This document shows positions 1 to 64,000 of a DNA stretch of 64,000 nucleotides, one piece after another. The notes beneath the pieces were generated by a model that was not told the origin of the DNA, made no database searches, and was given only the letters and a program-made list of their open reading frames with translations. A program made the translations under genes and the position numbers. Position 1 is the stretch's first letter. Each line of letters begins with the position of its first letter. Source of the stretch: Allorhizobium ampelinum S4 (lineage in GTDB: Bacteria; Pseudomonadota; Alphaproteobacteria; Rhizobiales; Rhizobiaceae); the NCBI RefSeq assembly GCF_000016285.1, contig NC_011989.1, forward strand, positions 3,573,001-3,637,000. Reading direction: 5' to 3'.

Positions 1-1108
1 TCAAACCGATCGAATGGGTATAGGCCCAATGCTCCTGCTGCATCGGGTTGAGCCACAGACATTTGCGAAAATGCGCCGTGATGCGCGAAAGCCAGAGCGC
101 GCCAGGCTCGCCATTCCAATGCTCCACCGATCCGCCGATCATGGTGATCTCATAGGGGCTCATCGCCGCATCGCCGACGAAGATCACCCGGTAATCCGGC
201 CCATAGGTGCGGATAATCTCTTCCGTCGGGATGACATCGGTCCGGCGGCGGCGATTGTCTTTCCATACGCGCTCATAAAGGCAATTGTGGAAGTAGAAAT
301 GCTCCATATGCCGAAATTCCGACCGGGCTGCCGAAAACAACTCTTCCACGCCTTTGACGTGATCGTCCATGGAGCCACCGATATCGAAGAACATCAGCAG
401 CTTGACGGCATTTCGCCGTTCCGCCTGGGTCTTGATGTCAAGATAGCCATGCTCTGCCGTTGCGCGGATCGTACCGCTCAAATCAAACTCGTCCGGCGCA
501 CCTTGCCGCACGAACCGCCGCAACCGGCGCAGGGCAACTTTGATATTGCGGGTGCCAAGCGCGACGGAATCGTCGAGATTGCGAAATTCCCGCTGGTCCC
601 ACACCTTGACGGCGCGGCGATGGCGTGATCCGTCCTGGCCGATCCTCACCCCTTCCGGATTGTAGCCATAGGCCCCGAAGGGCGAGGTCCCCGCCGTGCC
701 GATCCATTTTGAGCCGCCCTGATGGCGCTCCTTTTGCTCGGCCAGCCGCTGTTTCAGCGTTTCCATCAGCCTGTCGAAACCACCCATGGCTTCGATCAGT
801 TTCTTGTCTTCGTCGGACAGGTGTTTTTCGGTCAGCTTGCGCAACCATTCTTCCGGCAGAGCGGTCTGGGAGACACCCGCCTCCAACCCACCAGTCGCTT
901 CCAACCCCTTGAAACATTCAGAAAAGGCCAGATCGAAACGGTCGATATGCCGCTCATCCTTGATCAGCGTCGTGCGCGCCAAATAGTAGAAAGCCTCAAT
1001 GTCGAAATCGACAAGGCCGCGCTGCACCCCTTCCAGCAAGGCCAGATATTCCCCGAGGGAGACCGGGACTTTTTCTTGTTTGAGCTTGAGGAAGAAAGGC
1101 AGGAACAT
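1..1108 (-). CDS. VWA domain protein, CoxE-like (3' end beyond window)
   Basis: This gene encodes a cytoplasmic protein with a von Willebrand factor A domain of the CoxE type, which family knowledge pairs with MoxR AAA+ ATPases as a chaperone-like module for metal-centre insertion or complex remodelling. About 369 residues are visible and the reading frame runs off base 1, so only a short C-terminus is missing. The metal-site (MIDAS) segment is visible as FFDIGGSMDD near residue 245, the DxGGS form usual in this subfamily. The ATG at 1108 lies 6 bases after the stop of the GNAT gene, so the two are co-transcribed. Its likely ATPase partner is the MoxR gene at 2701-3567, separated from it here by metA and the GNAT gene. 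The substrate is unknown. Confidence 0.85.
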   Translation of the reverse strand, partial: MFLPFFLKLKQEKVPVSLGEYLALLEGVQRGLVDFDIEAFYYLARTTLIKDERHIDRFDLAFSECFKGLEATGGLEAGVSQTALPEEWLRKLTEKHLSDEDKKLIEAMGGFDRLMETLKQRLAEQKERHQGGSKWIGTAGTSPFGAYGYNPEGVRIGQDGSRHRRAVKVWDQREFRNLDDSVALGTRNIKVALRRLRRFVRQGAPDEFDLSGTIRATAEHGYLDIKTQAERRNAVKLLMFFDIGGSMDDHVKGVEELFSAARSEFRHMEHFYFHNCLYERVWKDNRRRRTDVIPTEEIIRTYGPDYRVIFVGDAAMSPYEITMIGGSVEHWNGEPGALWLSRITAHFRKCLWLNPMQQEHWAYTHSIGL

Positions 1109-1114
1109 CGGCGC

Positions 1115-1567
1115 TCAGAGCGGTTGCTGGTAGATGATAAAGGGGGTCTTGTCCGCCACCTGATCATAGAGGCGACGGGCCGTTCTGTTAAACTCCTGGG
1201 TCATCCAATAGACCTTGCCCGCGCCGATCTCCATCGCCGCCGCATTGACCGCTGCAATCAGCGCCCGGCCGATGCCAAGCCCACGCACCTCAGGATCGAC
1301 ATAGAGATCCTGAAGATAGCAGACATCGGCAATATACCAGCAGGACCGATGAAAGACATAATGGCGGAGGCCGACAGCCTTCCCTCCGGCCACAGCCAGA
1401 AACCCGCGAAATTCGCCAGCTCCCTGCCCCGTCAGCCGGGCAAAGGTGGTCGCATAGATCTCTTCGGGCAGTTCCGTTTCGTAAAAGGCGAGATAGGCGC
1501 GCCACAGGCGGCGCCAGTCTGCCTCGTCGTCAACAGTCAGGGGACGGACCAGAAGTTCGCTGCTCAT
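1115..1567 (-). CDS. GNAT family N-acetyltransferase
   Basis: A 150-residue single-domain GNAT protein that should transfer an acetyl group from acetyl-CoA to an amine; the substrate cannot be read from sequence. The acetyl-CoA-binding motif A is clear as [15 protein letters not shown] around residues 92-106, after a strand rich in aromatic residues. The start ATG overlaps the metA stop in an ATGA, which implies translational coupling to metA. The downstream VWA gene starts 6 bases after its stop. The coupling suggests expression under the metA SAM-II riboswitch, but no role in methionine synthesis can be claimed. Confidence 0.88.
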
Positions 1568-2493
1568 ATGCCGCGCCCCTTGCCGATATCGTTCAAATCA
1601 TAGCTGGTGGTCTGATACATTTCGTTGATCCAGTTTCCAAACAGCAGATGCGCATGGCTGCGCCAGCGGTTGAGCGGCGTCAGTGTATCATCGTTGTGGG
1701 GAAAGTAATCATATGGCAGGCGGATCGGGATGCCGGCGCTGACGTCGCGGAAATATTCATCCGCCAGCGAGGTGGAATCATATTCGACGTGATTGAACAT
1801 ATAGAGCCGATTGCCCTTGTCCTCCTGCACCAGGCAGACACCCATCTCGTCGGATTCCATCAGGATGTTCAGGTCCGGCACTTTTTCGATATCGGCGCGG
1901 CGTACTTCGGTCCAGCGTGAGACCGGCACCTGAAAATCATCCGAGAAGCCGTTGAGATAGATGGAGGAGGGTGCCAGATTGCGGTGGCGGAACACGCCGA
2001 AAGCCTTTTCCTTCAGCCCATGTTTCGGCACCTTGTGGAAGTGATAGATCGCCGCCATCGCCCCCCAGCAGACATTCATCGTCGTGTGGACATTGGTTTG
2101 CGTCCAGTCGAAAATCTGCTGCATCTCGCTCCAATAGGTGACGTCTTCAAAGGGCAGCGTTTCCACCGGCGCACCGGTAATGATCAGTCCATCGAACTTG
2201 CGGTGCTTCACCTCTTCCCAGGTCTGGTAGAAGGACAGGAGATGCTCTTCGGGCGTGTTCTTGGCCTTATGCCCGCCGATCCGCACCAGGGTCAGTTCCA
2301 CCTGCAATGGCGATGCACCGATCAGCCGGGCAAATTGCACCTCGGTCTTGATCTTGTTGGGCATGAGATTGAGCAGGGCGATCTGCAACGGGCGAATATC
2401 CTGACGGATCGCTGCGGTTTCCGTCATCACCCGCACACCCTCATGAACGAGAGCGTCGAAGGCGGGGAGCGTATCGGGAATCTTGATCGGCAT
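1564..2493 (-). CDS. metA: Homoserine O-acyltransferase MetA (predicted acetyl-CoA type)
   Basis: MetA acylates the hydroxyl of L-homoserine, the committed step of methionine synthesis. The 309-residue length matches the family. The nucleophile is Cys142 in NVCWGAMA, with the His and Glu partners expected near residues 235-249 (FNHVEYDS). Residue 111 is Glu ([10 protein letters not shown]). Structure-function work on Bacillus MetA linked Glu111 to acetyl-CoA and Gly111, as in E. coli, to succinyl-CoA, so this enzyme is predicted to be an O-acetyltransferase despite the traditional succinyl name. The leader carries a SAM-II riboswitch about 85 bases upstream of the ATG, and an AGGAAAG stretch is a plausible ribosome site. 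The stop overlaps the GNAT start. Confidence 0.95.
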
Positions 2494-2577
2494 CAGCTTT
2501 AAACTTTCCTGTCACGGCACGGTGCGGCAGCTTTGCTATCGCCATCGGCCTCGGAAAGTCTTGAATAACTTGCCTCG

Positions 2578-2632
2578 GCCCTTTAGCAATTTATTTTACG
2601 TGGCTGCAAGCCGGCCGGCCAAATCACCACGA
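2578..2632 (-). promoter_or_regulatory. SAM-II riboswitch upstream of metA
   Basis: On the minus strand the leader reads CGTGGTGATTTGGCCGGC, then GCTTGCAGCCACG, then an A/T-rich linker and GCTAAAGGG. This is the SAM-II architecture: the P1 stem CGTGG/CCACG, the conserved TGATTTGG, the TTGCAGCCACGT segment and the GCTAAA pseudoknot strand. Binding S-adenosylmethionine is known to close the pseudoknot and reduce translation of the downstream gene. It sits in front of metA, its usual alphaproteobacterial target. The distance of about 85 bases to the ATG is longer than in classical examples, so the way it reaches the ribosome site is not obvious. Confidence 0.93.
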
Positions 2633-2700
2633 GACAGGCGCTTATTTACGCCTTCACCCGTTACGAATCAATGAAAACATAAGCTGCACCGCAGCACGGA

Positions 2701-3567
2701 TCAGCGCCCGTCCCGCGCTCCATCCCGCCGGGCCATGAAGGCCAGCCGCTCGAACAGATGCACGTCCTGCTCATTCTTCAAAAGCGCGCCGTGCAGTTTC
2801 GGCAGGGCATTGGCTGCATCGATGCGCAGATCGGCGGGATCGACCTCATCGGCCACCAGCAGGCGTATCCAGTCCAGGGCTTCCGAGGTCGATGGACGTT
2901 TTTTCACGCCCGGCGTTTCGCGGATCTCGTAAAACCGGGTCAAGGCCGCCTGGAGCAGCTGCTGCTTGATGCCGGGATAGTGAACCTCAACGATCCGCGC
3001 CAGCGTTTCGGCATCCGGAAAGCGGATATAGTGGAAGAAACAGCGGCGCAGGAAGGCGTCGGGCAGTTCCTTCTCATTATTGGAGGTGATGATGACGATC
3101 GGGCGCACCTGCGCCTTCACCCGCTCACCGGTCTCATAAACGTGAAACTCCATCCGATCCAGTTCCTGCAACAGATCGTTGGGAAACTCGATATCGGCCT
3201 TGTCGATCTCATCAATCAGCAGCACGGTTTTCCGGCCTGCGGCAAAGGCTTCCCAGAGCTTGCCGCGCCTTATATAATTGCCGATATCGCTGACGCGTGG
3301 ATCGCCCAGCTGGCTATCGCGCAGGCGCGACACGGCATCATATTCGTAAAGCCCCTGCTGCGCCTTGGTGGTGGATTTGATCGTCCATTCAATCATATCG
3401 AGACCAAGGGCTGCCGCAACCTGACGGGCCAGTTCGGTCTTGCCGGTGCCTGGCTCCCCCTTGACCAGCAGCGGCCGTTCCAGCGCAATAGCCGCATTGA
3501 CGGCCACCGTCAGGTCCTTGTCGGCGATATAATCGGCGCTTCCGGTGAATTGCCCGGCAAATGGCAT
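2701..3567 (-). CDS. MoxR family AAA+ ATPase
   Basis: A 288-residue MoxR ATPase. Walker A is GEPGTGKTEL near residues 37-46, Walker B is VLLIDEIDKAD near 116-126, and sensor 1 is the IITSNNEKELPDAFLRRC stretch containing the arginine finger. MoxR proteins work as hexameric chaperones with VWA-domain partners; the likely partner is the CoxE-like protein at the window start. It is transcribed in the same direction as metA, but the 207-base gap contains the SAM-II riboswitch, so the two parts of the usual MoxR-VWA pair are probably not under one simple control here. No membrane segments are visible. Confidence 0.92.
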   Translation of the reverse strand: MPFAGQFTGSADYIADKDLTVAVNAAIALERPLLVKGEPGTGKTELARQVAAALGLDMIEWTIKSTTKAQQGLYEYDAVSRLRDSQLGDPRVSDIGNYIRRGKLWEAFAAGRKTVLLIDEIDKADIEFPNDLLQELDRMEFHVYETGERVKAQVRPIVIITSNNEKELPDAFLRRCFFHYIRFPDAETLARIVEVHYPGIKQQLLQAALTRFYEIRETPGVKKRPSTSEALDWIRLLVADEVDPADLRIDAANALPKLHGALLKNEQDVHLFERLAFMARRDGARDGR

Positions 3568-4049
3568 GATCTCTCCAATTCATCGTGAATTTCGCTGAAA
3601 GTAATCAGCGGCACAGCCAGCGACAAGCCGGTGCAGGCCAATCTCTTCACAAATAAAGCTTGTATTTTGTTTGAAATCTGCCAGTTTGGCCCCCACATCC
3701 TGCTCAACCATTCAGGATGGGGTCACCTTTTCCGGCAGGAAAGCGCTTTGGCCCCGAATGGGCATGAGTTAAACTTTCCTCTGCCTGACTGAACTGCAAG
3801 GCCGGACGTTCCGGTTTTTTGTCTGTGCCGCTGAACCGGGTGCGGTTCGATGGCAGGATTGGGCAGGGACTATCCGTTTTTGCAGCGACACGTGAGCGCC
3901 GGTATCGGCGCACAGCGCTACAAAAATCCGCACCGCGCCGTTCGCACTGTTGTCCGCATCTTTTCGCCCTGGCGAAACCAAAGCGGTTTCCCGGCGCATT
4001 TTCGTTTCGGCATTTGATCCGCGAGCAGTAATCCTGCAAGGAGACCGGC
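3568..4049. other. Intergenic region without a recognisable gene
   Basis: This gap lies between the divergent MoxR and SH3-like genes and must hold both promoters. I see no convincing coding sequence, terminator or RNA gene. A long minus-strand open frame runs through it and through the plus-strand gene at 4050, but its composition and lack of a ribosome site mark it as a by-product of high GC. Confidence 0.6.
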
Positions 4050-4319
4050 ATGACGGCGCATTTATACAAGACAGGCGACATGGTCGTCCTGAAAGACGGT
4101 CCCGTCAGGCTCTCCCGGTCGGTCGGCGTCTGCAAGGTGCTTGCCACCCTGCCGGAATCCCAGGGCGCACGCCGGTATCGGGTTCGCTTCGAGAGCGAAA
4201 CGTTCGACCGGTCGATTGCCGAGGACGAGATCGATGTCAGCCGTTCGCCACGGTCCGGCACCGCCTCAAAAACACAAAAGGCCGGCGGGGCCTGGGCAAC
4301 GCCAGTCAATTCGAAATAA
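4050..4319 (+). CDS. Small conserved SH3-like protein, function unknown
   Basis: An 89-residue protein with no recognised function. It begins with a pattern like that of small SH3/KOW-like barrels ([17 protein letters not shown], then VCKVLATLP, then [19 protein letters not shown]), with alternating hydrophobic strands in the first 65 residues and a low-complexity tail. The ATG has a good ribosome site, AAGGAG, seven bases upstream. It sits 35 bases before rpsU and could share its transcript. The fold is inferred from the pattern only; a role around ribosomes or nucleic acid would be a guess from context. Confidence 0.7.
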
Positions 4320-4354
4320 CCAGATTATCATCCTCAACCATCAAAGGAGAGACA

Positions 4355-4603
4355 GTGCAGGTACTCGTCAGGGATAACAATGTTGAGCAGGCATTGCGCG
4401 TGCTGAAGAAGAAAATGCAGCGCGAAGGCCTGTTTCGTGAAATGAAGGCCCGTTCGGCCTATGAAAAGCCGTCGGAAAAGAAGACCCGCGAAAAGGCCGA
4501 GGCCGTGCGCCGCACCCGCAAGCTGGCCCGCAAGAAGCTTCAGCGCGAGGGCCTTCTGCCTGCGCCGAAGAAAAAAGTTTTTGCACCACGCGCCCAAGGG
4601 TAA
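4355..4603 (+). CDS. rpsU: 30S ribosomal protein S21
   Basis: S21 is a small basic protein of the 30S platform that helps base-pairing between the mRNA Shine-Dalgarno sequence and 16S rRNA. The 82-residue sequence starts [20 protein letters not shown] and contains the S21 signature [24 protein letters not shown], followed by a Lys/Arg/Ala-rich tail typical of alphaproteobacteria. I chose the GTG at 4355 because AAAGGAGA precedes it by five bases and homologues start at this residue. A strong hairpin-plus-T terminator lies about 125 bases downstream. Confidence 0.95.
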
Positions 4604-4727
4604 GGGCAGAAGGGCAAGGGACACATCGCCCTTGGCCATAAAATCGAGACCAGGCAAATCCGTGCAGGTCTCGAATCCCTTGTTCCATGCAATTATGCCT
4701 CGGGCAATCGGACTGGAAAATGCCGCA

Positions 4728-4756
4728 GGCGTTCCGTTGATCACGGAACGCCTTTT
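4728..4756 (+). terminator. Rho-independent terminator after rpsU
   Basis: A perfect 10-base-pair stem (GGCGTTCCGT / ACGGAACGCC) with a five-base loop is followed at once by TTTTG. It ends the rpsU transcript and separates it from the thiamine pyrophosphokinase gene 15 bases later. Confidence 0.85.
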
Positions 4757-4770
4757 GCATTTGGCCTCAG

Positions 4771-5442
4771 ATGCGTTATGGCATGGCCATGACGGAAAGC
4801 ACCTTCACCATTCTGCTCGGCGGTCCCCTCGCCATTACGCCCCGGCTGCTCGGCTCCGTTGCAGGAACCCGCGCCATCGCTGCCGATGGCGGCATGCGCC
4901 ATGCCGAACCGCTGGGATTGACGCCTGAGCTTTGGGTGGGTGATTTCGACAGTTCCGACGATCTTCCGGCAGACCGGTTTCCGGATATCCCGCGCCTTCC
5001 CTATCCCGCCCGCAAGAACCTCACAGATGGTGAAATCGCCATTGAAGAAGCCCGCAAGCGTGGCGCGACCTCCCTTCTGCTGGCGGGCGCGCTTGGGGGA
5101 GAGCGATCCGATCATGCGATGATGCATCTGCTGCTAGCGGTGGCGCTGGCGGCCCAGGGACTTGATCTGCACCTCACATCCGGTGAGGAGGAGGCATGGC
5201 CGCTTCTGCCGGGTAAAACCATGACACTGGACCTGCCGCAGGGTTCGTTGTTTTCCATTCTCGGCTTTTCCGCGCTGGCAGGCCTCACCATCGACGGCGC
5301 GCGCTATCCATTGCAGGGTTTCGATCTGCCGTTCGGATCGTCCCGCACCATTTCCAATGTGGCCGAAGGTCCGGTAACGCTGTCGCTTGGCAGCGGAGAT
5401 GCCGTGATCCTTGCCCGCCCTTATGACATGACCGGAGCGTGA
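4771..5442 (+). CDS. thiN: Thiamine pyrophosphokinase
   Basis: This enzyme transfers pyrophosphate from ATP to thiamine to give the cofactor TPP, so it completes salvage of thiamine brought in by ThiBPQ encoded 7 kb away. Motifs seen are AADGG near residue 38, the metal-binding GDFDS near 57, and the conserved KNLTDGEIAIEEA segment near 82-94, followed by a C-terminal beta-rich thiamine-binding domain (GFDLPFGSSRTISN). At 223 residues it fits the family. Three in-frame ATGs at 4771, 4783 and 4789 compete; none has a strong ribosome site, and 4789 (MTESTFTILLGG) may be the true start. The ABC-F gene follows after 3 bases. Confidence 0.93.
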   Translation: MRYGMAMTESTFTILLGGPLAITPRLLGSVAGTRAIAADGGMRHAEPLGLTPELWVGDFDSSDDLPADRFPDIPRLPYPARKNLTDGEIAIEEARKRGATSLLLAGALGGERSDHAMMHLLLAVALAAQGLDLHLTSGEEEAWPLLPGKTMTLDLPQGSLFSILGFSALAGLTIDGARYPLQGFDLPFGSSRTISNVAEGPVTLSLGSGDAVILARPYDMTGA

Positions 5443-5445
5443 CCC

Positions 5446-7275
5446 TTGGCACCGCCAATCCTGAAACTTGACAATATCTTCCTGTCCTTCGGCGGCGCAC
5501 CGCTGCTCAACGGCGCTGGCCTGCAAGTGGAACCGGGCGACCGAATCTGCCTTGTCGGCCGCAACGGCTCTGGCAAGTCCACCCTGATGAAGATCGCCGC
5601 CGGTCTGGTCGAGGCCCAATCGGGTGAGGTGTTTCGACACCCCTCGGCCACCATCCGCTATCTCGAACAGGCCCCGGATTTCGGCAGCCACGCCACCGTG
5701 CAGGCCTATGCCGAGGCCGGGCTTGGTCCGGGCGACGACCCGTACCGCGTCACCTATCTGCTGGAGCATCTGGGCCTGAGCGGTCAGGAAGATCCGAAAA
5801 GCCTGTCGGGCGGGGAAGCGCGCCGCGCAGCCCTCGCCCGGGTGCTGGCACCGGAACCCGACATCCTGATGCTGGATGAGCCGACCAACCATCTCGACCT
5901 GCCGACCATCGAATGGCTGGAAGAAGAGTTGCGCAAGACCCGCAGCGCCCTTGTCCTAATCTCCCATGACCGTCGCTTTCTGGAGAAATGCTCGACCGCA
6001 ACCGTCTGGCTGGATCGCGGCCTGTCGCGCCGTCTGGCGCGTGGCTTTGGCCATTTCGAGGAATGGCGCGACAAGGTGCTGGAAGAAGAAGAGATCGAAC
6101 AGCACAAGCTGGGCAAAGCCATCGAGCGCGAAGAACATTGGCTGCGCTACGGCGTAACGGCACGGCGCAAGCGCAATATGCGCCGGCTTGGCAACCTCCA
6201 GACCCTGCGCGCCGACTATCGTGGCCATAAAGGTCCGCAAGGAACGATCCTTGCCAGCGCCACCGAGGGCAAGGAAAGCGGCAAGCTGGTGATAGAGGCC
6301 GACAAGATCACCAAGGCCTATGGCGAGCGGACGATTATCGCGCCGTTTTCAATCCGCGTGCATCGCGGCGACTGTATCGGTCTGGTCGGCCCGAATGGCG
6401 CTGGCAAAACCACGCTGTTGAAAATGCTGACCGGTCAACTTTCGCCCGACGAAGGCACGATCAAGCTCGGCACCAATCTGGAAATTGCCACGCTTGACCA
6501 GAAGCGCGAGGACCTCAACCCTGATGACACGCTGGCCAATTACCTGACGGATGGGCGCGGCGAGAACCTGCTGGTTAATGGCGAGCAGAAACATGTCACC
6601 GGCTATATGAAGGAATTCCTATTTCAGCCGGAACAGGCCCGCACCCCGATCCGCAACCTGTCCGGCGGCGAGCGGGCCCGGCTGATGCTGGCGCGGATCA
6701 TGGCCAAGCCGTCCAACCTGCTGATCCTTGACGAGCCGACCAATGACCTTGATATCGAGACGCTGGACCTGCTTCAGGAAATCGTCACCGGCTATTCCGG
6801 CACTGTCATCCTCGTCAGCCATGACCGTGATTTCCTCGACCGCACAGTGACCTCGACCATCGCCCCCGCCAATCCGGAAGCCCCCAATGGCCACTGGATC
6901 GAATATGCCGGCGGCTATTCCGACATGCTAGCGCAGCGCCGGGGTGTGGAAGATGAGCGCAAGCGCGTGGAAAAAGCAGAAAAAGCCAAGACGCAGGAGG
7001 GCGGCGGCAAAAGCGGTGATACGGCGCCGAAGAACAAGGGAAAACTGTCCTTCAAGCAGAAATTTGCGCTGGAAAACCTGCCGAAGGAAATGGAAAAGGC
7101 CGAGAAAGAGATCGCGCTGCGGGAAGCGAAAATGGCCGATCCCAATCTGTTCGTGAAGGACCCCGCCACGTTCAACAAGCTCGCCGCCGAAATGGAAGTG
7201 CTACGTCAATCCATCGCCCGCATGGAAGAGGAATGGCTGGAACTGGAAATGCTGCGTGAGGAATTGGAGGGGTAA
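5446..7275 (+). CDS. uup: ABC-F family ATPase, Uup-like
   Basis: A cytoplasmic ABC-F protein of 609 residues without membrane segments: two ATPase domains in tandem and a C-terminal coiled coil. Domain 1 has Walker A GRNGSGKS (38-45), signature LSGGEARR and Walker B LMLDEPTNHLD. Domain 2 has GPNGAGKT, LSGGERAR and LILDEPTNDLD. The last 110 residues are Lys/Glu-rich, as in Uup, which binds DNA or ribosomes and affects transposon excision and ribosome function. The start is TTG at 5446, three bases after the thiN stop, which points to an operon. Assignment to Uup rather than another ABC-F branch rests on the C-terminal extension. Confidence 0.9.
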   Translation: MAPPILKLDNIFLSFGGAPLLNGAGLQVEPGDRICLVGRNGSGKSTLMKIAAGLVEAQSGEVFRHPSATIRYLEQAPDFGSHATVQAYAEAGLGPGDDPYRVTYLLEHLGLSGQEDPKSLSGGEARRAALARVLAPEPDILMLDEPTNHLDLPTIEWLEEELRKTRSALVLISHDRRFLEKCSTATVWLDRGLSRRLARGFGHFEEWRDKVLEEEEIEQHKLGKAIEREEHWLRYGVTARRKRNMRRLGNLQTLRADYRGHKGPQGTILASATEGKESGKLVIEADKITKAYGERTIIAPFSIRVHRGDCIGLVGPNGAGKTTLLKMLTGQLSPDEGTIKLGTNLEIATLDQKREDLNPDDTLANYLTDGRGENLLVNGEQKHVTGYMKEFLFQPEQARTPIRNLSGGERARLMLARIMAKPSNLLILDEPTNDLDIETLDLLQEIVTGYSGTVILVSHDRDFLDRTVTSTIAPANPEAPNGHWIEYAGGYSDMLAQRRGVEDERKRVEKAEKAKTQEGGGKSGDTAPKNKGKLSFKQKFALENLPKEMEKAEKEIALREAKMADPNLFVKDPATFNKLAAEMEVLRQSIARMEEEWLELEMLREELEG

Positions 7276-7321
7276 CCCAAGCGCTCTATAGCAGCCTGCG
7301 CAAAGATCGCTGTAGCGCTTT

Positions 7322-7360
7322 ATACGAAGAGTCATTGAAGATGACTCTTCGTATTCCTTT
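7322..7360 (+). terminator. Strong hairpin terminator after uup
   Basis: A perfect 14-base-pair stem (ATACGAAGAGTCAT / ATGACTCTTCGTAT) with a TGAAG loop is followed by TCCTTTTG. It lies 47 bases after the uup stop and probably ends the thiN-uup transcript. It also opens a palindrome-rich region. Confidence 0.75.
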
Positions 7361-7474
7361 TGCAAATATCTCAAGCGATTGATGCATTTAAGATATTTGT
7401 AATGCCTTCAAGTCGAGGATGCGTCAGCATGTCAGAGACTTGGTATTACATGTGTAGCATGAAGCCGTGCATTC

Positions 7475-7575
7475 CCAATGCCTGGAGGCACAAAGACATC
7501 TCCAGGCATTGGCATCACTACAGCGCTGTGCGCCCTAGAGTCTGTCAGGTTCAGATTGAACCAGACAGACTCTAG
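7475..7575. repeat. Two adjacent palindromic hairpins
   Basis: The first hairpin is CCAATGCCTGGAG (7475-7487) with its exact complement at 7500-7512 and a 12-base loop. The second has arms 7535-7553 and 7557-7575: CTAGAGTCTGTC and GGTTCA pair perfectly with one A-A mismatch between them and a 3-base loop. Neither is followed by a T tract. Together with the elements downstream they form a repeat mosaic typical of rhizobial intergenic regions. Confidence 0.75.
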
Positions 7576-7582
7576 ATTCTCT

Positions 7583-7638
7583 TGTTTTCGTTTGTCTTTT
7601 CGGGAAAACCGGATTCCACTTTTCCCTGACAAACTCTA
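7583..7638. repeat. Dispersed 56-bp repeat, copy 1
   Basis: This stretch, beginning TGTTTTCGTTTGTCTT and continuing TCGGGAAAACCGG, recurs at 49499-49554 with about four fifths of bases shared, including both ends. Family knowledge: short sequences containing this motif are scattered through Agrobacterium and Rhizobium intergenic DNA. No coding function is visible. Confidence 0.7.
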
Positions 7639-7741
7639 AAGCGTGTTGCGGCTTATCAGCCTCAAGCAACACGCTTTAAGTTTTTGTTTTTACGCATGTC
7701 GTTACCGCAAAACCGCTGCACACTTTTGCGCGACATGCTCT
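7638..7741. repeat. Rhizobial palindromic repeats
   Basis: Two elements lie side by side. AAAGCGTGTTGC (7638-7649) pairs exactly with 7666-7677, with a smaller GGCT/AGCC hairpin inside. Next, GCATGTCG (7694-7701) pairs with CGACATGC (7731-7738), and CGCAAAA pairs with TTTTGCG inside it. The second element, with CCGCTGCACAC at its centre, is a very common rhizobial intergenic motif. Confidence 0.7.
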
Positions 7742-7830
7742 ATATGGCGCACAAAGGTTCGCTGTCGCTCTTTATGTTTTTGCATAATTTTCTCTTTAAA
7801 CCGATTCCGGTTTAAAGAATGATGCAGTAA
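7741..7830. repeat. Dispersed repeat 'TATGGCGCA...ATGCAGTA', copy A
   Basis: The element reads TATGGCGCACAAAGGTTC, then TGTCGCTCTTTAT, then a 10-base-pair hairpin CTTTAAACCG/CGGTTTAAAG (7794-7817), then GATGCAGTA. Related copies occur at 21355-21450 (same order), 17071-17173 (reverse order, with perfect palindromes) and as a fragment near 8430-8495. It ends directly before the stop of the small gene at 7834. Confidence 0.7.
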
Positions 7831-7833
7831 CCA

Positions 7834-8121
7834 TTATTTGGTTTTGAGCAGCCACATCTTGCCGGCCATCGTAATCCGGCGCGAATCTTGCTCGGCTTCT
7901 TCTGCGGTATTGCACCGTTCCAGCAGGCCCAGGTCTGTCAGTTCCGTCACGGTCGTGGTGGTGAGAAACTTGATCTTCTGCGGCCGTTCCTTGAAACGGT
8001 CGGTCCGGGAATAGGTCACCTCTGCGTTCAGATGCGTCCATTTCTTCAGCGGCTGGGGATACAGATCGCCTTCCTTGGCAAGCTTTAATCCGCGGATCTG
8101 CGTGGGTGTCAATTCGATCAT
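7834..8121 (-). CDS. Small hypothetical protein, winged-helix-like pattern
   Basis: A 95-residue protein I do not recognise. It begins MIELTPTQIRGLKLAKEGDLYP and contains TTTTVTELTDLGLLERC followed by RRITMAGKMWLLKTK. The alternation of helix, turn-helix and an LTDLGLLE-like recognition segment resembles small winged-helix 'unmarked DNA-binding' proteins. Base use matches neighbouring genes and GAGG precedes the ATG by six bases, which supports a real gene. It stands alone between repeat elements and its regulation cannot be read. DNA binding is a weak inference from the pattern. Confidence 0.6.
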   Translation of the reverse strand: MIELTPTQIRGLKLAKEGDLYPQPLKKWTHLNAEVTYSRTDRFKERPQKIKFLTTTTVTELTDLGLLERCNTAEEAEQDSRRITMAGKMWLLKTK

Positions 8122-8543
8122 ATCCAGCCTCTAGTGGGACCATTTCCAGCGCCAAGGACGCTCAAGGAAACGCTCTGTCTCTTTTGTGTTATAGCAAGGC
8201 CCGAAGACGCACATGCATCCCTGCCTTGAAAAAAAAACGACCATCCCAAGTGCCTTAAAGGCTTGAGATAGTCGCAACGGAATACCGACTGCCATTGTTA
8301 ACGGCTATTGGCATGATGCGGCGGCACGCGGAAAACGGCCCAATGAATTCTGATATTGCGAGCGCCTGTGCAGAGCGCCCCAAGGGCGATGTCACAGTCT
8401 GCTTGGCGCGCAATTTCGCTTTTTTAATCCATATCTGGTTTAAAGATTATGCAGTAAGCTTCTGCGGGCAGAGAGTCTACTGGATAATTCCTTAAATCGG
8501 ACGAGATGATGCCCGCTTTCAGGCGTTATGCCGTCGAGAAGGT
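8122..8543. other. Intergenic region with repeat fragments
   Basis: No gene is apparent. Bases 8430-8495 contain TCTGGTTTAAAGATTATGCAGTA and TGGATAATTCCTTAAATCGGA, which are fragments of the dispersed repeat found whole at 7741-7830, 17071-17173 and 21355-21450. An A-run of nine at about 8229-8237 is the other notable feature. Confidence 0.5.
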
Positions 8544-10316
8544 CTATTCCGGCACCGGCACGTCCATCCGCTCCAGATGCAGGATGCGCGGCGATACCGC
8601 ATCGATAAAGCCTTGGGCGCGACCGATATAGATCAGCGTCGCCCCCTGTAACTGCGTCATCACGCCGGTCAGGATCTTCGCCGTTTCCGGCTCCAACCCA
8701 TCAAGCACATCGTTGAACACCACCCAATGAGGCTTGCGCAACAGGATATGGGCAAAAGCCAGCGCCATCTGCTCATCCTTGTCCAGCACCCGGTCCCAAC
8801 GCTGCCGCTCGTCCAGCGCGCTAGCAAGGCGGCTGAGCTTGACCGTCTTCAGCGCCAGCGTCATCGCCTCGTCACCATAGGTAGAGGCATCCTCGGGATA
8901 GGCCAGGATGTCGCGCAGCCGCCCCTCCGGCAGATAGGGGGTCTGCGGCACGAACAGGATATGATCTTCCTGCGGGAGACGGATCAGGCCCTCGCCATAG
9001 GGCCAGAGTCCAGCGATGGCGTTGAAGAATTGTCGCCGGTTGATGCCGGGATCACCGTTGACCATCACATGTTCACCGGCAAGGATGGTGGGATTGTCCT
9101 CTTTCAGATGATAACCGCCCCAATGGGCCTCCGCCTCGACGGGGGTGCGGATATAGACATCCTCGAAAGCCAGTTCGCCTGGCTTTCCGGCCTCAACCCG
9201 GATCTGGCCTTCCACCGTCTCGGTCAGCGCCGGTTCGATCAGGGCGGCACGCAGCACCATCACCCGCAGCAGCGTTGCCTTCCAATCGGCAATCGCCCCG
9301 AAATTATCGACGTACCAGCGCAAGGCCGTATAGACCTGCGTGAAAGCCGAGGCCGCCATCATCAAGCCGCCGAAGGTCATCGTCCCGCCGAAATAGGCTG
9401 GCGAGGCAATCAGCACCGGCACGATCAGCGCCAGCCAGCCGAAGGCTGCCGACACCCAGGTCAGATTGGTCAGCGCCAGCGCCAGCTTGGAAATAATCGC
9501 CAGCACTCGGTCGATGGTGGCATGGATCTGGGCGCGCTCGACATCCTCGCCGCGTGCTAGCGCAATCGGCTCCAGATGCTCGTTGCTGCGCATCAGGGCC
9601 GCACGAAGCTCCGCCTCGCGGGCATAGCGGGTGGCATTGAGACGGGTCAGCGTGGCGCCGACCAGATTGCTGGCCACCGCCGCGCCTCCCGCATAGATCA
9701 GCGCCGCCCAGACCATATAACCGGGAATGGCGATCTGGTGGCCAAACAGGGTCAACGAAAAATCCCCAGACAATTTCCAGAGCACGCTGATAAAACTGAC
9801 GAGCAGAATGGTGGATTGCACCAGACCGACGGTGAGCGACGTCGTCGATTCCGCCAGCTTGCGCGCATCTTCATGCAGGCGCTGGTCTGGATTGACGCCA
9901 AGCGGGCTGGACACCGACAGCCGATAGGCACGCCTGCCTTTCAGCCATTGATCGACCATATCGCGCGCCAAGCCTTCGCGCATGTAAAGCGCGGTCATCT
10001 GGCTGAAAAAGGTCTGCGCCACATTGATGACCAGCAGAAAGGCGGCAATGAAGAAGAAATTGCGCAACTCCTGCCAGAAAGCTGGCAGATCGCGATTTTC
10101 CAAGGCGTTATAGAACGGCTGGTTCCAGCGATTGAGCAATATCTGGCCATAGGTCAGAAGCAAAATGACGACGAGCAACGAAAGCGAGAGCAGCAGAATG
10201 CGCCCTCTTACATGGCTGGACCAGAAGGATTGGCCAGCCATGCGCATCTGTTCTGCAAATGTCAGGTCCGGCGCGGCGGTTTCGTTGTCAAACATTCGTC
10301 GCGGTACAATCATCAT
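8544..10316 (-). CDS. ABC transporter-like protein with degenerate ATPase domain (ABC_membrane_2 family)
   Basis: A 590-residue half-transporter of the SbmA/BacA/YddA-like class: an N-terminal six-helix membrane domain (segments near 38-60, 85-105, 163-185, 198-220, 285-308 and 315-335), then a nucleotide-binding-like domain from about 380. The membrane domain keeps family marks such as LNRWNQPFYNALE and LRWYVDNFGAIADWKA. The ATPase motifs are decayed. Where Walker A should be GxxGxGKS the protein has GDPGINRR (421-428); the signature LSxGEQQR is replaced by LDKDEQM (511-517); Walker B plus Glu is replaced by WVVFNDVLDGLE (531-542). The Q-loop (FVPQTPYLPEG) survives. It is unlikely to hydrolyse ATP; it may act like proton-driven SbmA/BacA or pair with an active subunit. 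The frame is intact over 590 codons, so it is not a fresh pseudogene. Confidence 0.85.
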   Translation of the reverse strand: MMIVPRRMFDNETAAPDLTFAEQMRMAGQSFWSSHVRGRILLLSLSLLVVILLLTYGQILLNRWNQPFYNALENRDLPAFWQELRNFFFIAAFLLVINVAQTFFSQMTALYMREGLARDMVDQWLKGRRAYRLSVSSPLGVNPDQRLHEDARKLAESTTSLTVGLVQSTILLVSFISVLWKLSGDFSLTLFGHQIAIPGYMVWAALIYAGGAAVASNLVGATLTRLNATRYAREAELRAALMRSNEHLEPIALARGEDVERAQIHATIDRVLAIISKLALALTNLTWVSAAFGWLALIVPVLIASPAYFGGTMTFGGLMMAASAFTQVYTALRWYVDNFGAIADWKATLLRVMVLRAALIEPALTETVEGQIRVEAGKPGELAFEDVYIRTPVEAEAHWGGYHLKEDNPTILAGEHVMVNGDPGINRRQFFNAIAGLWPYGEGLIRLPQEDHILFVPQTPYLPEGRLRDILAYPEDASTYGDEAMTLALKTVKLSRLASALDERQRWDRVLDKDEQMALAFAHILLRKPHWVVFNDVLDGLEPETAKILTGVMTQLQGATLIYIGRAQGFIDAVSPRILHLERMDVPVPE

Positions 10317-10549
10317 TGAGTCGCGGCCTCTAATGCCGCCCTTGACCTCAAGAATGCTCTAGTTACCACCACTTGGCTACTGAATAATCACGTCTATCAC
10401 TCACAAATCAAAGGGATGATGTCGAATTGGCCATTTTTAAACCGGATAAAGGACTCGTAAGCGATTCACTATTCTAAGCCACGGGATAGTGACGACCCAC
10501 AAAATAACACAGGAAAATATCGCACCGTCTTCGTCTGTTTCATTCCACT

Positions 10550-11302
10550 CTATACAGAAGAAACGGCTCCACTCCCAGAAACATTTGGAATTCCAGATAG
10601 TTTAGGAAGTATAACTCTTTCCGGCTTAGATATCATTTTGAAATTTCGCGCAGCAGGAAATTTTTGCGTTTTTCCGGGCTTTAATCCGACGTAAGATCCA
10701 ATGTCCATCGGATTCAATGGTGCGCTTACATTGAAATCCGAAGCTGGTTTTTGAAGGTTTTGGGCAGCCTGATGGACACATTGCGTATAGCGGTCAGCCT
10801 CGGGATGCCATCGATAAACATTAACGCAGCTTAATTCAACGAGCAAAAACCTGCCATTTGGCCTTTCAAATTTATCGACCACACTCCATTTTATGTTCAG
10901 GGAACCGGTGGCGTATTGCCAATCAATATTACTGAAATATTTCTGCGCCAATCCCACAATACCGATCATGCTGGACATTGGCGTGCCGCTATTTTCAAAA
11001 AATGCAACCATCTCATTTATCTTGCGCGTAATATGCGCTTTGACAGATTGATCTTCATCCATCAATTGCTTAACTGAAAAATGAACATCGGCACCAGACC
11101 CTTGACGATAGTGATTGAGATAAGCTTCGGCCCGACCGCCGGGCCTCATCGTGGCAATGCGCGCTTGCTCAAGAATTTCGTTATCGCCCCAACTTCCCGT
11201 ATGTCCGCTTAGCATTCCCGTTGTGTGTATGCCGACGCAGGCAGTATCCACCGCCCCTTTTAAAACCTTGTTTCGGGCTTCACTTTGTAGTTTCTCGACC
11301 AT
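10550..11302 (-). CDS. Hypothetical protein, orphan, AT-richer than neighbours
   Basis: A 250-residue protein that I do not recognise. No signal peptide or membrane segment is visible. The middle contains RPGGRAEAYLNHYRQGSGADVHFSVKQL, which loosely recalls the 'H-x-GSG' region of DUF3289-like and some toxin-domain proteins, and the C-terminus is Pro/Gly/Lys-rich. I chose the ATG at 11302 because GGAG lies seven bases upstream; an in-frame TTG ten codons earlier lacks a site. Base composition is lower in GC than adjacent genes, and it stands alone between an ABC gene and thiB, which suggests acquisition. An imperfect palindrome overlaps its promoter region at 11336-11362. Confidence 0.7.
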   Translation of the reverse strand: MVEKLQSEARNKVLKGAVDTACVGIHTTGMLSGHTGSWGDNEILEQARIATMRPGGRAEAYLNHYRQGSGADVHFSVKQLMDEDQSVKAHITRKINEMVAFFENSGTPMSSMIGIVGLAQKYFSNIDWQYATGSLNIKWSVVDKFERPNGRFLLVELSCVNVYRWHPEADRYTQCVHQAAQNLQKPASDFNVSAPLNPMDIGSYVGLKPGKTQKFPAARNFKMISKPERVILPKLSGIPNVSGSGAVSSV

Positions 11303-11335
11303 GACAAACTCCGTGAGAACGGCAAAAACCAATAT

Positions 11336-11362
11336 GCGACAATAATTTTAAAATTATGTCGC
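11336..11362 (-). promoter_or_regulatory. Palindrome upstream of the orphan gene (possible operator)
   Basis: The sequence GCGACA, then A/T only, then TGTCGC forms a 27-base inverted repeat with a single-base slip. It ends 34 bases before the ATG of the orphan gene, where an operator or a hairpin in the leader would act. The rest of the 11303-11634 gap shows no gene. Confidence 0.5.
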
Positions 11363-11634
11363 AATCAAGATATGATTGCAAGTGATGTGACCACTCCACC
11401 TGTTATAGCCTCAAACAGAACTGATACGCCCCAACACAACATCGATGATACGCGACACCTAAAATCGGTGTTTTTGGAAAGAGTTAAATAGCCGAGCTAA
11501 ACTATGCCAAGAAAACATCCGCATTGGCATAATTGGACATAAACAAGATCTGCCGTAGTGACATACCGGACGTATCATTCCTCTTTTCCACCCCTTGCCA
11601 GCTTACGATCGGCCAGTTACATCTGCGCCTAATA

Positions 11635-11727
11635 CTCTAACGGGGTGCTCCGATTTTGGTTCGGGGCTGAGAGGCTTACGCCAACCCGCGGAACCTGATC
11701 CGGTTAACACCGGCGGAGGGATTAGAG
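11635..11727 (+). promoter_or_regulatory. TPP riboswitch (THI element) controlling thiBPQ
   Basis: The conserved THI-box parts are present in order: P1 strand CTCTAA, ACGGGGTGCTCC, the GGCTGAGA core, ACCCGCGGAACCTGATC, then CGGTTAACACCGGCGGAGGGA and the closing P1 strand TTAGAG. Thiamine pyrophosphate binding is known to repress the downstream gene, in alphaproteobacteria usually at translation. It ends 52 bases before the thiB ATG, so the importer should shut down when TPP is plentiful. Confidence 0.97.
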
Positions 11728-11779
11728 GTGCATTTCTGCTCCCTGTCTCTCTTTCATTGTTGTTGTTCAAGGAGAGACC

Positions 11780-12781
11780 ATGCGCCGTTTGTTGCTAGCA
11801 GCCCTTCCCCTTCTTGCCAGCCTGACGGTCGCCCAGGCCGAAGACAAGGTGTTGACCATTTACACCTATGAAAGCTTCGTCTCTGAATGGGGGCCGGGGC
11901 CGAAGGTGAAAGCCACGTTTGAAAAGACCTGCGGCTGCACCGTCAAGTTCGTCGGGCTGGAAGATGGCGTGGCACTGCTGAACCGCCTGAAGCTGGAAGG
12001 CGCTTCCAGCGAGGCGGATCTGGCGCTGGGGCTGGACACCAATCTCACCGAGGAAGCCAGGCAGACCGGGCTTTTTGCGCCCCACGGCATCGATGCGTCG
12101 ACGGCCCAGGTGCCTGGCGGCTTCAAGGACGATATGTTCGTGCCCTATGATTACGGACATTTCGCCGTCGTCTATGACACCCAAACCATAAAAAATCCGC
12201 CCAAAAGCCTGAAGGAACTGGTGGAGGGAGACCCCGCCCAGAAGATCGTCATCGAGGACCCACGCACTTCGACGCCGGGGCTTGGCCTGCTGCTCTGGGT
12301 TAAATCCGTCTATGGCAAGGACGCGCCCGCCGCCTGGGCAAAATTGAAAGACCGGGTGCTGACCGTAACTCCCGGCTGGTCGGAAGCCTATGGCCTGTTC
12401 ACCAAGGGCGAAGTGCCGATGGTGTTTTCCTATACGACCTCACCCGCCTATCACATGGTCTCTGAGAACACCGAGCGCTATCAAGCCGCTTTCTTTTCGG
12501 AAGGGCATTACATCCAGATTGAAGTGGCAGGAGTGTTGAAAGGCACCAAGCACAAGCAGTTGGCCGAGGATTTCCTGAAATTCATGCTGACGTCCGGCTT
12601 CCAGGATGATATCCCGACCAACAATTGGATGATGCCAGTCACCAAGACCTCGACCCCGCTGCCAGAGGCTTTCGACCGTCTGGTCAAGCCAGCCAAGACC
12701 TTCCTGATGAGCCCGCAGGAGGTTGCCGCCAACCGCAAGGCCTGGATCGCGGAATGGCAGGCGGCAATGGCGGCTAAGTAA
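11780..12781 (+). CDS. thiB: Thiamine/TPP ABC transporter, periplasmic binding protein
   Basis: ThiB binds thiamine, thiamine phosphate or TPP in the periplasm and delivers it to ThiPQ. The 333-residue protein has a signal peptide ([20 protein letters not shown], cleavage before EDK) and the family start [19 protein letters not shown]. Later marks include [22 protein letters not shown], and TNNWMMPV near the C-terminus, which line the ligand cleft in ThiB structures. AGGAGAG stands before the ATG. It is the first gene after the TPP riboswitch, and thiP follows 8 bases after its stop. Confidence 0.96.
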
Positions 12782-12789
12782 GGCCCGGC

Positions 12790-14418
12790 ATGGCTCTCGC
12801 ACGGCAAAATCTGCTGCCGATTGCTGGCGGGATCATCGGCCTTGCCGGGCTTTTTGCCTTTATCGGATTGGCGGTCTTCGCCCTGCTGCTCACAACCGGT
12901 GGCCATCTGCCGCTGGCGCTGGACAGTTACACCCTGTCCATCCTGCGCTTCACCCTGGTGCAGGCCGGGCTATCGACTTTGCTGTCCATTACCTTTGCCC
13001 TGCCGGTGGCTCTGGCCCTGGCGCGGCAAAGGCATTTCTGGGGCCGTCGCTGGCTGATCCGGCTGATGGCGCTGCCCATGGGTCTACCGGTGCTGATCGG
13101 CGCCTTGGGCCTGATTGGCATCTGGGGTCGCAACGGGTTTGCCAATGATCTGCTGGCGCTGCTCGGCCGTCAGACACCGGTCAGCATTTACGGCCTGACC
13201 GGCATTCTCATTGCCCATGTGTTTTTCAACATGCCCTTGGCATGCCGCCTGCTGCTTGCCGGGCTGGAGCGGGTGCCACCTGATTATTGGCGCATGGCGG
13301 CCAGTCTTGGCATGGGTCCGGTTGCGATTTTCCGGATGATCGAATGGCCAGCCCTCAGCCCCTTACTTCCCGGCATCGCCGGGCTGATCTTCATGCTCTG
13401 CGCCACGAGTTTCACGCTGGTGCTGACGCTGGGCGGCGGGCCGGGCGCAACCACGCTGGAAGTGGCGATCTATCAGGCCTTGCGCTTTGATTTCGACCCG
13501 CCCCTTGCCGTCTCTCTGGCAACCCTGCAACTGGCTGTCACGGCCCTGTTGCTTGGCCTTTTGGCACTGTTTCCAGCACCGGACGACCAGGCATTGCCCG
13601 ATGAAAGACCTGTGTTGCGGCTCGATGGCAAGGGACTGGCAGCGCGGGTCTGGGATGGGGTTGTGCTGCTGCTTGCCCTGTTTTTCCTGGTCACGCCCCT
13701 TGCCAATATCGCTTTTGCCGGCGTCAAAGCCGATCTCCTGAAACTGCTTGATGATCCCTCGGTCTGGCGGGCTGGCGGTCTTAGCCTTGCGATCGCCTTT
13801 CCCGCCGCCCTGCTGGCGCTGGGTCTCAGCCTCCTCTTCATCAATGCCAGGACAGCACTATCCGGCCTGCGGCAAAAAACCCTGGTCGCAACCACTCTTT
13901 CCCGGCTGATTGGCGCAACATCATCGCTGGTGCTGCTGGTGCCGGTCATCGTGCTGGCCACCGGCTGGTTCCTGCTGCTGCGCCAGATGGGCAATGCGGC
14001 AGGGTTTGCCGGGCCGGTGGTGGTGGCGATCAACGCGATCATGGCGCTGCCCTTTACCATGCGGGTCTTGGCACCGGCCATCGCCACCCATCATCACCGC
14101 ACGGCGCGCCTGTCTGCAAGCCTTGGCCTTGGCGGACTGGCCAAGATCCGCCATGTCGACTGGCCGGGCCTGCGTCGTCCGATCCTGACGGCCCTGTCCT
14201 TTGCCATGGCACTATCGCTTGGAGACCTTGGGGCGGTGGCCCTGTTCGGTGCCAATAATCTGGCGACTTTGCCGTGGCTGATCTATAGCCGGATGGGCAG
14301 CTACCGCACCGCCGATGCCGATGGTCTGGCCCTGCTGCTCGGCCTTGTCTGCCTTGTGCTGACCATGATTGGAACGGCGGGCGGCTCAAGTGCTGACAAA
14401 CCGGAGGAGCGACCATGA
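12790..14418 (+). CDS. thiP: Thiamine/TPP ABC transporter, permease
   Basis: ThiP is the inner-membrane channel of the thiamine importer. The 542 residues hold two fused permease halves, each with about six hydrophobic segments, as in ThiP and FbpB. The ATPase-contact (EAA) loops are visible as RMAASLGMGPVAIFRMIEWPAL in the first half and RLSASLGLGGLAKIRHVDWPGL in the second. The stop overlaps the thiQ start in an ATGA, so subunit synthesis is coupled. The gene lies in the thiBPQ operon under the TPP riboswitch. Confidence 0.95.
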   Translation: MALARQNLLPIAGGIIGLAGLFAFIGLAVFALLLTTGGHLPLALDSYTLSILRFTLVQAGLSTLLSITFALPVALALARQRHFWGRRWLIRLMALPMGLPVLIGALGLIGIWGRNGFANDLLALLGRQTPVSIYGLTGILIAHVFFNMPLACRLLLAGLERVPPDYWRMAASLGMGPVAIFRMIEWPALSPLLPGIAGLIFMLCATSFTLVLTLGGGPGATTLEVAIYQALRFDFDPPLAVSLATLQLAVTALLLGLLALFPAPDDQALPDERPVLRLDGKGLAARVWDGVVLLLALFFLVTPLANIAFAGVKADLLKLLDDPSVWRAGGLSLAIAFPAALLALGLSLLFINARTALSGLRQKTLVATTLSRLIGATSSLVLLVPVIVLATGWFLLLRQMGNAAGFAGPVVVAINAIMALPFTMRVLAPAIATHHHRTARLSASLGLGGLAKIRHVDWPGLRRPILTALSFAMALSLGDLGAVALFGANNLATLPWLIYSRMGSYRTADADGLALLLGLVCLVLTMIGTAGGSSADKPEERP

Positions 14419-15164
14419 GCGAGACGGCCACTATCCCCGATGCCGCAATTGTTCTCGACACGGTGCAACTGCGTCTGGGAAACCAGAGTTTTGAGTTCAA
14501 CGATCAGATCGCGTCTGGAAAGATCACCGCGATCACCGGCATGTCCGGCTCAGGCAAATCCACCCTGCTGAACCTGATTGCCGGGTTCGAGACGCCCGAT
14601 CAGGGCCGGATCCGGATTGGCTCGGAAGACATCACGGATCTGCCACCCGCCAAACGTCCGGTCTCCCTGGTGTTCCAGGACCATAACCTGTTTGCCCATC
14701 TCGATCTCGCCACCAATATCGGCCTTGGCATCGATCCGTCTCTGCGGCTTGGCGCGGCGGATCGGCTGGCGGTGAGCCAAGCCCTGAAAAGAGTGGGACT
14801 TGGCGGCTATGACCGACGCAAACCCGCCACGCTTTCCGGCGGAGAAAAGCAGCGCGCCGCCTTTGCCCGTGCGCTGGTCCGGCGCAAGCCGGTCCTGTTG
14901 CTGGACGAACCTTTTGCCGCCCTCGATCCCGGTCTGCGCGCCAGCATGGCCGATCTGCTGCTGGATCTGCATCGCGAAACCGGCCAGAGCGTGTTGATCG
15001 TCAGCCACGATCCCCAGGATGTGCGGCGCCTGGCTGATGATGTGCTGTTTCTGGATCAAGGCCGCATTTCACTGCATTGCGACGCAAAAACCTTCCTTTC
15101 CGGCGAAGGCCCAGCTGCACTCAAGACCTTTCTCGGTCCCTTTCATGATCGCGACCGGTTTTAA
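14415..15164 (+). CDS. thiQ: Thiamine/TPP ABC transporter, ATP-binding subunit
   Basis: ThiQ powers thiamine uptake by ATP hydrolysis on the cytoplasmic face. The 249-residue protein has Walker A GMSGSGKST (near 39-47), Q-loop VFQDHNLFAHL, signature LSGGEKQRAAFARAL, Walker B VLLLDEPFAALDP and the switch His in LIVSHDPQD. The 'FQDHNLF' Q-loop is typical of ThiQ. It is the last gene of thiBPQ; the next 430 bases hold only inverted repeats. Confidence 0.95.
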   Translation: MSETATIPDAAIVLDTVQLRLGNQSFEFNDQIASGKITAITGMSGSGKSTLLNLIAGFETPDQGRIRIGSEDITDLPPAKRPVSLVFQDHNLFAHLDLATNIGLGIDPSLRLGAADRLAVSQALKRVGLGGYDRRKPATLSGGEKQRAAFARALVRRKPVLLLDEPFAALDPGLRASMADLLLDLHRETGQSVLIVSHDPQDVRRLADDVLFLDQGRISLHCDAKTFLSGEGPAALKTFLGPFHDRDRF

Positions 15165-15599
15165 CAGGAAGTCTCGAAGACGGGGACCACATCCACGCCC
15201 TCAAAAAAGGCCAAATATCTCAAATGCATCAGAGGTTTGAGATATCTGCAAAAGCAGGACCAGGGGCCATTTTCGATGCCCCTTGGTATAAGGCCATGAT
15301 TTCGACGCGACCAGCTGGCATGGCGTGATGCATACAAAGCACAAATGAATGCGATCATTAACATTTTCTTATCCAATTGGCTGATCTTGTGCGATGCGCA
15401 GTTTTATCCAAATCAATAATATGCTGTTAAGGATTTGGATGAAAATCGTGAGACGTCCCGCATCGCAATATCAGCGAAATGGCGGGTGTGACTGAACAGG
15501 TAAGGGGACGAAGACGTTTCTAGGATGCGCTGCAATATGATCCTGATGGCCCCTGCACAGCAAGGCACCTGGCAAACCACGCGAATGGTGGCGGGAAAA
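15165..15599. other. Intergenic region with an inverted repeat
   Basis: No gene is supported. ATATCTCAAA (15215-15224) pairs exactly with TTTGAGATAT (15236-15245) and encloses ATGCATC; a related but looser arrangement occurs at 7363-7400 after uup. Several in-frame ATGs before 15600 allow a longer version of the downstream lipoprotein but lie before its signal peptide. Confidence 0.5.
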
Positions 15600-17066
15600 A
15601 TGCGCCCTGGATTAAAAGCGAGCCTCGGCCTTATAGCTGCCCTGTCGCTTGCCGGCTGCCAGTCGATGGTAGAGCAGTCCTATCAGCCGAACATCTCGCC
15701 CTCGTCTTCGCCGCAGATCGTTCAGGAAGTGCAGAAGGACGATCCCCGCGCCCAGATGGGTGCGCGCGAGCATCCCCGTATCGTGGCAAGCTATGGCGGC
15801 GAATATCACGACGAGAAAACCGAACGGCTGGTGGCGAAAATTGCCGGTGCGTTGACGGTGGTTTCTGAAAACCCGCAGCAGTCCTATCGCATCACCATTC
15901 TGAATTCTCCGGCTATCAATGCCTTTGCCCTGCCCGGCGGCTATCTCTATGTCACCCGTGGCCTACTGGCGCTGGCCAATGACGCTTCGGAAGTCGCCGC
16001 CGTGCTGTCGCATGAAATGGCCCATGTCACCGCCAATCATGGCATCGAGCGCCAGCGGCGCGAAGAAGCCGAGGTCATTGCCAGCCGGGTGGTGGCCGAA
16101 GTGTTGTCCAGCGATCTGGCTGGCAAGCAGGCCTTGGCCCGTGGCAAGCTGCGGCTGGCCGCCTTCTCACGCCAGCAGGAATTGCAGGCCGATACAATCG
16201 GGGTGCGGACGCTGGGCGAAGCAGGTTACGATCCCTATGCGGCGGCGCGCTTCCTGGATTCCATGGCCGCCTATCAGCATTACAGCTCATCCGACCCCAA
16301 TGCCGACCAGAGCATGGACTTCCTGTCCAGCCACCCCAGCACGCCACAGCGAGTGGAACTGGCACGCGACCATGCCCGCGCCTTCGGACCTGACGGATCG
16401 ACTGGCGACAAGGGCCGCGATTACTTTTTCGATGGCATCGATGGCATGCTGTATGGCGACAGCCCGCAGGAGGGCTATGTCCGTGGCCACACATTCCTGC
16501 ATGGCGGCCTCGGCATACGCTTCGACGTGCCGGACGGTTTTCAGATCGACAACAAGGTGGAGGCGGTCATGGCCACCGGGCCGGGCGATGTCGCCATCCG
16601 CTTCGACGGCGTGGCCGATACTCAGAACCGCAGCCTGACCAACTATATTTCCAGCGGCTGGGTCACCGGCCTGTTGCCGGACAGCATTCACGAAACCAAG
16701 ATCAATGGCATGGAGGCCGCGACCGCCAGGGCCTCGGCGGATCGCTGGGATTTCGACGTCACCGTGGTGCGGCTGGGCAATCAGATTTTCCGCTTCCTGA
16801 CCGCCGTTCCCAAAGGCAGCGACCAATTGGTGCCAACAGCCGATCTTCTGCGCCAAACTTTCCGCCGCATCACACCCGAGGAAGCCAAGACGCTGAAACC
16901 ATTGCGCGTCCGGGTCGTCACCGTTGGACAAGGCGACACGCTGGCCAGCCTGTCGGCCAGGATGATGGGAACGGATCGAAAGCTGGAATTGTTCAAGGTG
17001 TTGAATGCCATTCCCGCCGGTCAAAGCCCGGCACAGGGCAGCCGGGTCAAGATCGTCTCGGAATAA
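15600..17066 (+). CDS. M48 family zinc metalloprotease lipoprotein with C-terminal LysM
   Basis: A membrane-anchored metallopeptidase (BepA/LoiP type) probably acting on misfolded outer-membrane or envelope proteins. From the ATG at 15600 it is 488 residues. It opens with a lipoprotein signal, MRPGLKASLGLIAALSLAGC, in which Cys20 would be lipidated. The zinc motif HEMAH sits in LSHEMAHVTANHGIER, with the third ligand expected in the ELQADTIGVRTL region. The last 50 residues (VRVVTVGQGDTLASLSARM) form a LysM, implying peptidoglycan contact. In-frame ATGs at 15525 and 15585 are possible starts, but they would bury the signal peptide. It converges with rpoH2. Confidence 0.9.
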   Translation: MRPGLKASLGLIAALSLAGCQSMVEQSYQPNISPSSSPQIVQEVQKDDPRAQMGAREHPRIVASYGGEYHDEKTERLVAKIAGALTVVSENPQQSYRITILNSPAINAFALPGGYLYVTRGLLALANDASEVAAVLSHEMAHVTANHGIERQRREEAEVIASRVVAEVLSSDLAGKQALARGKLRLAAFSRQQELQADTIGVRTLGEAGYDPYAAARFLDSMAAYQHYSSSDPNADQSMDFLSSHPSTPQRVELARDHARAFGPDGSTGDKGRDYFFDGIDGMLYGDSPQEGYVRGHTFLHGGLGIRFDVPDGFQIDNKVEAVMATGPGDVAIRFDGVADTQNRSLTNYISSGWVTGLLPDSIHETKINGMEAATARASADRWDFDVTVVRLGNQIFRFLTAVPKGSDQLVPTADLLRQTFRRITPEEAKTLKPLRVRVVTVGQGDTLASLSARMMGTDRKLELFKVLNAIPAGQSPAQGSRVKIVSE

Positions 17067-17070
17067 CCTA

Positions 17071-17112
17071 TGCATAATTCCTTAAATCGGAATCGATTTA
17101 AGGAATTATGCA
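17071..17112. repeat. Perfect 19-bp-arm palindrome (repeat copy C, part 1)
   Basis: TGCATAATTCCTTAAATCG is followed by GAAT and then its exact reverse complement. It starts four bases after the M48 stop and can act as a terminator-like hairpin in both directions. The core is shared with fragments near 7741-7830, 8430-8495 and 21410-21450. Confidence 0.85.
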
Positions 17113-17127
17113 GCAGATTTAAAGCGT

Positions 17128-17173
17128 TACAGCCTCCTTTGTGCGTTTTATAAAACGCACAAAGGAGGCTGTA
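17128..17173. repeat. Perfect 46-bp palindrome with no loop (repeat copy C, part 2)
   Basis: The left arm begins TACAGCCTCCTTTGTGCG and the right arm is its exact reverse complement, 23 bases each with no spacer. It lies between the convergent M48 and rpoH2 genes, 28 bases before the rpoH2 stop. The CACAAAGG segment is shared with the dispersed repeat at 7741-7830. Confidence 0.85.
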
Positions 17174-17201
17174 GAGATTTGGTTCGATCTATTGGGTCTG
17201 T

Positions 17202-18059
17202 TCAGGCCACCATCTGTGGATTGGCCTGAACCAGCGCGACCTTCAGCTTTTCCATCGCCCGGGTCTCGATCTGGCGCACCCGCTCCTTGGAAATACCAAG
17301 CTCACAGCCCAGCTCCTCAAGCGTTGCACCGTCCTCCGAAAGTCGCCGGGCGCGAATGATGCGCATTTCACGCTCATTCAGATGGGCCATGGCGCCGCGC
17401 AGCCAATCCAGGCGACGCTCGGTATCGATCATATCCGTCACCTGCTCGTCCGGTGTCGGCTCATCGCTGGCCAGCATATCCAGCCGTTCGGCACCCTCTT
17501 CACCATTGTTGGAAATCGGTGCTTGCAGGGAGGTATCATTGGAAGAGAGCCGGGCGTCCATCGACTGGACATCGGCAAGGCTGACACCAAGCGCGGTGGC
17601 AATTTCCTGGTGGATAGCCTGATCGGTCAAGCGTTGATCGCCCTGGGCAAGCTTTGCCCGCAACCGGCGTAGATTGAAAAACAACGCCTTCTGGGAGGAA
17701 CTGGTGCCGCCGCGCACGATGGACCAGTTGCGCAGGATATAATCCTGCATGGAGGCGCGAATCCACCAACCGGCATAGGTCGAAAAACGCACATCACGGG
17801 TCGGCTCAAACCTTGCCGCAGCTTCCAGCAGCCCTATATAGCCTTCTTGAATGAGATCGCCGAGCGGTAGGCCGAAGCCACGGAACTTGGAAGCCATGGC
17901 AATCACCAGCCGCATATGGGCATGGGCAATCTGGTTTCGGGCCACCTGATCGTTGCCATGTTTCCAGCGTACCGCCAGATCATGCTCCTCCTGGCGCTCC
18001 AGATACGGTGCGGCCATTGCAATCCTGATGAGCTTCTTATCGGCCTGCAGGGAATTCAT
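17202..18059 (-). CDS. rpoH: RNA polymerase sigma-32 family factor, RpoH2-like
   Basis: An alternative sigma factor of the heat-shock class. Region 2 is clear (DLIQEGYIGLLEAAARFEPTRDVRFSTYAGWWIRASMQDYILRNWSIV split over about 75-120), the RpoH box appears as QKALFFNLRRLR, and region 4 ends with LGISKERVRQIETRAMEKLK. The 285-residue length fits. I chose ATG 18059, preceded by GGAGG six bases upstream, over an in-frame GTG at 18077. Rhizobiaceae carry RpoH1 and RpoH2; the short N-terminus and sequence suggest RpoH2, which in Sinorhizobium responds to the general stress sigma RpoE2. I see no clear RpoE2-type promoter here. htpG, a typical heat-shock target, lies divergently upstream. Confidence 0.9.
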   Translation of the reverse strand: MNSLQADKKLIRIAMAAPYLERQEEHDLAVRWKHGNDQVARNQIAHAHMRLVIAMASKFRGFGLPLGDLIQEGYIGLLEAAARFEPTRDVRFSTYAGWWIRASMQDYILRNWSIVRGGTSSSQKALFFNLRRLRAKLAQGDQRLTDQAIHQEIATALGVSLADVQSMDARLSSNDTSLQAPISNNGEEGAERLDMLASDEPTPDEQVTDMIDTERRLDWLRGAMAHLNEREMRIIRARRLSEDGATLEELGCELGISKERVRQIETRAMEKLKVALVQANPQMVA

Positions 18060-18543
18060 TACGACCTCCATTCGCACGGCACCACGAGCCGCGTCGAGAG
18101 CAATTTAAAGGTTCAAACCACGGCAATGAATGTTTCATTCTTTTACGATGGGACTTGCCAAACGGATCACTGCGCGACATATCTTTTGTAGATTTAACTA
18201 ATGTTCTCAGTCATGAGATGGTGTTTTGCCCGTACCACGTCGCTGTAACGCTTAAAGCTGCGGAATGTTCCAGCTATAGGGCTGGACAAATTCTGTTGCC
18301 CGCCCAAGATACCCGCATCCGCACGCATCAACGCGTCTACGCAGCGCAAAAAAGCGAATGTCGATCATCTCGCCAACATCCCAGCTCTTGAATTTCACCT
18401 GATCTTTCGCCACCTGAAGGCGGTTGCGGGCCGCAGGTGGGACACCCTTTGCGACGCCAGCAAAATACTCTTTTTGCAGCATGCTGAGGGACAGGTCGCA
18501 GTGCCCATCCAGGCATGCTGCCTGACGTGATACGGGAGTTACA
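18060..18543. other. Divergent promoter region of rpoH2 and htpG
   Basis: This 484-base gap must drive both stress genes. A possible 76-codon minus-strand frame at 18252-18482 (starting MLQKEYFAGVAKG, containing KFKSWDVGEMIDIRFFALRRR) has protein-like composition but no good ribosome site, and I would not call it a gene without homologues. No consensus heat-shock promoter could be fixed by eye. Confidence 0.45.
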
Positions 18544-20475
18544 ATGTCGACAGAAACAGCCGAAAAGCCGGGCGAAACTACGCCAGAATCACATGTGTTC
18601 GAAGCCGATGTGGCGCGCCTTCTGCATATGATGGTGCATTCGGTTTATTCGGACAAGGATGTGTTCCTGCGGGAACTGGTTTCCAATGCCGCTGATGCCT
18701 GCGAGAAACTACGCTATGAAGCAATTACCACGCCGGGCCTTCTCACCAGCGATCCAGATCCCCGCATTCAGCTGCGGCTCGATGCCGATAACAGGCAATT
18801 GATCCTCGAAGACAATGGTATCGGCATGAGCCGGGCTGAGTTGATCGAAGCCCTGGGTACGATTGCCCGGTCTGGCACCCGTGCCTTCATGGAGCGGATC
18901 GAGGCCAGCAAGGCGGACGCTGCCAAGACCGGCGAGGATGCCCAGTTGATCGGCCAGTTTGGTGTCGGCTTCTATTCCTGCTTCATGGTGGCGGATAAGG
19001 TGGATGTGGTAACGCGCCGTGCCGGGGAGACGCAGGCCTGGATCTGGTCCTCAGACGGCAAGGGCAGCTATTCCATCAGCGAGATCGATGCCGAGAGCGC
19101 ACCAGCGCGTGGCACCCGCATCACTCTGCATTTGATGGAGGATGCCAAGGACTATGCTACCCGCGCCCGCGTCGAGCGGATCGTCAAGCAGCAGTCAGGC
19201 CATGTGCCGGTTGCGATCACCCTGGTTGAAAAGCCCGGCGACGAACCAACCCGGATCACCGAAGGCACAGCTCTCTGGACCCGCCCGAAATCCGAGATCA
19301 GCAGCGAGGACTATGCCGATTTCTATCGCGGCATTGCCGGTCAATATGACGAACCGGCCTTGACGGTGCATTTCCGCGCCGAAGGCCGCCATGAATATAC
19401 CGCCCTTGCCTTCGTACCCGGCACGCCCCCTTTCGACCTGTTTGATCCCGACCGCAAAGGCCGCATCAAGCTCTATGTGAAGCGGGTCTTCATCACCGAC
19501 GATGCCGAACTTCTGCCGCGTTACCTGCGCTTCGTGCGCGGCCTCGTCGATACCGCCGACCTGCCGCTGAACGTGTCGCGTGAAATGATCCAGGAAAGCC
19601 CGATCCTGTCGGCGATCCGCAAGGGCGTGACCAATCGCATCCTGACCTCCGTGGAAAAACTGGCCCAGAACGAGCCGGAAACCTACAAGACGCTCTGGGA
19701 AAATTTCGGCGCAGTGCTGAAAGAAGGGCTCTATGAGGATTTCGAACGGCGCAGCCAATTGCTGGGACTTACCCGTTTTCGCACCACGACATCAGGCGAC
19801 GACCAGCGTAGCCTTGCCGACTATCTCAAGGACCTCAAGCCGGAACAGGACAGCATTTATTACCTGGCCGGGAGCAACATCGAACAGCTGAGAGCCTCGC
19901 CGCAGCTGGAAGGTTTTCGCGCTCGTGGCATCGAGGTTCTACTGCTCTCAGACCAGATCGACAGTTTCTGGGTGATGAATGCCCCGGAGTTTGAGGGCAA
20001 GACCTTCAAATCCGTTAGCCAGGGGGCAGCCGACCTTGCCAAATTCGCCAAGGCCGACGCCGGTGCTGATAGCGACCAGGATAGCAACGACCAGGCAAAA
20101 GCCGATATTGCCGGATTCCTGGCACTCGCCAAGGAGCAGTTGAAAGATCAGGTTGCCGATGTCCGCGCCTCAGACCGGCTGACGGAAAGCCCGGTCTGCC
20201 TCGTTGCGCCGGAAAGCGGTTATGACCGTCAGCTGGAGAAAATATTGGCAGGTGCAGGCCAACTGGCCTCAACCTCCAAGCCGGTGCTGGAGCTGAATGC
20301 CGATCACGTGCTGGTAAAAGCCATGGCTGGTGCCCAACATACGCCTGCCCTGCAAAATGATGCGATCCACCTGCTGTATGATCAGGCCCGCATTCTCGAT
20401 GGTGAAAAACCAGCCGACGCCCGGGCCTTTGCGGAGCGCATGGGACGGCTGCTCGAAAAGGCGCTTCGCGCCTGA
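18544..20475 (+). CDS. htpG: Molecular chaperone HtpG (Hsp90)
   Basis: The bacterial Hsp90, an ATP-dependent homodimeric cytoplasmic chaperone. The 643-residue protein has the GHKL ATP-binding fold: LRELVSNAADACEKLR (N box), LEDNGIGMS (G1) and GQFGVGFYSCFMVADKV (G2), then the middle domain with the catalytic-loop Arg region (PLNVSREMIQESPIL) and the C-terminal dimerisation domain. Homologues start at the same place, and GGGAG precedes the ATG. The gene ends in a strong terminator. Heat-shock control by an RpoH factor is expected from the family and from the divergent rpoH2. Confidence 0.97.
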   Translation: MSTETAEKPGETTPESHVFEADVARLLHMMVHSVYSDKDVFLRELVSNAADACEKLRYEAITTPGLLTSDPDPRIQLRLDADNRQLILEDNGIGMSRAELIEALGTIARSGTRAFMERIEASKADAAKTGEDAQLIGQFGVGFYSCFMVADKVDVVTRRAGETQAWIWSSDGKGSYSISEIDAESAPARGTRITLHLMEDAKDYATRARVERIVKQQSGHVPVAITLVEKPGDEPTRITEGTALWTRPKSEISSEDYADFYRGIAGQYDEPALTVHFRAEGRHEYTALAFVPGTPPFDLFDPDRKGRIKLYVKRVFITDDAELLPRYLRFVRGLVDTADLPLNVSREMIQESPILSAIRKGVTNRILTSVEKLAQNEPETYKTLWENFGAVLKEGLYEDFERRSQLLGLTRFRTTTSGDDQRSLADYLKDLKPEQDSIYYLAGSNIEQLRASPQLEGFRARGIEVLLLSDQIDSFWVMNAPEFEGKTFKSVSQGAADLAKFAKADAGADSDQDSNDQAKADIAGFLALAKEQLKDQVADVRASDRLTESPVCLVAPESGYDRQLEKILAGAGQLASTSKPVLELNADHVLVKAMAGAQHTPALQNDAIHLLYDQARILDGEKPADARAFAERMGRLLEKALRA

Positions 20476-20492
20476 TAAGTGCACAATAAACA

Positions 20493-20528
20493 AAGGCCCG
20501 GTTCGCATCTGCAAACCGGGCCTTTTTT
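20493..20528. terminator. Bidirectional terminator between htpG and bfr
   Basis: AAGGCCCGGTT pairs with AACCGGGCCTT across a loop of about ten bases and is followed by six T on the plus strand; the minus strand has a shorter T-rich flank. The genes converge, so the hairpin probably serves both, best for htpG. Confidence 0.85.
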
Positions 20529-20540
20529 GATGAAGGAAGA

Positions 20541-21026
20541 TTATTCCGAAGCGTCGGCGGAATCAGCGTTGAGCTGGCCGTATTTTTCGGCGCCAAGCTT
20601 GGAGAACAGCTCGAGCTGGGTTTCGAGGAAGTCGATATGGCCTTCCTCATCCATCAGCAGCTGTTCGAACAGCTTCATGGTGACGTAGTCACCAGCCTGA
20701 TAACAGATATCGCGGGATTCCTTGTAAGCCGTGCGGGCTTCGTATTCGCCAGCCAGATCGGCCTCCAGAACTTCCTTGACCGTCTGGCCAATGCGCAAGG
20801 GCGCCAGCGTCTGAAGATTGGGGTGGCCTTCCAGGAAAATAATGCGCTCGACCAGCTTGTCGGCATGCTGCATTTCCTCGATAGATTCAGCACGCTCCTT
20901 CTTTGCAAGCTTGGTATAGCCCCAATCTTCAAGAAGACGGTAGTGCAGCCAATACTGATTGACGGCACCCAGCTCCAGAAACAAAGCCTGGTTCAAACGT
21001 TCAATAACTTTTGCATCGCCCTTCAT
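20541..21026 (-). CDS. bfr: Bacterioferritin
   Basis: Bacterioferritin forms a 24-subunit haem-containing shell that oxidises Fe(II) and stores iron. All ferroxidase ligands are in the expected places: Glu18, Glu51, His54, Glu94, Glu127 and His130. Met52, the axial haem ligand shared by two subunits, is present in EEMQHADKL. The length is 161 residues. A 17-base box that fits the rhizobial Irr (ICE) consensus in 15 of 17 positions lies 173 bases upstream. Its partner bfd is the next gene upstream on the same strand, with a terminator between, so they are separate units. Confidence 0.96.
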
Positions 21027-21198
21027 CGGCGGACCCCTATTTTGACAGTGACCGGCACAGAGAATTGCCGAGATCTTGGATGATCACCAGAATTATCCAT
21101 GCAGCCTGATAGATTACAATCCACTGCGCCTCGCTCTCGCGATTTGCACCGGTAATGTCGTGATAAAAGCAGGATTGTACCGTCAAGTCGAGCGCTAT

Positions 21199-21215
21199 CT
21201 TAGAATGATTCCAAA
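21199..21215 (-). promoter_or_regulatory. Candidate Irr binding site (ICE box) upstream of bfr
   Basis: CTTAGAATGATTCCAAA matches the published rhizobial ICE consensus TTTAGAAYNRTTCTAAA in 15 of 17 positions and is itself an imperfect inverted repeat. Irr is known to repress iron-storage and iron-using genes when iron is scarce, and bfr is a usual member of that regulon. It lies 173 bases from the bfr ATG, so the transcript would need a fairly long leader. Confidence 0.6.
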
Positions 21216-21268
21216 AAGATTGAAGAAAGCCCAGATTCCACCGAACCGGTCATGCGTTCCGCACAAAC

Positions 21269-21291
21269 GAAAAACCCCGCACGAAGCGGGG
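21269..21291 (-). terminator. Terminator downstream of bfd
   Basis: Read on the minus strand, CCCCGC and GCGGGG pair around TTCGT and are followed by TTTTTCG. It lies about 180 bases after the bfd stop and isolates bfd from bfr. Confidence 0.75.
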
Positions 21292-21354
21292 TAGAAAAGG
21301 CAAGAGTCACGCTGCAACGAAGTTAATTGGGGCAATAGCGGCGGCCCGTTGCGC

Positions 21355-21450
21355 CATATATGGCGCATAAAGGCTCAATGTCGCTCTTTATATCTGCTCG
21401 ATAATGTCTTAAATGAATTCCGATTTCAGCAGGAAATTATGCAATAGGTC
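21355..21450. repeat. Dispersed repeat, copy B
   Basis: It follows copy A at 7741-7830 in order: TATGGCGCATAAAGGCTC, then TGTCGCTCTTTATAT, then a degenerate hairpin around AATTCCGATTTC and finally AAATTATGCAATAGG. It ends 23 bases before the bfd stop. The hairpin arms are more decayed than in copies A and C. Confidence 0.65.
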
Positions 21451-21472
21451 CGCCCCCCAGATCAGACGCCCG

Positions 21473-21814
21473 TTAGGCTGTCCGACTGATACGATTGCGG
21501 CGTTCGATGAGTTCGTTCTTCTGCTCTTCCTGGAAACGCTTCAGGCGCTCCATGAAATTCACGAGGTTTTCGCCATCGCTGTTGCGCTGAGCGTGAAAGG
21601 CCTGGGTCGTCGAGACGATGATATCCACGACATTCGGGAAACACCCACAACAGCGACCACGCTTTTCCATGGCGTGATAGACCTTTGCAGGCACGATCAA
21701 CTGCCAACAGTCCTGCTCAAGAAATTCCGTGATCGTGTCGCGGATTTCTTTCTCGGTGATGAAATTGCAACTGCACACCAGCATCGGCTTCAGCCCGTCA
21801 AACAAACATGACAT
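21473..21814 (-). CDS. bfd: Bacterioferritin-associated ferredoxin-like [2Fe-2S] protein
   Basis: Bfd-type proteins reduce stored ferric iron in bacterioferritin to release Fe(II). The domain begins MLVCSCNFITEKEIRD, giving the CSC pair, and the second cysteine pair is RGRCCGCFPNVVD, matching the Bfd cluster pattern C-x-C...C-x2-C. The long charged C-terminus (RLKRFQEEQKNELIERR) is common in alphaproteobacterial versions. Two starts are possible: ATG 21814 with GAGAGAG upstream, and ATG 21784, which is where most homologues begin. A promoter-like pair TTGACA/CATAAA lies upstream. Pairing with nearby bfr supports the role. Confidence 0.85.
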   Translation of the reverse strand: MSCLFDGLKPMLVCSCNFITEKEIRDTITEFLEQDCWQLIVPAKVYHAMEKRGRCCGCFPNVVDIIVSTTQAFHAQRNSDGENLVNFMERLKRFQEEQKNELIERRNRISRTA

Positions 21815-21826
21815 CTACTCTCTCGT

Positions 21827-21856
21827 TTTATGGCTAAACAAGAGGCTATCTGTCAA
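21827..21856 (-). promoter_or_regulatory. Likely sigma-70 promoter of bfd
   Basis: On the minus strand a perfect -35 TTGACA is separated by 18 bases from CATAAA, four of six matches to the -10 consensus. It lies 13 bases upstream of the longer bfd start, so the leader would be very short. I see no iron-responsive box overlapping it. Confidence 0.45.
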
Positions 21857-21905
21857 GAAAAAACATACCGATCACAGGGAAGTTGTTTTATGCGCATGAA
21901 ATGCG

Positions 21906-22388
21906 TCAGGAACGATGATAGGGATGGCCGGAGAGGATGGTAACGGCGCGGTAGAGCTGTTCGGCCAGCATGATGCGCACCAGCTGATGCGGCCACGTCA
22001 TCTTTCCAAGATTCAGCACTAGATCGGCCCGGTCGCGGAAATCCGGGTCAAGCCCATCGGCCCCACCGATAACGATGACCATGTCACGACGACCGCGATC
22101 CTTGTGGTCGCCGACATAGGTCGCGAATTCCTGGCTATCCCAACTTTTGCCGCGCTCATCCAGCGCCACGACAAGAGGATTGTCCGGCAGGGATTTTTCG
22201 ATCTGCACCGCCTCTTCCCGCTTGCGGGTGGCGGAATTCGAGGCTCTGCTTTCCGGCAGCTCGTTGACACGAGAAAATTCCAGCCCGCTCGCCGGACCGG
22301 CCTTGGCAAAGCGGTCCAGATAGCGTGACACAAGATCTTTCTCTGGCCCGGCTTTCAACCGGCCAACGGCAACAATGCCTATCCGCAT
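21906..22388 (-). CDS. rlmH: 23S rRNA pseudouridine-1915 N3-methyltransferase RlmH
   Basis: RlmH is a SPOUT-fold methyltransferase that modifies pseudouridine 1915 in 23S rRNA on the assembled ribosome. The ATG at 22388 (MRIGIVAVGRLKAGPEK) has AGAGGA upstream and gives 160 residues, close to the 155 of E. coli. SPOUT marks are VVALDERGKSWDSQEFA, VIVIGGADGLD and the knot region LGKMTWPHQLVRIMLAEQLYRA, ending HPYHRS. It is the last gene of the obgE-proBA-nadD-rsfS-rlmH run. Confidence 0.95.
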   Translation of the reverse strand: MRIGIVAVGRLKAGPEKDLVSRYLDRFAKAGPASGLEFSRVNELPESRASNSATRKREEAVQIEKSLPDNPLVVALDERGKSWDSQEFATYVGDHKDRGRRDMVIVIGGADGLDPDFRDRADLVLNLGKMTWPHQLVRIMLAEQLYRAVTILSGHPYHRS

Positions 22389-22551
22389 CCCATCCTCTTG
22401 AGGGTTCGATCCGCAAAACCGACACCAGCTGAACGGAAACCCGCTCGCTTTCTTGGCAGACAAGGATCATCCCGTCGAAAACACGCGACGATCATTGCCT
22501 TTATCGGGCTCGATACCATCTCCAGACCGGCAAATATACCGCCTGTGAGGG

Positions 22552-23016
22552 TTAGTGCAGTCGGCTTTCCTCGATATCCGGTGCGGCCCACATCTTTTCG
22601 ATGTTATAGAACTCGCGGATTTCGGGGCGGAAGACATGTATAATAATGTCTCCGGCGTCGATCAGCACCCAATCGCCGGTCTCAAGACCTTCGACGCGCG
22701 GTGCGCCAAAGCCTTCATCCTTCAGATCGGAGACGAGATGTTCGCAGATCGCCACGACGTGACGGGACGAGCGACCGGACACGACCACCATGTAGTCGCC
22801 CAGCGCCGATTTTCCGGCAATGTCGATAGAGACGATATCTTCTGCTTTCGAGTCCTCAAGGCTTGTGAGGACCAGCTCAAGCGCGCGGGCTGCGGCATCG
22901 ACGCCACGTTCCGGGCTTTGCGGGATCGCGACAGTGGCGCGGCCCTTGGTGTGTACTGTTGTCAGAGTTTGTCCTTTCCGTCGGTAACAGCACGAAAACG
23001 ACTCAGAGGCACCCAT
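22552..23016 (-). CDS. rsfS: Ribosome silencing factor RsfS
   Basis: RsfS binds ribosomal protein L14 and blocks subunit joining in starved cells. The conserved core runs ALELVLTSLEDSKAEDIVSIDIAGKS, then GDYMVVVSGRSSRHVVAICEHL and GDWVLIDAGDIIIHVFRPEIREFYNIEKMW. The start is uncertain. ATG 23016 gives 154 residues but has no good ribosome site, while homologous proteins seem to begin near LTTVHTKGR, where a CTG at 22965 is preceded by AAAGGA at good spacing. The gene lies 35 bases after nadD, the usual order. Confidence 0.92.
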   Translation of the reverse strand: MGASESFSCCYRRKGQTLTTVHTKGRATVAIPQSPERGVDAAARALELVLTSLEDSKAEDIVSIDIAGKSALGDYMVVVSGRSSRHVVAICEHLVSDLKDEGFGAPRVEGLETGDWVLIDAGDIIIHVFRPEIREFYNIEKMWAAPDIEESRLH

Positions 23017-23051
23017 TGCCAGTGAGCCAATAATAAGGTGGCACTGAATAG

Positions 23052-23645
23052 TTAATCTTTCAAGACAGGCCCTGTGCGAAGCGCCGTCGAACTCAGCATT
23101 GAACGCGGTCCGTGAATGAAGGTCCAGGCGGGTGCCTGCCTGCGCCACAGCACACCGGCATCGCTTTCATCAACCCGGGCAAAGTCAAACCGCTGCGCCA
23201 TTTTCGATGACAGATAAGACAGGGTCGCACCGGGCCGATCAATCACCGCAATCGGAAAGGTCATGGCGATCTTCTGCCAATCCTGCCAATGGTGAAAGGA
23301 GCGAAGATTATCCGCCCCCATGATCCAGATGAAATGTACATGCGGGTTCAGCCGCTTCACATGATCCAGCGTGCGCGCGGTATAGCTCGTCCCCAGCTCC
23401 GCCTCAAAGGCGGTGATCTTCAGGCGTGGGTCCTGCGCCAAGCCTTCGCAAAGCGCCAGCCGCTCGGCCAAAGGTGCCAGCTGGCTGTGATTCTTCAGCG
23501 GGTTTCCGGGTGTCACCATCCACCACAACTGATCCAGGCCCAGCCGGCGAAGGGCAATCTCAGCCACCAGCACATGGCCCTGATGCGGCGGATTGAACGA
23601 TCCGCCGAACAGGCCAACAACCATACCGCGCTCGGTATGCGGCAT
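23052..23645 (-). CDS. nadD: Nicotinate-nucleotide adenylyltransferase
   Basis: NadD adenylates nicotinate mononucleotide in NAD synthesis. The nucleotidyltransferase signature GGSFNPPHQGH is near the N-terminus, followed by WWMVTPGNPLK and the FIWIMGADNL loop; the C-terminal S-x-T-x-x-R motif appears as LSSTALR. I used ATG 23645 (MPHTERGMVVGLFGG), giving 197 residues. GTG 23681, one base after the proA stop, and ATG 23708, inside proA, are other possibilities. It is part of the proA-nadD-rsfS chain. Confidence 0.93.
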   Translation of the reverse strand: MPHTERGMVVGLFGGSFNPPHQGHVLVAEIALRRLGLDQLWWMVTPGNPLKNHSQLAPLAERLALCEGLAQDPRLKITAFEAELGTSYTARTLDHVKRLNPHVHFIWIMGADNLRSFHHWQDWQKIAMTFPIAVIDRPGATLSYLSSKMAQRFDFARVDESDAGVLWRRQAPAWTFIHGPRSMLSSTALRTGPVLKD

Positions 23646-23682
23646 GCGCAGATAGTGTGCCGCGACCCCGGAATGGCTCACG

Positions 23683-24958
23683 TCAGGGCCGGATCTGCCC
23701 GGTGCCATGCACCCGGTATTTGAATGAGGTCAATTGCTCGACGCCAACCGGCCCGCGCGCATGCATCTTGCCGGTGGCAATGCCGATTTCCCCGCCCATG
23801 CCGAATTCGCCGCCATCGGCAAATTGGGTTGAGGCATTGTGCAACAGGATAGCCGAATCCACTTCATTGAAGAACCGCTCGACCACAGCAGGATCTTCAG
23901 CAATCACCGCTTCGGTATGGTTGGAAGAATAGCGGGCGATATGGTCGATGGCCCCACCGATGCCATCGACAACGGCAACCGAGATGATTGCATCGAGATA
24001 TTCGGTACGCCAATCTTCGTCCACAGCAGCCTTCAGGCCGGGAAAGACTTTCAGCACCGTGGCCGAGGCGCGAATTTCGCAACCGGCCTCGGTCAGGGCT
24101 TCGAGGAGCGGCATCAAATGACTGCCGATGGCAGCACTATCGACAAGCAGGGTTTCCGCCGAGCCGCAAATGCCGGTCCGGCGCATCTTGGCGTTGACGA
24201 CAATGCTTTTCGCCATGTCGAGATCGGCAGATCCGTCAACATAGACATGGCACAGCCCTTCCAGATGGGCAAAGACCGGCACCCGCGCATCCGATTGCAC
24301 CCGCGCCACCAGGCTCTTGCCGCCACGCGGCACGATCACGTCAATCGTGCCGTTCAGCCCGGTCAGCATCGCGCCAACCGCAGCACGATCCGTGACCGGC
24401 ACCAGCTGGATGGCATGGTCTGGCAGCCCGGCGGCCACAAGCCCAGCCACCAGGCAGGCATGAATGGCGCGCGAGGAATTGACTGAGTCCGAGCCGCCGC
24501 GCAGGATCACGGCATTGCCGGATTTCAGGCAAAGCGCCCCCGCATCCGCCGTCACATTCGGACGGCTTTCATAAATCACCCCGATCACGCCAAGAGGGGT
24601 GCGGACCCGCTCGATCTTCAAACCATTCGGACGCTCCCAGGCCGCGATGACTTCACTGACCGGGTCTTTCAGCTCGGCCACCTCGCGCAGCCCCTTGGCC
24701 ATCGCGGTGATCCGCTCTTCATTCAGCGTGAGCCGGTCGATGAAGGAGGCAGCCAGCCCTGCCGTTTCGGCAGCCTTGAGATCAATGGCATTGGCGGCGA
24801 TGATCTGGCTTTTCCCGCTGAGGATCGCCTCACTCATGGCCATCAGCGCGGCATTTTTCTGGTCAGCCGAGGCAATGGCCAACGGTCGCGCAGCAGCCTT
24901 GGCCTTGGCGCCGATGTCTAGCATCAGCGCGTCAATACCATCCGCCTTGGCGACTGTG

Positions 24959-24966
<8 letters not shown>
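23683..24966 (-). CDS. proA: Gamma-glutamyl phosphate reductase
   Basis: ProA reduces gamma-glutamyl phosphate with NADPH to glutamate semialdehyde, the second step of proline synthesis. The 427-residue protein belongs to the aldehyde dehydrogenase fold; the catalytic cysteine is in [15 protein letters not shown], with [16 protein letters not shown] and [13 protein letters not shown] in the cofactor domain, and [16 protein letters not shown] at the C-terminus. Its start overlaps the end of proB by 8 bases, so the two are coupled, as expected for enzymes that channel a labile intermediate. Confidence 0.96.
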
Positions 24967-27255
<2,289 letters not shown>

Positions 27256-27321
27256 TCAGGATACTCATATCATATATGCGGCCATCGTTATCGCCGCTTG
27301 ACGCGGAGGTCAAAGAGTATC

Positions 27322-28182
27322 GTGCGTTTCGTCAGTTACAATATTCAATACGGGATCGGCCTGGACGGTAAATTCGACCCGATCAGGATCGCCAAAAACC
27401 TCGAGGGTGCCGATGTCATCGCCCTCCAGGAAGTCACCCGCGGTTATCCCGCCAATGGCGGGGCCGACCTGCCGGAAATTTTCGCCAACCATTTTCCCGA
27501 ATACCATTGGGTTTATGGACCCGCCTGCGACCTGCACGCCTCTTCGGCGCTGATCAAAGGCCGCCGGGTCGACAAGCGCTTTCAGTTCGGCAATATGGTG
27601 CTGTCGCGCTGGCCGATCTTGGCCAACCGGATGCTGCTGTTGCCGCGCACCCGAACCTTCGAAAAGCTCAACAATCAGCGCGCCGCCACCGAAGCGGTGA
27701 TCGATGCGCCCGGCGGGGCGCTCCGGGTCTATTCCGTCCATCTCGACCATGTCGCACCGGACGAACGCATCGCCCAGATCCGGTTTCTGAAGGACCGCGC
27801 CATCAACTTCATCCAGGAAGGCGGCGCAATGACCGGTGGACAGGAATTTGCCCTGCCGCAACCACCGCTGCCGGAGGATTTCCTGCTGATGGGCGATTTC
27901 AACATGCAGCCGGAATCGCCGGAATATCGCGAGATGGTCGGAACCATCGATGCTTATTACGGTCGCACCGCCCGCGCCGACGCCCCTCTGGACGCATTGG
28001 CCCGGCTCGGCAAACTCAATGCCGGCAGTTACAGCTGGGAAGAGGTCGGCAAGCCGGATATGCGCATGCATCTCGATTACTGTTTCCTAAGCGGCTCTCT
28101 GGCTCACCGCCTGAAAGCGGCAAGCGTCGATACCGATGCGGTCGGCTCAGACCATTTTCCGGTCTGGGTGGAATTGGATTGA
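27322..28182 (+). CDS. Endonuclease/exonuclease/phosphatase family protein
   Basis: A 286-residue metal-dependent hydrolase of the EEP fold; it may cleave DNA, a phospholipid or another phosphodiester, and the sequence does not decide. Catalytic-site segments are FVSYNIQYG, IALQEVTRG (metal Glu), LLMGDFNMQPESPEY, MHLDYCFLSG and GSDHFPVWVELD with the terminal Asp-His pair. No signal peptide is visible. I chose GTG 27322, which has GGAGG and AAAGAG upstream and matches the start of the conserved fold. It is divergent from obgE. Confidence 0.87.
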   Translation: MRFVSYNIQYGIGLDGKFDPIRIAKNLEGADVIALQEVTRGYPANGGADLPEIFANHFPEYHWVYGPACDLHASSALIKGRRVDKRFQFGNMVLSRWPILANRMLLLPRTRTFEKLNNQRAATEAVIDAPGGALRVYSVHLDHVAPDERIAQIRFLKDRAINFIQEGGAMTGGQEFALPQPPLPEDFLLMGDFNMQPESPEYREMVGTIDAYYGRTARADAPLDALARLGKLNAGSYSWEEVGKPDMRMHLDYCFLSGSLAHRLKAASVDTDAVGSDHFPVWVELD

Positions 28183-28218
28183 GGGTGCGGCGGCCCTGTC
28201 CGGCCGCCGCACCTGTCT

Positions 28219-28806
28219 TTAAAACGCTTTCGCTCTCTGAAACCCGTCCTGCGTCAGGCGGGTTTCAACATGCGGTGCCATAGCATTGCGCGACAGGCTG
28301 TAGAGATCGGCGCAGCGCGTCAGGGTGAAGCCCAGCTTCTCCTGGATCTTCAAGGATGCGGCATTATCGGCAAAGGCACCGGAATGTAGCACCGCCTCCG
28401 GCATGCGCCGGAAGAACCGTTCCACCGCAGCCTGGGCCGCCTCGCTCATCAACCCCTGCCCCCAATAGAAGCGGTTGAGCCAATAGCCGAGATGCCAAAG
28501 CCCATGGCGCAGTTCCAGGCCGACCATGCCGATGTGGACATCATCGCCCGACGTGATGGCGAGGTGCCAATCCGGCATGACACCGGCGCTGATGCGATTC
28601 AGCCAATCGCAAGCGTCCTGCCGGTCGTAAGGCATCGGTACCCGGCTCAACATCCGCGTCACCTGCCAGTCGTTCAGCGAGGCGGCAATGGCGTCCGCAT
28701 CGGAAAGCCGATGCGGACGCAGCACCAATCGTGGCGTTTCAATCACCGGGCAAGGCCCAAGCGAGGGGAACCGCGTTTGCAGCCGGGGCTTTTCAAGAGC
28801 AGCCAT
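28219..28806 (-). CDS. GNAT family N-acetyltransferase (RimJ-like)
   Basis: A 195-residue acetyltransferase of the RimJ/RimL-like branch: ETPRLVLRPHRLSDADAIAASLND at the start, LGYWLNRFYWGQGLMSEAAQAAV as acetyl-CoA motif A and NAASLKIQEKLGFTL as motif B. Its ATG overlaps the stop of the next upstream GNAT gene in TGATG, so translation is coupled. The two share overall design but are clearly diverged. The substrate is unknown; the family includes ribosomal-protein and small-molecule acetylases. Confidence 0.88.
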   Translation of the reverse strand: MAALEKPRLQTRFPSLGPCPVIETPRLVLRPHRLSDADAIAASLNDWQVTRMLSRVPMPYDRQDACDWLNRISAGVMPDWHLAITSGDDVHIGMVGLELRHGLWHLGYWLNRFYWGQGLMSEAAQAAVERFFRRMPEAVLHSGAFADNAASLKIQEKLGFTLTRCADLYSLSRNAMAPHVETRLTQDGFQRAKAF

Positions 28807-29438
28807 CACCGCATCTCCCCCCAGCTCTTCAGCGACATCCAGGTCTTGCGATCCAGCCGGTACCATTCCACCGGCACCATGCCACGGGCAGCCAGATGGC
28901 CGACCATGCCGGAGCCCTGGAACTGAAAACCGCATTTCTGGATAACGCGGCGCGCAGCCACATTGGTGACGCGGCAACGGGCATCGATAAAGGCGATGTC
29001 ACGGGTCCGGAAGGCCATATCGATCAGGGCATGGGCGGCTTCCGTCGCATAGCCGTTGTTCCAATAGGGTTCGCCCAGCCAATAGCCGATTTCAAGCGTC
29101 TCCAGGTCGGTGTGCGGCTCGAGCGCGCAGCACCCGAGAAATTCGCCGTTTTCGCCTTTTGTAATCGCATAGACGCATTTACCGATCTCGCCGAGATTGG
29201 AACGTCGCACAAAATCGGCGGCATCGGCTGCCGTGTAAGGATGTGGCATGCGCGACACCATGGTCGCAACGGCGGCGTTATTGGCGAGATGGGTAAGGGC
29301 GTCAATGTCTTCTACATGCGGAGCGCGCATAACCAGCCGCTGCGATAAGAGGACAGGGCAACTTTGCCTTAACCGATCCGGCCTCAACCGATCGTCGGGT
29401 GACCGTAATTGGTCATCCCTCAGTAATAAGCGTTCCAT
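28806..29438 (-). CDS. GNAT family N-acetyltransferase (RimJ-like)
   Basis: A 210-residue GNAT protein with SQRLVMRAPHVEDIDALTHLANNAAVA, motif A LEIGYWLGEPYWNNGYATEAAHALID and motif B NVAARRVIQKCGFQFQG. AAAGGAGA lies ten bases upstream of the ATG. It begins 20 bases after the rpmA terminator and may receive readthrough from the rplU-rpmA operon. It is translationally coupled to the second GNAT gene, which suggests that the two enzymes act together or arose by an old duplication. Confidence 0.88.
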   Translation of the reverse strand: MERLLLRDDQLRSPDDRLRPDRLRQSCPVLLSQRLVMRAPHVEDIDALTHLANNAAVATMVSRMPHPYTAADAADFVRRSNLGEIGKCVYAITKGENGEFLGCCALEPHTDLETLEIGYWLGEPYWNNGYATEAAHALIDMAFRTRDIAFIDARCRVTNVAARRVIQKCGFQFQGSGMVGHLAARGMVPVEWYRLDRKTWMSLKSWGEMR

Positions 29439-29460
29439 GGCTCAGTCTCCTTTGGAGGTA

Positions 29461-29501
29461 AGAAAAAAGGGAAGAGAGGTGGCGCCTCATCTTCCCTTTT
29501 T
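29461..29501 (-). terminator. Terminator after rpmA
   Basis: A 12-base-pair stem (AAAAAGGGAAGA / TCTTCCCTTTTT) with an inner GAGG/CCTC pair. Read on the minus strand it ends in a run of T. It lies about 65 bases after the rpmA stop and just before the GNAT pair. Confidence 0.8.
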
Positions 29502-29565
29502 GTCTGACTGAACCTGTACGCTCAGCCGGGTCGATGAGACGCCGGCTGTTGGTAAACGACCGGCT

Positions 29566-29838
29566 TTATTCTGCGGCTTCCGCCGTTTTCGGCATGACGG
29601 ACACGAAGACGCGACCGTTGGACTTCGTACGGTAGGTGACATTGCCGGTGGTGAGTGCAAAGATCGTATGGTCCTTGCCCATGCCGACGTTTGCGCCCGG
29701 ATGCCACTGCGTGCCGCGCTGACGAACGATAATATTGCCTGGAATGACGACTTCGCCGCCGAACTTCTTCACGCCAAGGCGCTTGGACTCGGAATCGCGA
29801 CCGTTGCGCGACGAACCGCCAGCTTTTTTATGTGCCAT
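29566..29838 (-). CDS. rpmA: 50S ribosomal protein L27
   Basis: L27 sits at the peptidyl-transferase centre of the 50S subunit. The 90-residue protein has the family start [18 protein letters not shown], followed by [11 protein letters not shown] and [26 protein letters not shown]. The N-terminus lacks the cleavable extension seen in Firmicutes. AGGAGAA precedes the ATG. It follows rplU by 38 bases, the near-universal order. Confidence 0.97.
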
Positions 29839-29876
29839 TGGAGTTCTCCTTTAAAACCTGGTTTCCCGTTGACCGA

Positions 29877-30191
29877 TTACGCAGCGACGATGTCGGTGAT
29901 GCGAACGACTGTGTGGTGCTGGCGATGGCCGCGCGACCGCTTGGAATTCTGGCGACGACGCTTTTTGAACGCGATCACCTTCTTGCCACGGTTATGCTCG
30001 ACAACTTCAGCCTTCACGGTTGCACCAGCAACAAAAGGCGCACCGATCGTCGCATCGGCACCAACGCCAACAACGAGAATTTCGGTGAATTCAACGATAG
30101 CACCAGCTTCGGCTTCCAGCTTTTCGATGGTCAGCACGTCGTTGGCGGCTACGCGGTACTGCTTACCGCCGGTCTTGATGACTGCGAACAT
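29877..30191 (-). CDS. rplU: 50S ribosomal protein L21
   Basis: L21 binds 23S rRNA and depends on L20 for assembly. The 104-residue sequence starts [30 protein letters not shown] and contains the signature [38 protein letters not shown] precedes the ATG. It leads the rplU-rpmA operon, and its 5' leader holds several hairpins and lies downstream of a direct repeat. Confidence 0.97.
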
Positions 30192-30685
30192 ATTTTATCC
30201 TTCCATGTTCGTTACCGGTTCTGACCGGCAAATGCCGGACGACCGTCTTTTTGTCAGTCGGAGAGCAGATCTTGAGATCTGCCGGTGGAAACCTCTCGGC
30301 AAAGCGAGAAGCGATTATAGACTTGAGAATCCACAAATAGGGATCACCCATATCTAAAGTCGCACTTCGCATACGTGAGAAGAGCAAAGATGACTAAAAT
30401 ATACCCTTGTATTAGGTACGTTGTCGCACGTCGCATACGTGAGAAGCCCCAAGCTGTCAAGGCGAAAGCCCCTAAACACAAAGAGAATTCTAGACGATAA
30501 ACCACACGCGCATCACATCACCCTCGCCCTTTGTCTTTCCTACAACAGACAGGCGGCAGGCCCGTAGTGCGATCCATCCGGTTGATCCAGCACACAGCAG
30601 AGAATTATGCCTTTTTCGCTCTTGCCAGCCCCCTCAATCGCCGCTATGAGACAGCCCGCGCTACACAAGCGCCGACCAGACCCGC
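30192..30685. other. rplU leader and promoter region with hairpins
   Basis: No gene is visible. In the rplU leader (minus strand) the hairpins CCGGCA/TGCCGG (about 30222-30236) and GCAGATCT/AGATCTGC (about 30265-30282) stand out. TTGACA at 30455-30460, with TATGCG 17 bases on, and a TATATT further downstream are possible promoter parts. A 24-base direct repeat at 30359 and 30423 is listed separately. Confidence 0.5.
30359..30446. repeat. 24-bp direct repeat pair upstream of rplU
   Basis: GTCGCAC, one variable base, TCGCATACGTGAGAAG occurs at 30359-30382 and again at 30423-30446, with one mismatch in 24 bases and an offset of exactly 64. The copies straddle the likely rplU promoter, so they may be a duplicated protein-binding or leader element. 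Confidence 0.8.
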
Positions 30686-30775
30686 GGAGAGGTGGCTGAG
30701 TGGTCGAAAGCACCGCACTCGAAATGCGGCATACGGGCAACCGTATCGTGGGTTCGAATCCCACCCTCTCCGCCA
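30686..30775 (+). tRNA. tRNA-Ser (anticodon CGA)
   Basis: A 90-base tRNA with encoded CCA. The acceptor stem GGAGAGG/CCTCTCC, D arm GGCTGAGTGGTCGAAAGC, anticodon stem CCGCA/TGCGG with loop CTCGAAA (anticodon CGA at 30720-30722), long variable arm ATACGGGCAACCGTAT and T arm GTGGGTTCGAATCCCAC are all clear. The long variable arm is typical of tRNA-Ser. The discriminator is G. It reads UCG codons. Confidence 0.98.
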
Positions 30776-30779
30776 TTTA

Positions 30780-32087
30780 TTACCTCAATCCCACTGCCTC
30801 CAGTTCCAAAAGCTCACTCTCATACCGAAAACGGCTGCGTTCGGGTGAAGGTTCGTGGGCAAGTGGTTTTGTTTCGGCCAGCAGTCTGTCGGCCATTGCC
30901 GTGGCACCGTCGGTAATCGCCTGCTTGCCGATGAAGCCGCCGGGGAGTTGGATGGTGGCAGTCATGGCGCGGATCAGGCGATTGAGCAGGGTGGCGTCAG
31001 GCAATTCGGGTGCCTGCCAGAAGCTGGCGAGGCTTTGCTGGTGCGTGAGGCCGGGTACGTCGTAGATTGCCGGTGCAAGCGCCATGACCGGGATGGCTTG
31101 TTGCAGCGCTGTCAGGCCGACCGTGGAGTTTACCGTCACCAAGCCGCGGCTGGCCCCTATCAGGGCCGTCAGGTCACCGCCATCGATCACATCCACCTGA
31201 TTGGCGATACCACAGCGCTCCGCCATGCGGGCGATGTCTGATGACCAGTCGCGCAGGCCATTGTCGATTGGATGGGTCTTGAACAGCAGTCTGCTGCCGG
31301 ATGGCGCACGGTCGGCAAAGGAACGGATCACGGCTTGCAGGATGCGAAACAGGTCGCCCATCGGCGCATGGCGGCGGATCTGATAGTCCCCCGGCAATTG
31401 CAGGGGAAAAAGATAGAAGTCGAACTCTCTGTCCGTCGCCAGATAGCGCTGTTGCAGGCGCACTGCTTGCGCCTTTCGCCTGCGTGCGGTCAGGCCCTTA
31501 ATGATCCAGCCACTATATTCCACGACGGGATGGACAGGACCATGCGCCTTGTAATGCGGATGCAGCAGCCAGCCGAGCGCGACATTCGGGATATGATAGA
31601 TCAGGTCATAAAGCGCATAAGTGAGAAAGCTGGACGGATAGGGGCTACGCGGCTGAGGAGCCTCGACGCCCTGCGCCAACGCCGCGATTGCCTGCGGATC
31701 GACTGGAAACCGCGACTGGCTGGACATGCCAAACGGCTCCAGCGTCAGCCAGTCAGGCCGCAGGTAGCCATGTTCGAAAATATGGGCGCGCAGACCAAGC
31801 CTGGTGCATAGCGCAACGGCGGCAGCGTGTTTGGGCCGGCCATCGCCCAGCATCAGCACATCGGTAATACCGTGACGCAGAATGAGGCGTTCAAGAAAGC
31901 CGGGCCAGGCATCATCCCGGCCACGAAAAAAATCAAAAGGCCATTTTCTCCAGAAAATGACATCACCTGAACAAAAATTGACCTTACCCACGGCTACGTC
32001 GCGCGTTTCCAATGCTCTTGCGAGCGCTGGGAGAAACGGCGAGGCCGGGCCTTGGAGAAACAGAAATGTGCGTCGCTTTGTCACTCG
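30780..32087 (-). CDS. KpsS-like capsule polysaccharide protein
   Basis: A 435-residue protein of the capsule biosynthesis/export family (KpsS/KpsC type), whose members add the Kdo linker to lipid anchors of capsules. The start RRTFLFLQGPASPF, the GYLRPDWLTLEPFGM block, LFKTHPIDNGLRDW and NSTVGLTALQQAIPV with DVPGLTHQ are shared almost word for word with the divergent neighbour at 32220. No signal peptide or membrane segment is seen, as expected for a cytoplasmic enzyme. I chose GTG 32087 from alignment with the neighbour; a TTG at 32144 would add 19 residues. The stop is 5 bases past the tRNA-Ser. No other capsule gene is in this window. Confidence 0.85.
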   Translation of the reverse strand, partial: RVTKRRTFLFLQGPASPFLPALARALETRDVAVGKVNFCSGDVIFWRKWPFDFFRGRDDAWPGFLERLILRHGITDVLMLGDGRPKHAAAVALCTRLGLRAHIFEHGYLRPDWLTLEPFGMSSQSRFPVDPQAIAALAQGVEAPQPRSPYPSSFLTYALYDLIYHIPNVALGWLLHPHYKAHGPVHPVVEYSGWIIKGLTARRRKAQAVRLQQRYLATDREFDFYLFPLQLPGDYQIRRHAPMGDLFRILQAVIRSFADRAPSGSRLLFKTHPIDNGLRDWSSDIARMAERCGIANQVDVIDGGDLTALIGASRGLVTVNSTVGLTALQQAIPVMALAPAIYDVPGLTHQQSLASFWQAPELPDATLLNRLIRAMTATIQLPGGFIGKQAITDGATAMADRLLAETKPLAHEPSPERSRFRYESELLELEAVGLR

Positions 32088-32219
32088 ATATAAACGATTC
32101 TCTAACGAATCCCTGCCTTCTGTGGTGTTTAAGTCATACGACAAATTTATAACATGGCCTATAAGGGCCGTTGAATTGAAAAACTTGCGTGGAAATTGAG
32201 ACGAGGGGTCGCGTCCGCA

Positions 32220-33572
32220 ATGACATCAGTTGAGCCGACAAAGGCTGTATTGTTCCTTCAGGGGCCTCCCTCCATTCTCTGGACGGAATTTGCAAGAGCT
32301 TTTGAACAAGCGGGTGTAAAAACCCACCATGTGAATTTTACGCTGGGCGATTTTCTGTTCTGGCGCAAACGTGGCGCTAAAAATTATCGCGGTTCCTTTT
32401 CCAAATGGCCAGCCTATCTGCGGCGGTTGATTGCCGAAAAGGGAATTACCGATATCGTCTATTATGCGGACCGCCTGCCCTATCACGCCAAAGCCGCCGA
32501 GATTGGTGAGGAGCTTGGTGTCCGCTGTCACGCGGTTGAATGGGGGTATCTGCGGCCGGACTGGCTGACCTTCGAGCGTGATGGCATGGGGCGCTTCTCG
32601 CATTTTCCCAACGATCCGAAGGCTATTCGCGCCATTGCCGCCAAGGTGGAAGAACCGGATATCGCGGTGAAATATCCGCATACGTTTGGCCAAGAAGCCT
32701 TCAACGAGGTGATCTATAACCTGCTGAATTTCTTCGGCAGGCCCTTCTATCCGCTCTATAACGCCGACAAATATTATTCCGCTCTGGTGGATTATCTGCC
32801 CTGGCTGCTCAAAGCGGGCGTCAAGCCTGCTCGCCTGCCGGAGGGATTTCTGGAGGACGGCCAGCCGCCTTTCTATCTCGTCGCCCTGCAATTGCAGAGC
32901 GATTACCAGATCCGTGCCAATTCCCCCTATCGGCATCTACGCGACATGATGCGGCAGGTGATCGCTTCTTTCGTCAAAAATGCGCCAGCCGGTAGCAAGC
33001 TGCTGTTTAAGCAGCATCCACTCGACAATGGTCTGGAGCGTTGGCACAAGGTGCTTCGCCATATCGCCCGAGAATTCAAGATTGAGGACCGCGTCGTCTT
33101 TATCGAAGAAGGCGACCTGCATGATATTCTGCAAAAGACGGCGGGTGTGGTCATCGTCAATTCCACGGTTGGCCTTCACAGCCTGCGCGCCCAAAAGCCA
33201 ACCATCGTGCTGGGCTGCGCGGTGTTTGACGTGCCGGGGCTGACCCATCAGGGCCGGCTGGATGATTTCTGGAAGCGGCCGGAGCCGGTCGATCCGGAGT
33301 TGATGCGCGATCTCGTCAAGGCCATGGCCGCGACCATCCAGATCAAGGGCGACTTCTTCAACAAGGCGGGCCGTCAGGCGGCCATTGGCGCCATGGTGCA
33401 GCGGGTTATCGAGGGAACGGTCAATATGCCCGACGCCTTCATTGATCCGCCACCGAGGCTTACCTCGCCCAAGGGTATCCTGACGGTTCTGGGAAGACCC
33501 GTCGAACTCGATTGGGAAGAAGACGCGGCGGTGCCTGATATGACCTATGCGCGGTCCGGCCCAATCCGCTGA
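32220..33572 (+). CDS. KpsS-like capsule polysaccharide protein (divergent paralogue)
   Basis: A 450-residue paralogue of the previous gene. Shared blocks include AVLFLQGPPSILWTEFARAF, HVNFTLGDFLFWRKRG, WGYLRPDWLTFERDGMGRF, LLFKQHPLDNGLERW and NSTVGLHSLRAQKP followed by DVPGLTHQGRLDDFW. It should act in the cytoplasm on a surface polysaccharide, perhaps as a beta-Kdo transferase. I start at ATG 32220 because the conserved fold begins there; an in-frame upstream ATG at 32196 is less likely. The two genes are divergent over a 132-base promoter region, so they may be co-regulated. A tandem repeat and a bidirectional terminator follow. Confidence 0.88.
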   Translation: MTSVEPTKAVLFLQGPPSILWTEFARAFEQAGVKTHHVNFTLGDFLFWRKRGAKNYRGSFSKWPAYLRRLIAEKGITDIVYYADRLPYHAKAAEIGEELGVRCHAVEWGYLRPDWLTFERDGMGRFSHFPNDPKAIRAIAAKVEEPDIAVKYPHTFGQEAFNEVIYNLLNFFGRPFYPLYNADKYYSALVDYLPWLLKAGVKPARLPEGFLEDGQPPFYLVALQLQSDYQIRANSPYRHLRDMMRQVIASFVKNAPAGSKLLFKQHPLDNGLERWHKVLRHIAREFKIEDRVVFIEEGDLHDILQKTAGVVIVNSTVGLHSLRAQKPTIVLGCAVFDVPGLTHQGRLDDFWKRPEPVDPELMRDLVKAMAATIQIKGDFFNKAGRQAAIGAMVQRVIEGTVNMPDAFIDPPPRLTSPKGILTVLGRPVELDWEEDAAVPDMTYARSGPIR

Positions 33573-33586
33573 ATTCGCCAATCCTT

Positions 33587-33639
33587 GATAAAACAAGGCC
33601 ATCATAAAACAAGGCCTTCATAAAAAAAGGCCTTCATAA
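33587..33639. repeat. Short tandem repeat, unit of 16 bp
   Basis: ATAAAACAAGGCCTTC-like units follow each other at 33588, 33604, 33620 and 33636; the last runs into the terminator. Substitutions are A/C in the AAAACAAGG part, and the first unit is one base longer. It lies directly after the KpsS-like gene. Confidence 0.75.
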
Positions 33640-33676
33640 AAAAAGGGCGCGGAGTGAAAAACTCCGCGCCCTTTTT
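33640..33676. terminator. Bidirectional terminator between KpsS-like gene and purH
   Basis: A perfect 16-base-pair stem (AAAAAGGGCGCGGAGT and its complement) with a GAAAA loop has A-runs on one side and T-runs on the other, so it can stop transcripts from both converging genes. Confidence 0.9.
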
Positions 33677-33691
33677 GACGACTAACAGCAA

Positions 33692-35308
33692 TCAATGCCG
33701 GAAGTGGCGCACGCCGGTAAAGACCATGGCGACGCCGTGCTCGTCGGCGGCGGCAATCACCTCGGCATCGCGCATGGAACCGCCCGGCTGGATCACCGCC
33801 GTCGCACCGGCGGCAATGGCAGCCAGCAATCCATCGGCAAACGGGTAGAACGCTTCGGAGGCAACGGCAGAGCCACGGGTCAGCGGCTCGGCCAATCCCA
33901 TGGCCTTGGCAGCATCTTCGGCTTTCATCGCGGCGATCCGGGCGGAATCCACCCGGCTCATCTGGCCCGCGCCAATGCCGACAGCCTGGCCGTCCTTGGC
34001 ATAGATGACAGCGTTGGATTTCACATGCTTGGCGATCTTAAAGGCCAGCTTCATGTCTTCCAGCTCGGCTGCGGTCGGTGCGCGCTTGGTGACGACCTTC
34101 AGGTCCAGATCTTCTACCACCAGATTGTCGCGGCTTTGCACCAGCAGGCCACCCGATACCGTTTTGGCCGTCAGGCCAGGCGCGCGTGGGTCGGCCAGAC
34201 CGCCAGTGGTCAACAGCCGCAGATTGGCCTTGCGGGCAATAATGGCCTTTGCCTCTTCCGTGACGTCAGGGGCGATGATCACCTCGGTAAACAGCTTGAC
34301 GATCTCTTCAGCGGTTTCCGCATCCAGGGTCTGGTTCAGCGCGATAATGCCGCCGAAAGCCGAGACGCTGTCGCAGGCCAGTGCCCGGCGATAGGCATCG
34401 GCCAGCGTCTTACCGACCGCGACACCGCATGGATTGGCGTGCTTGATAATGGCGCAGGCCGGACCGTTTTCAGGCAGGAATTCCGACACCAGTTCGAAGG
34501 CGGCATCCGTATCATTGATATTGTTATAGGAAAGCTGCTTGCCCTGCAAAAGCGTGGCGGTTGCGACCCCGGGACGCTGATCGCCATTGACGTAGAAGCC
34601 TGCTTTCTGGTGCGGGTTCTCGCCATAGCGCATTTCTTCGCGCAGGCTGCCGCCAATCACCCGGTTGCGCGGCGTCTCGATGGCAAGCGCCTCGGCAAAC
34701 CAGTTGGAGATCGTTGCGTCATAAGCGGCGGTCCGGGCATAGGCGCGGGCGGCGAACTGCTGGCGCAGCGCATAAGGCGTGTGACAATCGTCCGCTTTCA
34801 GCGCGTCCAGAAGCTGGGCGTAATCGGCAGGGTCAGTCACCACGGTAACATAGGCGTGGTTCTTGGCAGAGGCACGGATCATCGCCGGGCCGCCGATATC
34901 GATATTTTCGACCGTGGTCGGATAGTCGCCGCCCGCTGCCAGAACCGCCTCAAACGGATAAAGATTGATGACGGCGAGATCGATGGCCTCGATCTTATGG
35001 GCCTGCATAGCCTTCACATGGTCTTCATCATCGCGGATGGCAAGCAGGCCGCCATGCACGGCAGGATGCAGGGTCTTCACCCGACCATCCATGATTTCCG
35101 GAAAGCCGGTCACGTCTGACACGTCGGTGGCGGGCAGGCCTGCCTCGATCAGCGCCTTGTAGGTGCCGCCGGTTGATAGCAGCCGCACACCCATATCGTT
35201 CAAGGCCCGGGCAAGATCGACAATGCCGCTCTTGTCGAACACCGACAGCAGGGCGGTGCGAACCTGCACTCTGTCCGGAACAGGAATTTTCTTCGAGACA
35301 ACAGCCAT
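33692..35308 (-). CDS. purH: Bifunctional AICAR formyltransferase / IMP cyclohydrolase
   Basis: PurH performs the last two steps of IMP synthesis. The 538-residue protein has the N-terminal MGS-like cyclohydrolase domain ([41 protein letters not shown]-like INLYPFEAV) and the C-terminal formyltransferase domain ([36 protein letters not shown] and [26 protein letters not shown]). I chose ATG 35308 because GGAG lies upstream and homologues start [12 protein letters not shown]; a GTG three codons earlier is possible. The rsmB-heparinase-purH order is a known rhizobial block. Confidence 0.97.
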
Positions 35309-35460
35309 GGCCTTCACTCCGAAAGAGCAATTCCTGGATGGACTTCAAAAGCATCCCAGAGGTGGAATTGCGTGAACAAAAATAGCCGAGACAGCCCGCA
35401 GACCGGCGGCAAGCATGATGCCTGCCCGCCTAGCACAGCATATTGCCAGAGGAAACAGCC

Positions 35461-37137
35461 TTATCCCTGCTTTGAAAAAAACCACCAGATTTCCGGCGTT
35501 TCCAGGACAAGCTCGATCTGCTCGGAAGCCTGAATGCCGGAAAGGCCCGCGAAAAACACGTCCTCGGCAATCACAGGAAAGCCGGTGGGAGAGGAAAACA
35601 CCCAGGTCTCGCTACCGCCATTGGCCACCAGCCGGATATTATGGTCATCCTCCTGGGTGAGGCGCACCGAGGGGTGAATGTGAAAACGGATGATCGTCCC
35701 CCCCTTCGGCATATCGGCCAGCGGCTGTTCCTTGTCCGATAGCAGCCGGTCATGCCCCACCAGCTTGGTGCCCGCCGCATTAAGGCGCAGATCCCGCTCG
35801 TGAAGAATGCCGAAACCCTTGAGATAGCCGTCATGACGGGCCGTCAGATGATCACTGCCATCGTCACCGGCCCTGCGCATCACCTCCACGGAAGAGACGC
35901 CGCCTACAATGATTGGCCCCAGAAACCGCGAGGTCGAAATCCGGCAAGAGGATTGATCGCCGATGACAAGGGTCGAATGGGCCGCCGTTGCCCGCGCCAT
36001 CTGCCGGTATCGCTCGCCGGCAAAACGTGGCGTGCCGGAATTGACCACCAACCGATGGCGCCCACAGGACAGCTCGAAAGACAGGCAACCCGCATGGGCG
36101 CTACGGCTGATATCGCCTTGCGCAGGCACGCCGGTATCGACCAGAACGACGGCACCGCCCGCCGCCAGCCGTTGGTAATGGCTGTGCGGCAAGGCCCGGA
36201 AAGGCTGGCCACCGCTCTCGTCATAGCGCAGCACCGACATCAGATCATTGGCAAGTGTCGCCGTGGCGCCATTGAACAGTGCAAGATCGCCATTGCTGTG
36301 ACGGAAAAACCTTATGGCGGGAAACATCCGGTCAATGGTGGAAATCAGCTTGATCGGCACGTCATGACCGAGATTGACATAGGTCTGCCGTAGCGGCAGC
36401 AAATCGAACAGGATGTCGAGTGCTGCCTGCGGATTGCGGGAGATATGCCCGCCATCGGCCAGCACCTGCCGCTCCAGTTCCAGGTCGAGGAAATGGGCCG
36501 CCTTGCGGATCTGGCGCGCCGAGGCCGACATGGCAATCGAGGCCATGGCCAGAGCGATACGCAGTCTCAGCCGGTCCACTCCGTCAGGGGCAAGGTCAGC
36601 GATCAGTCCGGCATAGGCAACTTGACGGCTGAGGCTTTTCAGGAAACGCCGGTAAAACCCGCTCTCGCAATCCTGAAGCACAACCGGCGAATGGGACAGC
36701 CAGGCAATGATCCTCTGACCCAGTATCCCAGCCTCCCAGCCGATCCCGACCCGCTTGCCGTTCAGCTTGATCCAGCTATCGACAATGGCGCGGGCATGGG
36801 CCGATGCTTCCGGCGTCTTGTTGGCGCGGATATGCCGAAGCCAGGAAAAGGAATGCAGCTTGGCGGCAAACACCTGCGAGGGCAGTTCCAGGGTGAAGGG
36901 CGATGCGCGTCCGCATTCCAGCAAGCGTCCTGCGAGCGGAAAGCGCCCCTCAAAAATCTCTGTCGCCACATGGGAATCAACCACCCGCAGATCGGTCGGC
37001 GCCACTAGTAAACGCACCTGCCGTCGGCGCAGCCGCGAAAAAGCAGCGCGCACCGGCAACCAGCCGCGCCGCTTCCATCGCCGCCAGCCTTCGCGGACGT
37101 AGAGCACCGGCAAACTCTGGCCCTGTCTCTGTGGCAT
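35461..37137 (-). CDS. Heparinase II/III domain protein
   Basis: A 558-residue protein with a heparinase II/III-like beta-sandwich in the second half (ALPHSHYQRLAAGGAVVLVDTG, HAGCLSFELSCGRHRLVVNSGTPRF, RATAAHSTLVIGDQSS) and an alpha-helical toroid in the first. True heparinases are secreted polysaccharide lyases, but this protein lacks a signal peptide and its substrate in alphaproteobacteria is unknown. The HAGCLSFEL and NSG elements recall the lyase active site. It lies between rsmB and purH on the same strand, 152 bases before purH, an arrangement common in Rhizobiales. Activity is inferred from fold only. Confidence 0.85.
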   Translation of the reverse strand: MPQRQGQSLPVLYVREGWRRWKRRGWLPVRAAFSRLRRRQVRLLVAPTDLRVVDSHVATEIFEGRFPLAGRLLECGRASPFTLELPSQVFAAKLHSFSWLRHIRANKTPEASAHARAIVDSWIKLNGKRVGIGWEAGILGQRIIAWLSHSPVVLQDCESGFYRRFLKSLSRQVAYAGLIADLAPDGVDRLRLRIALAMASIAMSASARQIRKAAHFLDLELERQVLADGGHISRNPQAALDILFDLLPLRQTYVNLGHDVPIKLISTIDRMFPAIRFFRHSNGDLALFNGATATLANDLMSVLRYDESGGQPFRALPHSHYQRLAAGGAVVLVDTGVPAQGDISRSAHAGCLSFELSCGRHRLVVNSGTPRFAGERYRQMARATAAHSTLVIGDQSSCRISTSRFLGPIIVGGVSSVEVMRRAGDDGSDHLTARHDGYLKGFGILHERDLRLNAAGTKLVGHDRLLSDKEQPLADMPKGGTIIRFHIHPSVRLTQEDDHNIRLVANGGSETWVFSSPTGFPVIAEDVFFAGLSGIQASEQIELVLETPEIWWFFSKQG

Positions 37138-37252
37138 TCGACATTCCGTTGCGCGCGCAATCCGCTTTGGCCTTGCGCGATAAAACTATGAGGCTGATAA
37201 ACCGAAATCGAAGGATGTCAGTTTATCAGCCGCCAATTGTGTAAAGATTTAT

Positions 37253-38734
37253 TTAAACCCGGCGTAAACGGCAGGCATAAAAGCCATCCAGCCCGCCCGC
37301 ATGGCTATCGCCGCCCGGTAACATAGCAGGCCCCGGTAACATAGCAGGCGTGGTGCGAAATTCGCCAAGCGGGGTGATCGCGTCTTCCAGCCCCGGCCAG
37401 TCGGCGACCTGCATCGCAACCCGCTCCAGTTCCGGATGATCGGCAAGAACCCGAGCCACAACATCCTCGCCCTCCTGTGGATCGAGCGAGCAATTGGAAA
37501 ACACGATGGAGCCGCCGGGCGCCAGCAGTGTCACGGCGTGGCGCAGCAACCGTTCCTGCACACCCGCCAGCTTGACGATATCCTGCGGCCCCTTGGTATA
37601 AAACACATCGGGGTGCCGGCGCGTCGTGCCGGTGGAAGAACAGGGGGCATCCAGCAGCACGGCGTCAAAGCCCGGATGATCCTCGCCCAGATTGAACTCC
37701 ATCAGGTCCTGATGAACCAGTTGCGCTGAAAACCCCAGCCGTTGCAGGTTGCCATTCAGGCGCTTCAGCCGGTTGGCCGATTGTTCGACCGCCGTCACCA
37801 CCGCGCCCGCGGCAGCCAATTGCGCCGTCTTGCCTCCGGGCGCGGCACAGAGGTCCACGGCCCGCTTGCCTTCAAGGGACCCGAACATCCGCACGGGAAG
37901 GGCAGCCGCCGCGTCCTGAACCCACCAGGCCCCCTCTTCAAAGCCGGGAAGCGCTGAAACCGCTCCGGCAAAGCTTGCCAGCCGGATGCTGCCAGTCGGC
38001 AACACCACTCCATTGAGCTTTTCGGCCCACACTGCCGGATCGGCCTTGACGGTCAGGTCGATGGCAGCCGGGGTCAATTGGGCCTGTGCAATCCGCCGCG
38101 CTTCCTCCTCCCCATAGACTGCGATCAACCGTTCGAAGAACCAGTCGGGCATGCAGATGACATCTTCGACATCCGCCAAAAGTGCCTGCTTTTCACGGCC
38201 CAGCCTACGCAAAACCGCATTGACCAGCTTGGCGAACCGGCGGCTGCGCGGATCGCGATTGGCCTGTTCGACGGCTAGATCGACAGCGGAATGGTCGGGG
38301 ACATCAAGGTAGACCATTTGCGCGGCGGCAACGATCAGCGAATGATAAAGCGCGCGCGCACCGTCGGGCAAAGGCGCGTCCAGCAGCCGGGCCAGCATGG
38401 CCTCGATGCGGGGCAGAAAGCGTAAGGAGGTGTTGAGAATGGCGCGCACCAGGCCACGATCGGCCTCCGACAGGGCGGCATAGGCGGGATTGCCATGGTC
38501 GCCGTCCATCATGCCATCCAGCGAGGTCTTGCGGTCGATCACCGCAGCCAGAAGACGGCTCGCGGCCATGCGCGCTTCCAGACCGGGCTTGTCGTCATGC
38601 ACCTGCCTGCGGGGTCTGTCGGACTTCTGCCTGGATTGGCCATCCTGTTTGCCAGGGGTCCCAAGGCTGGACTCCCGATGGCCGGAGGATGATTTATCGG
38701 TTGGAGATTTGCCGCGTCTTTCGTTCAATTCCAT
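37253..38734 (-). CDS. rsmB: RsmB/NOP family 16S rRNA m5C methyltransferase
   Basis: RsmB methylates cytosine 967 of 16S rRNA. The 493-residue protein has a Lys/Ser-rich tail of about 50 residues, a NusB-like RNA-binding domain (to about 190), then the Rossmann methyltransferase: [36 protein letters not shown] with the first catalytic cysteine and [16 protein letters not shown] with the second. Near the C-terminus the motif PAMLPG is doubled by an in-frame 18-base tandem duplication at 37314-37348; most homologues have it once. Its start overlaps the end of htpX by 10 bases. Confidence 0.94.
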
Positions 38735-39753
38735 GGTCCCTTCGGGGCGTCATTATCCTTGCCGCGTCGTCCGATTTTGGGAACGGAGCGCGTGCTTGCG
38801 CCTCCCTTAACACCCCAGGGATCATCCGTCGATCTTTCCGCACTGCTGCCCCAAGGGCCTGAAGCCGCAGGCTTGCTGTGCTGCGGGCGATAGACGTTTG
38901 CCTGACGCCCACCCATCTCCTGCGCCAAAGCTTGCAGCGCCGCGATCCGGTTGCTGGTATCGGGATGGGTGGAAAACAGGCTGTCCATCTTCTGGCCCGA
39001 CAAGGGATTGATGATGAACATATGGGCTGTGGCCGGATTGCGCTCGGCCTGATAATTGGGCTGGTGAGCGCCAGCGATTTTTGCCAGCGCCGAAGCCAGC
39101 CATAGCGGATTGCCGCAGATTTCCGCGCCACGCCGGTCAGCGGCATATTCGCGGGTTCGGCTGATGGCCATCTGTACCAGCATGGCGGCAAAGGGCGCGA
39201 CAATCATCGCCACAAGCGGACCGATAATGCCACCACCATTGCCGTTTTCGTCGCGGCGACCGCCGAAGAAGAAGGCAAAATTGCCCAGCATCGAAATCGC
39301 CCCGGCCAGCGTCGCGGTGATCGTCATGGTCAGCGTATCCCGGTGTTCGACATGGGCAAGCTCATGGGCCATCACGCCCGCCACTTCTTCCGGTGTCAAC
39401 GCCTGCAACAAGCCGGTCGAGGCGGCAACGGCAGCGTTTTGCGGATTGCGGCCTGTGGCAAAGGCATTGGGCTGCGGATTGTCGAAAATATAGACCTTGG
39501 GCATCGGCAGCCCGGCATTTTGGGTGAGACCACGGACAATCTCATAAAATTCCGGCGCATTGCGCGGATCGACCTCCTGAGCGTGATAGGCCGACAACAC
39601 CATTCGGTCGGAATTCCAATAGGAAAACAGGTTCATCGCCCCAGCGATGACCAGCGCGATCATCATCCCGCCCTTGCCGCCGATCAGGAAGCCGACGCCC
39701 ATGAACAGGGCTGTCATGAAAGCCAGAAGCATGGCGGTGCGCATGATATTCAT
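38725..39753 (-). CDS. htpX: Membrane zinc metalloprotease HtpX
   Basis: HtpX is an inner-membrane M48 protease for damaged membrane proteins. The 342-residue protein starts at ATG 39753 ([29 protein letters not shown]) with GGAGG nine bases upstream. It has two N-terminal membrane segments, the HELAH zinc site in [14 protein letters not shown], two further hydrophobic segments ([21 protein letters not shown] and [18 protein letters not shown]), the ligand region [11 protein letters not shown], and a Ser/Gly-rich C-terminal tail longer than in E. coli. It overlaps rsmB and is divergent from the DUF1674 gene. Confidence 0.95.
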
Positions 39754-39862
39754 CGGGTCCTCCAAAAGGGTCCGGCAACGGAGAGGGTTTTCCAGCTCGC
39801 TGCGATGTCCTACATATGTAAAGACCATCGATCATTTTCAATTGCTACAGGATGGATGCCGA

Positions 39863-40093
39863 ATGGACGAGCACCAGAACGACCGACAAGATTCCGGCAC
39901 CGCAAACAGTGACGGCACCGACGCCGCACCGAAAACGCTGTCGCCTGCCGCAGTCCGTGCGCTGGCCGAAGCCGAGGAGCGCCGCAAGGCTGAGCAGGCC
40001 CAAAAACCGGCGCCGGAAGTCGGTGGACGCGGCGGCGCGGACCCGGCCCGGTTTGGTGATTGGGAAATCAACGGCCGCGCCATCGATTTCTAG
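39863..40093 (+). CDS. DUF1674 protein, SdhAF4-like
   Basis: A 76-residue protein with the DUF1674 end motif GGRGGADPARFGDWEINGRAIDF. In mitochondria and some bacteria this family (SDHAF4/Sdh8) helps assemble flavinylated succinate dehydrogenase. The N-terminal half is polar and low-complexity, rich in Ala/Glu. Many larger in-frame starts exist upstream, but ATG 39863 fits homologues. It is divergent from htpX; no sdh gene is nearby, which is usual. Confidence 0.88.
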   Translation: MDEHQNDRQDSGTANSDGTDAAPKTLSPAAVRALAEAEERRKAEQAQKPAPEVGGRGGADPARFGDWEINGRAIDF

Positions 40094-40287
40094 TGGTCCG
40101 ATTCCGACATTTGATCCTCGAGGGTGCAGCAAGGGGGAATCAAATGTCAAATTCATTCCACGAGTGCGTTTGCTCCAGGCGTGCGATCCTGCCACCACTC
40201 ACATCTTTGTGAAACAATTATTTCATGAAACATTTTGCCATAGTCTGCGTTTATCGAGCGGAACTTAGGAAGTGTCAGAGGTAGACT

Positions 40288-40515
40288 ATGAAGAAAATTG
40301 TTCTTGCTACGGCGTTTGCATTGACGACGATTATCGCCAATATCGTCCCTGCTCAGGCGCAATCGCCGAGAATGCCCCCACCGGACGATGATCGTCGTGG
40401 TCCGCCTCACCATATGCAGCGCCCGCCGCCACCGCCGCCGCATTGCAAGGTTCGCAAAGTCGTGCGCTGGCACCATGGCGAAAAAATCGTCAAGAGAGTT
40501 CGCGTCTGCCGTTAA
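40288..40515 (+). CDS. Small secreted Pro/His-rich protein
   Basis: A 75-residue protein with a clear signal peptide (MKKIVLATAFALTTIIANIVPAQAQ, cleaved after AQA), then a Pro/His/Asp-rich linker including a run of seven prolines and histidines, then a basic C-terminus with two cysteines (HCKVRKVVRWHHGEKIVKRVRVCR in parts). I do not recognise a function. The two cysteines could form a disulfide in the periplasm, and the histidines could bind metal. Its ATG follows an AGAGGT site. It stands alone between the DUF1674 gene and envC. Confidence 0.75.
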   Translation: MKKIVLATAFALTTIIANIVPAQAQSPRMPPPDDDRRGPPHHMQRPPPPPPHCKVRKVVRWHHGEKIVKRVRVCR

Positions 40516-40573
40516 TGGTATGACGCACACCAATGCTCTATAATTGCCGCAATCACCCGTGATTGTTCAAGCT

Positions 40574-40611
40574 GAGGCCCGCACGTGGACATCACGTGTG
40601 GGCCACTTCTT
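40574..40611 (+). terminator. Possible terminator after the small secreted protein
   Basis: GGCCCGCACGTG and CACGTGTGGGCC form a long stem with one mismatch around GACAT, followed by ACTTCTTTATT. The T tract is poor, so confidence is moderate. The rest of the gap to envC shows nothing else. Confidence 0.5.
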
Positions 40612-40798
40612 TATTGAGAAGTCTACACTTTTCTCTGCTGTTCTTTTCGCTTTGGTGCAAATCGGTTAGCTTGGCGTAATCGTCTGGGTTTAGCGACGTC
40701 TATCGGGAAAAGCTGAAACAGATTTCCTCGTCCGGAGATAAAGCCCGGATAGACCGCAAAGAGCCAGGCAAAGAGACAGAGGCACGATCAAGACAGCG

Positions 40799-42274
40799 AT
40801 GATATCCCACTCCTTCGCACGCAGGCGTCTAGCCACTCGAACACTGTCGTGCGGGGCAATCGCGTTTACTTGTGCGACAACTCTTTCCTCCGCCATGGCC
40901 CAGCAATTGCCAGCCCCGGACAATGCAGTCTCGACGCAGCCGTCCATCAATCCAACAAGCCCCAACGATATTGGCCCCCAGGCAGGTCCCGAAACTTCGA
41001 GCCAGACGAGCCCCGACGATCCAGCCGGGGCCTTGCGGGCCAAGCGCGAGGACGTTTCGCGTCAATTGCAGGATCTGTCGCAATCCATGCAGCTTTCCTC
41101 GGAAAAATCCGAGGAGTTGCGCAAGAGCATCGACGCGCTGGACAAGAGCAGCACCAGCCTGCGCCAGGCGCTGATCGATTCCGCCGCACGCCGCAAGGAT
41201 CTGGAGCAAAAGATCGCCGATGGCGAAAAGAAGCTGGCGGACTATGGGGTCCGCCAAGACGTCATCCATAAATCCTTCCGGGCGCGGCGCGCCGTGCTGG
41301 CCGAGGTGCTGGGTGCACTGGAGCGCATGGGCCGCAATCCGCCGCCAGCTCTGCTGGTCACGCCGGAAGATGCCTTGGGAGCGGTGCGCACCGCCATTCT
41401 GCTGGGCGCTGTCGTGCCTGGCATGCGCAAGGAAACCGAGAAGCTGGCCAGTGACTTGCAGGAACTGACCAACCTGCGCAAGGCCAGCATCGATGAGCGC
41501 GAAAAAATGGTCGCCAGCCTGAAAAGCCGCCAGGAAGAAGAAGCCCGCATGGACATGCTTCTGGCTGAAAACGCCCGGCTGAGCCAGCAGAACAACGCCC
41601 AATTGCAAGAAGAACTGGCGCGCTCGCAGGAGCTTGCGCAGAAATCCTCGTCACTCCAGGGCCTGATCGGCAGCCTGGAAAACGAAATTGCCTCTGTGCG
41701 TCAGGCCACCGACCAGGCAAAGCTGGAAGAGGAAAAGCGCCGTCAGATGACCGATGCGCAACGGGATCAGGCCCGCCTTGAGGCCCAGACCACGCCGCCC
41801 GATAAAAACCGCATTGCCCCGGCATTTTCCTTTGAAGAGCTGAAAGCGAAGCTGGAACTTCCGGCTGTAGGCGATGTATTGCGGCAATTCGGCGATCCCG
41901 ACGGCACCGGTCACGAGGCCAAGGGGATCGTTCTTGCCACTGCGCCAGCAGCCGTGGTGATTGCGCCCGCCGACGGCACGGTGGTGTATGCGGGACAGTT
42001 CCGCAGTTACGGGAAAATGGCCATCCTCAACACAGGCAACGGATATCACATAGTTTTGTCCGGCATGGACCGTGTCAACGTGCATGCCGGACAATTCGTG
42101 CTGTCCGGCGAGCCGATTGGTGCTATGGGTGAAAAGAGAGTCGTCAGCGCAGCTGCTTTCGCGCTGGAAACAGATCGCCCAACCCTTTACATAGAATTCA
42201 GAAAAGACGGTAACTCGGTTGATTCCCGACCATGGTGGGCGAAGGACGCCGGAAAGGTTCGCAATGATACGTAG
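40799..42274 (+). CDS. envC: EnvC-like murein hydrolase activator
   Basis: A periplasmic activator of cell-division amidases. The 491-residue protein has a signal peptide (to about residue 34, SSAMA then QQ), a long coiled coil (about 75-330, heptads of Leu/Ala with Lys/Glu/Gln) and a C-terminal LytM/M23 domain (GVLATAPAAVVIAPADGTVVYAGQFRSYGKM in parts). The zinc-ligand HxxxD and HxH residues of active LytM enzymes are not visible, as in EnvC, so it is probably an activator and not a peptidase. It overlaps ctpA by 11 bases. Confidence 0.9.
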   Translation: MISHSFARRRLATRTLSCGAIAFTCATTLSSAMAQQLPAPDNAVSTQPSINPTSPNDIGPQAGPETSSQTSPDDPAGALRAKREDVSRQLQDLSQSMQLSSEKSEELRKSIDALDKSSTSLRQALIDSAARRKDLEQKIADGEKKLADYGVRQDVIHKSFRARRAVLAEVLGALERMGRNPPPALLVTPEDALGAVRTAILLGAVVPGMRKETEKLASDLQELTNLRKASIDEREKMVASLKSRQEEEARMDMLLAENARLSQQNNAQLQEELARSQELAQKSSSLQGLIGSLENEIASVRQATDQAKLEEEKRRQMTDAQRDQARLEAQTTPPDKNRIAPAFSFEELKAKLELPAVGDVLRQFGDPDGTGHEAKGIVLATAPAAVVIAPADGTVVYAGQFRSYGKMAILNTGNGYHIVLSGMDRVNVHAGQFVLSGEPIGAMGEKRVVSAAAFALETDRPTLYIEFRKDGNSVDSRPWWAKDAGKVRNDT

Positions 42275-43598
42275 GGCTTCTATAATGCTGGTTGGCGCGC
42301 TGATGGGCGCGACGGCGATGAGCGTTGTTTATTCGGCTGGCGTTCCTGCCCAGGCGGCAGGCAATTCCACTTACAAGGAACTGGCGATTTTTGGAGACGT
42401 GTTTGAGCGTGTCCGCGCTCAGTATGTCACGCCTCCTGACGAGAAAAAGCTGGTCGAAGCCGCCATCAATGGCATGTTGAGCTCTCTCGATCCCCATTCC
42501 AGCTACATGAACGCCCAGGAAGCGGCGGACATGCAGACCCAGACCAAGGGTGAATTTGGTGGCATCGGCATCGAAGTGACGATGGAAAACGACCTGGTCA
42601 AGGTCATCACCCCCATCGATGACACACCCGGCGCCAAGGCCGGCATTCTGGCTGGCGACATGATCTCCGAGATCAATGGCACCCCCGTGCGCGGCATGCA
42701 GCTGAATGACGCTGTTGAAAAGATGCGCGGCGCGGTCAATACCCCGATCAAGCTGACCATTTTGCGCAAGGGTGCTGACAAGCCGATCGAGATGAGCGTC
42801 ATGCGCGAAATCATCCCGATCCGCGCCGTCAAGTCTCGCGTCGATGGCGATGTCGGCTATGTCAGGGTGATTTCCTTCACCGAAAAGACCTATGACGACC
42901 TGGAAGCCGCGATCAACAAGATCAAGAAGGAAGTGCCAGCCGATAAGCTGAAGGGCTTCGTTCTCGACCTGCGCCTCAATCCGGGCGGTCTGCTCGATCA
43001 GGCGATTTACGTCTCCGACGCCTTCCTGCAGAAGGGCGAAATCGTCTCCACCCGCTCGCGCGATCCGGAAGATACCCGCCGCTTCAATGCCACCGCTGGC
43101 GATCTGACCGATGGCAAGCCGCTGATCGTGCTGGTCAATGGTGGTTCGGCCTCGGCATCTGAAATCGTCGCTGGCGCGCTTCAGGATCTGAAGCGGGCAA
43201 CAGTGGTCGGCACCCGCAGCTTCGGCAAGGGTTCCGTGCAGACCATCATCCCGATGGGCGACAAGGGCGCGCTGCGCCTGACGACGGCGCTCTATTACAC
43301 GCCATCAGGCAAGTCGATCCAGGGGACTGGCATCCATCCTGATATCAAGGTGGAAGAGCCGCTGCCCGCCGATCTGCAGGGCAAGCTGCGCACCGAGGGC
43401 GAATCCTCGCTGCCGGGCCATATCCAGGGCCAGAGCGAGACGGAAGAAGGCTCCGGCTCGGTTGCCTATGTGCCGCCGGATCCGAAGGATGACGTGCAGC
43501 TTAACTACGCACTCGACCTGCTGCGCGGCGCCAAGACAGACCCGTCCTTCCCGCCCGACCCAAGCAAGGCCGTGCTGGAAAGCGCCAAGAAGAAGTAA
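42264..43598 (+). CDS. ctpA: Carboxy-terminal processing protease CtpA (S41)
   Basis: A periplasmic serine protease that trims C-termini and helps control peptidoglycan hydrolases. The 444-residue protein starts at ATG 42264, has a signal peptide or anchor (IMLVGALMGATAMSVVYSAGVPAQA), a PDZ domain (GIGIEVTMENDLVKVITPIDDTPGAKAG in parts, about 95-180) and the S41 catalytic domain with Ser in NGGSASASEIVAGAL and Lys in RSFGKGSVQTI. The gene overlaps envC, so activator and protease are made together. A strong terminator follows. Confidence 0.95.
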   Translation: MIRRASIMLVGALMGATAMSVVYSAGVPAQAAGNSTYKELAIFGDVFERVRAQYVTPPDEKKLVEAAINGMLSSLDPHSSYMNAQEAADMQTQTKGEFGGIGIEVTMENDLVKVITPIDDTPGAKAGILAGDMISEINGTPVRGMQLNDAVEKMRGAVNTPIKLTILRKGADKPIEMSVMREIIPIRAVKSRVDGDVGYVRVISFTEKTYDDLEAAINKIKKEVPADKLKGFVLDLRLNPGGLLDQAIYVSDAFLQKGEIVSTRSRDPEDTRRFNATAGDLTDGKPLIVLVNGGSASASEIVAGALQDLKRATVVGTRSFGKGSVQTIIPMGDKGALRLTTALYYTPSGKSIQGTGIHPDIKVEEPLPADLQGKLRTEGESSLPGHIQGQSETEEGSGSVAYVPPDPKDDVQLNYALDLLRGAKTDPSFPPDPSKAVLESAKKK

Positions 43599-43618
43599 GG
43601 ATCGGTTGACGGTCCTCG

Positions 43619-43646
43619 AAATGCCGGCCTCATGGCCGGCATTTTT
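43619..43646 (+). terminator. Rho-independent terminator after ctpA
   Basis: AAATGCCGGCC and GGCCGGCATTT pair perfectly around TCAT, with T-run TTTTT after the stem. It closes the envC-ctpA transcript. Confidence 0.88.
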
Positions 43647-43727
43647 CGTTGACAGCGCCCTTCCCGTTGCACGCAGGCAAAGCTTGAACCGTATGGAAGG
43701 GAAAGGCATGGTCATCGACATGGCGAA

Positions 43728-44972
43728 GTGATTCGCGGCATGGAGAGGACAGTCCAATCCAATGTGTCGAAGGACATGACATTGAGCGCTGATCTGCACG
43801 CAGCTTTGGGCCAGAACCGCAAGAAGCGCCGCACGGGCGGTCCGAAAATCTCTCCCTTCAAGGCACTGACAGCGTCAAGCTCGGTCGCTCTTCTCGGCCT
43901 GTCCGTTTACACAACACTCACGCCGCTTCCGCTGCGCAATCCGCTACCGCTCGCCACCACCCCACCGGTGGCGGCTGCCGTCCCTGCCGAGGAGCCAGCC
44001 GCGAAAGCGCCCGGCCCATCCCGCAGCATGGAAGCCCGCGCCCCGACCTCTGGCGCTACAGTCGAGCGCTCGACCCTGCCGGACGGTTCGGTTGTCACCA
44101 AATATTCACCCGCCAGCCGGGACGGCTCCGGCCCGGCCCTGGTCACCACTCCGCATGTGGGCCAGGACCCGCGTGTGGCGGCCACGCCCAATCCGGACCT
44201 TCTGGAAAACACTCCAGAAGGGCAAATCCCGGTGACGGGCCGCGATGGACTTCGACCCGTCGAGCAATATGCACGGCCCTGGTCCGGCGCGCATGGAACG
44301 CGAGTGGCCATCGTCGTCAGCGGCCTCGGCCTCAGCCAAACTGGCACGCAACGGGCGATCAAGCACCTGCCGGAACAAGTGACACTAGCCTTTGCCGCCA
44401 GCGGCAACAGCCTGTCGCGCTGGATGCAGGAGGCACGGCGCGGCGGCCATGAGATCCTGTTGCAGGTGCCGTTGGAGCCGGTTGGTTATCCGGCAAACGA
44501 TCCGGGCCGAGGCACATTGCAGGTTGGGCGCGCTGCCACCGACAATCTGCGCGACCTGCATAGGGCCATGGCCAGCATGACCAATTATACCGGGCTGATG
44601 AATTACATGGGTGGGCGCTTCCTGTCCGATAGCGGCGCGATGGACCCTGTCATGCGTGATATTGCGGCGCGCGGCCTGCTGTTTCTCGATGACGGCTCCT
44701 CGGCAAGATCCCTGACAGCGACGTTCGCCAAGGCGATGAACATGCCGTTTTCCGTCGCCGATCTGCAATTGGACGACCAGATACAGGAACAGGCCATCCT
44801 GAAACGGCTGGACGAGCTGGAGCGGATTGCCCGGCGCAATGGCTCTGCCATCGGTGTTGCCTCGGCGTTTGATGAAAGCGTCAATGCCATTGCCAAATGG
44901 GCGGAAGGCGCCAAGGCACGTGGCATCGAAATCGTCGGCGTTTCCGCCCTTGCCATGGAAGCGCAACAGTGA
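43728..44972 (+). CDS. Divergent polysaccharide deacetylase family protein
   Basis: A 414-residue protein with an N-terminal membrane anchor (SSSVALLGLSVYTTLTPL near 50-68), a Pro/Ala-rich linker of about 100 residues and a C-terminal YibQ-like divergent polysaccharide deacetylase domain (TRVAIVVSGLGLSQTGTQRAI, VTLAFAASGNSLSRW, HEILLQVPLEPVGYPANDPG, LLFLDDGSSARSLT). Family knowledge places it at the cell envelope near the EnvC-CtpA system. The GTG at 43728 gives the longest form; ATG 43740 and ATG 43776 (with AAGGA very close) are alternatives. The substrate is unknown. Confidence 0.87.
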   Translation: MIRGMERTVQSNVSKDMTLSADLHAALGQNRKKRRTGGPKISPFKALTASSSVALLGLSVYTTLTPLPLRNPLPLATTPPVAAAVPAEEPAAKAPGPSRSMEARAPTSGATVERSTLPDGSVVTKYSPASRDGSGPALVTTPHVGQDPRVAATPNPDLLENTPEGQIPVTGRDGLRPVEQYARPWSGAHGTRVAIVVSGLGLSQTGTQRAIKHLPEQVTLAFAASGNSLSRWMQEARRGGHEILLQVPLEPVGYPANDPGRGTLQVGRAATDNLRDLHRAMASMTNYTGLMNYMGGRFLSDSGAMDPVMRDIAARGLLFLDDGSSARSLTATFAKAMNMPFSVADLQLDDQIQEQAILKRLDELERIARRNGSAIGVASAFDESVNAIAKWAEGAKARGIEIVGVSALAMEAQQ

Positions 44973-45011
44973 TTTTTACAGGCGGCCAGAAGATCGCTCA
45001 ATGAGGACACC

Positions 45012-45539
45012 ATGACCCAGACCACCGTCAAAGCCGAGGATCTGCCCTATCGCCCCTGCGTCGGCATCATGGTGCTGAATGCGCAAGGACTGGTCTGGGC
45101 TGGCCGCCGCATTCCGCTGCTCAATTCCGAATATGATGGCTCGCCTCAGCTCTGGCAGATGCCGCAGGGCGGGATTGACCCCGGTGAAGATCCGAAAGAG
45201 GCGGCCTATCGCGAGCTTTACGAAGAAACCGGCATGAAAACCGTGACCTTGCTGGCCGAAGCGCCGAACTGGATCAATTACGATCTGCCGCCAGCCCTGA
45301 TCGGCATTGGTCTTCGCGGCAAATTTCGCGGCCAGACACAACGCTGGTTTGCCTTTCGCTTCGACGGTGACGAAAGCGAAATCCAGATCAATCCGCCGCC
45401 GACCAGCCAGCATGCCGAATTCGATGAATGGCAGTGGAAGCCAATGGCAGAACTGCCGGACCTGATCGTGCCGTTCAAACGCGGCGTCTACGAACAGGTG
45501 GTCGCCGCCTTCAGGCATCTTTCCCCTGCCAATGCCTGA
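45012..45539 (+). CDS. rppH: RNA pyrophosphohydrolase
   Basis: RppH removes pyrophosphate from the 5' end of mRNA to start RNase E decay. The 175-residue Nudix protein starts [21 protein letters not shown] and has the Nudix box [23 protein letters not shown] (about 53-75, split here as GGIDPGED and REL-x-EE), followed by the RppH-type [36 protein letters not shown] precedes the ATG. It lies 39 bases after the deacetylase gene and converges with the ParA-like gene over only 6 bases. Confidence 0.94.
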
Positions 45540-45545
45540 CGGTTA

Positions 45546-46304
45546 TCAGTAGGCGGCCCGCAGTAGTGGCATTTCCATAAATCCGCGATTGCCGTTATCG
45601 GCCCGGCTATTCGTCAGGTTATCGGCAACCGGCATGCGGATGGTTGGCACCAGCATTTCGACCTCGTCGCAATAGCGCTCGGCATTGGCGATGGCCTTGT
45701 CGAGATTGCTGACCCGCTCCGGGTCCAGGCGGTGCAGGCTGGTGCGATATTCAAACATATCGCGATAGGCGGCGCGCTCGATGATCGGCGTCGCCAGAAC
45801 CCGCACCGACCGTTCAGCCAGAAGCAGTTTGACGGCGCGAAGCGCGCGGGTGGTGACCAGCGAATTGACCCGTGACAGAACCACGGAATGGGGAATGCGA
45901 ATATTCCCCTTGCTGTAGAGATATTGCAGCAGTTCGATCACCTGCGCGCCGCCCTGGGCATCCATGGCACTGCCCTGGATGGGGATCAGCACATGATCGG
46001 AAAGGCCAAGCGCCGTCGCCAGCAAGGGTGATTGCGCGCCGGGCAGATCGACGATCACATAATCGGAGCTGCCACGATAAGCCTCGATGGTGCGTGCCAA
46101 GGCATTTACGGAGATATAGGTGGCGACGCGCATGGTGCCGGCATGACCGTCCGCGCCCTCGAACCAGCGGGAAATCCAGCGCTGTGGATCCGTATCGATC
46201 ACCGAGACCCTATAACCCCGGCGCACCAGTTCCGTCGCAAGCAACAGAACCGCCGTGGTCTTTCCGGCACCGCCCTTGGTATTGGCGAAGGTAATGATGG
46301 GCAT
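45546..46304 (-). CDS. Orphan ParA-family ATPase (VirC1-like)
   Basis: A 252-residue ParA/MinD-type ATPase with deviant Walker A NTKGGAGKTTA (8-18), Walker A' VIDTDPQRWISRW and Walker B VIVDLPGAQSP. There is no ParB gene or parS-like repeat nearby, so it is unlikely to segregate a replicon. It resembles in size and layout the orphan ParA proteins of Rhizobiaceae, to which VirC1 of Agrobacterium T-DNA transfer belongs. Possible roles are positioning of a complex on nucleoid or pole. It stands alone; a 278-base gap separates it from padR. Confidence 0.85.
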   Translation of the reverse strand: MPIITFANTKGGAGKTTAVLLLATELVRRGYRVSVIDTDPQRWISRWFEGADGHAGTMRVATYISVNALARTIEAYRGSSDYVIVDLPGAQSPLLATALGLSDHVLIPIQGSAMDAQGGAQVIELLQYLYSKGNIRIPHSVVLSRVNSLVTTRALRAVKLLLAERSVRVLATPIIERAAYRDMFEYRTSLHRLDPERVSNLDKAIANAERYCDEVEMLVPTIRMPVADNLTNSRADNGNRGFMEMPLLRAAY

Positions 46305-46582
46305 GAGAAACCTCGGTCAGCCATAACGGAGCCAGGCATCGCTCCCCAAGGCCCAAACACATCGGGCAACCCATTCGCATCGGGCAGATCCATTGTGACG
46401 CGACATGGTTAATCAGGCGTTATTTATTCGACAAAATGCGACAATTCCCCTGGGCTTTCCAGGTTCGTTCACAACCATAAGCCCGACACCCCTCAATCAC
46501 CCGTCTCCTTCCAAAAAACGCAAACCACTACCTTGCATAAGCAGATAGCTTGTTATATTCAAAATACAAAGCTGAGGTGCCC

Positions 46583-46909
46583 ATGACTGACTCGATCCAG
46601 GTTCAATTGCGGAAAGGGGCCCTCGACCTCTGCGTCCTGGCCGTGCTGTCTCACGGCGAAAGCTATGGCTACGAAATCGCCAGTACCTTGGTCAGCGCCG
46701 TCGGCATGGGAGAAGGCACGATCTATCCGCTGATGCGCCGCATGCAGAATGACGGATTGGTGGCCACCCGCATCGTTGAGTCCAGCAATGGGCCACCGCG
46801 CAAATATTATCGGCTCACGGAACAGGGCCGAACAATTTTCGAAGCTCATCGCCGCGACTGGCGCTCCTTTGCAAGCGCCGTCGATACACTTCTTGAGGAT
46901 TTGCCATGA
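46583..46909 (+). CDS. PadR family transcriptional regulator
   Basis: A 108-residue PadR repressor with only the winged helix: LRKGALDLCVLAVLSHGESYGYEIAS, GEGTIYPLMRRMQNDGLVATRIVES and GPPRKYYRLTEQGR are the family blocks. PadR proteins often repress an adjacent operon and respond to a small ligand or stress at the membrane. I chose ATG 46583 (MTDSIQVQL) after GAGGTGCCC. The stop overlaps the DUF1700 gene in ATGA, so it is very probably the regulator of this three-gene cassette. Confidence 0.92.
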   Translation: MTDSIQVQLRKGALDLCVLAVLSHGESYGYEIASTLVSAVGMGEGTIYPLMRRMQNDGLVATRIVESSNGPPRKYYRLTEQGRTIFEAHRRDWRSFASAVDTLLEDLP

Positions 46910-47478
46910 CCAAGGATGCCTTCTTACGCATGCTGAGACTGGGGCTGGCCGGTTTGCCTGCTCAAGAAGTGGACGACATCGTCGCCGATTATCAGGCTCA
47001 CTTTGCCGAATCAGCCGCCTCCGGTCGCAGTGAACAGGAGGTTGCGGCGGCCTTGGGCAATCCGGCCAGAATTGCCAGAGAGCTCAGGGCCGAAATGGGG
47101 CTGCGCCGTTTCGAATCCCATTGGAGCCTGTCGAACATGCTGGCGGCCATGATGGCGCTGGCGGGGCTCGCCATCGTTGACATCCTGTTTTTACTGCCCC
47201 TGCTCACTGTGGCGTTCTTTACCGTGTTCGGCCTTGGAATTGCGGTCACGGCCATCGGAGCGGCTGGCGTGAAGATCATCATTACCACGATGCTGTTTCA
47301 GTTTGATGGACCAACAACAGAAACACTGTCGCAACTGCTGATCGGCGCGGGCCTTGTGAGCGGGTTCCTGGGCGGTGGCGCGTTGTTGTTGATGGGGCTT
47401 GGCACCGGTATCCGCATACTCGGCCACTATGCGCGGCTGCATTTTCGCCTGGCTCAATTAAGCCCGGATCACGCTTGA
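46906..47478 (+). CDS. DUF1700 (HAAS domain) membrane protein
   Basis: A 190-residue protein. The N-terminal 65 residues (RMLRLGLAGLPAQEVDDIVADYQAHFAES then EQEVAAALGNPARIARELRAEM) form the HAAS helical domain typical of DUF1700; three or four hydrophobic segments follow (MLAAMMALAGLAIVDILFLLP, LTVAFFTVFGLGIAVTAIGA and two more). In many bacteria this family sits next to PadR and DUF2807/DUF4097 genes, as here, and is thought to be part of a membrane-stress or anti-sigma-like module. The precise role is unknown. Confidence 0.87.
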   Translation: MTKDAFLRMLRLGLAGLPAQEVDDIVADYQAHFAESAASGRSEQEVAAALGNPARIARELRAEMGLRRFESHWSLSNMLAAMMALAGLAIVDILFLLPLLTVAFFTVFGLGIAVTAIGAAGVKIIITTMLFQFDGPTTETLSQLLIGAGLVSGFLGGGALLLMGLGTGIRILGHYARLHFRLAQLSPDHA

Positions 47479-47511
47479 GCTTTCCCTGACACCTCATTGA
47501 AGGAACGGACA

Positions 47512-48219
47512 ATGACGAGGAAATTGGCATTCGTTGCAACGACGGGACTGATTGGTGCAGTCGTTTTTCTAACATTGGGTATCGGGATTTCAGGAGAAAA
47601 TTGGGGTGGAGCCCGGCAATTGTGGGCAACAACATCCTCCACCTGCGGATCGGTCCAATCCACCAGCCAGCAGGTCACGCTGCCCTTTACCGCCAGCGAC
47701 AGTCTCACCATCGATTTGCCGGCTTCGGTCCGCTATCAGCCTGGCGATAAGGCGGAAGTCATCGTCAGTGGCGACCCTACCCTTGTTGGGCATGTTCGAA
47801 TGGATGGCCATCGGCTGAGCCTGGATTGTCATCTGGGCTGGTCGCAATCAAAACTCGATATCAGCGTGTCGGGACCTGCGATAACAGACTGGAAACTGCT
47901 TGGAAGCGGCAACCTATCCCTATCGCACATCAACCAGCCTCAATTGCGACTGGATATCAAAGGGAGCGGCAACGTTTCCGCGACGGGAGCTGCCGACACG
48001 GTTGATGTGGACATTTCAGGGTCGGGTACCGCCCAGCTCAGGAGGCTGACGGCTCAGTCCGCACGGATCGTGATCCTTGGCAGCGGGAACGCAGACATGA
48101 CCGCGCTGAAAGATGCGGATGTGTCGATTTCCGGGAGCGGCAATGTTGATCTCTCCGGTCACCCGACATTGCGGCGTTCAGAAATCAACGGCAGCGGTCG
48201 CATCGTGCAAGCTCCTTAA
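47512..48219 (+). CDS. DUF2807 (head GIN domain) beta-helix protein
   Basis: A 235-residue protein with an N-terminal membrane segment (LAFVATTGLIGAVVFLTLGIGI) and a DUF2807-type right-handed beta-helix on the outer side. GSG-N/T repeats are visible at LLGSGNLSL, IKGSGNVSA, ISGSGTAQL, ILGSGNADM, ISGSGNVDL and INGSGRIV, spaced 18-20 residues. GAAGGA precedes the ATG. It completes the PadR-DUF1700-DUF2807 cassette and begins 33 bases after DUF1700. The family is called a putative adhesin, but its function is unproven. Confidence 0.87.
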   Translation: MTRKLAFVATTGLIGAVVFLTLGIGISGENWGGARQLWATTSSTCGSVQSTSQQVTLPFTASDSLTIDLPASVRYQPGDKAEVIVSGDPTLVGHVRMDGHRLSLDCHLGWSQSKLDISVSGPAITDWKLLGSGNLSLSHINQPQLRLDIKGSGNVSATGAADTVDVDISGSGTAQLRRLTAQSARIVILGSGNADMTALKDADVSISGSGNVDLSGHPTLRRSEINGSGRIVQAP

Positions 48220-48295
48220 CCTCGTCGAGCACTTCAAACTCGACTGCATTGTTTCGCGCCCACCCCCCAAAATTCCCTGTTCCCCTCCCGCCGAC

Positions 48296-48600
48296 AATAC
48301 CCTATGGTTGCATCAGGATTGGTCGGAACGGGGCCGGTCCCGGAGCCTAGAAAACTCCTCTACAAACGGCCGGTGTCGGCCGTTAAATGACACCCCTCAG
48401 CCATAGGTTTGTGGCTGAGGCGGTGGGCCATGTTTATATGGTCCGCTCCCACCATTCTATATGGTCGGGGAGGCCTCGACGCATGTCCAGAGCTTCGGCT
48501 TAAAGGTCGGGGCGGTCGTTTTGTAGCGATTTTTCTAGCTCCCCGGCCACCAGAGGCTCACGCCTCCGGTGGTCGATCGGTTTCCAGGTGCGGGAGGATG
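48296..48600 (+). ncRNA. Candidate structured RNA or long leader upstream of the gene at 48605
   Basis: This non-coding stretch holds many strong nested stems on the plus strand: AACGGCCG/CGGCCGTT with a GTGT loop (48365-48384); CTCAGCCA/TGGCTGAG (48396-48419) extended by CACC/GGTG; GGGCCAT/ATGGTCC (48425-48444); CCCACCAT/ATGGTCGGG (48448-48469); AGC-TTCG-GCT (48491-48500); and GGCCACC with GAGGC against GCCTC and GGTGGTC (48545-48574). GGTCGGGG at 48505 can pair with GCCTCGAC at 48473 or CCCCGGCC at 48541, which are exclusive. It ends just before the ribosome site of the next gene. It could be a riboswitch-like leader or an independent sRNA. I do not recognise the family; GC bias alone makes some stems cheap. 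Confidence 0.5.
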
Positions 48601-48604
48601 GACA

Positions 48605-49177
48605 ATGACCGATTACAATCTCTGGGCTGATCTTTTCGATACATGGCAATCCTCATCCAATTGGATCAAGGCTTTGCTGATTATCACCCCACCTGCTTTC
48701 GGATTGGGCGTGTTGGGGCTGCTGCTGCGCCACCGGGCGCGGTTGCAAACAGAGCCGCCCTTGTCAGGCCATTATCAGTGGATGAAGGAGCAGCCGACTG
48801 GAGACAGCATCGCCGCTGAAACAGTCGACATGCTCCTGCTGAATTCGCTGATGGATTTGCAAGCCCGGCTGGAGGAGGCAAAGCAAGCACTCCAGCACCC
48901 GGATCTGAAGCATTTCCAGGACAAGTGTGAAGCGATTTTGCGTTCGGAAATGCCTGAAAACAAAGAGAGGGAGAATTTGGGCGGCTCAATGAAAAGCGGA
49001 CACGCTCTCATACCCTCGTTGCCTCCCGCAGCCAGAGACAATGAAGAGATCCGCAGCCAAATTCACCAGATCATTGTCGAAAAATACCGCAACAACCGCC
49101 CCCCGGAAGAAGCGCTGCATAGTGCGCGACAGGTCTTCCTGGATCAGGATACCGAGCGGAACGCCCCGGCACCGTGA
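48605..49177 (+). CDS. Hypothetical membrane-anchored protein
   Basis: A 190-residue protein I do not recognise beyond a pattern seen in rhizobial small proteins. It has one membrane segment (WIKALLIITPPAFGLGVLGLLL, about 20-41) after a short acidic-aromatic start, then a cytoplasmic or periplasmic tail with a predicted helix (MLLLNSLMDLQARLEEAKQALQ) and a polar C-terminus ending in charged helices. GGAGGATGGACA precedes the ATG, giving a strong ribosome site. It is the first gene after the structured region and may be regulated by it. Confidence 0.75.
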   Translation: MTDYNLWADLFDTWQSSSNWIKALLIITPPAFGLGVLGLLLRHRARLQTEPPLSGHYQWMKEQPTGDSIAAETVDMLLLNSLMDLQARLEEAKQALQHPDLKHFQDKCEAILRSEMPENKERENLGGSMKSGHALIPSLPPAARDNEEIRSQIHQIIVEKYRNNRPPEEALHSARQVFLDQDTERNAPAP

Positions 49178-49232
49178 GCGATTGTATCGTGCAGAAAATC
49201 GGACTCCAGAGTACACGACACAAACGGTTCTC

Positions 49233-49439
49233 GGCTTTGCCGCCCCCTCTTGCCTCTGCCGCCACCTTCTCCCCGATGGGGAGAAGAAACCTGCGGCATC
49301 CCCTTGTGCCTTCTATGCGCAGCAAAGGCCGATAAACTCCTTTGTCCGCAGCCTTAAGATGAGGCTCAGTGTTGTCGTGTTGACCTCTTCTCCCCAGCGG
49401 GGAGAAGTCCCCGGCAGGGGGATGAGGGGGGCGAAGCCA
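49233..49439. repeat. Inverted pair of rhizobial palindromic elements (RIME-like)
   Basis: One copy at 49233-49286 (GGCTTTGCCGCCCCCTC, then CTTCTCCCCGATGGGGAGAAG in parts) recurs in reverse complement at 49386-49439. Each contains a perfect hairpin CTTCTCCCC/GGGGAGAAG with a 3-4-base loop. Such CCCCTC...CTTCTCCCC elements are abundant in Rhizobium and Agrobacterium intergenic DNA. They lie between the convergent hypothetical gene and cheB. Confidence 0.85.
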
Positions 49440-49498
49440 ATTGATCAAGTTGCGTCGTATACTATGAAAACCGAACAAGTCCGATGCTATATCTTTCT

Positions 49499-49554
49499 GT
49501 TTTCGTTTGTCTTATCGGGAAAACCGGTCGCCAATTGTCCGAAGACCAACTCTA
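49499..49554. repeat. Dispersed 56-bp repeat, copy 2
   Basis: The sequence from TGTTTTCGTTTGTCTT to AACTCTA matches copy 1 at 7583-7638 with scattered substitutions. It overlaps the last codon of cheB by three bases, so the repeat may have supplied the cheB stop. Confidence 0.7.
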
Positions 49555-50646
49555 GCGCCTCCGGTCCTCCGCCAAAATTTCCGGCGCAATCTGGTGCAGC
49601 GGCACGGTACGGTCCACGCCGCCATGGGCGATGGCTTCCTTGGGCATGCCAAAGACAATGCAGCTTGCCTCATCCTGGGCAAGCGTGAAGGCTCCAGCTT
49701 GGTGCATTTCCAGCATGCCGCGCGCGCCGTCATCCCCCATGCCGGTCATGATAACACCCATGGCATTGGCGCCTGCCGAGCGGGCCGCCGAGCGAAACAG
49801 CACATCCACCGACGGACGGTGGCGCGACACCAGCGGGCCTGATTTGACCGACACATGATACCGCGCCCCTTGGCGCTCCAGCATCATATGGCGATCCCCG
49901 GGCGCAATCAGCACATGGCCGCGCAGCACCGGATCGCCGTTTTCCGCTTCCTTGATTTCCATTTCGCACAGGCCGTTTAGTCGCTTGGCAAAAGCCGCGG
50001 TGAATTTTTCCGGCATATGCTGCACGATGACGATGCCTGGCGCGTTGGCAGGCATTTTTTCCAGGAACTCCCGAAGCGCCTCGGTGCCGCCGGTCGATGC
50101 CCCCACACAGACCACCATTTCAGTGGTTTTGGCCATGGCACGGCCTGACGGTGGTGGCAGCATGGCATCCGCAGTCAGTTTCTTTGCTGGCTCACCGCTG
50201 GCGGAGGCACGATCCGTGACAATCGACTTTCGCGTCCCGAGCCGCGCCTGGGCCGCACTTTTCACCACCTGGCAAATCCGTTCGGCCTGCTCAGCCAGGT
50301 GATCCGCCGCGGCAATTTTCGGCTTGAGAATGATGTCGACGGCGCCCGCCTCCATGGCCTGCATCAGAGTTTCACTGCCGGCCTCCGTCAGGGAGGAGCA
50401 CATCACCACCGGAATGGGGCGCTGCGACATCAGCTTGCGCAGGAAGGTGATGCCATCCATTCGCGGCATTTCCACATCCAGCGTGATCACATCCGGAATT
50501 TCCTCGGCAATGCGCCGGGCGGCGACGAAGGGGTCGGAAGCGGCTCCGATCACCTCGATGTCCGGATCCGATTGCAGGACATTTGTCAGGATTTGCCGGA
50601 CACTGGCTGAATCGTCGACAATAAGGACGCGAATTTTCTTCGGCAT
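49552..50646 (-). CDS. cheB: Chemotaxis protein-glutamate methylesterase CheB
   Basis: CheB removes methyl groups from chemoreceptors and deamidates them when phosphorylated by CheA, giving adaptation. The 364-residue protein has the receiver domain with phospho-Asp57 ([11 protein letters not shown]), a linker, and the esterase domain with Ser in [11 protein letters not shown], His in VIVQHMP and Asp in MTGMGDDGA. It is the last gene of the che operon, 7 bases after cheR. No terminator hairpin with T tract is seen; the downstream palindromes may serve. Confidence 0.96.
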
Positions 50647-50653
50647 CTGACAA

Positions 50654-51535
50654 TCATACCTTCCTGAAAACCGTATTGGCCAATTGCTTGAGCGGAAGAT
50701 CCAACCCAGTAATTGATTCGGAATGGCCTATGAACATATAGCCCCCTTGGCCAAGGCAATCGCATAGGCGTCGCAGCACATTGAACTGCGTCTTTTTATC
50801 AAAATAAATCAATACATTACGGCAGAATATAATATCCATCGGCTCCCCCACCTGATAGCTGTCGTCCATCAGGTTCAGCCGGGCAAAACCGACATGGGTG
50901 CGAAGTGCCGCCGCGATCCGTACCTCGTTCCGCTGCTTGTCACGCGCGTGCATCACGTATCGGGCCGCCATGGTGCGCGGCACCGGCTCCAGCATTTCGG
51001 CAGGGTAGACACCCCGGCGAGCCTTCTGCAGCACGTCGGTCGACAGATCTGTTGCCAGAATATGATAGTCCATCCCGCTGCGGCGTTCCATATATTCCGC
51101 CAGCACCATGGCAAGCGTATAGGGCTCCGCACCGATCGAACAGGCCGAACTCCAGATGCGAACCCGACGCACGCCCCTGGCCTCCAGATCCGGCAAGGCC
51201 TTTTGCGTCAAATAGTCGAAATGGTTGGGCTCGCGGAAAAAGTCCGTCTTGTTGGTGGTAACCGCATCGATCAGATGGACGGATTCGGTCGCAAGGCCGC
51301 CCTCTTCGAAAATATAATGGCAATAGCTGTCGAAGTCCGTAAAGCCGGTGGCGCGCAAGCGCCTGCGCAACCGGCCTTCCAGCATCGTCGTCTTGGTTTC
51401 CGGCATCTTGATGCCGCTATATTCAAAAATGTAGTTCGACAGACGCCTGAAATTTTTCGGGCTGATTCTGTGGTCTCCAACAACTGCTTCTGCCAATGCA
51501 TTCACGCTGGCGGCCTCCCTGTAATGGTTTTTCAC
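50654..51535 (-). CDS. cheR: Chemotaxis protein methyltransferase CheR
   Basis: CheR uses S-adenosylmethionine to methylate glutamates of chemoreceptors. The 293-residue protein has the N-terminal helical domain ([22 protein letters not shown]) and the SAM domain with [42 protein letters not shown] and [16 protein letters not shown]. Its ATG overlaps the cheW stop in ATGA. None of the three receptors next door ends in the aromatic xWxxF pentapeptide that docks CheR in E. coli, so it must reach them without it. Confidence 0.96.
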
Positions 51536-52026
51536 GCGACGGCAAAAGCCGGTGCAGAAGAAGAGGCAAGGGCAGTTTCATCGCCCGAAAACAACCGCGC
51601 CAGATCAATGATCACCACAAAGCCCGCCTCACGGCGCACCACGCCCTGGATATAATCTGAGCGCCAGCGGATGCCGATATCGGGCGCCTGCTCGATGTCG
51701 GCATGCCGGAAGGGAATGACCTCGAAGACCTTGTCGGCCACCACCCCGACCGCAAGACTGCGATCGGAAAGTGGCACATCCATCACCAGAATCCGGGTGT
51801 GCGGCGTCTTCACCGTGCGCGACATGCCGAGCCGCAGACGAAGATCAATGACCGGCACGCCCTGGCCCCGGACATCCCGCAGGCCCAGAAGATAATCCGG
51901 TCCATGCGGGATCTTGAACGGATCCTCGTGATCGAGAATTTCCCGGACCACGGTAACGGGCACGGCAAACACTTCTTCACCAAGGCTGAAGGTGACAAAT
52001 TGCGATTCTGACGATTGTCCACTCAT
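51532..52026 (-). CDS. cheW: Chemotaxis coupling protein CheW
   Basis: CheW links receptors to CheA. The 164-residue protein starts at ATG 52026 (MSGQSSESQFVTFSLGEEVFAVPV) and shows the CheW blocks VREILDHEDPFKIPHGPDYLLGLRDVRGQGVPVIDLR, RILVMDVP and VGVVADKVFEVI. Its ATG is one base after the stop of the first receptor (TAACATG), so it is coupled to it. It is one of two cheW genes in the operon; the other precedes the receptors. Confidence 0.95.
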   Translation of the reverse strand: MSGQSSESQFVTFSLGEEVFAVPVTVVREILDHEDPFKIPHGPDYLLGLRDVRGQGVPVIDLRLRLGMSRTVKTPHTRILVMDVPLSDRSLAVGVVADKVFEVIPFRHADIEQAPDIGIRWRSDYIQGVVRREAGFVVIIDLARLFSGDETALASSSAPAFAVA

Positions 52027-52027
52027 G

Positions 52028-53848
52028 TTACGCGCTTTCCTGAAAGAGGCGATCCTCCTCATCCGGACCGCCCATGGAGAGATCGAGGGCAAAGCCCTTG
52101 GCTCTCGCCTGCTGGGCAGCAACCGTCTGAGACGACGTCGGTGTACGGGGTTTTGCCGGTGCAGCCGTCCGGGCTGGCGCTGCGCGAGCAGCAACAGTCC
52201 GGGTCTGTGGTGCAGGCTTCTTCTGATGCGCACCATCGACCTTGAAGAAGGCGATGGAGGTTTGCAGTTCCTCGGCCTGAGCAGCCAGTTCTTCAGAGGT
52301 TGCCGACATTTCTTCCGAGGCACCCGCATTCTGCTGCGTCACCTTGTCGAGCTGCTGGATCGCTTCGTTGATCTGGCTGGCGCCGATATCCTGCTCACGG
52401 CAAGCCGCCGAGATCTCGGAAATCAATTCCGCCGTCTTTCTGATGTCAGGAACAAGCCGCGTCAGCATTTCACCGGCTTCCGTTGCCACCTGTACCGTCT
52501 GGCCCGATAGCGTGCTGATTTCAGCCGCTGCCGCCTGGCTGCGTTCGGCAAGCTTGCGCACTTCAGAAGCAACCACTGCAAAGCCCTTGCCATGCTCACC
52601 CGCACGGGCCGCTTCAACCGCCGCATTCAAGGCCAGAAGGTCGGTCTGACGAGCGATTTCCTGGACGATCGAGATCTTCTCGGCAATCGTGCGCATCGCA
52701 CCGACAGCCCGGTTCACAGCTTCGCCAGAGGCTTCCGCATCCTTGGAGGACTGGCGGGCAATCTTTTCCGTCTGGGCGGCATTGTCGGCATTCTGCTTGA
52801 TATTGGCCGCCATCTCTTCCATCGAGGCGGAGGCTTCTTCGGCAGACGATGCCTGTTCCGTCGCGCCCTGGCTGACCTGCTCGGAGGCAGACGACAGCTG
52901 CTGGCTACCCGAAGACACATTGTCGGATGCCGACAAGGCATCAGCGACCACGCCGCGAAGGCGCTCAACCATCAACTGAAGAGACTGGCCAAGCGTGTCC
53001 TTATCGGACAGGGATTTCGGCGCCACCGTCAAATTGCCATCGGCAATCTGATTGGCGACAGCTGCCGTTTCCCTGAGATTGCCGGTCATGATCTTGACGC
53101 TATCGACGACATCGCGGATTTCATCATTGGTCCTGATCTCGATATCCTGACCGAGATCGCCGATAGCAACGGCATCTGCAACGGCCTTGATCTTTTTCAG
53201 GCCGGAATTGATGCCCATGGCAATCCACGCAGCAATAGCAATCGACAGAACCAGCAAGGTAACCAAGCCGGCAATCAGACTATTGCGGGAGAAGTCATAT
53301 TGCTCGTTGGTGGCTTCATCGGTCTGCTTGAGATCCGCGGAAATCTGTCCGTTTAGGGCACCCAGACTTTGCAACAGGCTTGCTGTCAGCTTGGCACCAT
53401 CGCCCATGGAAATTTCACCCGCCTGCTTGTTGCTGGCATCCGTATTCTCGATGGCAAGCTTGAGGATGGAATCCTGCATGGTGATCCAACCGGGCAAGTG
53501 GGTCCGGAATTGCGCGACTTTTTCCTTGATCAACGGATTGGTGTCCGCATCCAGTTTCACCAGGAGATCATTGATAAGCGCACGGCGCTCTTTCACGCCG
53601 CCGACATATTCATCAATCTTGTTTGGGTCCACATTGATGATGGCGTTTTTCTCATCGCGGATCGAAGACAAGACAGCATCCGACAAATCGCTTGAATTAC
53701 GCAAATTCGCTGCGGGACCAGCGATGATGTCACTGATCGCACTATTGAGTGACGAAAGGTTGATGATCGCCATCGTTGCCATGGCGCCTGACATCAGGAT
53801 GATAAGGCCAAAGGCAAGGGCCAGTTTTAGTTTGATCGTGAATCGCAT
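52028..53848 (-). CDS. Methyl-accepting chemotaxis protein with two HAMP-like units
   Basis: A 606-residue membrane chemoreceptor. It has two membrane segments (about 8-30 and 190-212) around a periplasmic four-helix-type sensor of about 155 residues with unknown ligand, then HAMP ([24 protein letters not shown]) and a second HAMP-like unit ([25 protein letters not shown]), and a long signalling coiled coil with the tip [31 protein letters not shown]. From residue 300 to the end it is almost identical to the receptor at 56016. The C-terminus [11 protein letters not shown] lacks a CheR-docking pentapeptide. Confidence 0.94.
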
Positions 53849-53933
53849 GGTAGTCCCCCAGATATTTCCGCGTATTTAAGCGTGGTAGGACAGCCAATTT
53901 CTCGCCTGTCCCGGTCTTTGTTGTAGGCCGATT

Positions 53934-55862
53934 TCACGCGTGCTGGCGGAAATCGTGATCTTCGTCATCCGGTCCGCCCATGGAGAGGTCGAGGGCAAAA
54001 CCCTTGGCTCTCGCCTGCTGAGCGGAAACGGTCTGTGCTGCCGAAGGCCTGCGCACAACAGCCGCCGCTGTCGTGATTTTGGCCGGTCTTGCAGGCTGCG
54101 ACGTATAGTTTTGGGCCGCCTTCTTCTGCGCCTTCAGTCCATCCACCTTGAAGAAGGCGATGGAAGCCTGGAGCTCCTCGGCCTGAGCGGCGAGTTCTTC
54201 AGAGGTTGCAGACATTTCTTCCGAGGCACCCGCATTCTGCTGCGTCACCTTGTCGAGCTGCTGGATCGCCTCGTTGATCTGGCTCGCACCGATATCCTGC
54301 TCACGGCACGCTGCCGAGATCTCGGAAATCAGGTCCGCCGTCTTTCTGATGTCAGGAACCAACCGGCCGAGCATTTCACCGGCTTCCGTTGCCACCTGTA
54401 CCGTCTGGCCCGACAGCGTGCTGATTTCAGCTGCTGCTGCCTGGCTGCGCTCGGCAAGCTTGCGCACTTCAGAGGCAACCACCGCAAAGCCCTTGCCATG
54501 CTCACCCGCACGGGCGGCTTCAACCGCCGCATTCAAGGCCAGAAGATCGGTCTGGCGAGCGATTTCCTGGACGATCGAGATCTTCTCGGCAATCGTGCGC
54601 ATCGCACCGACAGCACGGTTGACCGCTTCGCCAGAGGCTTCCGCATCCTTGGAGGACTGGCGGGCGATCTTTTCGGTCTGGGCGGCATTGTCGGCATTCT
54701 GCTTGATATTGGCTGCCATCTCTTCCATCGAGGCGGAAGCTTCTTCGGCAGACGACGCCTGTTCCGTCGCGCCCTGCGACAGCTGTTCAGAGCTTGAGGA
54801 CAGTTCCTGGCTGCCGGAAGAAACGTTGTCAGACGCCGACAAGGCATCGGCAACAACACCCCGAAGACGCTCCACCATGCTCTGCAAGGCAAGGCCCAGC
54901 GTGTCGACATTGGAGCGCGGCGTCGTCGTCACCGTCAAATCACCATTGGCAATCTTATCGGCAGTAGCTGCCGTTTCACGCAGATTGACGGTCATGGATC
55001 GCATAGCGATGCCCAACGAATCCTTGCTCGAGAGGGGCGTGATATCCTGAGACAAATCACCTTCGGAGATGCGGTTTGCCAAAGCGGCAGTTGCTCGCAG
55101 ATTTTCCGTCATCCCGTTAATCGTCGTGACAAGATCCTTGATCTCGTCATTGGTTTTCACTTCAACGGTCTGGTCCAGATCGCCGATGGAAACGGCATTG
55201 GCAACAGTTTCGATCTTGCGAAGCCCGGCGCTGATGCCAAAAGCAATCCACAAGGCAGCCGCAATTGCGAGAAGCGTAGCAATCCCCGCGACAACGAGAA
55301 CCATGGTCCTCGTCTCGGCATAGAGAGTATCTGTATCCTCATCCGCTTTGGCCATGCCCTGCTTCTGAATTTCGACCAGTTTTGTAATGGCTTCAGCCAT
55401 ATTGGTCGCCAAAGCTCGCAGGTCGCCATTCGAAAGCGCTATGGCATCATTCACTTTGCCGGCCGCCTGGATATCTGGAAGACGAGCCGCAGATTCTCTG
55501 AAATCCAGAGCATTCTTGATCACGGACTCCCAGTAGGGTTTGCCCTGCTGACTTGCAATCGCAAGACCTGCCTGTCCCAAGCCGATCATATCTTTGATGT
55601 TGGTGTCGGATGCCAGATAATATGCCTTGGCTTCCGCATCATCCTTGGAAAGCAGGGCATTTTTCTGGGCGCGAATGGCTTCTGACATTTTGCTGGAAGC
55701 CGACAATGCGTATTCGAGCCGTTTAGCCGGTCCGGCGATAATATCAGACGCAGCCTGGTTGATCGTCCCGATGCTGGAGATGCCATACAATGCGACCGCA
55801 ATCAGCATGGCGATCATAAGCCCGAAAGCCAATGCAAGTTTGAGTTTTATTGTGAAGCGCAT
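53934..55862 (-). CDS. Methyl-accepting chemotaxis protein with three HAMP-like units
   Basis: A 642-residue chemoreceptor. I start at ATG 55862 ([16 protein letters not shown]), matching the other receptors; an in-frame ATG three codons earlier is possible. It has two membrane segments (about 8-30 and 187-210), a periplasmic sensor rich in helices, and three HAMP-like units in a row: [39 protein letters not shown] and [19 protein letters not shown]. The signalling domain is very close to the other two, but the C-terminal linker differs ([18 protein letters not shown]). Confidence 0.93.
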
Positions 55863-56015
55863 GTGCGTCATCCCTAAATTAATTTGAGAAGCAAGCCCGG
55901 GCCGAACAACATCATTCGTTCAAAGCGGGTAAGATCCGGCTCGGCGCACATACATGCCTGTCGGGTGCCATCGGGCCGCTAATCGGCCCGATGCGAAATC
56001 GAATAGGAGCCTAGG

Positions 56016-57710
56016 TCATGCCGACTGACGAAAATCCAGATCCTCCTCATCCGGACCGCCCATGGAGAGATCGAGGGCAAAGCCCTTGGCTCTCGCCTGC
56101 TGGGCAGCAACCGTCTGAGACGACGTCGGTGTACGGGGTTTTGCCGGTGCAGCCGTCCGGGCTGGCGCAGCACGAGCAGCAACAGTCCGGGTCTGTGGTG
56201 CAGGCTTCTTCTGATGCGCACCATCGACCTTGAAGAAGGCGATGGAGGTTTGCAGTTCCTCGGCCTGAGCAGCCAGTTCTTCAGAGGTTGCAGACATTTC
56301 TTCCGAAGCGCCCGCATTCTGCTGCGTCACCTTGTCGAGCTGCTGGATCGCCTCGTTGATCTGGCTGGCACCGATATCTTGCTCACGGCAAGCCGCCGAG
56401 ATCTCGGAAATCAATTCCGCCGTCTTGCGGATGTCAGGAACCAACCGGGTCAGCATTTCTCCGGCTTCCGTTGCCACCTGTACCGTCTGGCCCGATAGCG
56501 TGCTGATTTCAGCCGCTGCTGCCTGGCTGCGTTCGGCAAGCTTGCGCACTTCAGAGGCAACTACTGCAAAGCCCTTGCCATGCTCACCCGCACGGGCGGC
56601 TTCAACCGCCGCATTCAAGGCCAGAAGATCGGTCTGACGAGCGATTTCCTGGACGATCGAGATCTTCTCGGCAATCGTGCGCATCGCACCAACCGCACGG
56701 TTGACCGCTTCGCCAGAGGTTTCTGCATCCTTGGAGGACTGGCGGGCGATCTTTTCAGTCTGGGCCGCATTGTCAGCATTCTGCTTGATATTGGCCGCCA
56801 TCTCTTCCATCGAGGCAGAAGCTTCTTCGGCAGATGACGCCTGTTCCGTTGCGCCCTGGCTGACCTGCTCGGAGGCAGACGATAGCTGCTGGCTACCCGA
56901 AGACACATTGTCGGATGCTGACAGCGCATCGCCAACCACGCCGCGAAGACGCTCGATCATCGTGTTGACATATTGCAGCATGTCACCGATTTCATCGCGT
57001 GAGCGGATTTGGGCAAACTCCGTCAGGTCGCCATCGGCAACCTTGCGCACAGCCACAACCGCACGATTGATACCGCCGGTGACGCTGATGACAATCCAGA
57101 CCGCTGCCATAACGGCAATAACGGAGGCGGCAATCGACAGGGACAAAAGCATCAACCGGGTGCTGGCATATTCGGCATCGCCGGCAGCGTCAGCATCGCG
57201 CAGGCGGGACTGTTCCAGGCTGACGACTTGCGACAGGAGATCGTCGATTTCATTGACAGCCTTGCGGTTTTCACCCGTCGAGACTCTCAGTGCGCCCGCA
57301 GTATCGCCAGCGATTGTCAAAGCCTTGATCTGGTCGTCGGTCTTTCGGAAGTCGGCTTCCACGACGGCAAGCTTGTTCCAGAATACCTTGCCTTCTTCCG
57401 TCGCCTTGGCCATCACGGCTGCAAAAGCCTGGTCGAATTCGGCACGCGACGCATTGGCCTTGACGATACTGGATTTTATTTCGTCCTCGGATTGCGCCAG
57501 CTGAACATTCTTTTGCTGACGCAATTGCTGAAGTTGCTCCATCTGGAGCTGTTGAGCCAAGCGCAACCGTTCCACAGGACCTTCAAGCGTATTGCCCATG
57601 GCATCGTTCATCGAGCCCAGACTTTGAATTCCGAGAACCGAACTGGCAATCAGCAACGCGACGACGATGCCGAAAGCCAACCCCAGCTTCATTTTGATTG
57701 TAAACCGCAT
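56016..57710 (-). CDS. Methyl-accepting chemotaxis protein with one HAMP unit
   Basis: A 564-residue chemoreceptor starting at ATG 57710, with GAGG seven bases upstream overlapping the end of cheW. Membrane segments lie at about 8-30 and 187-210; the sensor is helical and has no recognised ligand. A single HAMP ([25 protein letters not shown]) leads directly into [24 protein letters not shown], after which it matches the receptor at 52028 at nearly every residue, including the Pro/Ala-rich tail. The DNA of these regions is also nearly the same, which suggests recent duplication or gene conversion. Confidence 0.94.
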
Positions 57711-57718
57711 AACAGACC

Positions 57719-58246
57719 TCAATTTGTTGCCAGACCAGCCGCTGAAGCGGCGATCCGGTCACTGGTGCTGGAGAAAATTGCCTGGAGATTGGGGAGAATG
57801 ATGAACTCTCCATCCCGTTTGACCAGGCATTCAATGAAGTCGGGACGCCAACGCATGCCGACGCTGGGGGGCGGTTCGCTGGCGGAGTGCGCCAATGTCG
57901 TGACTTCGAACACCCGGTCCGTGCGAATGCCGGTCAGGGTGGTTTCGCCATCGAGATCAAGCTCAATGACGATGATACGGCTGTCGATGGTCGGCTCCGT
58001 CGCTTCCATGCCGAAGGCCAGCCGGATATCGGCCAGCGGAATGACCTTGCCGCGGAAGTTGATGACGCTGGAGACGAAAGGCTTTGCGCCGGGCACTTTG
58101 GTTTCCGGCAGGAGATCGATAATCTCCTGCACGGTGATGGCCTCAATCGCAAACGTCTCACCGTTCAGATTGAACGTCAGCACGGCGACTTCGTCGCGGT
58201 CCGCCCAGAAATGCTGGAAATCATGTTTGCCGGGTACGATGCTCAT
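57719..58246 (-). CDS. cheW: Chemotaxis coupling protein CheW
   Basis: A second CheW of 175 residues, longer at the N-terminus than its partner at 51532. Blocks are [58 protein letters not shown] in parts, RIIVIELDL and [12 protein letters not shown]. It overlaps the cheA stop in ATGA and its end carries the ribosome site of the following receptor. It differs clearly from the other CheW, so the two may sort to different receptor arrays. Confidence 0.95.
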
Positions 58247-60300
58247 CCTGCTACACGCAATTGCGCCTCCTGCTGTTGGCCTGCGTTGACCAGATGCGTC
58301 ACATCCAGGATCAGCGCGACACTGCCGTCACCCAGAATGGTCGCACCCGAGAAAGTCACGACGTCGTGGTGAAGCTTGGACATGGATTTGATGACGGTCT
58401 GGTGATCGCCAATGATCTGGTCGACCACCAGGCCGACGCGCTCATCGCCGGTCGAGATCACCACGACCTTCTGGAACGGATCAGGCTGCGTTCCCGTGCG
58501 GAACAGATCCCTGAGCCGTAGGAAAGGAACCAGACTGTCGCGCAGCGAAATGAAACTGCGGCCCCTGGAGCGCAGATCGTCCTCGATCGACAGTTCCAGG
58601 CATTCCTCGACCGCCGACAGCGGAATGACGTAGCAGCCAGTACCGACGCGCACCAAAAGACCGTCAATGATCGCCAGCGTCAGCGGAATGCGCAGGGAGA
58701 CTTCCGAGCCCTTGCCGTTTTCACTGCGGATGTCGATCACCCCGCGCAGGGCCTCGACGGTTTTCTTCACCACATCCATGCCGACGCCACGTCCGGAAAG
58801 ATTGGTGATCGTCTGGGCGGTGGAAAAGCCCGGCTGGAAGATCAGCTGCAACAATTCCTGGTCCATCAGCTGCTGGCCCGGCTGGATCAGCCCCGAGGAT
58901 TCCGCCTTGGCCCGGACCCGGTCACGGTTGATGCCACGGCCATCGTCCTTGATGGTGATGATCACTTCGCCGCCGGATTGATGGGCCGACAGCACCACCT
59001 TGCCCGCCTTGTTCTTACCAGCCGCCAATCGTTCTTCCGGCGGCTCGAGCCCGTGGTCGATGGAATTGCGCACCAGATGCACCAGTGGATCGGCCAGCCG
59101 CTCGATAACGGTCTTGTCCACTTCCGTGGTTTCGCCTTCCGTCTCCAGTTCGATGACCTTGCCGGTCTCGCGAGCAAGATCGTGGACAAGGCGACGGAAG
59201 CGGGTGAACAGGCTGCCAACCGGCACCATGCGCAACACCATCATCGTATCGCGCAACTCCCCGGAGAGCCGCTCAACGTCTTCCGAAACGGACCGCAGCA
59301 TGATGTCGGCGCTGGTATTGGCCAGCTGCGACAGGCGGGACTGGGCAATCACCAGCTCACCGACCCTGTCCATCAATTCGTCAAGCCGCTCAGCCGGAAC
59401 GCGGACATTTTCGGCGGCGCGGCCATGCTTGGCGTCATTGGAACCAGTCTGAGCAGCGGCAGGTGGAGCGGCCTGAGCCTGGCTTGGCGGCTGCTTGTTG
59501 TCAGATGCCACCGGCACGGCAACAGCCTGTTCGGCTGGATCATCGGCGGCAATGGTCTCGGAAGAGACAGCGGTCGCTTCCTCAGTCAGTTCGAGATCCA
59601 TGTCATCCATGACGAAGATGAAGACATCCTCGATATCCGACTTCGGCTTTTCGGTAACAAGCTCCACGCTCCAGCCGATATAAAGATCGGCAGGTGAAAT
59701 CTCCTCAAGACCCGGGATAGCGCTCAAATCCGCTTTAACGGTGCATTTTCCAAGGTCGCGAAGCTCATTCAGAAGGCCGAGTGGATTGGTGCCATTGACC
59801 ATGGAATTGGCTGGCAGCCGGAATTTCATCCGCCATGTCGTCGTTGCCGACCGGGCTGCCGGCTGCGGCTTGGCGGCTCCGCCATTGCCGGGCTTTGCAG
59901 CCGGCAACGCATGCGCATTGCCACCATGGTCGCCGACCGCGTCCTGCAACTTGGCCAGCAGCCGCTCTCCAGCGGCTTCATGATCGCCATTGGGTGTGGC
60001 AACCAAAGCCTTCATATGGTCCTGGGCGTCGAGAACGGCTGCAACAAGCTCGGCGGTTGCCGGTACTTCACCCTTGCGGACGCGGTCGAAAGCGGTTTCG
60101 CAATGGTGGGTGAAAGCGGCCAGAGCCTCGAAGCCAAACATGGCTCCGGATCCCTTCAGGGTATGAAGACCGCGGAACACCGAATCGATCTGATCTTGAT
60201 TGGACAGGTCATGCAAGAGGTCGAGCAGGCCATTTTCGATCTGCTCGAACAGCTCTGCTGCTTCTGTCCTGAAAACCTGAATGGGATCCAGATTGGTCAT
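58243..60300 (-). CDS. cheA: Chemotaxis histidine kinase CheA
   Basis: CheA phosphorylates CheY and CheB in response to receptor state. The 685-residue protein has P1 with phospho-His46 (GLHTLKGSGAMFGFEAL), a Pro/Ala-rich linker, a P2-like module (about 145-240), P3 dimerisation (RVPAERLDELMDRVGELVIAQSRLSQL), the P4 kinase with N box HLVRNSIDHGLEPPEER, G1 DDGRGINRDRV and G2 GRGVGMDVVKK, and the P5 CheW-like domain. It overlaps cheY upstream and cheW downstream in 4-base junctions. Confidence 0.97.
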   Translation of the reverse strand: MTNLDPIQVFRTEAAELFEQIENGLLDLLHDLSNQDQIDSVFRGLHTLKGSGAMFGFEALAAFTHHCETAFDRVRKGEVPATAELVAAVLDAQDHMKALVATPNGDHEAAGERLLAKLQDAVGDHGGNAHALPAAKPGNGGAAKPQPAARSATTTWRMKFRLPANSMVNGTNPLGLLNELRDLGKCTVKADLSAIPGLEEISPADLYIGWSVELVTEKPKSDIEDVFIFVMDDMDLELTEEATAVSSETIAADDPAEQAVAVPVASDNKQPPSQAQAAPPAAAQTGSNDAKHGRAAENVRVPAERLDELMDRVGELVIAQSRLSQLANTSADIMLRSVSEDVERLSGELRDTMMVLRMVPVGSLFTRFRRLVHDLARETGKVIELETEGETTEVDKTVIERLADPLVHLVRNSIDHGLEPPEERLAAGKNKAGKVVLSAHQSGGEVIITIKDDGRGINRDRVRAKAESSGLIQPGQQLMDQELLQLIFQPGFSTAQTITNLSGRGVGMDVVKKTVEALRGVIDIRSENGKGSEVSLRIPLTLAIIDGLLVRVGTGCYVIPLSAVEECLELSIEDDLRSRGRSFISLRDSLVPFLRLRDLFRTGTQPDPFQKVVVISTGDERVGLVVDQIIGDHQTVIKSMSKLHHDVVTFSGATILGDGSVALILDVTHLVNAGQQQEAQLRVAG

Positions 60301-60665
60301 TTGCCGAGAACCTTTCTAGCAATTTTCACCAGCTGTTCGGCATCGAACGGCTTGGTGATCCAGCCGGTCGCACCAGCGGCCTTGGCCCTGTTTTTCATGT
60401 CGGCGTCGGATTCGGTTGTCAGGAAGATGATCGGAATACCCGTATGGGCCGGAGACCGGCGCAGAGCCTCGATCATCGCCAAACCGTTCATGTTGGGCAT
60501 GTTGAGGTCGGTAACGATCAGATCGAACTGCGATGACTTGGCCTTGTTCAGACCATCCAATCCATCGACGGCTTCGGTCACCTTGTAGCCGGCATTGGTC
60601 AAGGCGATCTTCGTTGTCATGCGGATGCTGGCGGAATCGTCAACGGTGAGAATATGGGCACTCAT
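60297..60665 (-). CDS. cheY: Chemotaxis response regulator CheY
   Basis: A 122-residue single-domain receiver that binds the flagellar switch or acts as a phosphate sink. The acidic pair is Asp9-Asp10 (TVDDSASIR), phospho-Asp is Asp53 (VTDLNMPNMNG), with Thr in FLTTES and Lys in ITKPFD. Its ATG is at 60665, after GAAAGG, overlapping nothing but lying 4 bases after the STAS stop. It is followed directly by cheA (ATGA overlap). Confidence 0.96.
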   Translation of the reverse strand: MSAHILTVDDSASIRMTTKIALTNAGYKVTEAVDGLDGLNKAKSSQFDLIVTDLNMPNMNGLAMIEALRRSPAHTGIPIIFLTTESDADMKNRAKAAGATGWITKPFDAEQLVKIARKVLGK

Positions 60666-60669
60666 GGCA

Positions 60670-60996
60670 TTACCTTTCATGTAACCAGAAAAATCGAGCC
60701 GACGGATCCATGTCGGTCAAGAAGCCGCTACGCTCCAGCGTGGACAGAACACCACCAGCCGCAGCGCTTTGCAGCGTGAGGTCCTGGCCATTCGTTTGCG
60801 CAGACATGCGTGCCGCTTCAATCAATTGAATAAAACTCAGGTCAACCTCTGCGTCTACGGGGATATCGATAACGACGGCCTGACCAGTCGAAAGGCCTGT
60901 CAGGAGCTGATCCCGGGTGGTCTGCACAGTGCGAATGGTCAGCGCCTGTGGCAAGGCAATGGTCTCATGCGGCAATGTTTGCGTTATCATCGTCAT
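60670..60996 (-). CDS. STAS domain protein
   Basis: A 108-residue STAS domain protein starting at ATG 60996 (MTMITQTLPHETIALPQALTIRTVQTTRDQLL) with AGGA upstream. The pattern VVIDIPVDAEVDLSFIQLIEAARM is the STAS beta-strand and loop in which a Ser/Thr is normally phosphorylated in anti-sigma antagonists; here the loop reads DAEVDLSF with Ser in the usual place. STAS proteins of this kind occur in some alphaproteobacterial che operons; the role is unknown. It overlaps the HD-GYP gene stop in ATGA. Confidence 0.85.
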   Translation of the reverse strand: MTMITQTLPHETIALPQALTIRTVQTTRDQLLTGLSTGQAVVIDIPVDAEVDLSFIQLIEAARMSAQTNGQDLTLQSAAAGGVLSTLERSGFLTDMDPSARFFWLHER

Positions 60997-62153
60997 TCCC
61001 GTCCTGCTGGCTGGGGTGTTGATCGGTATTTCGTCTGCTTCTGGAGGCAAAGGGCGTTTTCAGGATGGGCGGCATCTAGCGACGGCGCCCCTTTCATATG
61101 GATCCTCATATCTGTCTCACGCGCTCCCATGACTGAGGCAATTTTTGACCATTGCCGCTCAAACGCTTCGACGCAGTCCGGATCGAAATGACGACCCTTT
61201 TCGCACCTGATGTGATCCAGCGCGTCTTGCAGCGACCAGGCTGGCTTGTAGGCACGGGGCGAACACAAAGCGTCGAACACATCCGCGAGCGCGACAATGC
61301 GCGCTTCCAGCGGAATGTCCCGTCCCGACAATCCCTTCGGATAGCCGGTTCCATCCCATTTCTCATGATGCCCACCAGCAATCCGCTCGGCGACCCGCAA
61401 CAGATCGGAGGTCCCGTTCTCCAGGATCTTCACGCCGATATCGACATGCCTGCGCATCATGTCCCGTTCGCTGTCGGTCAACCGACCGGGCTTGGACAGG
61501 ACACCATCGGGAATGCCGATCTTGCCGACATCGTGCAGCGGAGCCGCCAGATAGATCTTGCGCTGCCGGTCCTCATCGAGCCCAAGATCCTGCGCCAGCA
61601 GCCTGGAGATCTGCGCCACACGCGAGACATGATCACCAGTTTCCCCGTCGCGATATTCCATGGCTCGGGCCAGACGCCAGATCAGTTCCTCTTCGCTGGC
61701 AACAAGTGCCGCGGATTTCGCCGTCACGGCAGCAGCAAGGCCATCAGCCCGCAACGACAGTTCGACCTGGGCACGCCGCAGGCTCAAAAGGTTCCGCGCA
61801 CGGGCCTTCAACTCGACCGGATCGGCGGATTTCCGCAGAAAATCCGTCGCCCCAGCTTCCAGCGCATTCAAGCAGACTGCCGTTTCAGTTTCCGAAGTGA
61901 TCATCAAAATTGGCACCAGCTCATAGGTCGGCATGGCACGCAAAGCGGTAATCACCTCGAGACCGGAGCGCTTCGGCATATTGTAATCCACCAGCACCAG
62001 GTCGAATTGCCGGGTCTCACAAACGCGAATGGCTTCCTCTGGATCGGCGAAAGTTTCCACCTCCAGACCTGTAATTTCAAGGAGTTCCAGACGCAGTGCC
62101 AGCAATGTGGATCGGCTGTCGTCTATCACAACGGCATGCAAGGGAAGCTCCAT
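60993..62153 (-). CDS. Two-domain response regulator with HD-GYP domain
   Basis: A 386-residue protein that should bind c-di-GMP turnover to a phosphosignal. The receiver has VIDDSRSTL and phospho-Asp56 (LVDYNMPKRSG); the HD-GYP domain has GDHVSRVAQIS, HDVGKIGIPDGVL and HHEKWDGTGYPKGL, i.e. intact HD and GYP motifs, so phosphodiesterase activity is likely. I chose ATG 62153 (MELPLHAVVIDD). It is the first gene of the che operon, so the cognate kinase may be CheA. Confidence 0.9.
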   Translation of the reverse strand: MELPLHAVVIDDSRSTLLALRLELLEITGLEVETFADPEEAIRVCETRQFDLVLVDYNMPKRSGLEVITALRAMPTYELVPILMITSETETAVCLNALEAGATDFLRKSADPVELKARARNLLSLRRAQVELSLRADGLAAAVTAKSAALVASEEELIWRLARAMEYRDGETGDHVSRVAQISRLLAQDLGLDEDRQRKIYLAAPLHDVGKIGIPDGVLSKPGRLTDSERDMMRRHVDIGVKILENGTSDLLRVAERIAGGHHEKWDGTGYPKGLSGRDIPLEARIVALADVFDALCSPRAYKPAWSLQDALDHIRCEKGRHFDPDCVEAFERQWSKIASVMGARETDMRIHMKGAPSLDAAHPENALCLQKQTKYRSTPQPAGRE

Positions 62154-62570
62154 TCCGCCATGACGGCTTGGGCAGGCACGGTGACATGCGCATGTTCCCA
62201 TGCGATGCGACAAGCCATCTCAAGCACTGTTAATATCTGTGAATTTTTTGGGACCATTCCGCATCATGCGGGGAGCGAATTCCGGAACATTGTGGCAGAG
62301 CCCTAAATATTTCCAGATTTCTGAATCGAATTCTCACGTTAGTAAGTTAAGATAGAGCTAACACTGTTAGGCCACAACTATATTTAATTGACAGCTCTAA
62401 TAAGCCATAGGATTTTGGGGTTTATTAACGCGTTGTTTTCGTTGATTCATCCCATATTTTTTTGACAAAAAACAACCAATGGGCGTAAAAAACTTCCTGA
62501 CGTCGACGGATCACATGCCCCGAAAACAGACAGGATCAGACCCGCCAATTGTGGCATACCATACTTTGCC
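62154..62570. other. Promoter region of the chemotaxis operon
   Basis: No gene is visible. Four copies of GTTA/TAAC-type half-sites lie in 33 bases at 62338-62370: GTTAG, GTTAA, CTAAC and GTTAG. The A/T-rich block at 62400-62480 is unusual for this window. It must contain the che operon promoter; no consensus box could be fixed by eye. Confidence 0.5.
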
Positions 62571-63791
62571 TCAACCACCTGCATCATCGGTGAGCCAGCG
62601 AATCACGCCAACAGCCGCCGCCCGGCCGGTGGCAAAGCAAGCGGTCAACAGATAGCCGCCGGTTGGCGCTTCCCAATCCAGCATTTCTCCGGCCAGGAAC
62701 AGGCCAGGCCGATCCACCAGCATGTAATTGCTGTCGATCCCACTCCAGTTGACACCACCTGCCGAGGAAATCGCTTCCGCCAGCGGTCTTGGCCGCAGCA
62801 GCGGCACCGGCAAAGCCTTGATGAGACCCGCAAGCGATGTGGCATCCCGGGTGGCGATATCGGGTGCGACCTCCCGCAACAGCGCTGCCTTGACGCCATC
62901 CAGAGAGGCTGCCTTACGAAGCCTTGTCGAGAGACTGGCCTTTGCGGGTTGACGGGTGAGATCCTCCGCCAGTTTTTCAAGCCGCTTGCCGGGTGCAAGA
63001 TCGAGCAGAAGCTCTGCCTTGCCATGATGGCGAAGATCATCGCGCAGGGCTGCCGCATGGGCATAGACCAGGCTACCCTCGATCCCATGCCGGGAAATGA
63101 CGAATTCGCCCTGACTCTGACCCGACCTAGACGTGGCGACAACCGATTTGATCGGCTGGCCGGCAAACCTTTCACGGAACACATCGCTCCAGGCGACGTC
63201 GAAGCCGCAATTGGCAGGCTTGAAATCCGTGACTGCAACGCCGGTGCCGCGCAGCCACGGCACCCAGGCGGCGTCCGAGCCCAGACGCGGCCAACTCGCC
63301 CCGCCCAGCGCCAAAACCACCGCATCTGCCATAACAGTGACATCGCCATCCGGCGTTGCAAACCGATAGCCATTTTCCGAAAAGCCGGTCCAACGGTGGC
63401 GGGTGCGGATCATCACGCCCCGATCCTGCAATGCCTTGATCCAGGCCCGAAGCAGTGGCGAGGCCTTCATCGCCTTTGGAAAGACCCGGCCCGACGAGCC
63501 GATGAAGGTCTCCGTTCCAAGATCCGCCGCCCAGGCGCGCACATCGTCCGGCGTAAAATCATCGAGAGCAGCCTTTAAATGGCTTCCGGCCTCCCCGAAG
63601 CGGCTCGAAAACCGTGCATACTCTTCGGAATGGGTGATATTCAGGCCCGATTTCCCGGCCAGGAGAAATTTCCGGGCCAGTGTCGGCATTGCTTCATAGA
63701 TCGTTACGGTCAAACCAGCCCGTGACAGACAATCCGCCGCCATCAGCCCCGCTGGCCCCCCGCCGATGATTGCAACCGTCTTCCCTGTCAT
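62571..63791 (-). CDS. BaiN/HI0933-type flavoprotein
   Basis: A 406-residue FAD-dependent oxidoreductase of the family formerly called HI0933 (BaiN, TIGR03862-type). The FAD fold starts KTVAIIGGGPAGLMAADCLSRAG and ends with GLFLAGEMLDWEAPTGGYLLTACFATGRAAA. The middle has KFLLAGKSGLNITHSE and VVLALGGASWPRLGSDA. I chose ATG 63791 (MTGKTVAIIGG) with AAGG upstream; a longer start at 63836 lacks a site. Substrate and partner are unknown for most members. Confidence 0.9.
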   Translation of the reverse strand: MTGKTVAIIGGGPAGLMAADCLSRAGLTVTIYEAMPTLARKFLLAGKSGLNITHSEEYARFSSRFGEAGSHLKAALDDFTPDDVRAWAADLGTETFIGSSGRVFPKAMKASPLLRAWIKALQDRGVMIRTRHRWTGFSENGYRFATPDGDVTVMADAVVLALGGASWPRLGSDAAWVPWLRGTGVAVTDFKPANCGFDVAWSDVFRERFAGQPIKSVVATSRSGQSQGEFVISRHGIEGSLVYAHAAALRDDLRHHGKAELLLDLAPGKRLEKLAEDLTRQPAKASLSTRLRKAASLDGVKAALLREVAPDIATRDATSLAGLIKALPVPLLRPRPLAEAISSAGGVNWSGIDSNYMLVDRPGLFLAGEMLDWEAPTGGYLLTACFATGRAAAVGVIRWLTDDAGG

Positions 63792-63858
63792 GCCCATGCC
63801 TTGCGTTCCACTATCAGGCGTTTTTGGGCAAAGCACAGGTGAAAAGCAAGCGGAACCC

Positions 63859-64000
63859 TCAGCCGATTGCCATCAGGCTGGCATTGCCTCCGGCAGCCGC
63901 CGTATTGGTGGACACCGAAACCTCCTCGACCAGCCAGTTCAGGCAGTAGGCATCATCAACACCAATTTTCTTAGCCAGCTTATCACTGGAAGCCACCTGG
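63859..64000 (-). CDS. putA: Proline dehydrogenase / P5C dehydrogenase PutA (C-terminal end only)
   Basis: Only the last 46 codons are in the window; the rest lies beyond base 64000. The end AKKIGVDDAYCLNWL, then VSVSTNTAAAGGNASLMAIG, matches the extreme C-terminus of bifunctional PutA, which oxidises proline to glutamate and closes with the NTAAAGGNASLM motif. The reading frame is open to the edge. It is on the same strand as the flavoprotein, 67 bases upstream of it. Confidence 0.85.
   Translation of the reverse strand, partial: QVASSDKLAKKIGVDDAYCLNWLVEEVSVSTNTAAAGGNASLMAIG

Follow-up and report, generated by a model that had tools for sequence, protein, structure and literature searches.

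A structured RNA of c4-like plan with hypervariable recognition arms upstream of a small membrane-protein gene in Allorhizobium ampelinum S4

Described c4-type RNAs and the A. ampelinum locus

The antisense RNA C4 of phages P1 and P7 is represented in Rfam by RF01695 (cut-off 45 bits), and c4-2 by RF02944 (clan CL00128). In C4 loci, a b1-a1 arm is followed by a stem that encloses a tetraloop hairpin, a hairpin with the a' segment in its loop, and a b' linker, and a further site, b2-a2, is located at the ribosome site of the next gene; the names a1, b1, a2, and b2 follow the work on P1. According to the passages on c4 in two reports, the phage RNA is excised by RNase P (PMC5320573, PMC8201110). 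For Acinetobacter, the relevant parts of PMC5320573 describe 21 C4-like sRNAs whose a' loop varies and which undergo processing at GGW; there, incoming elements are one of two options for their targets and host targets are called potentially more likely. The family sRNA-Xcc1 (RF02221), for which Rfam gives no clan, appears as a mapped 88-nt RNA in the data of PMC2996969, is reported upstream of symE in integron cassettes in passages of PMC12444791, and is tabulated for Xylella together with C4 RNAs in a section of PMC12189769 that discusses virulence. In the mainly open-access literature on sRNA-Xcc1, C4/c4-2/c4-a1b1, and sRNAs of A. vitis, none of the papers listed describes the class presented here in its title or the opening of its abstract.

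The window, i.e., the whole stretch of 64,000 nucleotides that was analysed, is situated on a 3.73-Mb contig of the A. ampelinum S4 genome (6.3 Mb, seven contigs). Within it, the RNA stretch is flanked upstream by a DUF2807 gene (47512-48219) and downstream by a gene for a protein of 190 aa (48605-49177), after which a cheB-like gene was identified by eye. In most other genomes of the genus that were compared, a ParA-like gene adjoins the cheB-like gene; here, about 3.1 kb separate the two (46.4-49.55 kb), a block that contains the element and is missing from the relatives compared. Between the membrane gene and the cheB-like gene lies a pair of inverted repeats (window 49199-49287 and 49386-49474, 73.6% identical) with GGGGAGAAG blocks. 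A scan for sigma-70-type promoters found none, against 0.3 expected, and is not informative here. The 190-aa protein is a predicted membrane protein for which searches of Pfam, NCBIfam, PHROGs, and PADLOC yielded nothing reaching the cut-off. Among its 48 relatives, those with names are called “hypothetical protein” or “protein kinase,” and our searches found no support for the kinase label; most named relatives come from Agrobacterium vitis and a few are labelled Allorhizobium or Rhizobium, so that the genome probably belongs to the A. vitis group. Its predicted structure is all-helical at low confidence (pTM 0.27).

Within the stretch, none of the Rfam families attains its cut-off, and the suggestion of the earlier note that this is not a known riboswitch holds, no riboswitch model scoring above its cut-off. 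Elsewhere in the window, a SAM_alpha riboswitch (2563-2640, minus strand) and a TPP riboswitch (11631-11738, plus strand) both exceed theirs. The best Rfam match within 1 kb is sRNA-Xcc1 with 22.9 bits, against a cut-off of 53 bits. With permissive thresholds, such weak matches (22.9-30.8 bits) occur in the same place in 6 of 19 sequences, and these sub-cut-off alignments span the full model (positions 1-87), comprising the closing stem and two hairpins. C4 itself (RF01695) gives no match at E<=10 at 47900-48900 and none at E<=0.001 in the whole A. ampelinum genome, and was detected in 20 of 150 genomes; sRNA-Xcc1 was detected in 50 of 299 genomes, 35 of these over the cut-off.

The present class is like C4 in its variable a', in a three-stem fold with a' loop and b' linker, and in an upstream a1/b1 complementary to a'/b'. 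However, it lacks the b2-a2 at the ribosome site of the next gene that C4 loci possess. With sRNA-Xcc1 it has in common the a1:a' helix formed with an upstream arm, whereas the third pairing copy that we find at the ribosome site of sRNA-Xcc1 loci, outside the Rfam definition, is absent here. The Group 1 C4-like sRNAs of Acinetobacter baumannii, as presented in parts of PMC5320573, resemble the present class in having many chromosomal copies, a conserved fold, and an a' loop that varies. Their processing at GGW is RNase P-like, and the present class has a GG start. They match the Rfam C4 motif, which the present class does not, and a covarying upstream arm or a coupled small membrane gene does not figure in these parts of the report.

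Fold, covariation, and competing helices

The plus strand of 48296-48604 folds at -151.3 kcal/mol (z = -6.5), none of 100 shuffles being equally stable; the minus strand likewise folds well (z = -4.5). The stretch is thus as richly structured as the earlier note had claimed, and in the consensus fold of 26 copies 17 of 77 pairs display two-sided changes. The four segments quoted there lie where it had placed them, and the fold contains both the UUCG hairpin (about 48490-48501) and, ahead of the ribosome site, the long hairpin (48545-48574). The parts of the locus are the following:

48316..48340, plus strand: 5' hairpin of the element (minimum free energy fold; covarying pairs in alignment columns 39-63)
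48342..48358, plus strand: b1 hairpin, with the loop 48347-48354 (CTAGAAAA) complementary to b' (fold; b:b' covariation in relatives)
48359..48371, plus strand: a1 arm, with the hypervariable part 48360-48366 (CTACAAA) (pairing tests, covariation, comparison of copies)
48367..48382, plus strand: hairpin CGGCC-GGTGTC-GGCCG, an alternative to the base of the a1:a' helix (consensus fold, covariation)
48392..48424, plus strand: long near-invariant hairpin (CAGCCATAGG/TTTGTGGCTG) of A. vitis-type copies (copies, consensus fold)
48425..48444, plus strand: hairpin GGGCCATG-TTTA-TATGGTCC (consensus fold of copies)
48463..48472, plus strand: 5' strand of the acceptor-like stem (GGTCGGGGAG) (covariation alignment; GG start in relatives), G48463 being the predicted 5' end of a processed RNA
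48473..48513, plus strand: hairpin 1, with the internal loop ATGTCCA/TTAAAG and a UUCG loop (consensus fold, covariation)
48514..48529, plus strand: hairpin 2, which presents the hypervariable a' loop (48519-48526) (pairing tests, covariation, comparison of copies)
48530..48538, plus strand: b' linker (TTTTTCTAG) (pairing test, covariation)
48539..48548, plus strand: 3' strand of the acceptor-like stem (CTCCCCGGCC) (covariation alignment)
48549..48552, plus strand: ACCA tail directly 3' of the stem (RCCA in relatives)
48545..48574, plus strand: 3' hairpin, competing with the acceptor stem via a common GGCC (fold, consensus fold)
48592..48598, plus strand: ribosome-binding site GGGAGGA (sequence)
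48605..49177, plus strand: predicted membrane protein of 190 aa (no family at cut-off)

The core (48463-48552) consists of the 10-bp acceptor-like stem with its RCCA tail, enclosing two hairpins, and the loop of hairpin 2 (a') together with the linker (b') pairs with the upstream b1-a1 arm (48347-48371). RCCA follows the acceptor stem in all 26 A. vitis-type copies, in 54 of 66 non-redundant relatives, and at 19 of 30 loci of the family, and the stem starts with GG in 61 of these 66 relatives. Processing by RNase P at GGW is a trait of C4; the GG start and the RCCA tail make this a candidate site here.

The 66 non-redundant relatives come from a pattern search plus one viral contig (123 matches, 108 of them usable). 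Fifty have the compact form, and 45 of these were aligned, five with a different start or spacing being left out. When a single structure holding both alternative folds was drawn on these 45 divergent relatives, guided by their alignment, 95.0% of 1618 cells were paired, compared to 80.2±0.6% in shuffles and 30.5-48.9% in slid versions, and the covariation score was 0.484, compared to 0.205±0.009 in shuffles. Two-sided changes are found in 7 of 7 pairs of the a:a' helix (92.3% paired), in 4 of 6 pairs of the b:b' helix (92.2% paired), in 4 of 8 pairs of hairpin 1, and in 4 of 5 of the small hairpin. The acceptor stem is 97.6% paired and displays one-sided changes only. The number of further pair types did not go beyond shuffles (52/500). 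The stems are therefore conserved among relatives, the absence of which the earlier note had named as grounds for abandoning its proposal.

That note had also proposed a mutually exclusive pair of stems. The pairing of GTCGGGGC (48506-48513) with GCCTCGAC (48473-48480) is supported by covariation. However, the conserved partner of CCCCGGCC (48541-48548) is GGTCGGGG (48463-48470) and not the copy at 48505, and the strongest competing helix, formed by 48342-48371 with 48514-48542, had not been named. In nested folding, the b1-a1:a'-b' helix and the acceptor fold exclude each other, though a pseudoknot is possible. In lowest-energy folds of 25 leaders, the long helix forms with at least 14 pairs in 20 copies, with nine in one, and not at all in four (L005, L021, L024, L026), and the acceptor stem forms in three. 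When either arm is blocked in silico, the mean cost is about 18-20 kcal/mol.

Two conserved competing folds, a fixed position before a gene, and a GGCC common to the 3' hairpin and the acceptor stem are what one would expect if alternative folds of one molecule controlled translation or transcription of the membrane gene in cis, without a trans-acting RNA. However, the accessibility of the ribosome site is not altered by blocking a1 or a' in silico (means of 0.34, 0.29, and 0.30; n = 25 of 26 copies), and therefore a simple translation switch is not supported. Control in cis alone would also leave unexplained the turnover of recognition segments between orthologues described below, and relatives have been detected as separate small RNAs, as parts of PMC2996969 and PMC5320573 indicate; we regard such a switch as unlikely, if worth keeping in mind. 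A pairing of the constant loop ATGTCCA with GGACA before the start codon seemed plausible by eye but was rejected, because copies with a different ribosome site retain the identical loop. Of the two options in the earlier note, a switch-like leader or an sRNA of unnamed class, what stands is that no Rfam family reaches its cut-off, that the stems covary, and that all 26 copies precede a related gene. In contrast, the closest logic is that of the c4 antisense type, with b1-a1 arm, a'/b', and a tRNA-like stem with RCCA, rather than that of a riboswitch.

Copies, spread, and turnover of the recognition arms

Among 60 genomes searched, our own included, the element is present in five, with six copies in A. 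ampelinum S4, all of them chromosomal. Of the other four genomes, all close relatives, three have five, seven, and seven loci and the fourth has one. G012 contributed six rows, two of them for one locus, and L025 was left out of the 26 copies examined as it duplicates the locus of L004. Each of these 26 A. vitis-group copies precedes a gene of one membrane-protein family; in 25 of them, 204-210 nt separate this gene from a fixed motif. At L004, an insertion lies between RNA and gene, and the L017 gene is truncated, at 70 aa. Matches to a covariance model built on the core were obtained in 79 of 297 genomes of the family and in 49 of 109 genera, with at most nine per genome. In our own genome, the model finds nine places at E<=1, the three weaker ones on contigs C2 and C3, which are probably plasmids. 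A pattern search of species genomes with the core yielded at least 119 stretches, and among the matches listed are Rhizobiaceae, Phyllobacterium, Microvirga, Rhodobacteraceae, Stappia, Cohaesibacter, and others, besides one stray record labelled Akkermansia.

Inspection by eye of the next gene at 29 loci of the family revealed the same kind of small membrane protein at 18, a RovC/DUF2285-like protein at three (one tested), a helix-turn-helix regulator at two (both tested), and something else or nothing clear at six; in several Rhodobacteraceae records, other membrane-like proteins seem to come next. As the downstream gene differs between loci and lineages, conservation is stronger for the RNA than for the gene. 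One sub-class, in which the core is followed by a GCGGGGGCGCACCGC-like hairpin, comprises L214, L215, and L216 on our own contigs C2 and C3 as well as L077, L078, L083, L084, and L087, and in some cases has RovC/DUF2285-like or helix-turn-helix regulators downstream. At L114, L161 (both Microvirga), and L185, the 3' acceptor strand has given way to a different sequence (CTTGTATGTTGATTGG), the same in all three, which may reflect a common insertion or decay. One viral contig carries a copy of the alphaproteobacterial type (L207:1006-1047), with a gene for phage lysozyme (PF00959) nearby; this copy precedes a short membrane-like ORF that begins with GTG, and no third target was seen.

The copies are dispersed over two large contigs, and two further contigs carry weaker relatives, as might be expected if RNA and gene formed a mobile unit whose structure serves transposition. 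However, 25 of the 26 copies have at least one flank in common with a copy in another genome, the element forms part of the larger block of about 3.1 kb, and no mobility gene was found among four ORFs checked. Owing to the shared flanks and the position inside the block, a mobile unit is not supported, and we hold it to be very improbable. A metabolite riboswitch, which a structured leader ahead of a gene might bring to mind, is still harder to entertain, since no riboswitch model matches at the locus, the most variable of 50 positions checked lie in the a' and b' segments, and the downstream gene varies by lineage.

The a' cores are all different among the six copies of our own genome, and 7/7, 6/7, and 5/5 differ in the other three genomes, so that within the four multi-copy A. 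vitis-group genomes every copy has its own a' except for one pair. Orthologues diverge in the same segments. Between the arms, the window copy is identical to that of G012 at 150 of 153 positions, compared to 2 of 7 for a' and 4 of 9 for the a1 arm; for G015, the figures are 145 of 155, 3 of 7, and 5 of 9, while the G033 orthologue (152 of 153) has identical arms. Among 36 cross-genome pairs of loci with matching flanks, a few of which rest on a short shared repeat, an exact a' core is common to eight; five further pairs have a common core but flanks that do not match. L001 compared with L004, together with L010, L012, L013, and L016, illustrates two traits, namely the joint replacement of both recognition arms, the intervening 150 nt being 98% identical, and the recurrence of a core where flanks do not match. 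One long conversion tract does not simply explain these.

Despite this turnover, the arms of each copy fit each other. In each of three sets, none of 5000 permutations made a' fit the upstream arm as well as in the actual pairing, and the same was true for b' in one set (0/5000); the limits of the core in these tests were set after the alignments had been seen. The own duplex is about 10 kcal/mol better on average than crossed arms, and it is the best in its row for 19 of 25 copies. As own pairing is best for just 2 of 7 copies in G033, and for 14 of 25 in four genomes when the variable segments are considered alone, specificity is not strict. With an overlong A' segment, a first result was weak both for sRNA-Xcc1 (5/30 upstream and 7/30 downstream above the 95th percentile) and for the alphaproteobacterial loci (557/5000 permutations upstream), and the tests were redone with the variable core only.

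Pairing sites and proposed mode of action

For a', a third pairing site in cis was sought at three places in two sets (close to the ribosome site, beyond it in the downstream direction, and farther upstream) and downstream only in a third set. As many as 2397, 1953, and 367 of 5000 permutations reach the own score of a' against the own downstream region, and 2289 of 5000 do so for b' near the ribosome site in one set. Thus, no group-level third target copy was found in cis for a' (three sets) or b' (one set), though in the third set (367/5000, p about 0.07) a few downstream sites may be real. As a positive control, the equivalent test did find the third copy in C4 and in sRNA-Xcc1 loci. For 19 of 20 fetched C4 loci, pooled, both a' and b' fit the upstream arm and also the downstream region of their own locus (0/5000 in each of four tests). 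For sRNA-Xcc1 (30 loci fetched from 91 listed matches, each above the cut-off), the variable core scores 17.3 against the own upstream arm, compared to 12.8±0.42, and 16.0 against the own ribosome-site region, compared to 11.6±0.47 (0/10000 permutations each), although single loci without a visible downstream site occur. These sRNA-Xcc1 loci (L028-L057) display a three-part pairing plan of upstream arm, loop, and ribosome site of the next gene, like c4. At L035:2890-2958, a c4-2 RNA below the cut-off (34.8 of 41 bits) shares the locus of an sRNA-Xcc1 copy.

The gene following sRNA-Xcc1 is a phage regulator by Pfam in 6 of 6 loci tested, which had been chosen for such an appearance, and in the viral copy L208, the domains being Bro-N, KilA-N, P22_AR_N, or Rha. 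As the closest relatives precede phage regulators and a' is hypervariable with no target in cis, the copies might be chromosomal orphan c4-type RNAs whose a'/b' segments are directed against superinfecting phages or plasmids, an arms race driving the turnover of a'; incoming elements are one of the two options for Acinetobacter in the portion of PMC5320573 concerned, host targets being potentially more likely. However, no target was identified in any phage, the covarying a1 arm would require a separate explanation, and PADLOC matched none of the three downstream proteins tested. On balance, defence of this kind seems rather improbable.

Comparison of the copies and their relatives shows a core made up of the acceptor-like stem, hairpin 1, the a' loop hairpin, the b' linker, and the RCCA tail, an upstream b1-a1 arm covarying with b' and a', and a hypervariable a' core. 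The class is c4-like in this plan; by score it is no member of RF01695 or RF02221, and it is without their cis target. The reading we favour, with some reserve, is that the stretch represents a processed, copy-specific c4-type antisense RNA in the leader of, and coupled to, the small membrane-protein gene. By analogy with phage c4, RNase P would cut out the core of about 90 nt (48463-48552), which may then act in trans via a'/b'. In the full transcript, the b1-a1:b'-a' helix would usually keep the core in the other fold. The likeliest action would be copy-specific control of the own transcript, because the own b1-a1 arm is the only cognate site found: the processed RNA might bind the b1-a1 arm of sibling transcripts, whose core would thereby be freed to mature. 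Additional targets in trans are possible. Several findings speak against this reading: a2/b2, by which c4 exerts its action, is lacking in cis; the scores are far below the cut-offs of C4 and sRNA-Xcc1; blocking a1 or a' in silico leaves the ribosome site equally accessible; specificity is not strict; four of 25 leaders do not form the long helix in their lowest-energy fold; and the acceptor stem has no two-sided changes.

Many copies of the class are coupled to small membrane proteins. It is conceivable, though speculative, that alphaproteobacterial genomes maintain repertoires of c4-type RNAs, with arms replaced jointly and recurring at non-orthologous loci, as a fast-diversifying system of RNA recognition (self/non-self), possibly against mobile elements and with the membrane protein as effector. 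For sRNA-Xcc1, discussed in accessible parts of the literature as linked to virulence or plant colonisation, a concrete and testable function emerges, as its loop matches the ribosome site of the adjoining gene, which is several times a phage regulator. Under the favoured reading, the antisense principle of c4, described for phages and Gammaproteobacteria, would also operate in a large alphaproteobacterial class outside Rfam. Genomes carry this class in several copies, its recognition segment is hypervariable but remains complementary to a partner within the element, and a new family of small membrane proteins comes with it. What makes the class interesting is the fast paired turnover of two distant recognition arms, together with the link to these proteins.
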